Below, in pieces: positions 1-32,430 of a DNA stretch of 32,430 nucleotides. The DNA comes from a virus: IMG/VR virus record IMGVR_UViG_3300046171_000054, positions 1 to 32,430 of that record; one strand, given 5' to 3'. Below the pieces are notes generated by a model. It saw only the letters and a list, made by a program, of their open reading frames with translations, ran no database searches and had not been told where the DNA came from. The position numbers and the translations under genes are program-made. The stretch's first letter is position 1, and the number at the start of each line of letters is the position of its first letter.

Positions 1-42
1 CTCTGTGTCTATTATCTGGGCGTTTACTTGGATCGTTGGTAA
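1..42 (+). CDS. C-terminal end of the gene entering from the right edge (circular continuation)
   Basis: These 13 codons and a TAA are the continuation of the reading frame that starts at 32005 and is still open at 32430. Joined, the protein would be 155 residues and would end with a hydrophobic stretch (MAVIVLA joined to LCVYYLGVYLDRW), which makes one plausible transmembrane helix near the C terminus. The last codon of the window is complete, so the frame continues exactly at base 1. This is the main evidence that the window is a closed circle. Taken alone these bases could not be called a gene. Confidence 0.7.
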   Translation, partial: LCVYYLGVYLDRW

Positions 43-206
43 TGTGGATTCTTGTGTGGCTTAGTTTTATAGACAATAGATTTGAGTATTATCAGCTAGG
101 TTCGTTTGGCACTGAAGCACATTGCAACAGAGCAAAAGCCAAGGCAGAGGTAATGGTTAAGAATGTCGGGCAAGCAGTCACATGTTTTGCAGTTGATAGA
201 AATTAA
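42..206 (+). CDS. Small membrane-anchored or exported protein, unknown function
   Basis: Encodes 54 residues. The ATG shares its A with the TAA at 40-42 (TAATG), so it is probably translated by coupling to the gene that crosses the window ends. The N terminus MWILVWLSFI is hydrophobic (signal or short anchor). It is followed by a polar region with two cysteines (EAHCNRAK and VTCFAV), which may form a disulphide outside the cytoplasm. Position directly before the holin-like genes suggests the lysis block. I do not recognise a named family. Small proteins of this pattern (hydrophobic start, EYYQLGSF-like core, paired Cys) are typical of marine podoviruses; that is recollection, not a search. 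Confidence 0.65.
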   Translation: MWILVWLSFIDNRFEYYQLGSFGTEAHCNRAKAKAEVMVKNVGQAVTCFAVDRN

Positions 207-303
207 GTCAGGTGTGTGGTGTGTATACAAAAACGGAAAAGTTGTTATAATCACCACGCATAAACGGATAGCGGAGCGTTTATATGCCAGCAACAGTGAT
301 TGA
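163..303 (+). CDS. Small protein overlapping both neighbours, unknown function
   Basis: A 46-residue frame starting at ATG 163, inside the end of the 42-206 gene and ending inside the start of the 284-496 gene. The core reads VWCVYKNGKVVIITTHKRIA, which looks like a compact beta-strand plus helix unit and not like a random frame. It fills the otherwise uncovered 207-283 interval. A ribosome site is weak (AGAGG about ten bases upstream). An internal TTG at 193 (LIEIKSG) is an alternative start. The double overlap is unusual but common in dense phage lysis blocks. Function unknown. Confidence 0.45.
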   Translation: MSGKQSHVLQLIEIKSGVWCVYKNGKVVIITTHKRIAERLYASNSD

Positions 304-496
304 TGAATACAAGATATTCCCACGGCTGATGATGCTAGTGGTTACTATTTTAACTTACCAAAGCGTTCATTGGTATATGAGTTTGCCCGATCCAAGTTTG
401 GAACAGAGCGGATTGGTTTCGATTTGTATGGGCGCACTTACTGGCTGCTTTGCAGTCTGGATGAACAAAGAAGCTAAGACGGATCGCGGCTCATGA
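284..496 (+). CDS. Small two-helix membrane protein, holin-like
   Basis: Encodes 70 residues. Two hydrophobic segments are visible: about residues 13-30 (FPRLMMLVVTILTYQSVHWY) and about 43-60 (GLVSICMGALTGCFAVWM). They are separated by a short polar loop (SLPDPSLEQSG), and a charged tail follows (NKEAKTDRGS). This is the form of a small class II-type holin or holin partner. The stop overlaps the next gene's ATG (ATGA at 493-496), so the two are translationally coupled. With the three-TM holin and endolysin it makes a lysis cassette. The membrane topology is seen; the lysis role is inferred from neighbours. Confidence 0.65.
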   Translation: MPATVIDEYKIFPRLMMLVVTILTYQSVHWYMSLPDPSLEQSGLVSICMGALTGCFAVWMNKEAKTDRGS

Positions 497-837
497 TTGG
501 ACAGATAGTATCAGCGATTGGTGGTCTGGCTACATCTTACATTGATGGCAAGACAGCCATTCAAAAAGCAAACGCAGAAATTAAACTTAAGCAAGCCACT
601 GGCGAGATGGATTGGGAACAGGCTGCAATTGAGGCCAGCAAAGATAGCTGGAAAGATGAGTTGTGGACTATAGTTTTTGTAGCAATATTGGTAGCCAACT
701 TTGTACCATCACTGCAAGACACCATGGCGCAAGGGTTTGCTAATCTGGAGACAACACCAATGTGGGTTCAATGGGGAATGTATGCTTCCATAGCTGCATC
801 ATTTGGAATCCGTACCATGAGGGGGTTAAAGAAATGA
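493..837 (+). CDS. Three-TM holin family protein
   Basis: Encodes 114 residues. The N terminus is weakly hydrophobic and glycine-rich (MIGQIVSAIGGLATSYIDG). A charged amphipathic helix follows (residues about 25-50), then two clear membrane segments: about 57-70 (LWTIVFVAILVANFVP) and about 89-105 (MWVQWGMYASIAASFGI). A basic end (RTMRGLKK) follows. The layout fits the holin family first described in gene transfer agents (GTA_holin_3TM). Its role would be to permeabilise the inner membrane so that the endolysin can reach the cell wall. It overlaps the preceding gene by four bases and the endolysin by four (ATGA), a tight lysis operon. Confidence 0.75.
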   Translation: MIGQIVSAIGGLATSYIDGKTAIQKANAEIKLKQATGEMDWEQAAIEASKDSWKDELWTIVFVAILVANFVPSLQDTMAQGFANLETTPMWVQWGMYASIAASFGIRTMRGLKK

Positions 838-1286
838 GTTACAAACTAGGCAAGCGTAGTCTGTCGAAATTAGAGGGCGTTGATGAACGCATGGTTGCTG
901 TCGTTAATTATGCGATTGGCGTTAGTAAGCAAGACTTCTCTGTAATCTGTGGGCTTCGCACCATTGAAGAACAACGCGCACTTGTTGCTAAAGGTGCGAG
1001 TCAAACCATGAAGTCTAAACATCTGGATGGTATTGCTGTTGACCTTATGGCCTATGTAGATGGTGGTCGTTGGGAATTGAATTTGTACGATGAGATTGCT
1101 GATGCAATGGCAGAGGCAGCACGTGCGGTTGATGTTCCTATTCGTTGGGGTGCAGCTTGGACTGTACCAAACATTGCGCAATGGGACGGTGATATGGAAT
1201 CAGCAATGAATGATTACATTGATACACGTCGATCCCAAGGTCGTCGTCCGTTTATTGATGCGCCTCACTTTGAGTTGATGGTCTAA
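834..1286 (+). CDS. Endolysin, M15-type zinc peptidase (VanY/ D-Ala-D-Ala carboxypeptidase-like)
   Basis: Encodes 150 residues from ATG 834, which overlaps the holin stop; a longer upstream extension in this frame has no ribosome site. The zinc-site pattern of M15 peptidases is visible: SKHLDGIAVDL (His63, Asp70) and DAPHFEL (His145). The earlier GLRTIEEQRAL segment is also characteristic. Such enzymes cut peptide bonds in the peptidoglycan stem or cross-bridge. There is no signal peptide, so export would rely on the holin. The last 35 bases overlap, convergently, the end of the leftward gene 1252-1476; no terminator hairpin is seen between the two halves of the genome. Confidence 0.88.
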   Translation: MSYKLGKRSLSKLEGVDERMVAVVNYAIGVSKQDFSVICGLRTIEEQRALVAKGASQTMKSKHLDGIAVDLMAYVDGGRWELNLYDEIADAMAEAARAVDVPIRWGAAWTVPNIAQWDGDMESAMNDYIDTRRSQGRRPFIDAPHFELMV

Positions 1287-1476
1287 GTTTAGGTCGTATT
1301 GATGATGAGATTCTACCAGTGTCAGTACAAAAAAGATCAGCGGGTAGAACGTTAGATACTTCTTCGGCTGCGCGAACTAGCTCATAACATTTCTCAGCAC
1401 TATTGGTTAAAATCTGGCTGGTCATTTCGTAGCCATTTAAGATGTATGCAATGGTAAAAATGTAGTAAGTTGCCAT
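1252..1476 (-). CDS. Small protein with hydrophobic N terminus, unknown function
   Basis: Encodes 74 residues from the ATG at 1476, chosen because GGAGG stands about seven bases upstream. A start at 1533 would lack a ribosome site. The N terminus MATYYIFTIAYIL is hydrophobic, and two cysteines follow (KCYELV and LFCTDTG). The C terminus is basic and proline-containing (SIRPKLRPSTQSEAHQ). This suggests a secreted or inner-membrane-anchored small protein. It is the last gene of the leftward block and overlaps the endolysin end by 35 bases tail to tail. I recognise no named family. Confidence 0.6.
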   Translation of the reverse strand: MATYYIFTIAYILNGYEMTSQILTNSAEKCYELVRAAEEVSNVLPADLFCTDTGRISSSIRPKLRPSTQSEAHQ

Positions 1477-1509
1477 TGTTTTTCCTCCGTCTTTTGATAG
1501 GTTGTCGCG

Positions 1510-1591
1510 GTGGGCGGCTTTCTGTAACGTCACGACATGTTTTTGTTGGTCGTATCAGACCCGCTATAGCCCGACACATAGCACCGCCCAC
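1510..1591 (-). other. Long-range inverted repeat in a gene-free stretch
   Basis: GTGGGCGG at 1510-1517 is perfectly complementary to CCGCCCAC at 1584-1591. The pair closes a 66-base loop in the only gap between two leftward genes (1477-1595). There is no T-run, so it is not an ordinary Rho-independent terminator. It lies just after the stop of the 1596-2006 gene. It could be an mRNA-stabilising or processing structure, or chance. Confidence 0.3.
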
Positions 1592-1595
1592 ACGA

Positions 1596-2006
1596 TTACA
1601 TTCCAACTTCTTTGTGTTGAACAAACTTATCGTCAAGCACTACGCTCTCTCTTGGCAAGCGATAGCGGTACATGCAGTTGCGCACAGCCAGTACATCTTT
1701 ATCTAATACATCCGCTGCTTGCTCTGGTGTTAAACCATAGTTCAACATCTTGTTTATCTTCATTGCTTGTGGGCTGATCTTTACTTCTGTTTTTTCTTTT
1801 TTCTTTTCACGCCCACGCGCGAGTGCAATCTGTTGGCACTTTTTGCTGCGCTCCATCACATTGCCAGTGTTGCTAGTGTTGATTTGCTTTTCTTGCTTTA
1901 GAGCTTTGAGTTTCATCATCATGGCAACTTCTGATTGGTTTGGCGATCTGCCAAATGCTCGTTTGAAATTGTCTAATGAGATTTCTACGTCTACTACATT
2001 AACCAT
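1596..2006 (-). CDS. Basic protein with probable helix-turn-helix, unknown function
   Basis: Encodes 136 residues with a strong ribosome site (GGAGGAAAAG before the ATG at 2006). The middle is rich in lysine and arginine (RGREKKKEKTEVKIS). The C-terminal half reads AMKINKMLNYGLTPEQAADV followed by LDKDVLAVRNCMYRYRL, a pattern like a two-helix DNA-recognition unit of the resolvase or sigma region 4 kind. It may be a small phage regulator, perhaps acting on late transcription. The family is not identified; the HTH reading is by eye. It overlaps the gene upstream by eight bases. Confidence 0.65.
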   Translation of the reverse strand: MVNVVDVEISLDNFKRAFGRSPNQSEVAMMMKLKALKQEKQINTSNTGNVMERSKKCQQIALARGREKKKEKTEVKISPQAMKINKMLNYGLTPEQAADVLDKDVLAVRNCMYRYRLPRESVVLDDKFVQHKEVGM

Positions 2007-2196
2007 TCTTTTCCTCCGTTAAATCTGTTGCGGCTTTAACAATAGTCATTACAGGCCAGATAAGGCACAAACAAAAGTTTACTGTGTAGTACATTCTGTC
2101 TGGGACTTGTGGCAAACTTCTGCGTCTAGCAAGCATTGTCCTCATTACTTCATAGAACCCGCATACATAAAGGACGATCAGTATTAAGTTCGTCAT
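1999..2196 (-). CDS. Small membrane protein, unknown function
   Basis: Encodes 65 residues with two hydrophobic segments: MTNLILIVLYVCGFYEVM at the N terminus and YYTVNFCLCLIWPVMTIVKA in the second half, joined by a basic loop (LARRRSLPQVPDR). The ATG overlaps the stop of the preceding gene (ATGA at 2193-2196), and its own end overlaps the next start by eight bases, so it is embedded in an operon. Function unknown. Small early membrane proteins of this kind often modify the host envelope or exclude other phages, but nothing here shows that. Confidence 0.6.
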   Translation of the reverse strand: MTNLILIVLYVCGFYEVMRTMLARRRSLPQVPDRMYYTVNFCLCLIWPVMTIVKAATDLTEEKNG

Positions 2197-2381
2197 ATGT
2201 TGTATCCTTTCTTTCTTAGCTCAGACACATAACTCTTTAGCTCTTGTTGAGCTGCATAGATTTCATTGTTTATGCTAGGCCGTGCGTCTGTTCGGTAACG
2301 CTCATCTTGCAGCCGATCTACCTGCTGGCGCAAGTATTTTAATATTCTTTCTGCTTCTGGGTTAAGTTTTGTCGTGTGCAT
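2193..2381 (-). CDS. Small coiled-coil protein, unknown function
   Basis: Encodes 62 residues, almost entirely helical and charged (AERILKYLRQQVDRLQDERY and AAQQELKSYVSELRKKG). This fits a short coiled coil. AGG stands about seven bases before the ATG. It is the first gene downstream of the terminator at 2406-2431, so its expression needs readthrough or a promoter in the short 2382-2405 gap. I see no convincing one there. Function unknown. Confidence 0.55.
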   Translation of the reverse strand: MHTTKLNPEAERILKYLRQQVDRLQDERYRTDARPSINNEIYAAQQELKSYVSELRKKGYNI

Positions 2382-2405
2382 TTAAAAGCCTATTTAGTTA
2401 CCCAT

Positions 2406-2431
2406 AAAAAAAAGCCAGCCCGAAGGCTGGC
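2406..2431 (-). terminator. Rho-independent terminator after the recombination operon
   Basis: GCCAGCC (2414-2420) and GGCTGGC (2425-2431) form a perfect 7-bp stem with a CGAA loop as written on the top strand (TTCG on the bottom). Eight A's at 2406-2413 give a U8 tract on the leftward transcript. It would stop transcription coming from the SSB-like gene and would lower expression of the genes further left. Confidence 0.88.
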
Positions 2432-2473
2432 AGTTTCACCGTGACAGAGGAAATGTAAGGATGTCGCGTGTGT

Positions 2474-2513
2474 TTGTATTATGTTGGATCATATTGGATC
2501 ATACAAGATCAAA
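2474..2513. repeat. Four 10-bp tandem units at the end of the SSB-like gene
   Basis: TTGGATCATA occurs twice with no gap (2484-2493 and 2494-2503). It is flanked by a degenerate copy before (TTGTATTATG, 2474-2483) and after (CAAGATCAAA, 2504-2513). A ten-base period places each unit on nearly the same face of the helix, as in a protein-binding array. The last unit covers the stop codon of the SSB-like gene. It lies between that gene and the terminator. Confidence 0.5.
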
Positions 2514-2904
2514 ATGGAATTTCGTCATTACGATCTTGTGGGCTTGACGGACGTTCTTGTGGGTCGCTGACCTTGAACGCAAGATAAGGTCGATCACCTT
2601 TCATCTGACGCCATGCTGCTACTCGTTTGTTTTTGTGCGGGTCAGTCCATGGCGATTGTTTATCGTCAGTCTTGTAGATCATGCCAGTGTAATCTGGGCC
2701 TGAGTCTTTAGTCTTTTGATTGGGGAAGATAGCACCAATCTTTTCATAGACTTCTAGTATCTCATTGCCATCACGCGATTGACGCTTAACGATTGCAACT
2801 TTTGCATCGCGTCCATCTGCATTGATCTTACCCTGCAAGATAAGTTCCATGTCCTCAAAGGTGCGGAATGTTGCGCCTCTGTTTGTATCATCATATTCTG
2901 CCAT
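2509..2904 (-). CDS. Single-stranded DNA-binding-like protein (DUF736-like)
   Basis: Encodes 131 residues from ATG 2904, preceded by AAAGGAG; the longer frame upstream has no ribosome site and reads through a structured leader. The body has alternating beta-strand patterns compatible with an OB-like fold (KVAIVKRQSRDGNEILEVYE and RPYLAFKVSD). The last residues are DRNDEIPF. An acidic tail ending in a hydrophobic IPF is the hallmark by which SSB proteins recruit partner enzymes. The gene follows an exonuclease and an annealing protein, the expected place for an SSB. The SSB role is inferred from tail and context; the central domain looks closer to DUF736 than to classical SSB. Confidence 0.65.
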   Translation of the reverse strand: MAEYDDTNRGATFRTFEDMELILQGKINADGRDAKVAIVKRQSRDGNEILEVYEKIGAIFPNQKTKDSGPDYTGMIYKTDDKQSPWTDPHKNKRVAAWRQMKGDRPYLAFKVSDPQERPSSPQDRNDEIPF

Positions 2905-2934
2905 GCTTCTGGCTCCTTTATCTAAGTTAAGCGG

Positions 2935-3013
2935 GTGGTTCTTAGGGACACCGCCACCCATCAGTGTTGAAAAACGGAATTGATAAGCTGTAAAGATTCC
3001 GCACCCCTAAGAA
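2935..3013 (-). promoter_or_regulatory. Structured leader with two mutually exclusive hairpins before the SSB-like gene
   Basis: On the top strand TTCTTAGGG (2939-2947) is complementary to CCCTAAGAA (3005-3013), and CGGAAT pairs with ATTCCG inside that loop. A second option, GGGTGG (2935-2940) with CCACCC (2955-2960), uses overlapping bases and cannot form together with the long stem. The leader lies between the ERF stop and the SSB-like ribosome site. It could set relative expression, though no ligand or partner is known. Confidence 0.35.
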
Positions 3014-3448
3014 TTAAGGCCAATTCGACTTCGCTCGAGACTTGGGGGTCTCGCTTGTCGAGTTGGCTTGCATTGTAGTTGCATTGCCATCATCGTCTTC
3101 TGCTGGAAGATTAAGCAATGACATGATGCCATACCTACGAGCATAAGTTATTGCGCTGCCCAAGCCCTGCATATCATTCTTGTTTAGCACAAGCGGTACA
3201 TGAGAACTCAAGTCCCAAGTTGGATCGTCTTCATGCATAATAGTTGTAGATACAAATGAGCCATTCTCACCTGTGAATACTTGCTGACTTAGGAAGAAGC
3301 CATGCTCACTGAGTGGCCCAGTGACAGCTTCGATGCAACCTTCAAGCGTAACGTAACGGCTACGGAAGTGCGGGTTAGTACCTGTCTTAGCGGGTGGCTG
3401 TATTGCCTTACGCGCTTTGATCAATTCGGTTAGGACATTCTTAGTCAT
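3014..3448 (-). CDS. erf: ERF-family single-strand annealing recombinase
   Basis: Encodes 144 residues. The ERF signature is clear: MQGLGSAITYARRYG at residues 93-107, followed by LLNLPAEDDDGN. NPHFRSRYVTLEGCIEAV stands near the N terminus. ERF proteins anneal complementary single strands, here those produced by the adjacent exonuclease, and so promote recombination, circularisation and concatemer formation. AGAGGAA stands upstream of ATG 3448. The start overlaps the exonuclease stop by eight bases, indicating coupled translation. The C-terminal tail is short and polar, shorter than in P22 Erf, as is usual for compact phage versions. Confidence 0.9.
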   Translation of the reverse strand: MTKNVLTELIKARKAIQPPAKTGTNPHFRSRYVTLEGCIEAVTGPLSEHGFFLSQQVFTGENGSFVSTTIMHEDDPTWDLSSHVPLVLNKNDMQGLGSAITYARRYGIMSLLNLPAEDDDGNATTMQANSTSETPKSRAKSNWP

Positions 3449-4220
3449 TCTTTTGGTTCCTCTTGGTTATGCGCAAGGCTCCGCGCTTGTCACGCTTGAT
3501 TGTTAGATAGTCGCAATAAACCTCGCGCTCATTATCTGCGACCATATTCTTCAAGTCTTTCTTTGCATTCTCAAATTTCTTGCTTACTTCAAGACCGTTA
3601 ATGTAGGTGACTGATGCGTCAACGAATGCGTTGTCTTGGCTGGCATCTCGTGCGACCATTTCGTCCAACGGGATTTGGTCGATTGAGATCGACGGTGTGT
3701 CAATAGCAATCGGCTCCTCATTCCGTATAACGTAACCCCAGAAGTCCGACACCACTGCCCACATAGAATTAAAATACTCTTGGTTCCTTTCGACATGAAC
3801 ACTTTCCCAATCACTGTTGCCAAAGATTACTGATAGATATGCGCCATTTGCTTCATTGATGTGCATATATAATTGTAGCTGTGGCATGTAGTATTCTAAA
3901 GCTTTGCTCATGTTGTTGAACGAATTGGTGTGCTTGGCTTCGACAATTGCACCATTCCACATGGCATCAATTGTACCAGCGACAGGCACATTACCTATTT
4001 GTTTTTTAACTTGATACTGGTGGTTTGAGAGTACGCAGTTATGGTGCTTTTCGAACCAATGCAAATTAAAATCTTCGGTATGGATACCTAATTGCACGGC
4101 AAGAACATTTGATAAATCATCTGGTTCTTTGCGGCCTGTCTTTATTTGCCACAAGTCTAACCAATTGCCTTGCAATATTTGGACGCAATCACTGCCTCCA
4201 ATAAAGCCTTTACGCTCCAT
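3441..4220 (-). CDS. YqaJ-like recombination exonuclease (lambda Exo-type PD-(D/E)XK nuclease)
   Basis: Encodes 259 residues. The second of two adjacent ATGs (4220) is chosen because GGAGG lies five bases before it and only two before the first. Motifs: IGGSDCVQIL near the N terminus, an acidic QLGIHTEDFN segment, catalytic GTIDAMWNGAIVEAKH (Asp85, Glu94, Lys96), and MPQLQLYMHI (Gln114, Gln116). This is the YqaJ/lambda exonuclease layout. It would digest one strand from DNA ends and hand 3' single strands to the ERF protein. It is the first gene of the recombination cassette, directly behind the best promoter in the window. Confidence 0.92.
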   Translation of the reverse strand: MERKGFIGGSDCVQILQGNWLDLWQIKTGRKEPDDLSNVLAVQLGIHTEDFNLHWFEKHHNCVLSNHQYQVKKQIGNVPVAGTIDAMWNGAIVEAKHTNSFNNMSKALEYYMPQLQLYMHINEANGAYLSVIFGNSDWESVHVERNQEYFNSMWAVVSDFWGYVIRNEEPIAIDTPSISIDQIPLDEMVARDASQDNAFVDASVTYINGLEVSKKFENAKKDLKNMVADNEREVYCDYLTIKRDKRGALRITKRNQKND

Positions 4221-4242
4221 CATTTCCTCCTTTTATTATGTG

Positions 4243-4268
4243 ATTATACTACTGCATATGTGCAGTAG
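4243..4268 (-). promoter_or_regulatory. Leftward promoter with palindromic operator before the exonuclease
   Basis: On the bottom strand a perfect TATAAT -10 (4243-4248) stands 12 bases before the ribosome site of the exonuclease. Directly upstream is CTACTGCA-TATG-TGCAGTAG (4249-4268), 8-bp perfect arms around four bases, occupying the -10/-35 spacer. The -35 is poor (TTGATG only at a spacing of 20), which suggests weak or activator-dependent initiation. The palindrome is a likely repressor operator. Confidence 0.7.
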
Positions 4269-4270
4269 CA

Positions 4271-4621
4271 TCAAGAAGATTCTTTGATTATGCGCTTGCC
4301 CATTTCGTGCTGCGCTTCTTTTTCTTTGCGAACTTCTTCAGGGTCAGCGATGGCAGAAACATCAGCTAAGAAAGCTTCACGGTGTGGGTCAAGCTGTCGC
4401 TCTGTTAGATAGCCAAACGCAACAAGGGCTGCTGCATTGCGACCCCATAGCCAAGTCTCACTGACCAACTCGCCATTGAGAATGCGCTCGGCATTGATGC
4501 GATAAGAGTCTGGCTCCCATGTTTTGCGACTGCCAAATTCTTTCTTGAGAACTGGGTGCGAACCTCGACCAAGACTTGCACTCCATACGTCAGCTTCTAC
4601 AGCTTTAAATGCTTTCTTCAT
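4271..4621 (-). CDS. Protein of unknown function, 116 residues
   Basis: A soluble, mixed-charge protein. MKKAFKAVEADVWSASLGRG and SYRINAERILNGELVSETWL are visible, followed by a small hydrophobic patch (GRNAAALVAFGYL) and a helical, charged C terminus (DPEEVRKEKEAQHEMGKRII). The start overlaps the preceding gene's stop by four bases (ATGA), so it is co-translated with the HTH_39-like protein. It ends two bases before the operator-promoter of the exonuclease. I recognise no family; an early phage protein by position. Confidence 0.6.
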   Translation of the reverse strand: MKKAFKAVEADVWSASLGRGSHPVLKKEFGSRKTWEPDSYRINAERILNGELVSETWLWGRNAAALVAFGYLTERQLDPHREAFLADVSAIADPEEVRKEKEAQHEMGKRIIKESS

Positions 4622-4821
4622 TCTACAACCTTAAAGTATTCAGCAACACGTTTGCCATTTGGCAATTCGATCATTGTCTTATCTACTGGATAACCTGACT
4701 TTTTTAGATCGCTAATTCGTGAGGCTAAACGAAAACAATCATAAAAATCTAAAGCTTGCCAAGCTGTAATTGTTAAGCCTTTTTCAAGGTGAGCCTTGAT
4801 CATCTTGTTCTGCGATTCCAT
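4618..4821 (-). CDS. HTH_39-like helix-turn-helix protein
   Basis: Encodes 67 residues with GGAGG seven bases before ATG 4821. The pattern MIKAHLEKGLTITAWQALDF followed by YDCFRLASRISDLKKSGYPV is that of the short helix-turn-helix proteins grouped as HTH_39. They are frequent in phage early regions and have a winged recognition helix at FRLASRISDL. It probably binds DNA as a local regulator. It overlaps the end of the nuclease gene by 38 bases in another frame and the next gene by four. Confidence 0.75.
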   Translation of the reverse strand: MESQNKMIKAHLEKGLTITAWQALDFYDCFRLASRISDLKKSGYPVDKTMIELPNGKRVAEYFKVVE

Positions 4822-5143
4822 AACTTTCCTCCATTAATAATTGGAATTGCTCGCCTGTCATAATGACAAGCGTTTGCGGCGTTCCTTTGCGCCGTTTGTA
4901 AAAGGCAATGTCTCTGCCTTCTAATACTGAGAATGGACTTGGGAAGTTTGACTTATCTCTGTACTTTACTTCGCCTATCATTTCCAATCCGTCGATTTCG
5001 ATTTTGATGTCGCCTGAATACTCGCCTCCCAAGCTTCCTGAGAGGGGCTGGCGCTTCGCTTTGATCGGCGCTTTGATTTGGTTGAGCCAATCGACAAACC
5101 ACTTTTCGTGGTAAGTTCCTTTGTTTTTGTTACGGTTTGCCAT
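4784..5143 (-). CDS. PD-(D/E)XK nuclease, Holliday-junction-resolvase-like
   Basis: Encodes 119 residues; GAGGAA precedes ATG 5143. The basic N terminus KNKGTYHEKWFVDWL resembles the first helix of Hjc-type resolvases with its acidic residue (Glu13). Then come SGDIKIEIDGLEMIGEVKYR with Asp45 and the ExK pair (Glu58, Lys60), which complete a PD-(D/E)XK active site. Length matches archaeal-type Hjc enzymes. A junction resolvase fits with exonuclease and ERF as the step that trims branched replication and recombination products before packaging. A non-resolvase endonuclease of the same fold cannot be excluded. Confidence 0.72.
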   Translation of the reverse strand: MANRNKNKGTYHEKWFVDWLNQIKAPIKAKRQPLSGSLGGEYSGDIKIEIDGLEMIGEVKYRDKSNFPSPFSVLEGRDIAFYKRRKGTPQTLVIMTGEQFQLLMEESYGIAEQDDQGSP

Positions 5144-5292
5144 CTATCTTCCTCGTAGCAATGAAGACACACATACCAATGCTTATGCATTGTTTTAGCG
5201 TGATCGTTTCTGAGTATAGCAACAAACCATTCTGTCTTTGTTTCACATGAAACACAGTAAATATATTGCTTACCTTTTTTTGACTTCGACAT
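4978..5292 (-). CDS. Zinc-ribbon protein with long overlap into the nuclease gene
   Basis: Encodes 104 residues from ATG 5292, which lies within the end of the XRE gene (23-base overlap). The first half holds a zinc-ribbon pattern, IYCVSCETKTEW then WYVCLHCYEEDRW (two CxxC pairs). The second half overlaps the nuclease gene for 166 bases in another frame. It becomes serine, lysine and arginine rich with no fold signal, as expected of an unselected shadow or a disordered tail. The zinc ribbon looks real; where the functional protein ends is uncertain. Role unknown, perhaps nucleic-acid binding. Confidence 0.55.
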   Translation of the reverse strand: MSKSKKGKQYIYCVSCETKTEWFVAILRNDHAKTMHKHWYVCLHCYEEDRWQTVTKTKELTTKSGLSIGSTKSKRRSKRSASPSQEAWEASIQATSKSKSTDWK

Positions 5293-5509
5293 CGTAGCCC
5301 AGTGCATCAAGCCAACACATGAGAAAGAAACCAGATGGGATGCGCTTGTGCTGCTCCCACTTATGAATCAATGATTCAGTGCAACCAATCTTATGGGCTA
5401 ATTTTTCTTGGCTTAACCCCTGCTCGTGCCTCGCTTCTACTAACATCTGGATTATCTGATCGTAGTTGCTTGGCAATCGCGGCTGCGTTTTGTCTTCGCT
5501 CTTGCTCAT
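5270..5509 (-). CDS. XRE/Cro-like helix-turn-helix regulator
   Basis: Encodes 79 residues with a complete HTH_3 domain: IIQMLVEARHEQGLSQEKLA then HKIGCTESLIHKWEQHKRIP, ending GFFLMCWLDALGYDVEVKKR. There is no good ribosome site before ATG 5509, and the first 40 residues lie inside the end of the 5391-5675 gene in another frame. Translation may therefore be coupled or start later, at the ATG of QMLVEA. It is a likely transcriptional regulator of the early region and, with its HTH neighbour, the natural candidate to bind the CTGCAT palindromes nearby. Confidence 0.75.
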   Translation of the reverse strand: MSKSEDKTQPRLPSNYDQIIQMLVEARHEQGLSQEKLAHKIGCTESLIHKWEQHKRIPSGFFLMCWLDALGYDVEVKKR

Positions 5510-5675
5510 AGATGGCGTCTAAAACTTTACTAGCTGTATCAAATCTAAGTTCAGTCCTCATGCTTATAGTTCTATAATACGTTGAGGATGGGATGTCAGC
5601 TACGCGGAACGCCTTTACTAGATCAACGTTCCGCTTGTCTGATTCTTCTTTTAGATATTGCAGATATGATTTCAT
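5391..5675 (-). CDS. Helix-turn-helix repressor-like protein, probably leaderless mRNA
   Basis: Encodes 94 residues. The N-terminal part, SYLQYLKEESDKRNVDLVKA then FRVADIPSSTYYRTISM followed by ELRFDTASKVLDAI, has the order of a small repressor-type HTH with the recognition helix around SSTYYRTI. There is no ribosome site: a palindrome ends two bases before the ATG. A TTGACG/CATACA pair spaced 17 bases would start the RNA at the A of the ATG. Leaderless repressor mRNA is known from lambda cI. The C-terminal third, in the overlap with the XRE gene, is low in structure. Repressor function is inferred. Confidence 0.65.
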   Translation of the reverse strand: MKSYLQYLKEESDKRNVDLVKAFRVADIPSSTYYRTISMRTELRFDTASKVLDAIYEQERRQNAAAIAKQLRSDNPDVSRSEARAGVKPRKISP

Positions 5676-5676
5676 A

Positions 5677-5710
5677 CTGCATGTATGCAGCTAAAAATCT
5701 ATCTCGTCAA
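5677..5710 (-). promoter_or_regulatory. Putative leaderless promoter and operator of the HTH gene
   Basis: CTGCAT-GT-ATGCAG (5677-5690) is a perfect 6-bp inverted repeat that matches the core of the operator at 4249-4268 (CTGCATATGTGCAG). On the bottom strand TTGACG (5705-5710) and CATACA (5682-5687) are separated by 17 bases. They predict a transcript beginning at 5675, the first base of the ATG. The -10 matches the consensus at only three positions. Confidence 0.5.
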
Positions 5711-5888
5711 CCTCGTCAGTTTCGCCTGACCCATGACAAGCCCAACACTCTTTGGTGTATTCTTCTAAGCTTGGCGGTGAGTCACGAGATACCCATGGCT
5801 CGGGTCGCTCATATGTGAGAGTGCCATCGCCCAGACATTCTGGGCAATGTACTTTTTCAGTACGGTATTTCGTCTTCAATCGGTGCAA
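5691..5888 (-). CDS. Small zinc-binding protein with DnaJ-type CxxCxGxG motifs
   Basis: Encodes 65 residues. Two DnaJ-like motifs are seen, CPECLGDG at residues about 15-22 and CWACHGSGE at about 48-56. These four cysteines would bind one zinc ion. No ATG precedes the first motif. TTG 5888 is chosen because GGGAGG lies nine bases before it. The acidic end (DEVDEIDF) is followed at once by the operator of the HTH gene. It overlaps the previous gene by 32 bases. Such small proteins are frequent in phage early regions; function unknown. Confidence 0.65.
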   Translation of the reverse strand: MHRLKTKYRTEKVHCPECLGDGTLTYERPEPWVSRDSPPSLEEYTKECWACHGSGETDEVDEIDF

Positions 5889-6048
5889 GGTTTACATCCT
5901 CCCATGCTTTCCAAGATCGTTGCAAAAACTTCTTGCGATCAAATCTTGGATTAGTTTTTTCGAGCGCATCGGCTACAGTTATGTGCGCTTGCGGCGATAG
6001 CTGTGGCCCGATGGTATCTGCGATTAATATGAAATCTTTACGAGTCAA
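5857..6048 (-). CDS. Small early protein, unknown function, TTG start
   Basis: Encodes 63 residues. The start is TTG 6048 (MTRKDFILIADTIG), because AAGGAG (6056-6061) stands seven bases upstream; longer forms have no ribosome site. Helical segments TRKDFILIADTIG, HITVADALEK and FDRKKFLQRSWKAWED are seen, and the end is acidic (IEDEIPY). The TRKDF-LIAD opening recurs in small proteins of many phages, but I know of no assigned function. It overlaps the DUF932 gene end by 11 bases. Confidence 0.65.
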   Translation of the reverse strand: MTRKDFILIADTIGPQLSPQAHITVADALEKTNPRFDRKKFLQRSWKAWEDVNLAPIEDEIPY

Positions 6049-6868
6049 ACTCAAACTCCTTACTGCGCATTGCTGATGCAATCGCTGCTTCTCTGTTATA
6101 CTTTGCAGTGTGCGGTGAACGCAGGTCTTGGGTGTGTGTAGCCCAGTACGTTAGCGTGTTGTACAACGCCCACTTGTTGCGCCCTAGTTCACGACACTCG
6201 CCAGCCCAAATCTCAAGCAACTTTTCTAGCTGCTTCTCGTTTGTCTTGGTGACTTGCGTTTGGCGCGTGAACGCCTTGGCTACTGTGTTCTTGAAGAACT
6301 TCTCAGCCATTGGCGTGGTCACTGTTGTCATCATGTATGACTGCCACACTTCTTTGCGTGACATGAAGTGATCCAATCCATTGACGATCTTGGCTGCGCT
6401 GCCCTCAACATTGATAGACGTTGTGTGCTTGTATCGTGTACGAGCCACAGCATCGGCTGTTGTGCAGCCATTCAAGCAAAAGAGGCGAAGCCCACTGGCT
6501 GCTTGTGAGAATGACCAAGAAGCATCATAGCTATTGAAAAAGTCAACTTTGAACTGAACGTAATCGCCAATAGTAGGCTCAATCTTTAGGTCATTAAATA
6601 GAATTTGACCTCGAAGCTTACGACCATTCTCTAAAACTTCTACGTCTACAGTGTAGTCACGAGACAAGTCTGCCTGTGTTACGCTGTCTACAACGGAGTT
6701 TACTACATCGTCATGCGTTACCATCTTGTAACGTGAGCCATGAACACCAAGCGATTGGTTGGTATCAGTTCTGACTACATGTTGAGAGCCATCAATTGGC
6801 TCTCCATGCATGTCATACACTGGCTGCATTTCCACTGGGAACTCCCAGCTATTGGTCATATCAAGCAT
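6038..6868 (-). CDS. DUF932 family protein (phage/plasmid-like, TIGR03299 type)
   Basis: Encodes 276 residues. The second ATG (6868) is chosen, five bases after GGAGG. Typical features are the opening of the domain VVRTDTNQSLGVHGSRYKMV, the central FFNSYDASWSFSQAASGLRL then FCLNGCTTADAV, and a helical C terminus ending in a tract with LYNTLTYWATHTQ. DUF932 proteins are common on plasmids and phages, often next to recombination and replication genes, and their biochemical role is unknown. Its place in the leftward operon next to the ERF cassette follows that pattern. Confidence 0.85.
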   Translation of the reverse strand: MLDMTNSWEFPVEMQPVYDMHGEPIDGSQHVVRTDTNQSLGVHGSRYKMVTHDDVVNSVVDSVTQADLSRDYTVDVEVLENGRKLRGQILFNDLKIEPTIGDYVQFKVDFFNSYDASWSFSQAASGLRLFCLNGCTTADAVARTRYKHTTSINVEGSAAKIVNGLDHFMSRKEVWQSYMMTTVTTPMAEKFFKNTVAKAFTRQTQVTKTNEKQLEKLLEIWAGECRELGRNKWALYNTLTYWATHTQDLRSPHTAKYNREAAIASAMRSKEFEFDS

Positions 6869-7079
6869 CATTTCCTCCGACTACTTGTATTTGTACTGGG
6901 CTATCCAGCACTTCTTCTATTTCAATTAATACTTCGATCATGCGCTTGGCTTGATCTAATGATATGGGGAATGTCACATCTGGCATTTCCACGTTAGATT
7001 CCTGAACTCTTGGGGTCAGGTTAGCTATCATCATATTGATTTTGTACAGCTGCTTGGCTGACGCTGGCATGGTAAACAT
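6861..7079 (-). CDS. Small helical early protein, unknown function
   Basis: Encodes 72 residues. ATG 7079 is chosen: its A is shared with the stop of the previous gene (TAATG), and GGAGG stands eight bases before it. Sequence features: SAKQLYKINMMIANL at the N terminus, then VTFPISLDQAKRMIEVLIEI and EEVLDSPVQIQVVGG. Two helices with a strand seem likely. The opening resembles the SAKQ...I motif of small DNA- or RNA-associated phage proteins, but I assign nothing. The last bases overlap the start region of the DUF932 gene. Confidence 0.65.
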   Translation of the reverse strand: MFTMPASAKQLYKINMMIANLTPRVQESNVEMPDVTFPISLDQAKRMIEVLIEIEEVLDSPVQIQVVGGNDA

Positions 7080-7312
7080 TATGCAATCCTCCACATGTGA
7101 ACGTATCCATCAACGATGCGTGAGGCTGCTTTGAACCCACGTTTTTCCATGCATTTTCTAAGATAGCCAGCTTGGCCTTTCTTATGTAATTTAATGCAAT
7201 CTCCGACTTGCATTACATCTAATGCGCTGTCGAATTTAGAACCTTTCTTACCGCCATTGTTACCCCATTGGCGTTCAGGCATTGGTAGTCCACGGATTAG
7301 TGTTGCTGGCAT
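7079..7312 (-). CDS. Small basic protein, DUF7303-like
   Basis: Encodes 77 residues, with GGAGG seven bases before ATG 7312. The region KKGSKFDSALDVMQVGDCIK followed by KRGFKAASRIVDGYVHMWRI follows a pattern seen in short phage proteins: an opening SKFDxxxVMxVGD segment, then an Arg/Lys-rich helix, then a final strand ending W-R-I/V. It may bind nucleic acid as it is basic and ends in an aromatic strand. The family name is given from memory of the pattern, so treat it as tentative. Confidence 0.6.
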   Translation of the reverse strand: MPATLIRGLPMPERQWGNNGGKKGSKFDSALDVMQVGDCIKLHKKGQAGYLRKCMEKRGFKAASRIVDGYVHMWRIA

Positions 7313-7323
7313 TTCATTTCCTC

Positions 7324-7434
7324 CTATGCTGCAAACAAAATTAAACCTGCGAATAGCAGGGCGAACAAAGACACACAGATCACTAAGTCAATGATCAGGT
7401 CTAATACTTTACGAATGTTGGATATGCTCCACAT
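7324..7434 (-). CDS. 36-residue single-pass membrane protein
   Basis: A very short gene in the gap between 7313 and 7658. ATG 7434 is preceded by AGAGGAAAG. The peptide begins MWSISNIRKVLDLIIDLVI and continues as one long hydrophobic helix (CVSLFALLFAGLILFAA) to the stop TAG, which overlaps the ribosome site of the next gene. The clear ribosome site and the unbroken membrane helix support a real gene. It is the first gene after the early promoter region. Function unknown. Confidence 0.65.
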   Translation of the reverse strand: MWSISNIRKVLDLIIDLVICVSLFALLFAGLILFAA

Positions 7435-7478
7435 CTTACTTTCCTCTGTCTATAGTGCAACCGTTTGTTATCTGCTTA

Positions 7479-7519
7479 TATGCACAAGTTAAGTATGCAC
7501 TATGCAATGCTTATTGCAA
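7479..7519 (-). promoter_or_regulatory. Candidate early leftward promoter with tandem TATGCAC boxes
   Basis: On the bottom strand TTGCAA (7514-7519) and CATACT (7492-7497) are spaced by 16 bases, a fair sigma70-type pair. The top strand shows TATGCAC at 7479-7485 and 7494-7500 and TATGCAA at 7501-7507, which lie in and downstream of the promoter and could be regulator half-sites. It precedes the 36-residue membrane gene and the early operon, and follows the terminator at 7628-7653, so a promoter is needed here. Confidence 0.45.
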
Positions 7520-7544
7520 ACGATTTTTTATCTATTGTTTTCTG

Positions 7545-7559
7545 GTGACGCTACGTCAC
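7545..7559. repeat. Palindrome GTGACG-CTA-CGTCAC, member of a repeated family
   Basis: A perfect 6-bp inverted repeat around three bases. The same core (TGACGC A/T ACGTCA or one side of it) recurs at 8321-8332, 8338-8350, 8653-8665 and partly at 8674-8682, in gene-free DNA on both sides of the 7659-8192 gene. Confidence 0.6.
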
Positions 7560-7627
7560 AGACACACACACGGGCTGGCTAGTCGCTGCAACGTTCCACA
7601 CCTTCCACATGTTCCACTATGAGCAAT

Positions 7628-7653
7628 AAAAAAAGAGGGGCCGAAGCCCCTCT
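7628..7653 (-). terminator. Rho-independent terminator after the first leftward gene
   Basis: AGAGGGGC (7634-7641) and GCCCCTCT (7646-7653) form a perfect 8-bp stem with a CGAA loop (TTCG on the transcript). Seven A's at 7628-7634 give a U-tract for leftward RNA. It isolates the 7659-8192 gene from the early operon. Confidence 0.9.
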
Positions 7654-7658
7654 CAATC

Positions 7659-8192
7659 TTATGCTCGTTTCTTCTTAGACTTAGGTGTTTCAACTAGGTC
7701 ATTCGCAACCTCAGTCGCGATGCCCATCATCGCATCCATGTCTAGTAACTCTTGCGGAATGTCGACCTCCTGTTGAGGGACGTTCTGCGATCCGTAATGA
7801 TAACCGACAGGCGCACCATACGGTGCATAGTGCTCGCCATATGCATCGAACCATGCGGCTTGCAAGTCTCGGTACATCTCGTCAAGTTGTTCGTGTTTGT
7901 ACTCGGCGGCTTGGGCGGCTCCGAATGAGCCACGTATCCGCTGCGTACTGATCTCAGTACCATCGAACAACTTGCGATCTGCCTCGTAACGCTTCTTCTT
8001 GTTGGCAGCGTTGACTTCTGTGTCGATGCCATTCTTGCCGCCATAGCGTAGGAAGTAGAGGCCATCCATCATCTTCTCCATCATTACCTTGCGTACGAAG
8101 CCCATCTCATCGTGCGGCAAGAAGTCTTTAGTCTCGTAATCAAAACGGTCGTACTCGAAGCTAAGTTCATTAATCATTGTAGCGATAGTCAT
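7659..8192 (-). CDS. Protein of unknown function, first leftward gene from the control region
   Basis: Encodes 177 residues. ATG 8192 is preferred over 8198 because GGAG lies seven bases before it and only one before the other. The N-terminal half is acidic and helical (INELSFEYDRFDYETKDFLP and FVRKVMMEKMMDGLYFLRYG). A basic strip (NAANKKKRYEADRKLF) and a tyrosine-rich segment follow (YGEHYAPYGAPVGYHYGSQN). The end is lysine-rich (TPKSKKKRA). It has its own terminator, and its wording looks more G+C rich than its neighbours, so it may be expressed and acquired separately. No family recognised. Placed next to a candidate origin, it might be a replication-related protein; this is only positional. 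Confidence 0.6.
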   Translation of the reverse strand: MTIATMINELSFEYDRFDYETKDFLPHDEMGFVRKVMMEKMMDGLYFLRYGGKNGIDTEVNAANKKKRYEADRKLFDGTEISTQRIRGSFGAAQAAEYKHEQLDEMYRDLQAAWFDAYGEHYAPYGAPVGYHYGSQNVPQQEVDIPQELLDMDAMMGIATEVANDLVETPKSKKKRA

Positions 8193-8278
8193 TTTCATTC
8201 TCCTATTTCTATCGTTTCATACACAGTCTTCTATGTATGCAGATAGGTCAGCCATAAGGATTTATGCTCAGTCAACGA

Positions 8279-8350
8279 CGACACATCTCGCATGTGTCGC
8301 CAGCTTGCTGGTGAGCGGCTACGTTGCGTCAACTTGCTTGACGCTACGTT
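8279..8350. repeat. Three consecutive hairpins
   Basis: CGACACAT/ATGTGTCG (8279-8286 with 8292-8299), CCAGC/GCTGG (8300-8304 with 8307-8311) and GCGTCAA/TTGACGC (8326-8332 with 8338-8344) are three perfect inverted repeats within 66 bases, with loops of 5, 2 and 5 bases. The third is built from two inverted copies of the TTGACGC(A/T)ACGT motif (8321-8332 on the bottom strand, 8338-8350 on the top). No T-run follows, so these are not simple terminators. Confidence 0.6.
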
Positions 8351-8497
8351 CAAAGCCATCGTTTACTTAGCATAAATACGGTGGCCCAACTGGAAGTTAT
8401 AATTCATAGATTGTGTGTGATAGAGAGATACATCTGTGACAAGGTGTGGTCGCGCACAGGTACTATGGCTTACTCGCAATGGCATAAAGCGATTGAG

Positions 8498-8641
8498 CTT
8501 TGCCTAAGCAAAGTCATTAGCGGTATGCGATTGCCCAAGCTAGACATGGAAGCGCGATCACGGCGCGGAACAGATATGCATGTGGAATGCCACAAGGCGC
8601 ACAGTATTCACCATGCTTGGGCAAAGAGGGGTCAATCCCCT
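8498..8641 (+). ncRNA. Candidate structured RNA or DNA element
   Basis: Four separate pairings are visible. CTTTGC-CTAA-GCAAAG is a tetraloop hairpin at 8498-8513. TTGCCCAAGC (8531-8540) pairs with GCTTGGGCAA (8615-8624) over 10 bp and continues after a 5-base bulge with ATGG/CCAT (8546-8549 with 8611-8614). Inside is TGTGG-AATG-CCACA (8581-8594), and after it AGGGG-TCAAT-CCCCT (8627-8641). A nested arrangement like this is more than expected by chance from gene-free DNA. The strand is uncertain; it could also be folded single-stranded DNA at an origin. Confidence 0.4.
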
Positions 8642-8652
8642 GTTTGTTCAAA

Positions 8653-8682
8653 TGACGCAACGTCACTTTGATAATGACGTAG
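8653..8682. repeat. TGACGCAACGTCA palindrome with adjacent half-site
   Basis: TGACG-CAA-CGTCA at 8653-8665 differs from the 7545-7559 palindrome only in the central base and the outermost pair. A half copy, ATGACGTAG, follows at 8674-8682. It is part of the family described at 7545 and 8321-8350. Confidence 0.55.
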
Positions 8683-8721
8683 GGTAACAGCTTGACACAG
8701 TATTGACAAAAGACGCAGTGT

Positions 8722-8753
8722 GGGGGGGATCATAGGGGGGGCCATACAGAGGG
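8722..8753 (+). other. G-quadruplex-forming stretch
   Basis: Two runs of seven G's (8722-8728 and 8735-8741) are separated by ATCATA and followed by a GGG (8751-8753). Splitting each run as GGG-G-GGG gives four G3 tracts with loops of 1, 6 and 1 bases, a compact quadruplex pattern on the top strand. It lies 96 bases before the TerS start. Such runs are absent from the surrounding sequence except a shorter GGGGGG-T-GGGG after the TerS stop. Confidence 0.55.
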
Positions 8754-8800
8754 TACAGTTTCTCCCCCAGTATAAAAAAACCATAGTGCAGTGCAGTATA

Positions 8801-8835
8801 GTACAAGGGTGTTAGTGCTACATTGTACAAGAGTG
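8801..8835 (+). repeat. Direct repeats just before TerS
   Basis: GTACAAGGGTG (8801-8811) and GTACAAGAGTG (8825-8835) match at 10 of 11 positions with a period of 24 bases. An overlapping AGTGCAGTGCAG run stands just before at 8786-8797. Repeated sites close to the small terminase gene are the usual recognition sites for TerS (pac or cos). This is a positional inference. Confidence 0.4.
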
Positions 8836-8848
8836 AACAGGACTATAG

Positions 8849-9223
8849 ATGGCTGTAGAAACTAGGAAATTGACCGATAAACAGTTGGCTTTAGTGGATA
8901 CGCTTGTAGCAACTGGGTGTACGGTAAGGCAAGCTGCTGAATCCGCTGGCTATGCTCAAGGCGAATCAGGAAGGGTAAGTGCATCCAAGGCTTTAGCTCA
9001 ACCACATGTGCAACAGTATATGATGCAGAGGGTGAGTGAACAGTTGGGAATGAACGCTACTGTGGCTGCTGCTAAAGTCCTAAAGCTTGCAACAGGTGCT
9101 AGATCAGAGCATGTTCAGCTTGAAGCTAGTAAGGATATTCTAGATCGCGCTGGGTTTAAGCCTATAGATAGATCACAGGTGCAAGTTGCTGGAGACATCA
9201 AAGTTTCTATCGACCTTGGCTAA
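8849..9223 (+). CDS. terS: Terminase small subunit
   Basis: Encodes 124 residues; CAGGA stands seven bases before ATG 8849. The N-terminal helix-turn-helix pattern is clear: LTDKQLALVDTLVATG then CTVRQAAESAGYAQGESGRV, followed by ALAQPHVQQYMMQR. This is the layout of terminase small subunits, which bind the packaging site. The helical middle (MNATVAAAKVLKLATGARSE then LEASKDILDRAGF) would oligomerise. The C terminus DIKVSIDLG may contact TerL. It is the first rightward gene and is separated from TerL by seven small genes, unusual as they are normally adjacent. Confidence 0.8.
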   Translation: MAVETRKLTDKQLALVDTLVATGCTVRQAAESAGYAQGESGRVSASKALAQPHVQQYMMQRVSEQLGMNATVAAAKVLKLATGARSEHVQLEASKDILDRAGFKPIDRSQVQVAGDIKVSIDLG

Positions 9224-9349
9224 GGGGGGTGGGGTCAAAAACTCGCTGCTAGTTTCTGTTACTTCTCTCCTACTCGCATTTTTCTCCAAAAATATTTTTT
9301 CACAAAAACGCTCAAATATGCTATGGGGAATTAAGAAGGATTTAATCTT

Positions 9350-9685
9350 ATGAGTAAGACACCAGCTTGGCAAAGAAAAGAAGGCCAAAACCCTGAAGGC
9401 GGTTTGAACGCTAAGGGTCGGGCTAGTGCGAGGGCGCAAGGCTCTAATCTCAAAGCTCCAGTTAAGGGTGCGCCCAAAACTTTAGCGCAGATGCGGAGGA
9501 AGGGTTCCTTTCTTAGCAGAATGGGTGCAGCTAAAGGGCCGATGAAAGATGAGAAGGGTCGTCCGACTCGATTGGCTTTAAGCTTGAGTGCTTGGGGTGC
9601 GCCGAGGGATAAGGCTAAGGCCAGAGCGATGGGTCAGTCTTTGTTGAAAAGGTACAAGGCAAAGAAGGAGTCTCAACGTGGATAG
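9350..9685 (+). CDS. DUF6321-like small basic protein
   Basis: Encodes 111 residues, strongly basic. The run KEGQNPEGGLNAKGRASARA, then MRRKGSFLSRMGAAKGPMKD and EKGRPTRLALSLSAWG, matches the DUF6321 pattern known from marine phages. AAGGA stands ten bases before ATG 9350. The gap 9224-9349 holds a G-run and A/T-rich DNA, with no clear promoter. The role is unknown. The high lysine, arginine and glycine content suggests nucleic acid binding or a capsid-associated minor protein. Confidence 0.7.
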   Translation: MSKTPAWQRKEGQNPEGGLNAKGRASARAQGSNLKAPVKGAPKTLAQMRRKGSFLSRMGAAKGPMKDEKGRPTRLALSLSAWGAPRDKAKARAMGQSLLKRYKAKKESQRG

Positions 9686-9917
9686 AGCTAAGTTGGAAGC
9701 GGAGCGTGACAAACTAGAGAAAGAGTTGCGCGTGATGTTGGACATTGGTGCCACTGGCGTAAAGAAAAGCCTGATGAATTTGAAGCGAGGGTTTAAGGCC
9801 AATGGCAAGCCTCGCAGTAAAGCTGAGTCTGACGCAGCGCGAAAGAAGTTAGAGCGTCTTCGTGAGCTTGGTCAAATGCTGGCTGACATGCCAGACAAAG
9901 AAGAAAGGTTTCCGTGA
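9678..9917 (+). CDS. Small charged helical protein, unknown function
   Basis: Encodes 79 residues from GTG 9678, overlapping the previous stop by eight bases. LEAERDKLEKELRVMLDIGA suggests a coiled coil. A basic centre follows (KKSLMNLKRGFKANGKPRSK), then another charged helix (AARKKLERLRELGQMLADMP). The stop TGA overlaps the next ATG (TGATG). It probably interacts with neighbouring basic proteins or with DNA. No family recognised. Confidence 0.6.
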   Translation: MDRAKLEAERDKLEKELRVMLDIGATGVKKSLMNLKRGFKANGKPRSKAESDAARKKLERLRELGQMLADMPDKEERFP

Positions 9918-10084
9918 TGGCGGTTAATGCTGCGGGTAATTACACCAAACCTTCTATGCGAAAGACTTTGTTCAAGCGGATTAAGGCTAAGGCCACGCAT
10001 GGCACGGCAGCGGGTCAATGGTCGGCGCGAAAGGCGCAGTTGCTTGCCAAGGAATATAAGAAGCGGGGCGGCGGCTATAGATGA
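9917..10084 (+). CDS. Small basic protein, SARKAQ-LA-KYK-GGGYR type
   Basis: Encodes 55 residues in the interval 9918-10080. ATG overlaps the previous stop (TGATG), and its own stop overlaps the next ATG (ATGA). The sequence MAVNAAGNYTKPSMRKTLFK then RIKAKATHGTAAGQW, SARKAQLLAKEYKKRGGGYR is typical of short phage proteins found with DUF6321. Very basic. Function unknown; the conserved QWSARKAQ-LA-YK--GGGY ending suggests a defined fold. Confidence 0.7.
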   Translation: MAVNAAGNYTKPSMRKTLFKRIKAKATHGTAAGQWSARKAQLLAKEYKKRGGGYR

Positions 10085-10317
10085 AACCTTCTCAGAAATC
10101 TCTGGTTAATTGGGGTAAGCAGAAGTGGCGCACCAAGTCTGGCAAGAAGTCGAGTGAAACTGGTGAGCGTTACCTTCCTAGCAAGGCTATTGCTGCTCTT
10201 AGTGATTCTGAATATGCAGCTACAACCAGAGCTAAACGAGAGGGCAAGGCAGCGGGTAAGCAGTTTGTGGCTCAACCGAAGAAGATTGCTCGGAAAGTAA
10301 AACAGTACAGGACATAG
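10081..10317 (+). CDS. DUF5872-like small basic protein
   Basis: Encodes 78 residues. KSLVNWGKQKWRTKSGKKSS and GERYLPSKAIAALSDSEYAA, then TTRAKREGKAAGKQF, are hallmark segments of a small family in cyanophages and other marine phages. Some are annotated as DUF5872; the name is from memory. It starts at an ATGA overlap and is co-translated with its neighbours. High positive charge suggests DNA contact. No enzyme motif is visible. Confidence 0.6.
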   Translation: MKPSQKSLVNWGKQKWRTKSGKKSSETGERYLPSKAIAALSDSEYAATTRAKREGKAAGKQFVAQPKKIARKVKQYRT

Positions 10318-10319
10318 AT

Positions 10320-10418
10320 ATGCCAAATGTAAATGGAAAGAAGTTTGCCTACACCAAAGCTGGTATGGCTGCTGCAAAGAAATACAAAAAGAAAACTTTG
10401 TTTAAACGGAGCAAATAA
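10320..10418 (+). CDS. 32-residue basic protein
   Basis: Very short gene between 10317 and 10418. The peptide MPNVNGKKFAYTKAGMAAAK then KYKKKTLFKRSK begins with a motif (M-P-x-V-x-G-K-x-F-x-Y-T) that recurs in tiny phage proteins. It starts two bases after the previous stop, and its TAA overlaps the next ATG (TAATG), so the junctions fit an operon. Role unknown. Confidence 0.65.
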   Translation: MPNVNGKKFAYTKAGMAAAKKYKKKTLFKRSK

Positions 10419-10642
10419 TGGCTTGGTATTTAACAAGTGGTGAACTTTATACTGGCGAGACACATGTCCTTGCTGGTACGACATATAGCGGCAAAACGAG
10501 AACCCCTGACTCGCGCCGCTTGGTGGAAGGGCCAGAACCAACACGTTCTCGCAGCTCCAAGGGACGATTGAAGGCAGACGACCCTTCCACTCCTGATGTT
10601 AATGAGGCTTATTCTAAGCCCAAACCCAAGAAGAAAAAATGA
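10418..10642 (+). CDS. Small protein with basic tail, unknown function
   Basis: Encodes 74 residues. The first part, MAWYLTSGELYTGETHVLAG then TTYSGKTRTPDSRRL, seems to be strands rich in Thr and Gly. The rest is disordered and ends KPKPKKKK. The beginning (xxxYTGxxHxxxxGxxYTGxxxTxxSxxL) resembles small marine phage proteins that attach to virion components; this similarity is from memory only. TAATG at the start and ATGA at the end mark tight coupling. Confidence 0.6.
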   Translation: MAWYLTSGELYTGETHVLAGTTYSGKTRTPDSRRLVEGPEPTRSRSSKGRLKADDPSTPDVNEAYSKPKPKKKK

Positions 10643-10839
10643 GCTTTATAAATACTTTGAAGCAAGAAGAACTGACAATGCTTCGCCGTATTGTTAAGTC
10701 TATTCACTTTCAGTATTTTGATCAGAAGCATGGCAAGTCTTATGTAACCGATAAGATGCTGGACAATGTAATTGAGAACATTGGGCCAGAGGCGGCTGAG
10801 AAAATGATTCGTCGCGGGGTAGACAAGGGGCTTCAATGA
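10639..10839 (+). CDS. Small helical protein before TerL, unknown function
   Basis: Encodes 66 residues: MSFINTLKQEELTMLRRIVK then SIHFQYFDQKHGKSYVTDKM and a helical end, AAEKMIRRGVDKGLQ. Likely all-helical. It overlaps both neighbours by four bases (ATGA), so it is translated with TerL. It could be a packaging accessory factor by position only; no motif supports that. Confidence 0.6.
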   Translation: MSFINTLKQEELTMLRRIVKSIHFQYFDQKHGKSYVTDKMLDNVIENIGPEAAEKMIRRGVDKGLQ

Positions 10840-12359
10840 CCACCTTTTCTTATAAGCCAGATGGCGCGGTGCTAAAGTCCTTTATGAAGGACAATACTTT
10901 CTTTCGTGGTATAAGGGGGCCAGTAGGCAGTGGTAAATCTGTTGGATGTTGTGTTGAAGTCTTTCGTCGTGCGCTGGAACAAAAGAAAGGGCCAGACGGA
11001 AAACGAAAGTCTAGATGGGCTATTATACGGAATACAAACCCACAGCTACGAACTACAACTATTAAGACATGGATTGACTGGTTCCCAGAAAGCGAATGGG
11101 GAAAATTCACATGGTCAGTCCCATACACCCACCACATCAAGAAGGGCGACATTGATCTCGAAGTTATTTTCTTAGCCCTTGATCGACCCGAAGATGTAAA
11201 GAAACTTCTTTCTTTGGAACTTACTGGCATTTGGATTAACGAAGCCAGAGAAATACCAAAGTCTATTATTGACGCTTGTACAATGCGTGTTGGTCGCTTT
11301 CCTTCTATGCGTGATGGTGGCCCAAGTTGGACAGGTGTCATTGCTGACACGAACGCACCAGAAGAAGATCACTGGTGGCCTATTATGTCTGGCGAAGTTC
11401 CAATCCCTGACCATATTCCTCGTGAGCAAGCTAAGATGTTGGTCAAGCCAGACAACTGGCAGTTCTTCACCCAACCTGCGGGAATGCTTGAAGTCAAAGA
11501 CGATGAGGGCGAAATACAGGATTATACCCCAAACAAAAATGCTGAGAATAGTAAGCACATGCTGAAAGGGTATTATCCAAATCTTATTCGCGGTAAAACA
11601 AAAAGCTGGATTGATGTCTATGTAATGAATAGGCTTGGGACAATCCAAGACGGAAAGCCGATCTATCCTATGTTTGCGCCAGATGTTCACGTTGCAAAAG
11701 AAGAAATCCCTGTGGCTGCGGGTGCGCCTTTGTATGTTGGCTTGGACTTTGGCCTTACCCCTGCTGCCACGCTTGGTCAAAAAGTCCGAGGTCGCTGGTT
11801 GGTTCAGTCAGAAATAGTTGCGTTCGATATGGGCATCGTGCGTTTTGCCGAGGTACTACGAGAAGAAATATCCACACGTTTTTCTCAGTGTTCCGAGGTC
11901 TTTATCTATGGCGATCCCGCTGGTGACTTTAGAGCGCAGACTGATGAATCTACTCCCTTTCACATTCTGCGCGGGGCTGGCTTGAGAGCGTTTCCCGCGC
12001 CCTCCAACTCTGTTGACCTTCGACTTGAGTCAGTCTCCTCCCAGTTGACTAAGATGGTAGAAGGGAAGCCAGCCTTTTTAATTGACCGCCGCTGTTCTCA
12101 GTTAATCAAAGGCTTTGAGGGCGGTTATCAATACAAACGAATGGAAGTGAGTGGTGAAAGGTACGCAGATAAACCAGACAAGAATATGTTCTCGCACATT
12201 CACGATGCTCTGCAATATATGATGCTTGGTGCTGGTGAGGGCCGTGCATTGATGAACAATCAAAAACCTGCGCGTCCAGTTATAGCAAATCGAAGCTTTG
12301 ATGTATTTTCTAAGAACAAACCAAAGCAAAGAAGACAGGGGCTTTGGTCAAGGATGTAA
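10836..12359 (+). CDS. terL: Terminase large subunit
   Basis: Encodes 507 residues. ATPase: Walker A GPVGSGKS (28-35) and Walker B LTGIWINEA (about 129-137) with the catalytic acid after the strand. Nuclease: RNase H-like acids in YVGLDFGLTP (Asp304), FIYGDPAGD (Asp360) and SHIHDALQYM (Asp457). It would cut concatemers and drive DNA into proheads using ATP. The length is typical for podophage TerL. It follows seven small genes and is the last gene before a promoter-like region at 12370-12399. Confidence 0.95.
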   Translation: MTTFSYKPDGAVLKSFMKDNTFFRGIRGPVGSGKSVGCCVEVFRRALEQKKGPDGKRKSRWAIIRNTNPQLRTTTIKTWIDWFPESEWGKFTWSVPYTHHIKKGDIDLEVIFLALDRPEDVKKLLSLELTGIWINEAREIPKSIIDACTMRVGRFPSMRDGGPSWTGVIADTNAPEEDHWWPIMSGEVPIPDHIPREQAKMLVKPDNWQFFTQPAGMLEVKDDEGEIQDYTPNKNAENSKHMLKGYYPNLIRGKTKSWIDVYVMNRLGTIQDGKPIYPMFAPDVHVAKEEIPVAAGAPLYVGLDFGLTPAATLGQKVRGRWLVQSEIVAFDMGIVRFAEVLREEISTRFSQCSEVFIYGDPAGDFRAQTDESTPFHILRGAGLRAFPAPSNSVDLRLESVSSQLTKMVEGKPAFLIDRRCSQLIKGFEGGYQYKRMEVSGERYADKPDKNMFSHIHDALQYMMLGAGEGRALMNNQKPARPVIANRSFDVFSKNKPKQRRQGLWSRM

Positions 12360-12362
12360 CGA

Positions 12363-12399
12363 TTGTGCGTTGCAATTTTTGTTTTTCTTAGACTATAGG
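12363..12399 (+). promoter_or_regulatory. Candidate promoter of the structural operon
   Basis: TTGCAA (12370-12375) and TATAGG (12394-12399) are spaced by 18 bases, upstream of the AAAGGAG ribosome site for 12423. The -35 lies in TTGTGCGTTGCAAT (12363-12376), whose first ten bases also occur before the capsid gene (15809) and the tail fibre gene (26950). This is one of the few real gaps in the rightward block. Confidence 0.5.
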
Positions 12400-12422
12400 T
12401 CGATAAAGCAAAGGAGATAACC

Positions 12423-12836
12423 ATGTGTTGGCAAGTTCTAATTCCAACTTTGATTAGCGCAGTAGTTGGCGTTAAACAAATGAAAGCGCAAAAGGCAGCG
12501 ATTGCGCAGCAACAACAAGCACAGCAAGAAATTCTAAAAGCGCAGCAAGAGCAAGCGGCATCAGCAAAAGCATCATCTGATGCGCAAATTGCGGCAATCC
12601 GTGAGCAGCAAGAACGTCAAGCTGCATTGCTTGCAGAAGAAAAAGCCCGTGCTGATAAGCTTGCGGCTGAAAAAGCAGAAGAAGCGCGTCAAGCTCAACT
12701 AACAGCCCAAGCACAAGAAGAAGACTTACTTGCTTCAAGCATGAAGAAAAAAGTTCGTCGGACAGGTACGGCTCGTCGCCGCAGCTTGTTTACTGGTGCT
12801 GGTGGTGGAGAAGGGTATTACAGTAGGTTTAGCTAA
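12423..12836 (+). CDS. Coiled-coil virion-associated protein (T7 gp6.7/7.3 position)
   Basis: Encodes 137 residues. A short hydrophobic N terminus with Cys2 (MCWQVLIPTLISAVVG) is followed by a long Gln/Ala/Glu-rich coiled coil (residues about 22-100). The end is basic and glycine-rich: KKKVRRTGTARRRSLFTGAG then GGEGYYSRF. Between TerL and the portal, T7-like phages keep small virion or tail-assembly proteins (gp6.7, gp7.3) with similarly basic, Gly-rich ends. Position and ending support the same class. Strong ribosome site AAAGGAG six bases upstream. The stop overlaps the portal start. Confidence 0.6.
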   Translation: MCWQVLIPTLISAVVGVKQMKAQKAAIAQQQQAQQEILKAQQEQAASAKASSDAQIAAIREQQERQAALLAEEKARADKLAAEKAEEARQAQLTAQAQEEDLLASSMKKKVRRTGTARRRSLFTGAGGGEGYYSRFS

Positions 12837-14383
12837 TGATTAATGATCCCATTGCGAAGAATTATCTAAAGCGGTACGAGTCCGCTAAAGCAAAGCGTGA
12901 AAACTTTGTTCCCTTGTTCGAGGAATGCTATGAGTATGCTTTGCCGCAAAGGGAATCATTCTATCACGAAACTATTGGTCAACGTCGAGATGATAAAATC
13001 TTTGACGAGACTGCTGTAGTTGGCGTTCAGGAGTTTGCATCTCGTTTGCAATCTGGCTTAGTTCCAAACTTTGCACGATGGGCTGACCTGATGGCTGGCT
13101 CAGAAGTTCCAAAAGAACAGCGCGATTCAGTAGACAATGAGCTTGATGCAGTTACTGAATATGTCTTTGAGATTATTCAGAACTCAAACTTTGCCCAAGA
13201 GGTACATGAATCCTTCATGGACTTAGCTGTTGGCACTGGTGTTTTGGTTTGCGAAGAAGGGGATGCTTTATCTCCTGTCCGTTTCTCCGCAATACCATTA
13301 CCCCATGTCATCCTAGACACTGGCCCCGATGATCGTATTGACCATGTATTCCGTGAGCGCAAAGGCATTCGCTTTGATCAGATTCAAATTTTGTATCCAA
13401 GCGCAAAGCTAACTGGTGAACTTGAGCATATGGCTAAGAACTCTGGCGATATGAAGACAACAATCCTTGAGGTTGTATGTCGTGATTACTCTACGCCAAA
13501 TGTGGAAGCGCACCTTTACTATGCAATCTGCATGGCAACAAAAACGGTTATCATGTCCTATAAAATGGATGGCGTAGGATCGAATCCATTTATTTGTTTC
13601 CGTTGGTCTAAATGTGCTGGTGAAGTATATGGACGCGGCCCATTGATTAACGCGCTGTCTGCTGTCAAAACAACGAACCTTACCATTGAACTAATACTTG
13701 AGAATGCGCAAATGGCTATCTCTGGTATTTATCAAATGGAAGATGATGGTGTCGTTAATCCTGATACAATAAATCTTGTTCCAGGGACGATCATTCCAAA
13801 GGCGATGGGGTCTGCTGGATTGCAACCTATACAGGCAGCGGGACGTTTTGACGTTGCGCAGCTAGTTCTATCCGATATGCGCACCAATATTAAACGTGCG
13901 TTGTATAACGATATGTTAGGCAATCCAGATAAAACACCAGCTTCCGCTACAGAAGTTGCAGAACGTATGGCTGACCTATCTCGTCGTATTGGTTCTGCGT
14001 TTGGTCGATTGCAAGCAGAGCTTGTTCAGCCAGTTCTTCAACGTGTTATTTACATTCTTAAGAAGCAAGGGCGCATCGAAGTCCCAACAGTTAATGGTCG
14101 TGAAGTAAAAATTCGCTCATCTTCACCGCTGGCTCAAGCCCAAGCAAACCAAGATATTACATCTGTATCTCGTTTCTTAGAGCTAACAAATGCGGCCTTT
14201 GGGCCAGAAGCAATGCAGGTTCTTATTAACTCAGAAGAAACTGCTGTTTACCTTGCCAAAAAATTTGGTGTACCTGACACCTTGATTCGTGACGAACAAG
14301 AGCGTAGACAAATAGTTGCAATGATGCAGCAAATGCAGCAAGCTCAAGCTGCCGCACCTGCTGCGGGGCAACCAATGGAGTAA
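12836..14383 (+). CDS. Portal / head-to-tail connector (T7 gp8-like)
   Basis: Encodes 515 residues (T7 gp8 has 536). Typical portal segments are visible: RENFVPLFEECYEYALPQRE near the N terminus, then DETAVVGVQEFASRLQSGLV, CFRWSKCAGEVYGRGPLINA with LSAVKTTNL in the middle, and TPASATEVAERMADLSRRIG. The C-terminal helix is Gln/Ala-rich (MMQQMQQAQAAAPAAG), reaching into the capsid. It forms the twelve-subunit ring through which DNA is packaged and to which the tail tubes attach. Immediately followed by a small Bbp19-like gene and the scaffold, the T7 order. Confidence 0.93.
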   Translation: MINDPIAKNYLKRYESAKAKRENFVPLFEECYEYALPQRESFYHETIGQRRDDKIFDETAVVGVQEFASRLQSGLVPNFARWADLMAGSEVPKEQRDSVDNELDAVTEYVFEIIQNSNFAQEVHESFMDLAVGTGVLVCEEGDALSPVRFSAIPLPHVILDTGPDDRIDHVFRERKGIRFDQIQILYPSAKLTGELEHMAKNSGDMKTTILEVVCRDYSTPNVEAHLYYAICMATKTVIMSYKMDGVGSNPFICFRWSKCAGEVYGRGPLINALSAVKTTNLTIELILENAQMAISGIYQMEDDGVVNPDTINLVPGTIIPKAMGSAGLQPIQAAGRFDVAQLVLSDMRTNIKRALYNDMLGNPDKTPASATEVAERMADLSRRIGSAFGRLQAELVQPVLQRVIYILKKQGRIEVPTVNGREVKIRSSSPLAQAQANQDITSVSRFLELTNAAFGPEAMQVLINSEETAVYLAKKFGVPDTLIRDEQERRQIVAMMQQMQQAQAAAPAAGQPME

Positions 14384-14386
14384 CGC

Positions 14387-14659
14387 TTGACTAACAAGGT
14401 CAACGTGGGCGTTGATGGGATTCATCGCCCACAAGATAAAGACAGAGAGATTAGTCTCAATGTCGCAGAAGTATTTAATACACCGACAGGTAGTGCGGTT
14501 CTGAAATACTTACGGTCTATTACCATTGAAATGGTTAATGGGCCAAATGTTACGACAGAAGAACTACGTCACTTGGAAGGGCAGCGTTATCTCGTTGGCC
14601 TTATTGAATCGCGTATTAATCATGCACATAAGGTGAAAGACAATGGAACAAGAAGCTGA
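14387..14659 (+). CDS. Bbp19-like small protein
   Basis: Encodes 90 residues from TTG 14387, three bases after the portal stop. There is no ATG at the N terminus of the frame. The pattern VFNTPTGSAVLKYLRSITIE followed by EELRHLEGQRYLVGLIESRI matches the short Bbp19 family, which often sits between portal and scaffold in podophages (Bordetella phage BPP-1 type). The role is unknown, perhaps head assembly. It overlaps the scaffold start by 17 bases in another frame. Confidence 0.7.
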   Translation: MTNKVNVGVDGIHRPQDKDREISLNVAEVFNTPTGSAVLKYLRSITIEMVNGPNVTTEELRHLEGQRYLVGLIESRINHAHKVKDNGTRS

Positions 14660-15362
14660 AAGTGTTGAAGCAGTTGAGACAGTTGACAACCCTGACAACT
14701 CTGACAACCAACGCCCTGAGTGGCTCCCTGAAAAATTTAGTGATCCAGCCGAGCTTGGTAAAGCGTATAAGTCACTAGAGTCAAAGCTTGGCGAAAAAGA
14801 AGAAACGCTGCGCGAACAGTTAAAAGAAGAATTGCATCAAGAACGATTTGGCAATCGTCCTGCATCTTCTGGAGACTATGAACTTCCAGAAATGGTTAAT
14901 CCAGAAGAAGGTTTTAACAATGAGCTTCTTCAATGGTGGGCAGATCATTCTTATGAGAATGGATATTCACAAGAGCAATTCCAAAGTGGCATTGAGCGTT
15001 TTGCACAATATGCTGGCCCTGATGCACAAGTCGATATTGAAGCTGAACTTAAACAACTTGGTGATAATGGTGAGGCTAGAGTAGAGGCTGCATCAATGTG
15101 GGCAGAGCAATTCTTCCCAGAGGAAGTTTTGCCAGCTATCGAACTAATGTGCCAAAAGCATCAGGGTATTGTTGCGCTAGAGATGATGATGCAAAAAATG
15201 CGTGATCCATCTGTAAGTGAAAATACAAATGTTGCATCTGGCTTAGATCAACCCACGTTGGAAGAAATGTCTAGGGATGAAAGATATTGGAATCCAGCTA
15301 GACGCGACATGAACTTTGTCCGACAGGTAGATGAAGGGTATAAGAAGTTATACAATGGATAA
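14643..15362 (+). CDS. Capsid scaffolding / assembly protein
   Basis: Encodes 239 residues. It is acidic, low in hydrophobics and helical: N-terminal VEAVETVDNPDNSDNQRPEW followed by LPEKFSDPAELGKAYKSLES, which is a recurring scaffold opening. The C terminus is basic and aromatic (RRDMNFVRQVDEGYKKLYNG), the part that usually contacts the capsid protein. It would guide prohead assembly and leave or be degraded before DNA entry. Position between portal and capsid matches T7 gene 9. ATG 14643 has AAGGTGAA upstream. Confidence 0.88.
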   Translation: MEQEAESVEAVETVDNPDNSDNQRPEWLPEKFSDPAELGKAYKSLESKLGEKEETLREQLKEELHQERFGNRPASSGDYELPEMVNPEEGFNNELLQWWADHSYENGYSQEQFQSGIERFAQYAGPDAQVDIEAELKQLGDNGEARVEAASMWAEQFFPEEVLPAIELMCQKHQGIVALEMMMQKMRDPSVSENTNVASGLDQPTLEEMSRDERYWNPARRDMNFVRQVDEGYKKLYNG

Positions 15363-15873
15363 AACTTTCTTTCACTCAAGGGGCATATCAGTTGCCCCTT
15401 TTTTAACAAAAGATGTTTTGCCTGTTTACAAAACGCTCTGCTATGAAACGCACAAAGAATTTGCTGAGGTTTACCGAGAAGAACCGCTTGGAGCCTTAAT
15501 GTCTGTAGCGGGTGTGCCTGATGTATTCCTTGTTACAAAGGACAATAAGCCCTTGGCGGTCATGGGCTTGCAGGGAATAAATGCACAGAGTGGAATACTT
15601 TGGTCATTGTTTACTGATGATTTTAAGAAAAATAGAACTTCATTTTACAGAGCATCCCCTGATCTAATAGAGTTTTTTCACACTCACTACTATAGCTTAC
15701 ACGTTGATACTTGGGTTGAAAATGAAGGAATTATGCAGTGGCTTGCATGGCTTGGTTTTGAGTTAGAGCACCTTGAAGAAGCAGATGATGATATAGCCAT
15801 AGCACATTTTGTGCGTTGCAATCCAAATAGAAAAAATGTTTATGCTTTGTCATCAAGGCCCGTAAAGCACTGA
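15355..15873 (+). CDS. Internal virion protein A-like, GNAT-fold (T7 gp13-like)
   Basis: Encodes 172 residues from ATG 15355, overlapping the scaffold stop by eight bases. A start at 15331 has no ribosome site. It follows the T7 gp13/DUF2833 pattern: PDVFLVTKDNKPLAVMGLQG, ILWSLFTDDFKKNRTSF, then THYYSLHVDTWVENEGIMQW and LAWLGFELEHLEE, like an N-acetyltransferase fold. T7 gp13 is needed for particle assembly and is lost from mature virions. A terminator hairpin lies inside the first codons (15379-15404), which would make its mRNA rare. It stands between scaffold and capsid rather than after the tail tubes as in T7. Confidence 0.7.
   Translation: MDKTFFHSRGISVAPFLTKDVLPVYKTLCYETHKEFAEVYREEPLGALMSVAGVPDVFLVTKDNKPLAVMGLQGINAQSGILWSLFTDDFKKNRTSFYRASPDLIEFFHTHYYSLHVDTWVENEGIMQWLAWLGFELEHLEEADDDIAIAHFVRCNPNRKNVYALSSRPVKH
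15379..15404 (+). terminator. Terminator-like hairpin inside the start of the gp13-like gene
   Basis: AGGGGCA (15379-15385) and TGCCCCT (15393-15399) form a perfect 7-bp stem with a 7-base loop, followed by six T's ending at 15404. The structure is a textbook intrinsic terminator but lies in codons 9-17 of the gp13-like protein. It would attenuate transcription after the scaffold gene. Confidence 0.75.
15809..15840 (+). promoter_or_regulatory. Possible promoter for the capsid gene inside the gp13-like gene
   Basis: TTGTGCGTTGCAAT (15809-15822) is identical to the 14 bases at 12363-12376. TTGCAA (15815-15820) is followed 19 bases later by TATGCT. It stands downstream of the terminator at 15379-15404 and 133 bases before the capsid gene. 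The -10 is weak and the sequence is also coding, so the call is tentative. Confidence 0.3.
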
Positions 15874-15954
15874 GAAGCCCGACAGGACACCTTCTATGAC
15901 GTAGCGGAACGGATACCCAAGATGCAAAATGAAACTTAACTAAGGATTGCTAAG

Positions 15955-16764
15955 ATGGCTAATACAATTGACCAAGCCTTCATCAAGCAGTTTGAAACCG
16001 ATGTGCATCTTGCTTATCAACGCATGGGTTCAAAACTGCGTAACACTGTACGTTCAACAAACGTAAGCGCGTCTGTTGCACGTTTCCAAAAAATTGGTGC
16101 GGGTACTGCATCAACTAAATCTCGTAATGGTAATGTGTCTGCAATGGAATTGGTACACACCAATGTTGAAGTAACCATGGCAGATTACTATGCTGCGGAA
16201 TACATCGACAAGCTAGACGAGTTGAAAATCAACATCAACGAACGTCAGGCTGTCGCTGAATCTGCTGCTGCTGCTCTAGGTCGCAAAACAGATGAAATCA
16301 TCACAACTGCAATGGATGCTGGTGCAAACGCTACAGCGATTGCTGATACAAGTGGTGCATTGGGAAAAGCAGACTTGCTAACACTGTTCGAGACATTTGG
16401 CTCGGCAGACATTCCAGAAGATGGGCAGCGTTATATCGCTATGTCACCTGCTGGTTTCGCTGACTTGTTTAACATTAACGAGTTTGCGTCAAGCGACTTT
16501 GTTGGCCCACAAAACCTACCGTTTGCTGGCGGCATGACAATGAAAGAGTTCTTGGGCTTCAAGATTTTCTCAACGTCTGCTGTAGCTGGTGGTAAGAACT
16601 TTGCGTACCATATGCGAGCTGTTGGCTTGGGCGTAAACTCAGATGTACAAACTGAGATTAACTACGTTCCAGAAAAAGTATCGCACCTAGCGACATCAAT
16701 GATGTCAATGGGTTCTGTTGTCATTGATGACAACGGTGTCTACGAAGTTCTAGACAACAACTAA
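15955..16764 (+). CDS. Major capsid protein
   Basis: Encodes 269 residues. It opens MANTIDQAFIKQFETDVHLA then YQRMGSKLRNTVRSTNVSAS and continues with MADYYAAEYIDKLDELKINI, the HK97-fold capsid family of marine podophages (Phage_capsid_2 type). It is shorter than T7 gp10 (345 residues). AAGGA stands upstream of ATG. It is flanked by the gp13-like gene upstream and by a strong terminator downstream, so it can be produced in excess. No decoration or readthrough extension is visible after the stop. Confidence 0.9.
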   Translation: MANTIDQAFIKQFETDVHLAYQRMGSKLRNTVRSTNVSASVARFQKIGAGTASTKSRNGNVSAMELVHTNVEVTMADYYAAEYIDKLDELKININERQAVAESAAAALGRKTDEIITTAMDAGANATAIADTSGALGKADLLTLFETFGSADIPEDGQRYIAMSPAGFADLFNINEFASSDFVGPQNLPFAGGMTMKEFLGFKIFSTSAVAGGKNFAYHMRAVGLGVNSDVQTEINYVPEKVSHLATSMMSMGSVVIDDNGVYEVLDNN

Positions 16765-16770
16765 TAGGTT

Positions 16771-16793
16771 GGGGGCTACGGCCCCCTTCTTTT
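16771..16793 (+). terminator. Rho-independent terminator after the capsid gene
   Basis: GGGGGC (16771-16776) and GCCCCC (16781-16786) pair with a TACG loop and are followed by TTCTTTT. It stands seven bases after the capsid stop. T7-type phages commonly place a terminator here so that capsid mRNA is more abundant than tail mRNA. Confidence 0.9.
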
Positions 16794-16808
16794 ACCTAGA
16801 GGTTAAAC

Positions 16809-17402
16809 ATGGCAGTAACGAGTACACACGCAAATTCACCAATAGATATTTGTAGCCGCGCTCTCATCTTAATTGGTGCAGAGCCAATTACTTCTTTTGA
16901 AGATGGTAACAATGAAGCACTGATTGCTTCAAACATGTATGAAGACATTGCGCGTTCTGCTTTAGTTAATGCACGTTGGCGTTTTGCAACAAACCAATCT
17001 ATTCTTAACAGACTGAGTGATGCCCCCACTGGACGTTATGACGCTGCATATCAACTCCCGTCTGGCTGGTTGATGACACACTCCGTTACTGTAAATGATA
17101 CGCCGATTATGTATCAAACATACGGCAGTAAACTATATTGCGATGAATCAAATACATCAGAGCTTGTGCTTGATTACACTTACAGAGCAGATGAAACTGA
17201 TTGGCCCTCATACTTTACAATAGCTGTTCAGTACGAAATGGCTTCTGTACTAGCGTCAAGTTTAGCTAGAGATACTGGCCTCTCCGCTGCAATGCAGCAA
17301 CAAGCTCAGATCACAATGATGAAAGCTAGAAGCTTAGATGCACAGCAACAAACAACTCGGAAACTAAATACATCACGGTTCATTGCGCAAAGGCGTAGCT
17401 AA
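16809..17402 (+). CDS. Tail tubular protein A (T7 gp11-like)
   Basis: Encodes 197 residues (T7 gp11 has 196). ANSPIDICSRALILIGAEPI then SFEDGNNEALIASNMYEDIA, RSALVNARWRFATNQSILNR and YDAAYQLPSGWLMTHSVTVN are the family's signature segments. It forms the adaptor ring between portal and nozzle. It is followed directly by tube B: the last base of its stop is the A of the next ATG (TAATG). Confidence 0.93.
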   Translation: MAVTSTHANSPIDICSRALILIGAEPITSFEDGNNEALIASNMYEDIARSALVNARWRFATNQSILNRLSDAPTGRYDAAYQLPSGWLMTHSVTVNDTPIMYQTYGSKLYCDESNTSELVLDYTYRADETDWPSYFTIAVQYEMASVLASSLARDTGLSAAMQQQAQITMMKARSLDAQQQTTRKLNTSRFIAQRRS

Positions 17403-19672
17403 TGCAGAAGATAACTGTACCACTCAATAGCTTTCAGTTTGGTGAAGTAAGCCCCTCATTAATATCAAGGACTGACTCGCCAATCTATAATGCATCTGCG
17501 CAAAAAATTGAGAATATGTTTTTGCGATCAGAGGGTGGCGTAATTAAACGCGCTGGCCTTAAAAACATTTATCGCTTTTCTGACATTACAATTGACTCAG
17601 CAAAGAAACAGCAATCTCGCTTGCTGCCGTTTATTTTTTCTGACGATGAGCAATATGTAATATCTGTAGAACACCAGAAGGTACGTTGCTTCTTTATTGA
17701 TCCAACAACTGGCGACACAAGTTTGGTAGATACCATAACCACAGACGTAGATGGCAATACTCTTAAATTTGACCACACCTACCTGAGTGAATACACGTTT
17801 GCTCAAGAAGCAGACGTTATGTTTATCTGCCACAACCTGTTTATGCCGCAGCAAATTATTCGGACAAGCTTAACTACGTTTGAAGTTTCTGCTTATACCT
17901 TCGATACTAAAGCTGATAACGCATTGATTTATCAGCCTTATTACAACTTCCAAGCTTTTACAAACAAGCTAGACCCATCTGCTACAAGTGGCAACGGCGT
18001 TACAGTGACAACAACTGACCCATACTTTGATACAACAGGTACACAGTCTGGTGGTAATTACCCTGACTCTAAACATGTTGGAGTAACGCTAAAGTATCAT
18101 GATAGTGAAATGGAGATTCAATCAGTTCAATCTTCAACCCAAGCAACTGTAAATGTAATAGATACGCTTGAAGCTATTTTGACATTAAATTCATTTAGAT
18201 CAACAGATGGCAGTAGTACAATTGAGGTTGAGTACAAGGATCATGGGTATTCTGTTGGAGATAGTATTGTTGTAAGTGACTGCGGTGGTTTTGCTGGACT
18301 AAGCGCAAATCAGATTAATGGGACAAGAACCGTTACATCAATTCCGAACGATGACAAGTTTACCTTTAACGCAGATTCAACAGCTAACGCATCTATTGCA
18401 GGTGGAGGCACTCCGCATATTGACTCTCATGCACCAACAACAAATTGGTATGAACAGTCATATTCTAGTTTAAGGGGTTTTCCAGCGGCTATTACATTCC
18501 ATGAAAACAGGCTCGTGTTTGCTGGCACTATTGCACAGCCAGACTCAATCTGGATGTCAAAGAAAAGCAGGTACTACAACTTTGATATTGGCGAGGCAGA
18601 AGCCGCTGATTCTATCCAAGTCACAGCAAGCCTTGGTGAAGTAAACCAAATTCGTCATTTGGTGTCTAACCGCGACCTACAAGTGTTTACTGCAAGCTCT
18701 GAAATGTATATTCCATCGTTTGAAGCGCAGCCACTCACACCAACCAATGTGCAGGTAAAACGACAAACTCCATTTGGCATCGACTTTGTTAGACCTCAAT
18801 TGTTAGACGGTGCCTCTGTATTTGTGCAGACAGGTGGCAATATTGTGCGAGAATATATCTATACGGATACTGAAGCGGCTTACACATCTGTTGCTATATC
18901 GGGTATTTCATCACACTTGGTGCGTGATCCTATAGAGATGAACACCCTTAATGGTGCCGTTGATCGTTCTGAAAGCTATCTCTTTATGATTAACAAGGAT
19001 GGCAAGATGGCTGTATTTAACTCAAACCGCGCTGAGAAACGTGCGGGTTGGGTAGAGTTTACATCGCAGGGTCGATTCCATTCGTCGGTAACAGTTGATG
19101 AAAAGGTTTTTGTTAGTCTGATTATTGATGTTGGTGATGGCACAGAGAATCTAGTTTTGTGCCAGCTAACTTACGACCACAACATGGATTACGCTAAAGA
19201 CTACACTGGCACGGCTGGTGTGTTTGATGTGAGCGCAGATTTTGAAGATGGTGCTGTAGTTAATGTGATTGATGGCAATAACTACGTTGGTGAGTTTACT
19301 GTTGCATCAGGCAGTGTAGATGTATCTGCGGTTGATCCTGATCTAGCTGCGGCAGAGATAGGATATAAGTTTGACGTAACGCTAACGACCAATCCTATAG
19401 ACATTAATCTAGCAAATGGTCCCGCTACTGGTAGACCTAGAGCTTTGGCGTCTGTTATTCTTGATTTAAACAGTACGTTATCAACATCTGTAAACGGAAC
19501 CAATCTAGTAATTAGGCAGGTGCGTGATGATCTGTCTCAACAGTTAGAGCCTTTTACTGGCAAGAAAGAGTTTAGGCTTCTTGGGTATTCACGCGATCCA
19601 CAGATTACCATATCGCAAGAAGCACCATTGCCAATGCAGGTTAATGGATTAGTAGCGGAGCTAGTGTTGTAA
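17402..19672 (+). CDS. Tail tubular protein B (T7 gp12-like nozzle)
   Basis: Encodes 756 residues (T7 gp12 has 794). The N-terminal segment VPLNSFQFGEVSPSLISRTD then YNASAQKIENMFLRSEGGVI and KRAGLKNIYRF is characteristic. Beta-rich repeats follow with many Thr and Asp, then SRYYNFDIGEAEAADSIQVT and VNQIRHLVSNRDLQVFTASS. It forms the tail nozzle. It starts on the stop of tube A and ends by sharing the TAATG with the next gene. An Ig-like stretch at about residues 230-350 (SATSGNGVTVTTTDPYF onward) is less conserved and may be a variable insertion. Confidence 0.93.
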   Translation: MQKITVPLNSFQFGEVSPSLISRTDSPIYNASAQKIENMFLRSEGGVIKRAGLKNIYRFSDITIDSAKKQQSRLLPFIFSDDEQYVISVEHQKVRCFFIDPTTGDTSLVDTITTDVDGNTLKFDHTYLSEYTFAQEADVMFICHNLFMPQQIIRTSLTTFEVSAYTFDTKADNALIYQPYYNFQAFTNKLDPSATSGNGVTVTTTDPYFDTTGTQSGGNYPDSKHVGVTLKYHDSEMEIQSVQSSTQATVNVIDTLEAILTLNSFRSTDGSSTIEVEYKDHGYSVGDSIVVSDCGGFAGLSANQINGTRTVTSIPNDDKFTFNADSTANASIAGGGTPHIDSHAPTTNWYEQSYSSLRGFPAAITFHENRLVFAGTIAQPDSIWMSKKSRYYNFDIGEAEAADSIQVTASLGEVNQIRHLVSNRDLQVFTASSEMYIPSFEAQPLTPTNVQVKRQTPFGIDFVRPQLLDGASVFVQTGGNIVREYIYTDTEAAYTSVAISGISSHLVRDPIEMNTLNGAVDRSESYLFMINKDGKMAVFNSNRAEKRAGWVEFTSQGRFHSSVTVDEKVFVSLIIDVGDGTENLVLCQLTYDHNMDYAKDYTGTAGVFDVSADFEDGAVVNVIDGNNYVGEFTVASGSVDVSAVDPDLAAAEIGYKFDVTLTTNPIDINLANGPATGRPRALASVILDLNSTLSTSVNGTNLVIRQVRDDLSQQLEPFTGKKEFRLLGYSRDPQITISQEAPLPMQVNGLVAELVL

Positions 19673-20277
19673 TGGAAGCATTCGGAAATATGTTTAGCAA
19701 CTTCCTGAACATTGGAATGTCGTTCTGGAATAGCACATCTAAACTTGCAATGGACATGTATCAAATGGATACAATGTCCAAGATGGGGCAGCTAAAGGTT
19801 GACGCCCTTCTTAGCGCAGCCGATGCGCAAATGGAGCAAGCAGAGCTTCAAGCCAAAGAGTATGAGATTGAACGGCAAGCATCAGCCGTACAAGCATCAC
19901 AAACATATGCACAGCGCATGGCTGAGTATTCAGAAGCCACTGCGTTTAACAGCTTTGTTCGTGAAAGCTTGCTTGGCGGTGGTGAAAGTATGAGTGTTAA
20001 TGCATTCGTCAAGCGGCAAGCTAAAATGGTTGCAGAAGATTCAAACAGAATAAACAGTCAAGCAATTGCAGTTGATTCTGCTTTAGCTAGAGAAGGGCAT
20101 ATGAGCTTGCTACGCGGCATTAATGCAGCAAGAGCAACGCGAAACCAAGCACTTCAAACCGCTTATCAAAACACGATTGATCTTCTTCAAGTATCTGATC
20201 CTATCAGCACAGGCATCGGAATATTTGATGATGTTAAAAAGATAGCGACAACTATCCGTGATTACAGGAACAAATAG
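19672..20277 (+). CDS. Internal virion protein B (T7 gp14-like)
   Basis: Encodes 201 residues (T7 gp14 has 196). Helical and Ala/Gln-rich; SAADAQMEQAELQAKEYEIE then SAVQASQTYAQRMAEYSEAT are the typical middle. A shorter hydrophobic N terminus (FGNMFSNFLNIGMSFWN) may insert in the outer membrane, as gp14 does during ejection. It starts at the overlap with tube B and is followed two bases later by the first large internal protein. Order and length support gp14; sequence similarity to T7 is weak. Confidence 0.75.
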   Translation: MEAFGNMFSNFLNIGMSFWNSTSKLAMDMYQMDTMSKMGQLKVDALLSAADAQMEQAELQAKEYEIERQASAVQASQTYAQRMAEYSEATAFNSFVRESLLGGGESMSVNAFVKRQAKMVAEDSNRINSQAIAVDSALAREGHMSLLRGINAARATRNQALQTAYQNTIDLLQVSDPISTGIGIFDDVKKIATTIRDYRNK

Positions 20278-20279
20278 AG

Positions 20280-23200
20280 ATGAAGCCAGTAGTAAAGCAA
20301 CGAACCGAGTTCTTTAATAAGCCTATTGGCGTTACATCTATCCGCACTGGTGAGCCAGAAATGTGGCAAAGTATAGCTGCGTCAGCCGATGCTAGATATA
20401 GAGATGCCTATCAATACAATGCTGAACGAGCAAAGCAAAAGGGTGAGGAGCAAGCGGCTGCTGTACCAACCAAAGATTTGTTTGTCATTGACCCGAATAC
20501 ACAAAAGCCTGTTGCCCTAGAGCCGCCACGCAGCTTTGGTATGATTGGTCGTCAGGCCTATGAAAACCTTATTAGCCGTAGGTTTGAGGAATCAATCCAA
20601 GCTGAACTAGAAAGTAAAGCACAAGAGTATGCACAGAAGTATCAAAATTCTGGCGTGTTTCAGCAAGAGTTTGCTCGTCATATAGAGAATATGGTTGCAC
20701 CATCCATAGATGACTCTGGCGAAATGAGTGCATATGGTCGTGTTATCAATGAGCTTGGTGCTGAGTATCTTGCATCGACTACAGCCGCTATGAAGAAGCG
20801 GGAAGCTGAGATTGCCAAGGCCAAGCTTAAACGCCACAACCAAGTTCTTAGATATACCAATACCCGCAAGGCAGTTGTTATGGCTGCGGAGGGGGACACA
20901 GTTGGAGCAAAGTTACTTCTTGAAGAAGAATATCACCGTGTATCAGAAGAATTTATGGCGGGTGAGGTTCCGTTTAGTGAGTTTACAAAGGTCATAGACC
21001 AGATTGATGGGCTTGAATCTTTAGTCTCAACCAACTCTTTATCAAAGTATTACGTTGAGAATGACGATATACAGGCTCAAATTGTTCTAGCCATTCAAAA
21101 CCCAGCATTCAAAGACAAACTTCCCCCAGAAATTGCAAAGCAGATAGAAACTGCACTGCTTACAACAACGCCAACTAATCTTGTTAGTGCTCTTAACTCG
21201 TTTGATAAGAGCATGGATGAATATCTGGACAAGCAAATTGAGATTGCTCGAAACAATTATCTTAGCAACATCAATCAAAACACAAGTGTTGTTGATATAG
21301 ACAGGACAATTGTTTCTGTGCCTGATAATATAAAGCCAGAAGTACGATCTGATCTTATTATTGAGGCTGCAACCCAGAGAATACATGGAAGCATTAGTGA
21401 AATTGGTGACGTTGGCCCTCTTGCTGACGAACTTCTTAATGTATCTTTCAATGATACCGATGCATTAGTAAAAGTGTTAGGCGAGGAATTTGTCGCTGAA
21501 CTAAGAGAGTTAAGCTTTGAGGAGCGAGAAACAATTGCCAAAGGCATTAACGCTCGTAGCTCTGCCCTTAACAATCAACGCACACAAGAACAAAGGCTTT
21601 CAAAGAACTATTTTGACGCTCAAATTCTAGACATTGAGAGTAATAAAACTTATAGCATTGAAGGCCGAATTGCTAAATCAAATGAAGTTATTGCCCAAAT
21701 TCAAGCCTCGGACTTTGATAATAAAGTATCTAAGATAGATGCGGTTCGACGCGCAACCGCACAAGCTGTGAGAAATCAGGTAGACCTTGCTTATTTTACT
21801 GGTTCTGAGCTTGAGTATTTATCAAGTTTAATTCGTACTGGTGAAAATCCTAGTGGTGTTTTTTATACAAGCTTAACTGGTCTAAAAGCGGGAAAAAATG
21901 GAAACGTCCCTAATAGTTTTATGGTTGTGTATGAGGCTTTAAAATACTCAGCAGGAATTGATCGCACTGCTACTGAATCTAAAATTGAATCCGTCATTAA
22001 AGGAAATAAGGATTTTTATAACAATCTTGTTTCTGAAAAAACAATTGAGCGAAGCAAGGATGCTGTTTCTGGCGGTTATGCAACTCAAGATGATATTGAA
22101 AGATTGGACAAAGAATACTTTAGTGGAATGAATGTTCCATTAGAGCGATTGATTACTGACAGGCGAGTAGTTGAAGCTGCTAAGAAAGGCGTAATCTTTC
22201 CTACATTTGCCAAATCTATTTACAGTAACTTTGCAGGTGGTGACTCTCAGAAGTCAGCCTTAGCTCTGCAAACATTTGCTGAGTATCAACTTGCTGAGGC
22301 AGTCGTTGATGGGCAGTCAATACAATACAACCTAATGCGCAAGTCACTTGATCCAATGCAGTATGGCATGATGGACGCTGCACTTGCAGCGGTAAACATT
22401 ATGGGTGTGACACCTGCTGAGTTTTCAGTGCGCCAACAAACTTATGCACAAGACGGTGGCAATATCTTTGATGATGTTAAGGGCGATCTGAATATACCAA
22501 AGGCCAGAAACATTTCTACTGCCTTTGATGCGCTTGGAATAAGTATAAGCCCCAAGTTCAAGGAAGAACTACAGGGTGCGTTGATTGCTAGAAAGGTTAT
22601 GGGAATGCCTGTAACTGAAGAAAGTTTGGGCGCGTTTGTTGATGAATACGTTTCCTCAATGAATATGAATGCCGATATGTTTGTAATGGCACCGACTATT
22701 GATGGTATGTCTCAATATGCTCGTACATCTTGGATGAATACAAACGATATGTCTGCAATGAGGGAACAAGTTATTGGTGCAATATCTGATGCGCCAGAAT
22801 ATCAACGTATGTTTACTGGCGGCACATTCTTAGATGCGGCAGTTGAAATATTCATGCAAGCAATTCCTGGGCGCAATGCAATTGCAATGTTGCGTGAGCA
22901 AGAAGATGTGATTGCAAACTTAAATACTGATCGCGAGAAGACGATGAAGATGATGCAGATTCTTGGTGTTGATGTTCACTATCAGCCTGTGGTCGAAGCA
23001 TTTGAAAATGGACAGCCAGCATATCGTGCTGGATTCAAAACTACAGATGGTCGCTTTGAGCCATTCACTGTTAATAATGAGTTTGTCATTGTGTCTCCAC
23101 CTGCTCCAGATGAAACAACTGGATCGCTCCTTCTACGAGAAATAAATAATAGGGCTAGAATACTAGCCACAACTGGTGAAGATTATAGTCGCATTGCTGA

Positions 23201-23369
23201 TCCAAATACTAGAATTGCCTTAGCTCGGACAGATGTGCGCATTCAACAACTTCAGGGACAGCAGCAAACCTTAGAAGATTTCCAAGCAAATACACGGCTA
23301 TTCCAAGAATTGACAGAATTGCTTGAAGGAACTGGCGTTACGCTAGAGGAAATAATCAATGGAAATTAA
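20280..23369 (+). CDS. Large internal virion protein (T7 gp15 position)
   Basis: Encodes 1029 residues, longer than T7 gp15 (747). It is mainly helical, acidic and free of membrane segments and signal peptide. The N-terminal part has long helices (EESIQAELESKAQEYAQKYQ), and the later part includes a segment rich in Met (MRKSLDPMQYGMMDAALAAV then NIMGVTPAEFSVRQQTY). No lytic transglycosylase motif is seen. By order (gp14, gp15, gp16) it should be the core protein ejected with the DNA and forming the periplasmic channel. The end overlaps the next start by 11 bases. Confidence 0.75.
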   Translation: MKPVVKQRTEFFNKPIGVTSIRTGEPEMWQSIAASADARYRDAYQYNAERAKQKGEEQAAAVPTKDLFVIDPNTQKPVALEPPRSFGMIGRQAYENLISRRFEESIQAELESKAQEYAQKYQNSGVFQQEFARHIENMVAPSIDDSGEMSAYGRVINELGAEYLASTTAAMKKREAEIAKAKLKRHNQVLRYTNTRKAVVMAAEGDTVGAKLLLEEEYHRVSEEFMAGEVPFSEFTKVIDQIDGLESLVSTNSLSKYYVENDDIQAQIVLAIQNPAFKDKLPPEIAKQIETALLTTTPTNLVSALNSFDKSMDEYLDKQIEIARNNYLSNINQNTSVVDIDRTIVSVPDNIKPEVRSDLIIEAATQRIHGSISEIGDVGPLADELLNVSFNDTDALVKVLGEEFVAELRELSFEERETIAKGINARSSALNNQRTQEQRLSKNYFDAQILDIESNKTYSIEGRIAKSNEVIAQIQASDFDNKVSKIDAVRRATAQAVRNQVDLAYFTGSELEYLSSLIRTGENPSGVFYTSLTGLKAGKNGNVPNSFMVVYEALKYSAGIDRTATESKIESVIKGNKDFYNNLVSEKTIERSKDAVSGGYATQDDIERLDKEYFSGMNVPLERLITDRRVVEAAKKGVIFPTFAKSIYSNFAGGDSQKSALALQTFAEYQLAEAVVDGQSIQYNLMRKSLDPMQYGMMDAALAAVNIMGVTPAEFSVRQQTYAQDGGNIFDDVKGDLNIPKARNISTAFDALGISISPKFKEELQGALIARKVMGMPVTEESLGAFVDEYVSSMNMNADMFVMAPTIDGMSQYARTSWMNTNDMSAMREQVIGAISDAPEYQRMFTGGTFLDAAVEIFMQAIPGRNAIAMLREQEDVIANLNTDREKTMKMMQILGVDVHYQPVVEAFENGQPAYRAGFKTTDGRFEPFTVNNEFVIVSPPAPDETTGSLLLREINNRARILATTGEDYSRIADPNTRIALARTDVRIQQLQGQQQTLEDFQANTRLFQELTELLEGTGVTLEEIINGN

Positions 23370-26300
23370 TGTCCCTAATTTACCTCCGCTAACAGTAGAA
23401 AAAACTCCTGATCCAGCCGACCAGCGAATAACAATAGGTCAAACTGGCAATGCTCAAATGCAAACGACATTTGGCAGTGTGTTCGATCAGTTATCTTTCT
23501 ATACAAGCGAAGGTAAGTTTGAGGCAGATGCAGCCCAGACTGTAGAAGATTACATTGAGAAGCATAATCTTCCAGCACCATTAGCCAATCACATGAGGGC
23601 GTTTGGCTCTGCAAGCATGGATGATTTTAATCGTGCGGTTCAGTTTGTACAAAGCAGACAGCGTTCACAATATGCAATGGAAAACTCTAGCTTGGGTGCG
23701 CAGATTATTACTGACCCAACTATTCCTCTTAGCATCTTTACTCCATATGCATCAGTTAAAGCTTTGCAGGTCGGCTCAAAGGCTTTGCAATTCTTTAAGC
23801 AAGCTGGTGTTAAGGGGATTAAAAATCCAGTTCGTATGGCGGCTAGTGCGCGGCGTATTGCCAGAGGCGATATGAGCCGCGCTGAAATAACTAAATTACT
23901 TGCTCTTGATGGTGCAGTGTCTACTGGTGCAATGACTTTCCCAGAAGCGTTAAGCCAAGCTGGTATTGATCCAGAAGAAGCAATTAATGACATGCTAACA
24001 GCTTCATTGATTACAAGTGCGGGTGCATTGTTTGGTGGTGGGTTAGGCTATGGGTTTGCATCACTGCGGCCTCAACGTGAGGCAGCGAGAACACGCGCAT
24101 TCAATGAGGGATACCGTGATTATCTAAACGGCACATCTGACAAACCAATAGAAGCAGGTGAAGACACATCACTCGCTGGCAGTTGGTTTACTAATTCTTG
24201 GTTTATGAAAGCTGTGCCAACACCAGTTCGTCAGGTTTTGCAGAGCGAACGCTATGACGAGTTCCTAAAAATGGAAATGCTGGCCTTGGCTGGCGACAAT
24301 GGTATGCCGTTGGTTATGAATCAACTTGGTAAGTCTGCGGGTTCTTCTGTATTTACAAACTCTGGTCGCCGTGCGGGTGAGTGGTTTGCTACACTTGAAC
24401 AGCTAGACTCTACATACAATGAGTTAATGAAAGTCAAAGATCGTGGCGATATTCAGGTTCTAAACCTAGAACTGCGTAACGCGATGGAGAAAATTAGAGG
24501 CCGTATTGGTTTAGAAAGCTACACTAAACAACAATGGTACACCCACATTGGGCGGTTGTATGTAGATGAAGTCCCTGCTGAAAAACTGACAGATCAAGAG
24601 GCTCGTTCCGTTGCGTCACTTGAAAAGTTCTTTGATAATTATCGCAGGGAAATGGAAGACCTTGGGCTTATCAACAGCCGTGATATGTTTGAGACTAAAT
24701 TCATAGAAGCTCTTGGTCGCAAAGGCGAAAAGATTTCTATGACAAATGGCATTATCCAGCAAAACAAAAAGTGGATGCAAGGCCAGCAAGCAAAGCTGTC
24801 AACAGAATATGAAAAGCTTACAAACAAGCTTGGCTCATTAGCTAATACTGCTCAGACGCGCGGCCTAACTGCAAAGCAGTTAAAGCTGCAAGATGATTTG
24901 CAGCGTGAGTTGGTAGAGAAGCAAGCTGAGATGACAAGGTTTGATGAGTTGTTTGACATGATCTCATCAGCCAAAAACATTGACGATCTATATGGAATGC
25001 GCAGCAAGCTAGACCTTACACCCAAAATGCGTGAAGGGCTTGGCACTCTATCTAAATCTGTAGACGATCTGGTTGCTCAGATTGATAATTTAAAAAGATA
25101 CTTGGATACAGTTGATGGTCAGCCAAAGGCTAGATACTTGCCACGTTTCTTTAATCGTCAGGCAATTGCATCAGATCGCCAAGCATTCAAAGATATACTG
25201 ATGCGTTGGTATCGGAATAACCCAGAGATTCGCAGCATCGAAGACGGTCAGGTTGTTGTTCGCAAACTTAGTACAGCCCCAGAAGAAGTTGCAAAACGTG
25301 CGGAATCCACCATTGCAGCAATCATGGAAGAAACAGAAGAAGAAGCAATTGAAGCAATCTTCTCTGGCTTTGGTCGCGGCAAGCACTTCATGGAACGAGC
25401 GTTGGATATTCCAAACTCAGAGATAAAAGACTTTATCGTCACTGATGTTAAGGAATTGATGATTGCTTATACCAATCGGGTTGCGCCTAAGATTGAATAT
25501 CACAAGCGTTTTGTTGACTCAGAGAATGGTGGACTTCAAAGTTTAGAGGCTCGGCTCGAATACTATCGCAACTATATGCGTGAGCGTGGCTACTCCAAGA
25601 AAGAGATAGATCAATACATTAAGAACTTTGTTCATAGTTATGATCGCGTTGTTGGGACTACTCTTAAACGCGCCGATGCAATAGATACAAAGCTTGCTGA
25701 TGCTTTACGCACTGCGACAAGTTGGACATTCCTTGGTTCTTCTGGGGTTGCAGCGGTTGGTGACTTGTCTACTTTGTTCATGGATCACGAAATGAACACA
25801 ATTGGCAAGGCGTTCTTGTCTATGTTGGACTCTAACAATTCTGCATTTAAGATGGGCAAGCGTGAAGCCAATCTAGCTGGTGAAGCATTAGAGATTACCA
25901 TGGGTACAACGCACCTGCGTTACATGGAAAGCCTATCAAACGATATGTTTGGCAAAGGTACATTTGATAAGTTGAACAATGCTTTCTATATTGCTAATGG
26001 CTTGTCTGTTGTAACTACCGCAGCCAAAAGTTTAGATGGCTTAGTGCGCAGCCACACTATCATCGAAGCCTCAATGAAGTTGACCAAGGGTAAAGCAACT
26101 AAGTTTGAGCAAGAGTTCTTGGCACGATACAATATTACGCCTGAACTAGCGCAGCGTATCTCCGAGATGCCAGTGCAGAAGACAGATCAGGGCTTGTTCT
26201 TAGCTAATACTGAGGCTTGGACTGATGATCTAGTAGTTCAGGAGTTCCGCAATGCTTTGCGCAGCGGTATTATGAACCGAGTAATTATGGGTACACCTGC

Positions 26301-26946
26301 CGATAAGCCGATTATGATGGATGGTGTTGCTTATGTTCCTATTAGTTTAGGCCGACAGTTTGGTTTGAAAGAAGACAGCCGTGTGCTTGGATATGCGCGG
26401 GTTGAGTCTGGATTACTTGCGCTGCCGTTTACCTTCTACAGTTATACAATGGGTGCATTAAGCAAGATTACAGCAAACTATGCAGCGGGATCAGTGCGTA
26501 ATCCAATGGCGCATATGGCTGTTGCAATGGGACTAGGCTCTATGATTGTCCGTGTCCGTACACCAGACTACATCTGGAACGACATGGAGCCACAAGACAA
26601 AATTGCCAGATCATTTGATTTTTCTGGATTGGCTGCATTGTATTCTGATTTGACATACAGAGCTATAACCATGGCGCACGAGATGGGTATTACAAATGAA
26701 ACATTCATCTCTCCTAAGTTCAAAGCAGAACCAGATATGCTTGGTGCATTAGCATCGTTTGGTGGTGCTCCTTCTGATTGGACTTATGGTGTCGCGCAAG
26801 GAATAGGCGACATGCTATCTGGTAATATGAGTGATGGTGCAAAAGCTTTAGTGCGGCACACTCCATTAATAAATGCCTTCGCGTTTCAAGGTTTATTGAA
26901 AGACACGGCTATGGATATAGTCGGCACACTACCGAACCGACCTTAA
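23359..26946 (+). CDS. Large internal virion protein (T7 gp16 position)
   Basis: Encodes 1195 residues (T7 gp16 has 1318). It is helical with hydrophobic stretches, including about 216-233 (LITSAGALFGGGLGYGFAS) and a glycine- and tyrosine-rich region near the C terminus (ALPFTFYSYTMGALSKITAN). These fit a membrane-interacting ejection protein. Unlike T7 gp16 I see no lytic transglycosylase signature at the N terminus, so the wall-cutting activity may be absent or located elsewhere. It overlaps the previous gene by 11 bases. Order, size and membrane segments support the role. Confidence 0.78.
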   Translation: MEINVPNLPPLTVEKTPDPADQRITIGQTGNAQMQTTFGSVFDQLSFYTSEGKFEADAAQTVEDYIEKHNLPAPLANHMRAFGSASMDDFNRAVQFVQSRQRSQYAMENSSLGAQIITDPTIPLSIFTPYASVKALQVGSKALQFFKQAGVKGIKNPVRMAASARRIARGDMSRAEITKLLALDGAVSTGAMTFPEALSQAGIDPEEAINDMLTASLITSAGALFGGGLGYGFASLRPQREAARTRAFNEGYRDYLNGTSDKPIEAGEDTSLAGSWFTNSWFMKAVPTPVRQVLQSERYDEFLKMEMLALAGDNGMPLVMNQLGKSAGSSVFTNSGRRAGEWFATLEQLDSTYNELMKVKDRGDIQVLNLELRNAMEKIRGRIGLESYTKQQWYTHIGRLYVDEVPAEKLTDQEARSVASLEKFFDNYRREMEDLGLINSRDMFETKFIEALGRKGEKISMTNGIIQQNKKWMQGQQAKLSTEYEKLTNKLGSLANTAQTRGLTAKQLKLQDDLQRELVEKQAEMTRFDELFDMISSAKNIDDLYGMRSKLDLTPKMREGLGTLSKSVDDLVAQIDNLKRYLDTVDGQPKARYLPRFFNRQAIASDRQAFKDILMRWYRNNPEIRSIEDGQVVVRKLSTAPEEVAKRAESTIAAIMEETEEEAIEAIFSGFGRGKHFMERALDIPNSEIKDFIVTDVKELMIAYTNRVAPKIEYHKRFVDSENGGLQSLEARLEYYRNYMRERGYSKKEIDQYIKNFVHSYDRVVGTTLKRADAIDTKLADALRTATSWTFLGSSGVAAVGDLSTLFMDHEMNTIGKAFLSMLDSNNSAFKMGKREANLAGEALEITMGTTHLRYMESLSNDMFGKGTFDKLNNAFYIANGLSVVTTAAKSLDGLVRSHTIIEASMKLTKGKATKFEQEFLARYNITPELAQRISEMPVQKTDQGLFLANTEAWTDDLVVQEFRNALRSGIMNRVIMGTPADKPIMMDGVAYVPISLGRQFGLKEDSRVLGYARVESGLLALPFTFYSYTMGALSKITANYAAGSVRNPMAHMAVAMGLGSMIVRVRTPDYIWNDMEPQDKIARSFDFSGLAALYSDLTYRAITMAHEMGITNETFISPKFKAEPDMLGALASFGGAPSDWTYGVAQGIGDMLSGNMSDGAKALVRHTPLINAFAFQGLLKDTAMDIVGTLPNRP

Positions 26947-26949
26947 CAT

Positions 26950-26985
26950 TTGTGCGTTGAGCAAACAAAACTGCAATGTTAATTG
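26950..26985 (+). promoter_or_regulatory. Possible promoter or activator site before the tail fibre
   Basis: In the only gap between the internal virion gene and the tail fibre (26947-27005) stands TTGTGCGTTG (26950-26959), the same ten bases that begin the shared elements at 12363 and 15809. TTGAGC (26957-26962) and TAATTG (26980-26985) are spaced by 17 bases but match the sigma70 pattern poorly. AACATT (26945-26950) and AATGTT (26975-26980) are also inverted copies. Confidence 0.35.
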
Positions 26986-27005
26986 CTTAAAAAAAGGTAA
27001 ACGGT

Positions 27006-28784
27006 ATGACAATTAACTTATCTGATAACTCGCCTCGCATATCATACTCTGTGGCTGAAAGCACAACGCAGACTTCTTTTGCTGTGCCGTTTGAGTTCTT
27101 TGATGATGATGATCTTAATGTTTACGTTGACGGTACGTTAAAGACATTAACTACTGACTACACTACAACTGGTGGTGATGGGTCTACTGGAACGGTTAGT
27201 ATATCAGTGACAGGTGCATCTGGCGGTTCTACTGTAGTTATTACACGCGACATTGATATTGAGCGTACTACTGACTTTCCAACCTCTGGCCCTTTTCAGA
27301 TCGCAGCCCTTAATACTGAGCTTGATCGCATTACCGCTATTGCTGCTGACCTTGATGATCGGGCTGCTCGTGCTCTCCAGCTTACAGATTATGATGCGTC
27401 TGCTAACCTAACTCTACCTGACTTAGATACTCGTAAAGGTAAGACACTTGCATTTAATTTAACAACTGGTGCTGTTGAAGCTGGCCCATCTACTGCTGAT
27501 GTTCAATCTGTGTCTGACACTGCTGCTGATATTGCATTGCTTGCAGACATCGAAGATGGAACGCTTGCGACAAATGCAATTACCAACGTAAATACAATTC
27601 GCACTGATGTAACCACTGTGTCTGGCATATCAGCAAATGTTACTACTGTTGCTGCTAATGATACCAACGTTACTACAGTCGCGACTGATCTAAGCGGGTC
27701 AGATACAATTGGTACCGTTGCTGGCTCTATTTTAAATGTAAATACTGTCAGTGGTTCGATTGCAGATGTTACAACTGTTGCGTCTAATTTGTCTGGAACA
27801 GATACAATTGGGACGGTGGCAACAAACATTGCAAACGTAAATACTGTTGGTGGCATATCTGCAAACGTAACGACTGTTGCTGGCATATCGGCAAATATTA
27901 CAACTCTTGCTGGACTAACATCTGACATTACAGCGGTGGCAAATGTTGACACTGAGCTTGCTGCGGTAAGCGCAAAGATTACAGAGGTTCAAACTGTTGC
28001 GGATGACCTTAACGAAAGCATTTCTGAGATTGAGACTGTTGCCAACGACTTAACATCTGGCAGCTTTATTGCTGGAACTGAGTATGACTTTGGATCAATT
28101 ACTACAGCGACAACAGGTACATCAGGATCGCCTGACGGATTCATTGTTACTGTTTATAACAACCTTAGTGACATCACGGCTCTTGCTGGTCAGGTTTCTA
28201 ACATCTCAACTCTTGGGTCTATATCGGCAAACATTACGACTGTGGCTGGTATCTCAAGCAATGTGACAACAGTGGCGGGTATAAGTGCCAATGTCACAAG
28301 CGTTGCAGGTGTCAGTGGCAGTATTCCAACTGTGGCAGGTGTAGCAAGTGATGTGTCAACTGTGGCGGGGATTAGTTCTGCGGTTTCAACTGTTGCTTCA
28401 AATGTATCAGGAATAAATAACTTTTCTGAACGTTATCGGATTGGAACAACTGAGCCATCAACAAGCCTTGATACTGGCGATTTGTTTTACAATACCTCTA
28501 CAACAACTCTCAAGGTTTATAATGGGTCTGCTTGGGAAGCAGGTGTGACTGCTGGGTCAGGCTTCCTTTCTCAGTCAAGTAACTTGTCTGACTTGCAGAG
28601 TGCGGCAACAGCTCGAACAAACTTAGGTTTGGGAACTGCGGCAACATCTGACACTGGAGACTTTGCGGCGACTTCACACACTCACACATTGTCTGACATC
28701 ACAGATAGTGGAACCATGGCATCTCAGAATGCTAACAACGTAAACATAACTGGCGGCATCATTGATGGCGGCTCAATCGTGTAA
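27006..28784 (+). CDS. Tail fibre with T7-type N-terminal anchor
   Basis: Encodes 592 residues. The N terminus ISYSVAESTTQTSFAVPFEF then FDDDDLNVYVDGTLKTLTTD is the T7 tail-fibre N-terminal domain that attaches to the nozzle; RDIDIERTTDFPTSGPFQIA then ALNTELDRI follow. The middle (about 165-475) is a series of ten-residue units of the type NVTTVAGISA, a fibrous shaft. The C terminus has NLSDLQSAATARTNLGLGTA and SHTHTLSDITD, a common fibre ending. AAGG stands eight bases before ATG 27006. No receptor domain is visible here, so binding is likely carried by the following two proteins. Confidence 0.9.
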   Translation: MTINLSDNSPRISYSVAESTTQTSFAVPFEFFDDDDLNVYVDGTLKTLTTDYTTTGGDGSTGTVSISVTGASGGSTVVITRDIDIERTTDFPTSGPFQIAALNTELDRITAIAADLDDRAARALQLTDYDASANLTLPDLDTRKGKTLAFNLTTGAVEAGPSTADVQSVSDTAADIALLADIEDGTLATNAITNVNTIRTDVTTVSGISANVTTVAANDTNVTTVATDLSGSDTIGTVAGSILNVNTVSGSIADVTTVASNLSGTDTIGTVATNIANVNTVGGISANVTTVAGISANITTLAGLTSDITAVANVDTELAAVSAKITEVQTVADDLNESISEIETVANDLTSGSFIAGTEYDFGSITTATTGTSGSPDGFIVTVYNNLSDITALAGQVSNISTLGSISANITTVAGISSNVTTVAGISANVTSVAGVSGSIPTVAGVASDVSTVAGISSAVSTVASNVSGINNFSERYRIGTTEPSTSLDTGDLFYNTSTTTLKVYNGSAWEAGVTAGSGFLSQSSNLSDLQSAATARTNLGLGTAATSDTGDFAATSHTHTLSDITDSGTMASQNANNVNITGGIIDGGSIV

Positions 28785-28794
28785 GGACTGAAAT

Positions 28795-29346
28795 ATGGCA
28801 ACATCTATTAGATTACGCGGCGGTACAACATCACAGCATTCAACATTCACTGGTGCTGCCAAAGAGGTTACTGTCGATACTGACAAGAATACAATCGTGG
28901 TTCACGATGGGGCAACGGCTGGCGGTATTCCACTGGCAAAAGCAAGCGAAGTGTTTGGTGGCACATACACAGGCGATGTAGACATCACTGGCGAGTTGAT
29001 CGTCGACAGCTACAACGAAACCTACGCAGCGGTTACATCATCCTCTAACGCCACTACAGTGGACTGTGAGGCAGGTAACGCATTCAGCCACACACTGACA
29101 GAGAACACCACGTTCACGTTCTCTAACCCACCTGCCAGTGGCACTGCGTATAGCTTCAGCATTGAGATCATTCAGGATGCCTCTGCGTCTGGGTTCACAG
29201 TCACTTGGCCTACGTCTGTTGATTGGCCAGCAGCAACTGCACCCACACTGACAGCGACAGCATCTGCAAAGGATGTCTTTGTGTTCACTACTCGTGACGG
29301 TGGCACTAACTGGTATGGCTTCACGGCAGGTCTGGCATTAGCATAA
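28795..29346 (+). CDS. Tail fibre accessory / receptor-binding protein with Mtd-like N terminus
   Basis: Encodes 183 residues. The N terminus IRLRGGTTSQHSTFTGAAKE then VTVDTDKNTIVVHDGATAGG has the pattern of the short N-terminal domain of the major tropism determinant family and of other fibre proteins (RLR.GT...GE...DT....VHDG). A Thr/Ser/Ala-rich beta-stranded body follows, ending TTRDGGTNWYGFTAGLALA. AAGGA stands before ATG 28795. There is no reverse transcriptase or template repeat nearby, so it is not a diversity-generating element. Base composition looks more G+C rich than in its neighbours, as expected of exchangeable fibre modules. Confidence 0.65.
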   Translation: MATSIRLRGGTTSQHSTFTGAAKEVTVDTDKNTIVVHDGATAGGIPLAKASEVFGGTYTGDVDITGELIVDSYNETYAAVTSSSNATTVDCEAGNAFSHTLTENTTFTFSNPPASGTAYSFSIEIIQDASASGFTVTWPTSVDWPAATAPTLTATASAKDVFVFTTRDGGTNWYGFTAGLALA

Positions 29347-29358
29347 GGGTTTCATAAC

Positions 29359-31131
29359 ATGGCAACTAAAAAGAAACTCTTACAAGCTGCTGCAGGTAGT
29401 GCAGGTGGTGAAGCCCTGAACGTAGAAGATGTGTTCAGCACTTATTTGTATACTGGTAACGACACAGCTACGGCAATAGACAATGGGGTTGACTTAGCTG
29501 GCGAAGGTGGTTTGGTTTGGGTAAAAGCTAGGTCAACTGCTGTAGAGCATGTTTTATATGACACAGAACGTGGGGCTTTAAAGTTATTGCAATCTAATTC
29601 CACTGCCGCTGAACTTACTCAGTCAACTGGTCTATCTTCTTTTAATTCCAATGGTTTTACAGTAGGAACAAATGGTAATATTAACGGTTCCCCCCATACC
29701 TACGCCTCTTGGACATTCCGCAAAGCCCCTAAGTTCTTTGATGTGGTGAAGGTTGTCGGGGACGGAACTGGCACTAGAACAATAAACCATAATTTAAATG
29801 GAACTGTTGGTACAATTATTATCAAGAAAACAAGTTCCACAGGAGACTGGTTTGTTTCACATAGAACACAAAATAACTTTGTTGGCTGGGCTAAGTTAAA
29901 TACAACTGATGCTTTTTCTTCAACAGGCTCTCAGATCAGCAATGTGACCGATACATCATTTGATATTGGTTCTTTCTACAACGGCACTGGTGTAGAATGG
30001 ATCATTTATGTATTCGCCCACAACGATGGTGACGGTGAGTTCGGCCCTGATGGTGATGCTGATATTATCAAGTGTGGGAGTTATACTGGGAACAGCACTG
30101 TTGGACACACTATTGATTTAGGTTTTGAGGCTCAATGGGTTCTGGTAAGAAGCACAAGTAATTTAAGAAAGTGGATGTTGTACGATGCAATGCGTGGAAT
30201 GCCTGTAGATGGTAATGGGGCAGCACTGTATCCCAACAGCAACGATGATGAGGAAAATTTACAGCGAATAGGTGCTTCTAATGTTGGTTTTCAACTTACA
30301 AGCACTGATAGTATGGTTAATCTGTCGGGTGAGACTTACATCTACATAGCCATACGCAGAGGCCCAATGGCGGTGCCGACTGATGCGACTGATGTGTTTG
30401 ATGTGGAATACTCCAGTCAAAACAGTGATGGATATTATGCAAATCTTGGGGCTGTCACTGATACTTGGCTTTATAAAGACAAAAGCACATCTTCAAACTG
30501 GCTTATGCGGTCAAGGTTAACTGGTGCAAATTACTTAAACACTAACTTAACAGAAGCAGAGAGCACACAATCATCTAATGTTTTTGATTTTATGGATGGT
30601 TGGTTTTATGATGGAACCTCTAATTCATCTAAATACTCTTGGATGTGGAAACGTGCTCCCTCGTTCTGTGATGCAGTCGCATACACAGGCAACGGAACAG
30701 CAGGGCGTACTGTAAGCCATAACCTTGGCGTTGCACCTGAGATGATGTGGGTGAAGCGTAGAAACACTACTGGCGCTTGGGCTGTGTATCATAAAGGTCT
30801 AAATGGTGGCACTGATCCCGAAGATTACTATCTTACACTAACAACCAATGCTGAAACAACTGGAAGTTATTGGAATAATACCGCCCCAACAGATAGCGTT
30901 ATTACTTTTAATGGTGGAAGTATTACAAACGCATCAGGCTCTACCTACATAGCCTACCTATTCGCAAGCCTAGATGGTGTGTCTAAGGTGGGGAGCTATA
31001 CTGGATCAAGTTCTGCACAAACGATTGATTGTGGCTTTAGCAGCGGTGCTAGGTTTGTGATGATCAAGAATGTAACACAGCGCAAGAACTGGATGTTTTT
31101 GATACAGAACGGGGATAGTTTCTGGCAATGA
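29359..31131 (+). CDS. DUF7483-like receptor-binding/tail protein, 3' end broken by frameshifts
   Basis: Encodes 590 residues as it stands. Repeated modules are visible: GLVWVKARSTAVEHVLYDTE with RGAL, then RKWMLYDAMRGMPVDG, then PEMMWVKRRNTTGAWAVYHK, each followed by TYIAYLFAS- or TYIYIAIRR-type ends. This is a repeat seen in long fibre or adhesion proteins of marine phages (DUF7483). The natural end is missing: after KNWMF the frame is lost, and the module ending (FDTERGIVSGNE up to TYIFYAIA and a stop at 31259-31261) is still readable in other frames. So the stop at 31131 is not the true one. The likely role is host recognition. Confidence 0.8.
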   Translation: MATKKKLLQAAAGSAGGEALNVEDVFSTYLYTGNDTATAIDNGVDLAGEGGLVWVKARSTAVEHVLYDTERGALKLLQSNSTAAELTQSTGLSSFNSNGFTVGTNGNINGSPHTYASWTFRKAPKFFDVVKVVGDGTGTRTINHNLNGTVGTIIIKKTSSTGDWFVSHRTQNNFVGWAKLNTTDAFSSTGSQISNVTDTSFDIGSFYNGTGVEWIIYVFAHNDGDGEFGPDGDADIIKCGSYTGNSTVGHTIDLGFEAQWVLVRSTSNLRKWMLYDAMRGMPVDGNGAALYPNSNDDEENLQRIGASNVGFQLTSTDSMVNLSGETYIYIAIRRGPMAVPTDATDVFDVEYSSQNSDGYYANLGAVTDTWLYKDKSTSSNWLMRSRLTGANYLNTNLTEAESTQSSNVFDFMDGWFYDGTSNSSKYSWMWKRAPSFCDAVAYTGNGTAGRTVSHNLGVAPEMMWVKRRNTTGAWAVYHKGLNGGTDPEDYYLTLTTNAETTGSYWNNTAPTDSVITFNGGSITNASGSTYIAYLFASLDGVSKVGSYTGSSSAQTIDCGFSSGARFVMIKNVTQRKNWMFLIQNGDSFWQ

Positions 31132-31261
31132 GTCGACATTGAACTAATCATACCGCAGAGAGATGTAATGGTGATGATCTTAGACCCCTATTCAGTGGTT
31201 TATTGAAGCAAAAGTTCTTTAACAAACAGTGGCTACCTACATCTTCTACGCAATCGCATAA
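31132..31261 (+). pseudogene. Frameshifted C-terminal end of the DUF7483-like gene
   Basis: In mixed frames one reads FDTERG, IVSGNESTL, ELNHTAE, GDDLRPLFSGFIEAKVL and ATYIFYAIA then TAA (31259-31261). These correspond to the module that ends the earlier repeats (VLYDTERGAL near residue 70, TYIYIAIRR near 330). Each change of frame needs a missing single base, mostly in runs such as TTTTT, GGGG or TTGAA. The sequence restores a continuous module if about six or seven bases are added. Either sequencing error or recent mutation. Confidence 0.65.
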
Positions 31262-31289
31262 TCAAACTCATATGAAAGGGATCAATCTA

Positions 31290-31798
31290 ATGAGTGAATA
31301 CAGAAACAGAACAACAGGTAGTCGTAAAGACCTCAGGAGCAGTGGCGCAATGATCTGCCAACATGTCCCTACCTCGTGGTATGGAAAGCGCAACCCTAGA
31401 CGCACTAGACCTAGACCCAGTGCTACGCAGCCCAGCGGCTACGTAGGCGATATCAAACATCAGTGCGTGATGGTGTTGAGCAAAACGCCAACGGTGATTG
31501 GGTAGAAAAGTATGTTGCCCGTGACATGTTCCTAGACACCACAGAGGATGGCTTTACGACAACCAAGGCAGAGCATGAGGTGGCTTATCAGGCGGGTCTA
31601 GATGCAAAGACTGCCGAAGGTCATCGCACCACACGCAATAAGCTATTAGCTGACAGCGATTGGACGCAAATGAATGACAGCCCACTCAGCAATGAGGACA
31701 AGACAGCTTGGGCAACCTATCGCCAAGAGTTGCGTGATATGTCAGACTTGGCAGCGTGGCCCAACATTGCCGATGATGATTGGCCTGTAGCACCGTAA
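31290..31798 (+). pseudogene. Tail assembly chaperone-like gene, N-terminal half frameshifted
   Basis: ATG 31290 with AAAGGGA upstream opens MSEYRNRTTG. The expected continuation can be read only by changing frame: VVKTSG, WRND, NMSLPR, SATLDALDLDPVLRSPAAT, VGD, then YQTSVRDGVEQNANGDWVEK. From GTG 31463 the frame is clean for 111 residues. It holds a conserved chaperone-like end: RTTRNKLLADSDWTQMNDSP, ATYRQELRDM and WPNIADDDWP (Phage_tail_APC pattern). This domain is common next to fibre genes of podo- and siphophages and is thought to help fibre folding. A functional 31463-31798 protein alone cannot be excluded. Confidence 0.65.
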
Positions 31799-31808
31799 GA
31801 GGAATGAG

Positions 31809-32000
31809 ATGGACAAACGTACTGTTGCATCAGCGCATGAGCGCATTGACACTATTGAAAAGCAGATCGTTGCTATGAAAACTGAAATGGATATTCAGTT
31901 TCGTGATCTGTTCAACCGTGTGAAAAGACTAGAAGCTATTATGATTGGCTCATCGGCAGCTATAATTATTATGCTGCTAAGATTGAGCCTATCGGGATAA
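31809..32000 (+). CDS. Small coiled-coil protein with C-terminal membrane anchor
   Basis: Encodes 63 residues: a charged helix (VASAHERIDTIEKQIVAMKT then EMDIQFRDLFNRVKRLEAIM) followed by a membrane helix (IGSSAAIIIMLLRLSL). This plan resembles XhlA-type or Rz-like lysis accessory proteins, which pair with holins at the membrane. GAGGAA stands before ATG 31809. It begins the lysis block that continues over the window end. The lysis role is inferred from topology and neighbours. Confidence 0.65.
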   Translation: MDKRTVASAHERIDTIEKQIVAMKTEMDIQFRDLFNRVKRLEAIMIGSSAAIIIMLLRLSLSG

Positions 32001-32004
32001 TGAC

Positions 32005-32430
32005 TTGGCTATACTTGAGAGCATCATGGCTGCGAACGCCGCTTATTCGGTTATCCGTCAAGCTCTCAGTAATGGTAAAGAAACTGCGGGACTTATCGGC
32101 GCGGTTGGTAAGTTTCTTTCAGCGGAAGAAGATGTAAAGGAGGCTGTTCAACGCAAGAAGAACAGTCCACTTACTGCAATCACTGGTGGTTCTGAAGGTG
32201 ATTGGGAAGAATTTCAACACTTAGAAAATCTAAAGCAAAAGCGACAGGAGTTAGAATCCTACTGTCGTTTATATGCGCCCCCTGGCACATGGGATCGTTG
32301 GCAGCAATGGCAAGCTGAAGCTCGTAAGCAGAGGCAAGCTGCTAAGAAGGCTGCTGAGAAGGCCAGAGAGGAGCGTATGGAAGCGATAGCAACATTTGCG
32401 GGGATTGCCATGGCTGTAATTGTTCTGGCT
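32005..32430 (+). CDS. Lysis-block protein, runs off the right edge and continues at base 1
   Basis: 142 codons are present from TTG 32005 (four bases after the previous stop, GGGATAA upstream); ATG 32026 is an alternative. Sequence: AILESIMAANAAYSVIRQAL then SNGKETAGLIGAVGKFLSAE, a Lys-rich helix (EFQHLENLKQKRQELESYCR), WDRWQQWQAEARKQRQAAKK, and a hydrophobic end starting at ATFAGIAMAVIVLA. The pattern AANAAY-VI--A-SNGKE...AEED is known to me from unnamed phage proteins near lysis genes. Read on at base 1 it ends after 13 more residues. It is membrane-anchored at its C terminus, possibly with a role in assembly or lysis. Confidence 0.75.
   Translation, partial: MAILESIMAANAAYSVIRQALSNGKETAGLIGAVGKFLSAEEDVKEAVQRKKNSPLTAITGGSEGDWEEFQHLENLKQKRQELESYCRLYAPPGTWDRWQQWQAEARKQRQAAKKAAEKAREERMEAIATFAGIAMAVIVLA

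Follow-up and report, generated by a model that had tools for sequence, protein, structure and literature searches.

Transcribed immediately after an early promoter, the nascent putRNA leader of phage HK022 makes the polymerase resistant to terminators. This phage RNA, located near early promoters, works through its fold and needs no protein (PMC9378689). Prohead RNA (pRNA) of the phi29 family, for which four natural junctions have been compared (PMC5340915), is likewise phage-encoded and combines a closing helix with a hairpin junction, while GOLLD, ROOL and OLE represent large, structurally conserved bacterial non-coding RNAs derived from sequence comparison (PMC12286853). Long structured RNAs are also found in a replicon control region in the case of ColE1 RNA II and RNA I, where the primer RNA forms a hybrid with DNA and is processed to prime replication.

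The RNA described here lies in a gap between opposing gene blocks of a 32,430-base virus record from IMG/VR, which was analysed at its full length and is referred to as the window. It resembles pRNA in its closing helix and hairpin junction; however, its core is about twice as long, it has a second, rod-shaped domain and a 16-nt invariant linker, it adjoins a classical terminase, and it shows no sequence match in Rfam. It shares the vicinity of early promoters, here presumed ones, with HK022 putRNA, but put elements are short and belong to early transcripts, whereas the plus strand reads away from the early genes here and a presumed promoter precedes the next gene. The likeness to ColE1 RNA II and RNA I, which extends to a possible role without an encoded initiator protein, is by analogy only, and no RNA I is recognised at this locus. 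As for GOLLD, ROOL and OLE, structural conservation was found by comparing sequences, yet this RNA is smaller, is found only in one phage family and lacks an Rfam match. In fact, the window does not reach the gathering threshold of any curated Rfam 15 family, positions 8150–8900 gave no match up to an E-value of 5, and 15 related loci gave none. A text search that reached few subscription journals or bioRxiv items found no paper describing the element, and a preliminary description of this DNA knew of no described element with the shape it proposed. The RNA is regarded as a new family within the known kind of structured non-coding RNAs of phages and is assigned to no named family. It adds a large uncatalogued RNA with a conserved fold to a common uncultured phage group whose nearest isolate infects Pelagibacter.

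Genomic setting and sampled relatives

The leftward block encodes a YqaJ/RecE-like exonuclease, an ERF annealing protein, an SSB-like and a RusA-like protein and a DUF932 protein, and the rightward block begins with the small terminase (8849), followed by the large terminase (10836) and a head-tail connector (Table 1). The place of the RNA between leftward recombination genes and rightward packaging genes is constant. The proteins scanned, including those of the leftward block, contain no recognisable polymerase, helicase, primase or initiator, and neither tRNA nor tmRNA genes were found. By large terminase, the nearest isolate is Pelagibacter phage EXVC031P Hodr (65% identity).

Searches of IMG/VR with the terminase and the first gene returned loci with the same gene order, some of whose gaps contain the 16-mer GCCCAACTGGAAGTTA, and a scan of IMG/VR for this 16-mer returned 73 stretches. 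On the basis of flanking similarity, 44 distinct sequences were retained from these stretches, the earlier loci and the window, and the RNA element is common to all 44. In a fourth clade (L085 type), domain A is different while the linker and rod are the same. A relaxed linker pattern allowing other ends of the 16-mer recovered no further members, only chance matches in coding sequence, and related DNA was not found in isolate phage and plasmid records.

Table 1. Features in and around the gap, in window coordinates
Feature	Positions	Strand	Remarks
Gap between opposing gene blocks	8199-8848		separates leftward and rightward genes
Leftward block	1599-7312	-	exonuclease, annealing protein, SSB-like and RusA-like genes
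Weak candidate promoter of the plus-strand RNA	8220-8247	+	TACACA 8220-8225, 16 bases, GATAGG 8242-8247
Domain A	8251-8385	+	folds; compensatory changes; covariance model R1 118 bits on plus
P1 closing helix (27-28 positions)	8251-8255/8381-8385 and 8260-8278/8359-8377	+	encloses inner hairpins
Inner hairpin	8279-8286/8292-8299	+	window-type only
P2a, short hairpin	8300-8303/8308-8311	+	
P2b, long hairpin	8321-8332/8338-8349	+	
Linker	8384-8431	+	unpaired in most folds; GCCCAACTGGAAGTTA, then TTGTGTGTGA and AGAGAGAT
Domain B rod	8432-8575	+	z -6.15 alone; conserved outer stem and apical hairpin
Rod helices	8432-8437/8570-8575, 8447-8455/8552-8560, 8467-8471/8537-8541, 8476-8480/8530-8534, 8482-8486/8524-8528	+	
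Apical hairpin of rod	8498-8503/8508-8513	+	CTAA hairpin of the preliminary description
Variable 3' part	8576-8641	+	ends in hairpin AGGGG-TCAAT-CCCCT (8627-8641); terminator-like; possible transcript end
Presumed -35 TTGACC of leftward promoter	8630-8635	-	inside final hairpin
Presumed -35 TTGACA of rightward promoter	8692-8697	+	preceded by TGACGNNACGTCA repeats

Fold, covariation and strand

The predicted RNA consists of a two-domain core of at least 325 bases (8251–8575, plus strand) and a lineage-variable 3' part extending to about 8641. Folding of 8251–8641 yields -147.6 kcal/mol (z -4.67) and two domains. The preliminary description had confined the element to 8498–8641, boundaries which split domain B; the conserved element is larger and begins about 250 bases further left. 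The four pairings it named are all present in the sequence: a perfect 10-bp stem (TTGCCCAAGC 8531–8540 with GCTTGGGCAA 8615–8624, 74 nt between the arms), the CTAA hairpin CTTTGC-CTAA-GCAAAG (8498–8513), a TGTGG/CCACA pairing (8581–8594) and a final AGGGG/CCCCT hairpin (8627–8641). As a conserved fold, only part of this set holds, namely the CTAA hairpin, which caps the rod, and in some relatives the final hairpin. Positions 8498–8641 fold with -54.7 kcal/mol (z -3.28), and 1 of 200 dinucleotide shuffles is equally good; the best fold of this stretch alone uses a 13-bp stem (8498–8510 with 8614–8626) that is mutually exclusive with the 10-bp stem. Of the relatives with this 3' part, L081, L095 and L136 keep seven, four and seven of the ten pairs of the shorter stem, and 11, 11 and eight of the 13 pairs of the longer one. 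This loss of pairs rules out the 10-bp stem as a conserved element and leaves the 13-bp alternative unsupported as a conserved switch. The proposed shape built on the 10-bp long-range stem, which is also absent from the 8251–8641 fold, was thus wrong. The compensatory changes sought in that stem are found instead, on both sides of pairs, in the helices of domains A and B.

In three clades of relatives, the plus strand forms the long closing helix P1 of domain A, whose 3' strand ends at the 16-mer. The letters of this helix differ almost completely from clade to clade (the window has ATTTATGCTCAGTCAACGA, clade G2 GATTAATGCAAGGAT and clade G3 TTAAATTTGGGCTTAGTCA), yet 21–26 of 28 positions pair in nearly all rows, the exceptions being L101 and L164 (12 of 28), whose rows are both displaced by one base. 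Across domain A, 94% of the compared cells pair and 18 pairs are altered on both sides. In a corrected alignment of 25 sequences, P1 has standard pairs in 419 of 461 cells, as opposed to 129–197 for slid versions and at most 350 for shuffles, with changes on both sides in 12 of its 19 pairs; P2a and P2b reach 119 of 125 and 272 of 275 cells, and due to the shared ancestry of the relatives, such counts of cells, like those of gaps given below, overstate the number of independent events. The automatic alignment of all clades together had misplaced the P1 arms, and the register was corrected before counting; clade G2 was moved one column by hand according to its own fold, which somewhat favours structure. 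A check independent of this hand-set register is provided by covariance model R1, since it was built from clades G1 and G3 only: it finds the omitted clade G2 with 66–84 bits (E-values of 1e-13 to 1e-18), whereas 61 matches of the 16-mer in cellular genomes, which are due to chance, score at most 23 bits.

GCCCAACTGGAAGTTA (8384–8399) is identical in all members found. Downstream of the linker, 8430–8575 folds with -62.6 kcal/mol (z -6.15), a value matched by none of 200 shuffles. The outer stem of the rod is paired in all compared sequences, with double changes, and the apical hairpin is nearly invariant (AGCTTTGC-NNAA-GCAAAGT or close variants). The feature kept by the relatives is this rod with the CTAA hairpin at its tip. 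Single lineages (L081/L082; L133) carry extra hairpins within the rod, as expected of an RNA tolerating peripheral extensions.

The three counted helices of domain A contain 49 G.U cells and no A.C cells. A strand-neutral count over domains A and B, restricted to isolated interruptions lying between pairs that are predicted for both strands, gives 24 G.U versus 4 A.C contexts, and a cruder group-wise count agrees (37 versus 12 columns); in the strand-neutral count, neither the upstream hairpin nor the 3' part favours one strand. Because G.U far exceeds A.C, the plus strand is taken as the functional strand of domains A and B. The 96-codon frame that had been noted across the region does exist (8381–8671), but it is open only in the window, 1 of the 44 sequences, which argues against conserved coding and rejects it as a protein gene. 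The original suggestion of a structured RNA rather than a gene is borne out by compensatory changes that keep helices across divergent relatives, by the strand comparison and by the lack of a conserved reading frame. Both the existence and the strand of a structured RNA are well supported by these comparisons, and the probability that the gap encodes a discrete, structured non-coding RNA on the plus strand is put at about 0.88, a figure which covers its identity and not its role.

Such folding extends beyond the sequences carrying the 16-mer. The mean fold z of 30 gaps of terminase relatives is -6.3 on the plus and -4.7 on the minus strand, and the plus strand folds lower in 119 of 128 distinct gaps upstream of a conserved G-rich box. 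Only 33 of these 128 gaps contain the 16-mer, and the other 95 show 103 G.U versus 29 A.C contexts. Since the plus strand folds better and the G.U excess holds even in gaps without the 16-mer, a plus-strand structured RNA appears to recur almost throughout this phage family. Its sequence has been replaced repeatedly, and so, probably, has its detailed fold, although a fold occupies the same place across most sampled branches. In some large-terminase relatives (L062, L080) the tested stretch does not fold unusually well, and the apical hairpin motif is equally frequent on both strands of gaps without the 16-mer and hence uninformative. The equivalent gap of phage Hodr (L227) contains a long closing stem, TTGCCAATGTAATAACTAG ... 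CTAGTTATATTGGCAA (3620–3745), which has no sequence similarity to the window.

Possible roles and competing explanations

The RNA would probably be transcribed on its own. Read rightward from near 8250, at the foot of helix P1, the transcript would pass through domain A, then the conserved linker, which stays unpaired, and the rod of domain B, and would probably end near the hairpin at 8641, acting as a folded molecule rather than a message. Due to its position and the lack of recognised replication proteins, it is tentatively proposed, as the most likely role though at less than even odds, to control the adjacent start region, either by priming or licensing replication by host enzymes or as an early/late switch, in which case it would act at divergent promoters. 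The lack of a recognised replication protein fits this role and does not show it; DnaA boxes are not enriched, and any link to replication would be indirect. A ColE1-type primer RNA would be in line, again indirectly, with the same lack and with the G-rich box downstream. In a broader and rather doubtful version, a whole family of marine podovirus-like phages would replace a replication protein with a fast-evolving structured RNA, invariably read rightward out of this gap, that starts or licenses replication with host enzymes, which, if true, would represent a phage counterpart of the ColE1 RNA II strategy. The RNA offers a testable lead on the way small phages that lack recognisable replication genes begin to replicate or set the timing of their genes.

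The main rival to control of the start region is antisense regulation of the leftward early operon, in which the plus-strand RNA would pair with the leader of that operon; it is considered possible, if somewhat less probable than the proposed role. A transcript from TTGACC (8635–8630) would carry a leader of about 400 nt fully complementary to the RNA, an overlap which follows from the layout, and the TTGAC element on the minus strand recurs in relatives. Fast divergence that preserves structure is common in antisense pairs. However, both partners usually must fold, and the near absence of A.C mispairs, which would be G.U on the minus strand, weakens this explanation. The same wobble counts point to the plus strand against a minus-strand leader controlling translation of the first leftward gene and contradict it for domains A and B, the upstream hairpin and 3' part being unbiased. 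Such a leader is highly improbable, even though roughly half of the relatives allow pairing, with letters that co-vary, between the complement of that gene's ribosome site and a segment immediately ahead of domain A (TCCTTATG/CATAAGGA, TCCTATA/TATAGGA).

The location upstream of the terminase genes, together with the junction of a long closing helix and two or three hairpins in domain A, would also suit a packaging or virion RNA that, like phi29 pRNA, serves the terminase or procapsid. Yet phi29 uses a different packaging ATPase, while this phage has an ordinary large and small terminase, and large terminases at least 85% identical accompany unrelated gap sequences, which makes a packaging role unlikely. 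Less likely still is a fold of plus-strand single-stranded DNA, acting as an origin for lagging-strand synthesis or conversion at which host primase would be recruited. The gap coincides with a switch of gene direction and GC skew, and DNA, too, accommodates G.T more readily than A.C; on the other hand, such a size, so many helices and an invariant unpaired linker are more typical of RNA, and the scanned proteins include no recognisable rolling-circle initiator.

Ends and flanking signals

Both ends of the RNA are placed provisionally by weak promoter and terminator signals. A T[AG]CACA-N15-18-GATNNN pair lies directly ahead of P1 in most relatives and may represent a weak promoter of the plus-strand RNA, although it matches a sigma-70 promoter poorly. 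At the opposite end, some of the relatives retain the final hairpin, in which a compensatory change turns AGGGG/CCCCT into AGGTG/CACCT; a T-run follows the hairpin in L095 and L136 but is absent in clade G2. An inverted repeat is located at 8209–8247, ahead of the first leftward gene.

At the position of 8630–8635, TGTCAA or GGTCAA is present in most relatives, including those without this RNA sequence, and divergent TTGAC elements with TGACGNNACGTCA repeats between them (8630–8697) recur in relatives. These elements and repeats are probable divergent promoters with shared operators. The distance from TTGACA to the G-rich box is constant in about 55 sequences. This box reads GGGGGGGATCATAGGGGGGG in the window (8722–8741) and also occurs in about 120 related contigs, in most relatives as the nearly invariant GGGGGGAGAGAGGGAGAGGGGGG; it lies ahead of the small terminase gene. 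It is a candidate end-cutting or packaging site, quadruplex-prone transcript start or replication primer site, the last of which has a model in the mitochondrial origin (PMC6317783). Several contigs (L005, L043, L072 and L104) start or stop within the box, which may reflect a genome end or merely an assembly break at G tracts.

A second small motif, ATACYCACC-loop-GG..AGAC-hairpin-TTCATGRGTAGC, is found in the gaps of L117, L120, L008, L285, L299, L347 and L020. It occurs with or without the main RNA and shows a compensatory-looking change from ACTCA/TGAGT to ACCCA/TGGGT.
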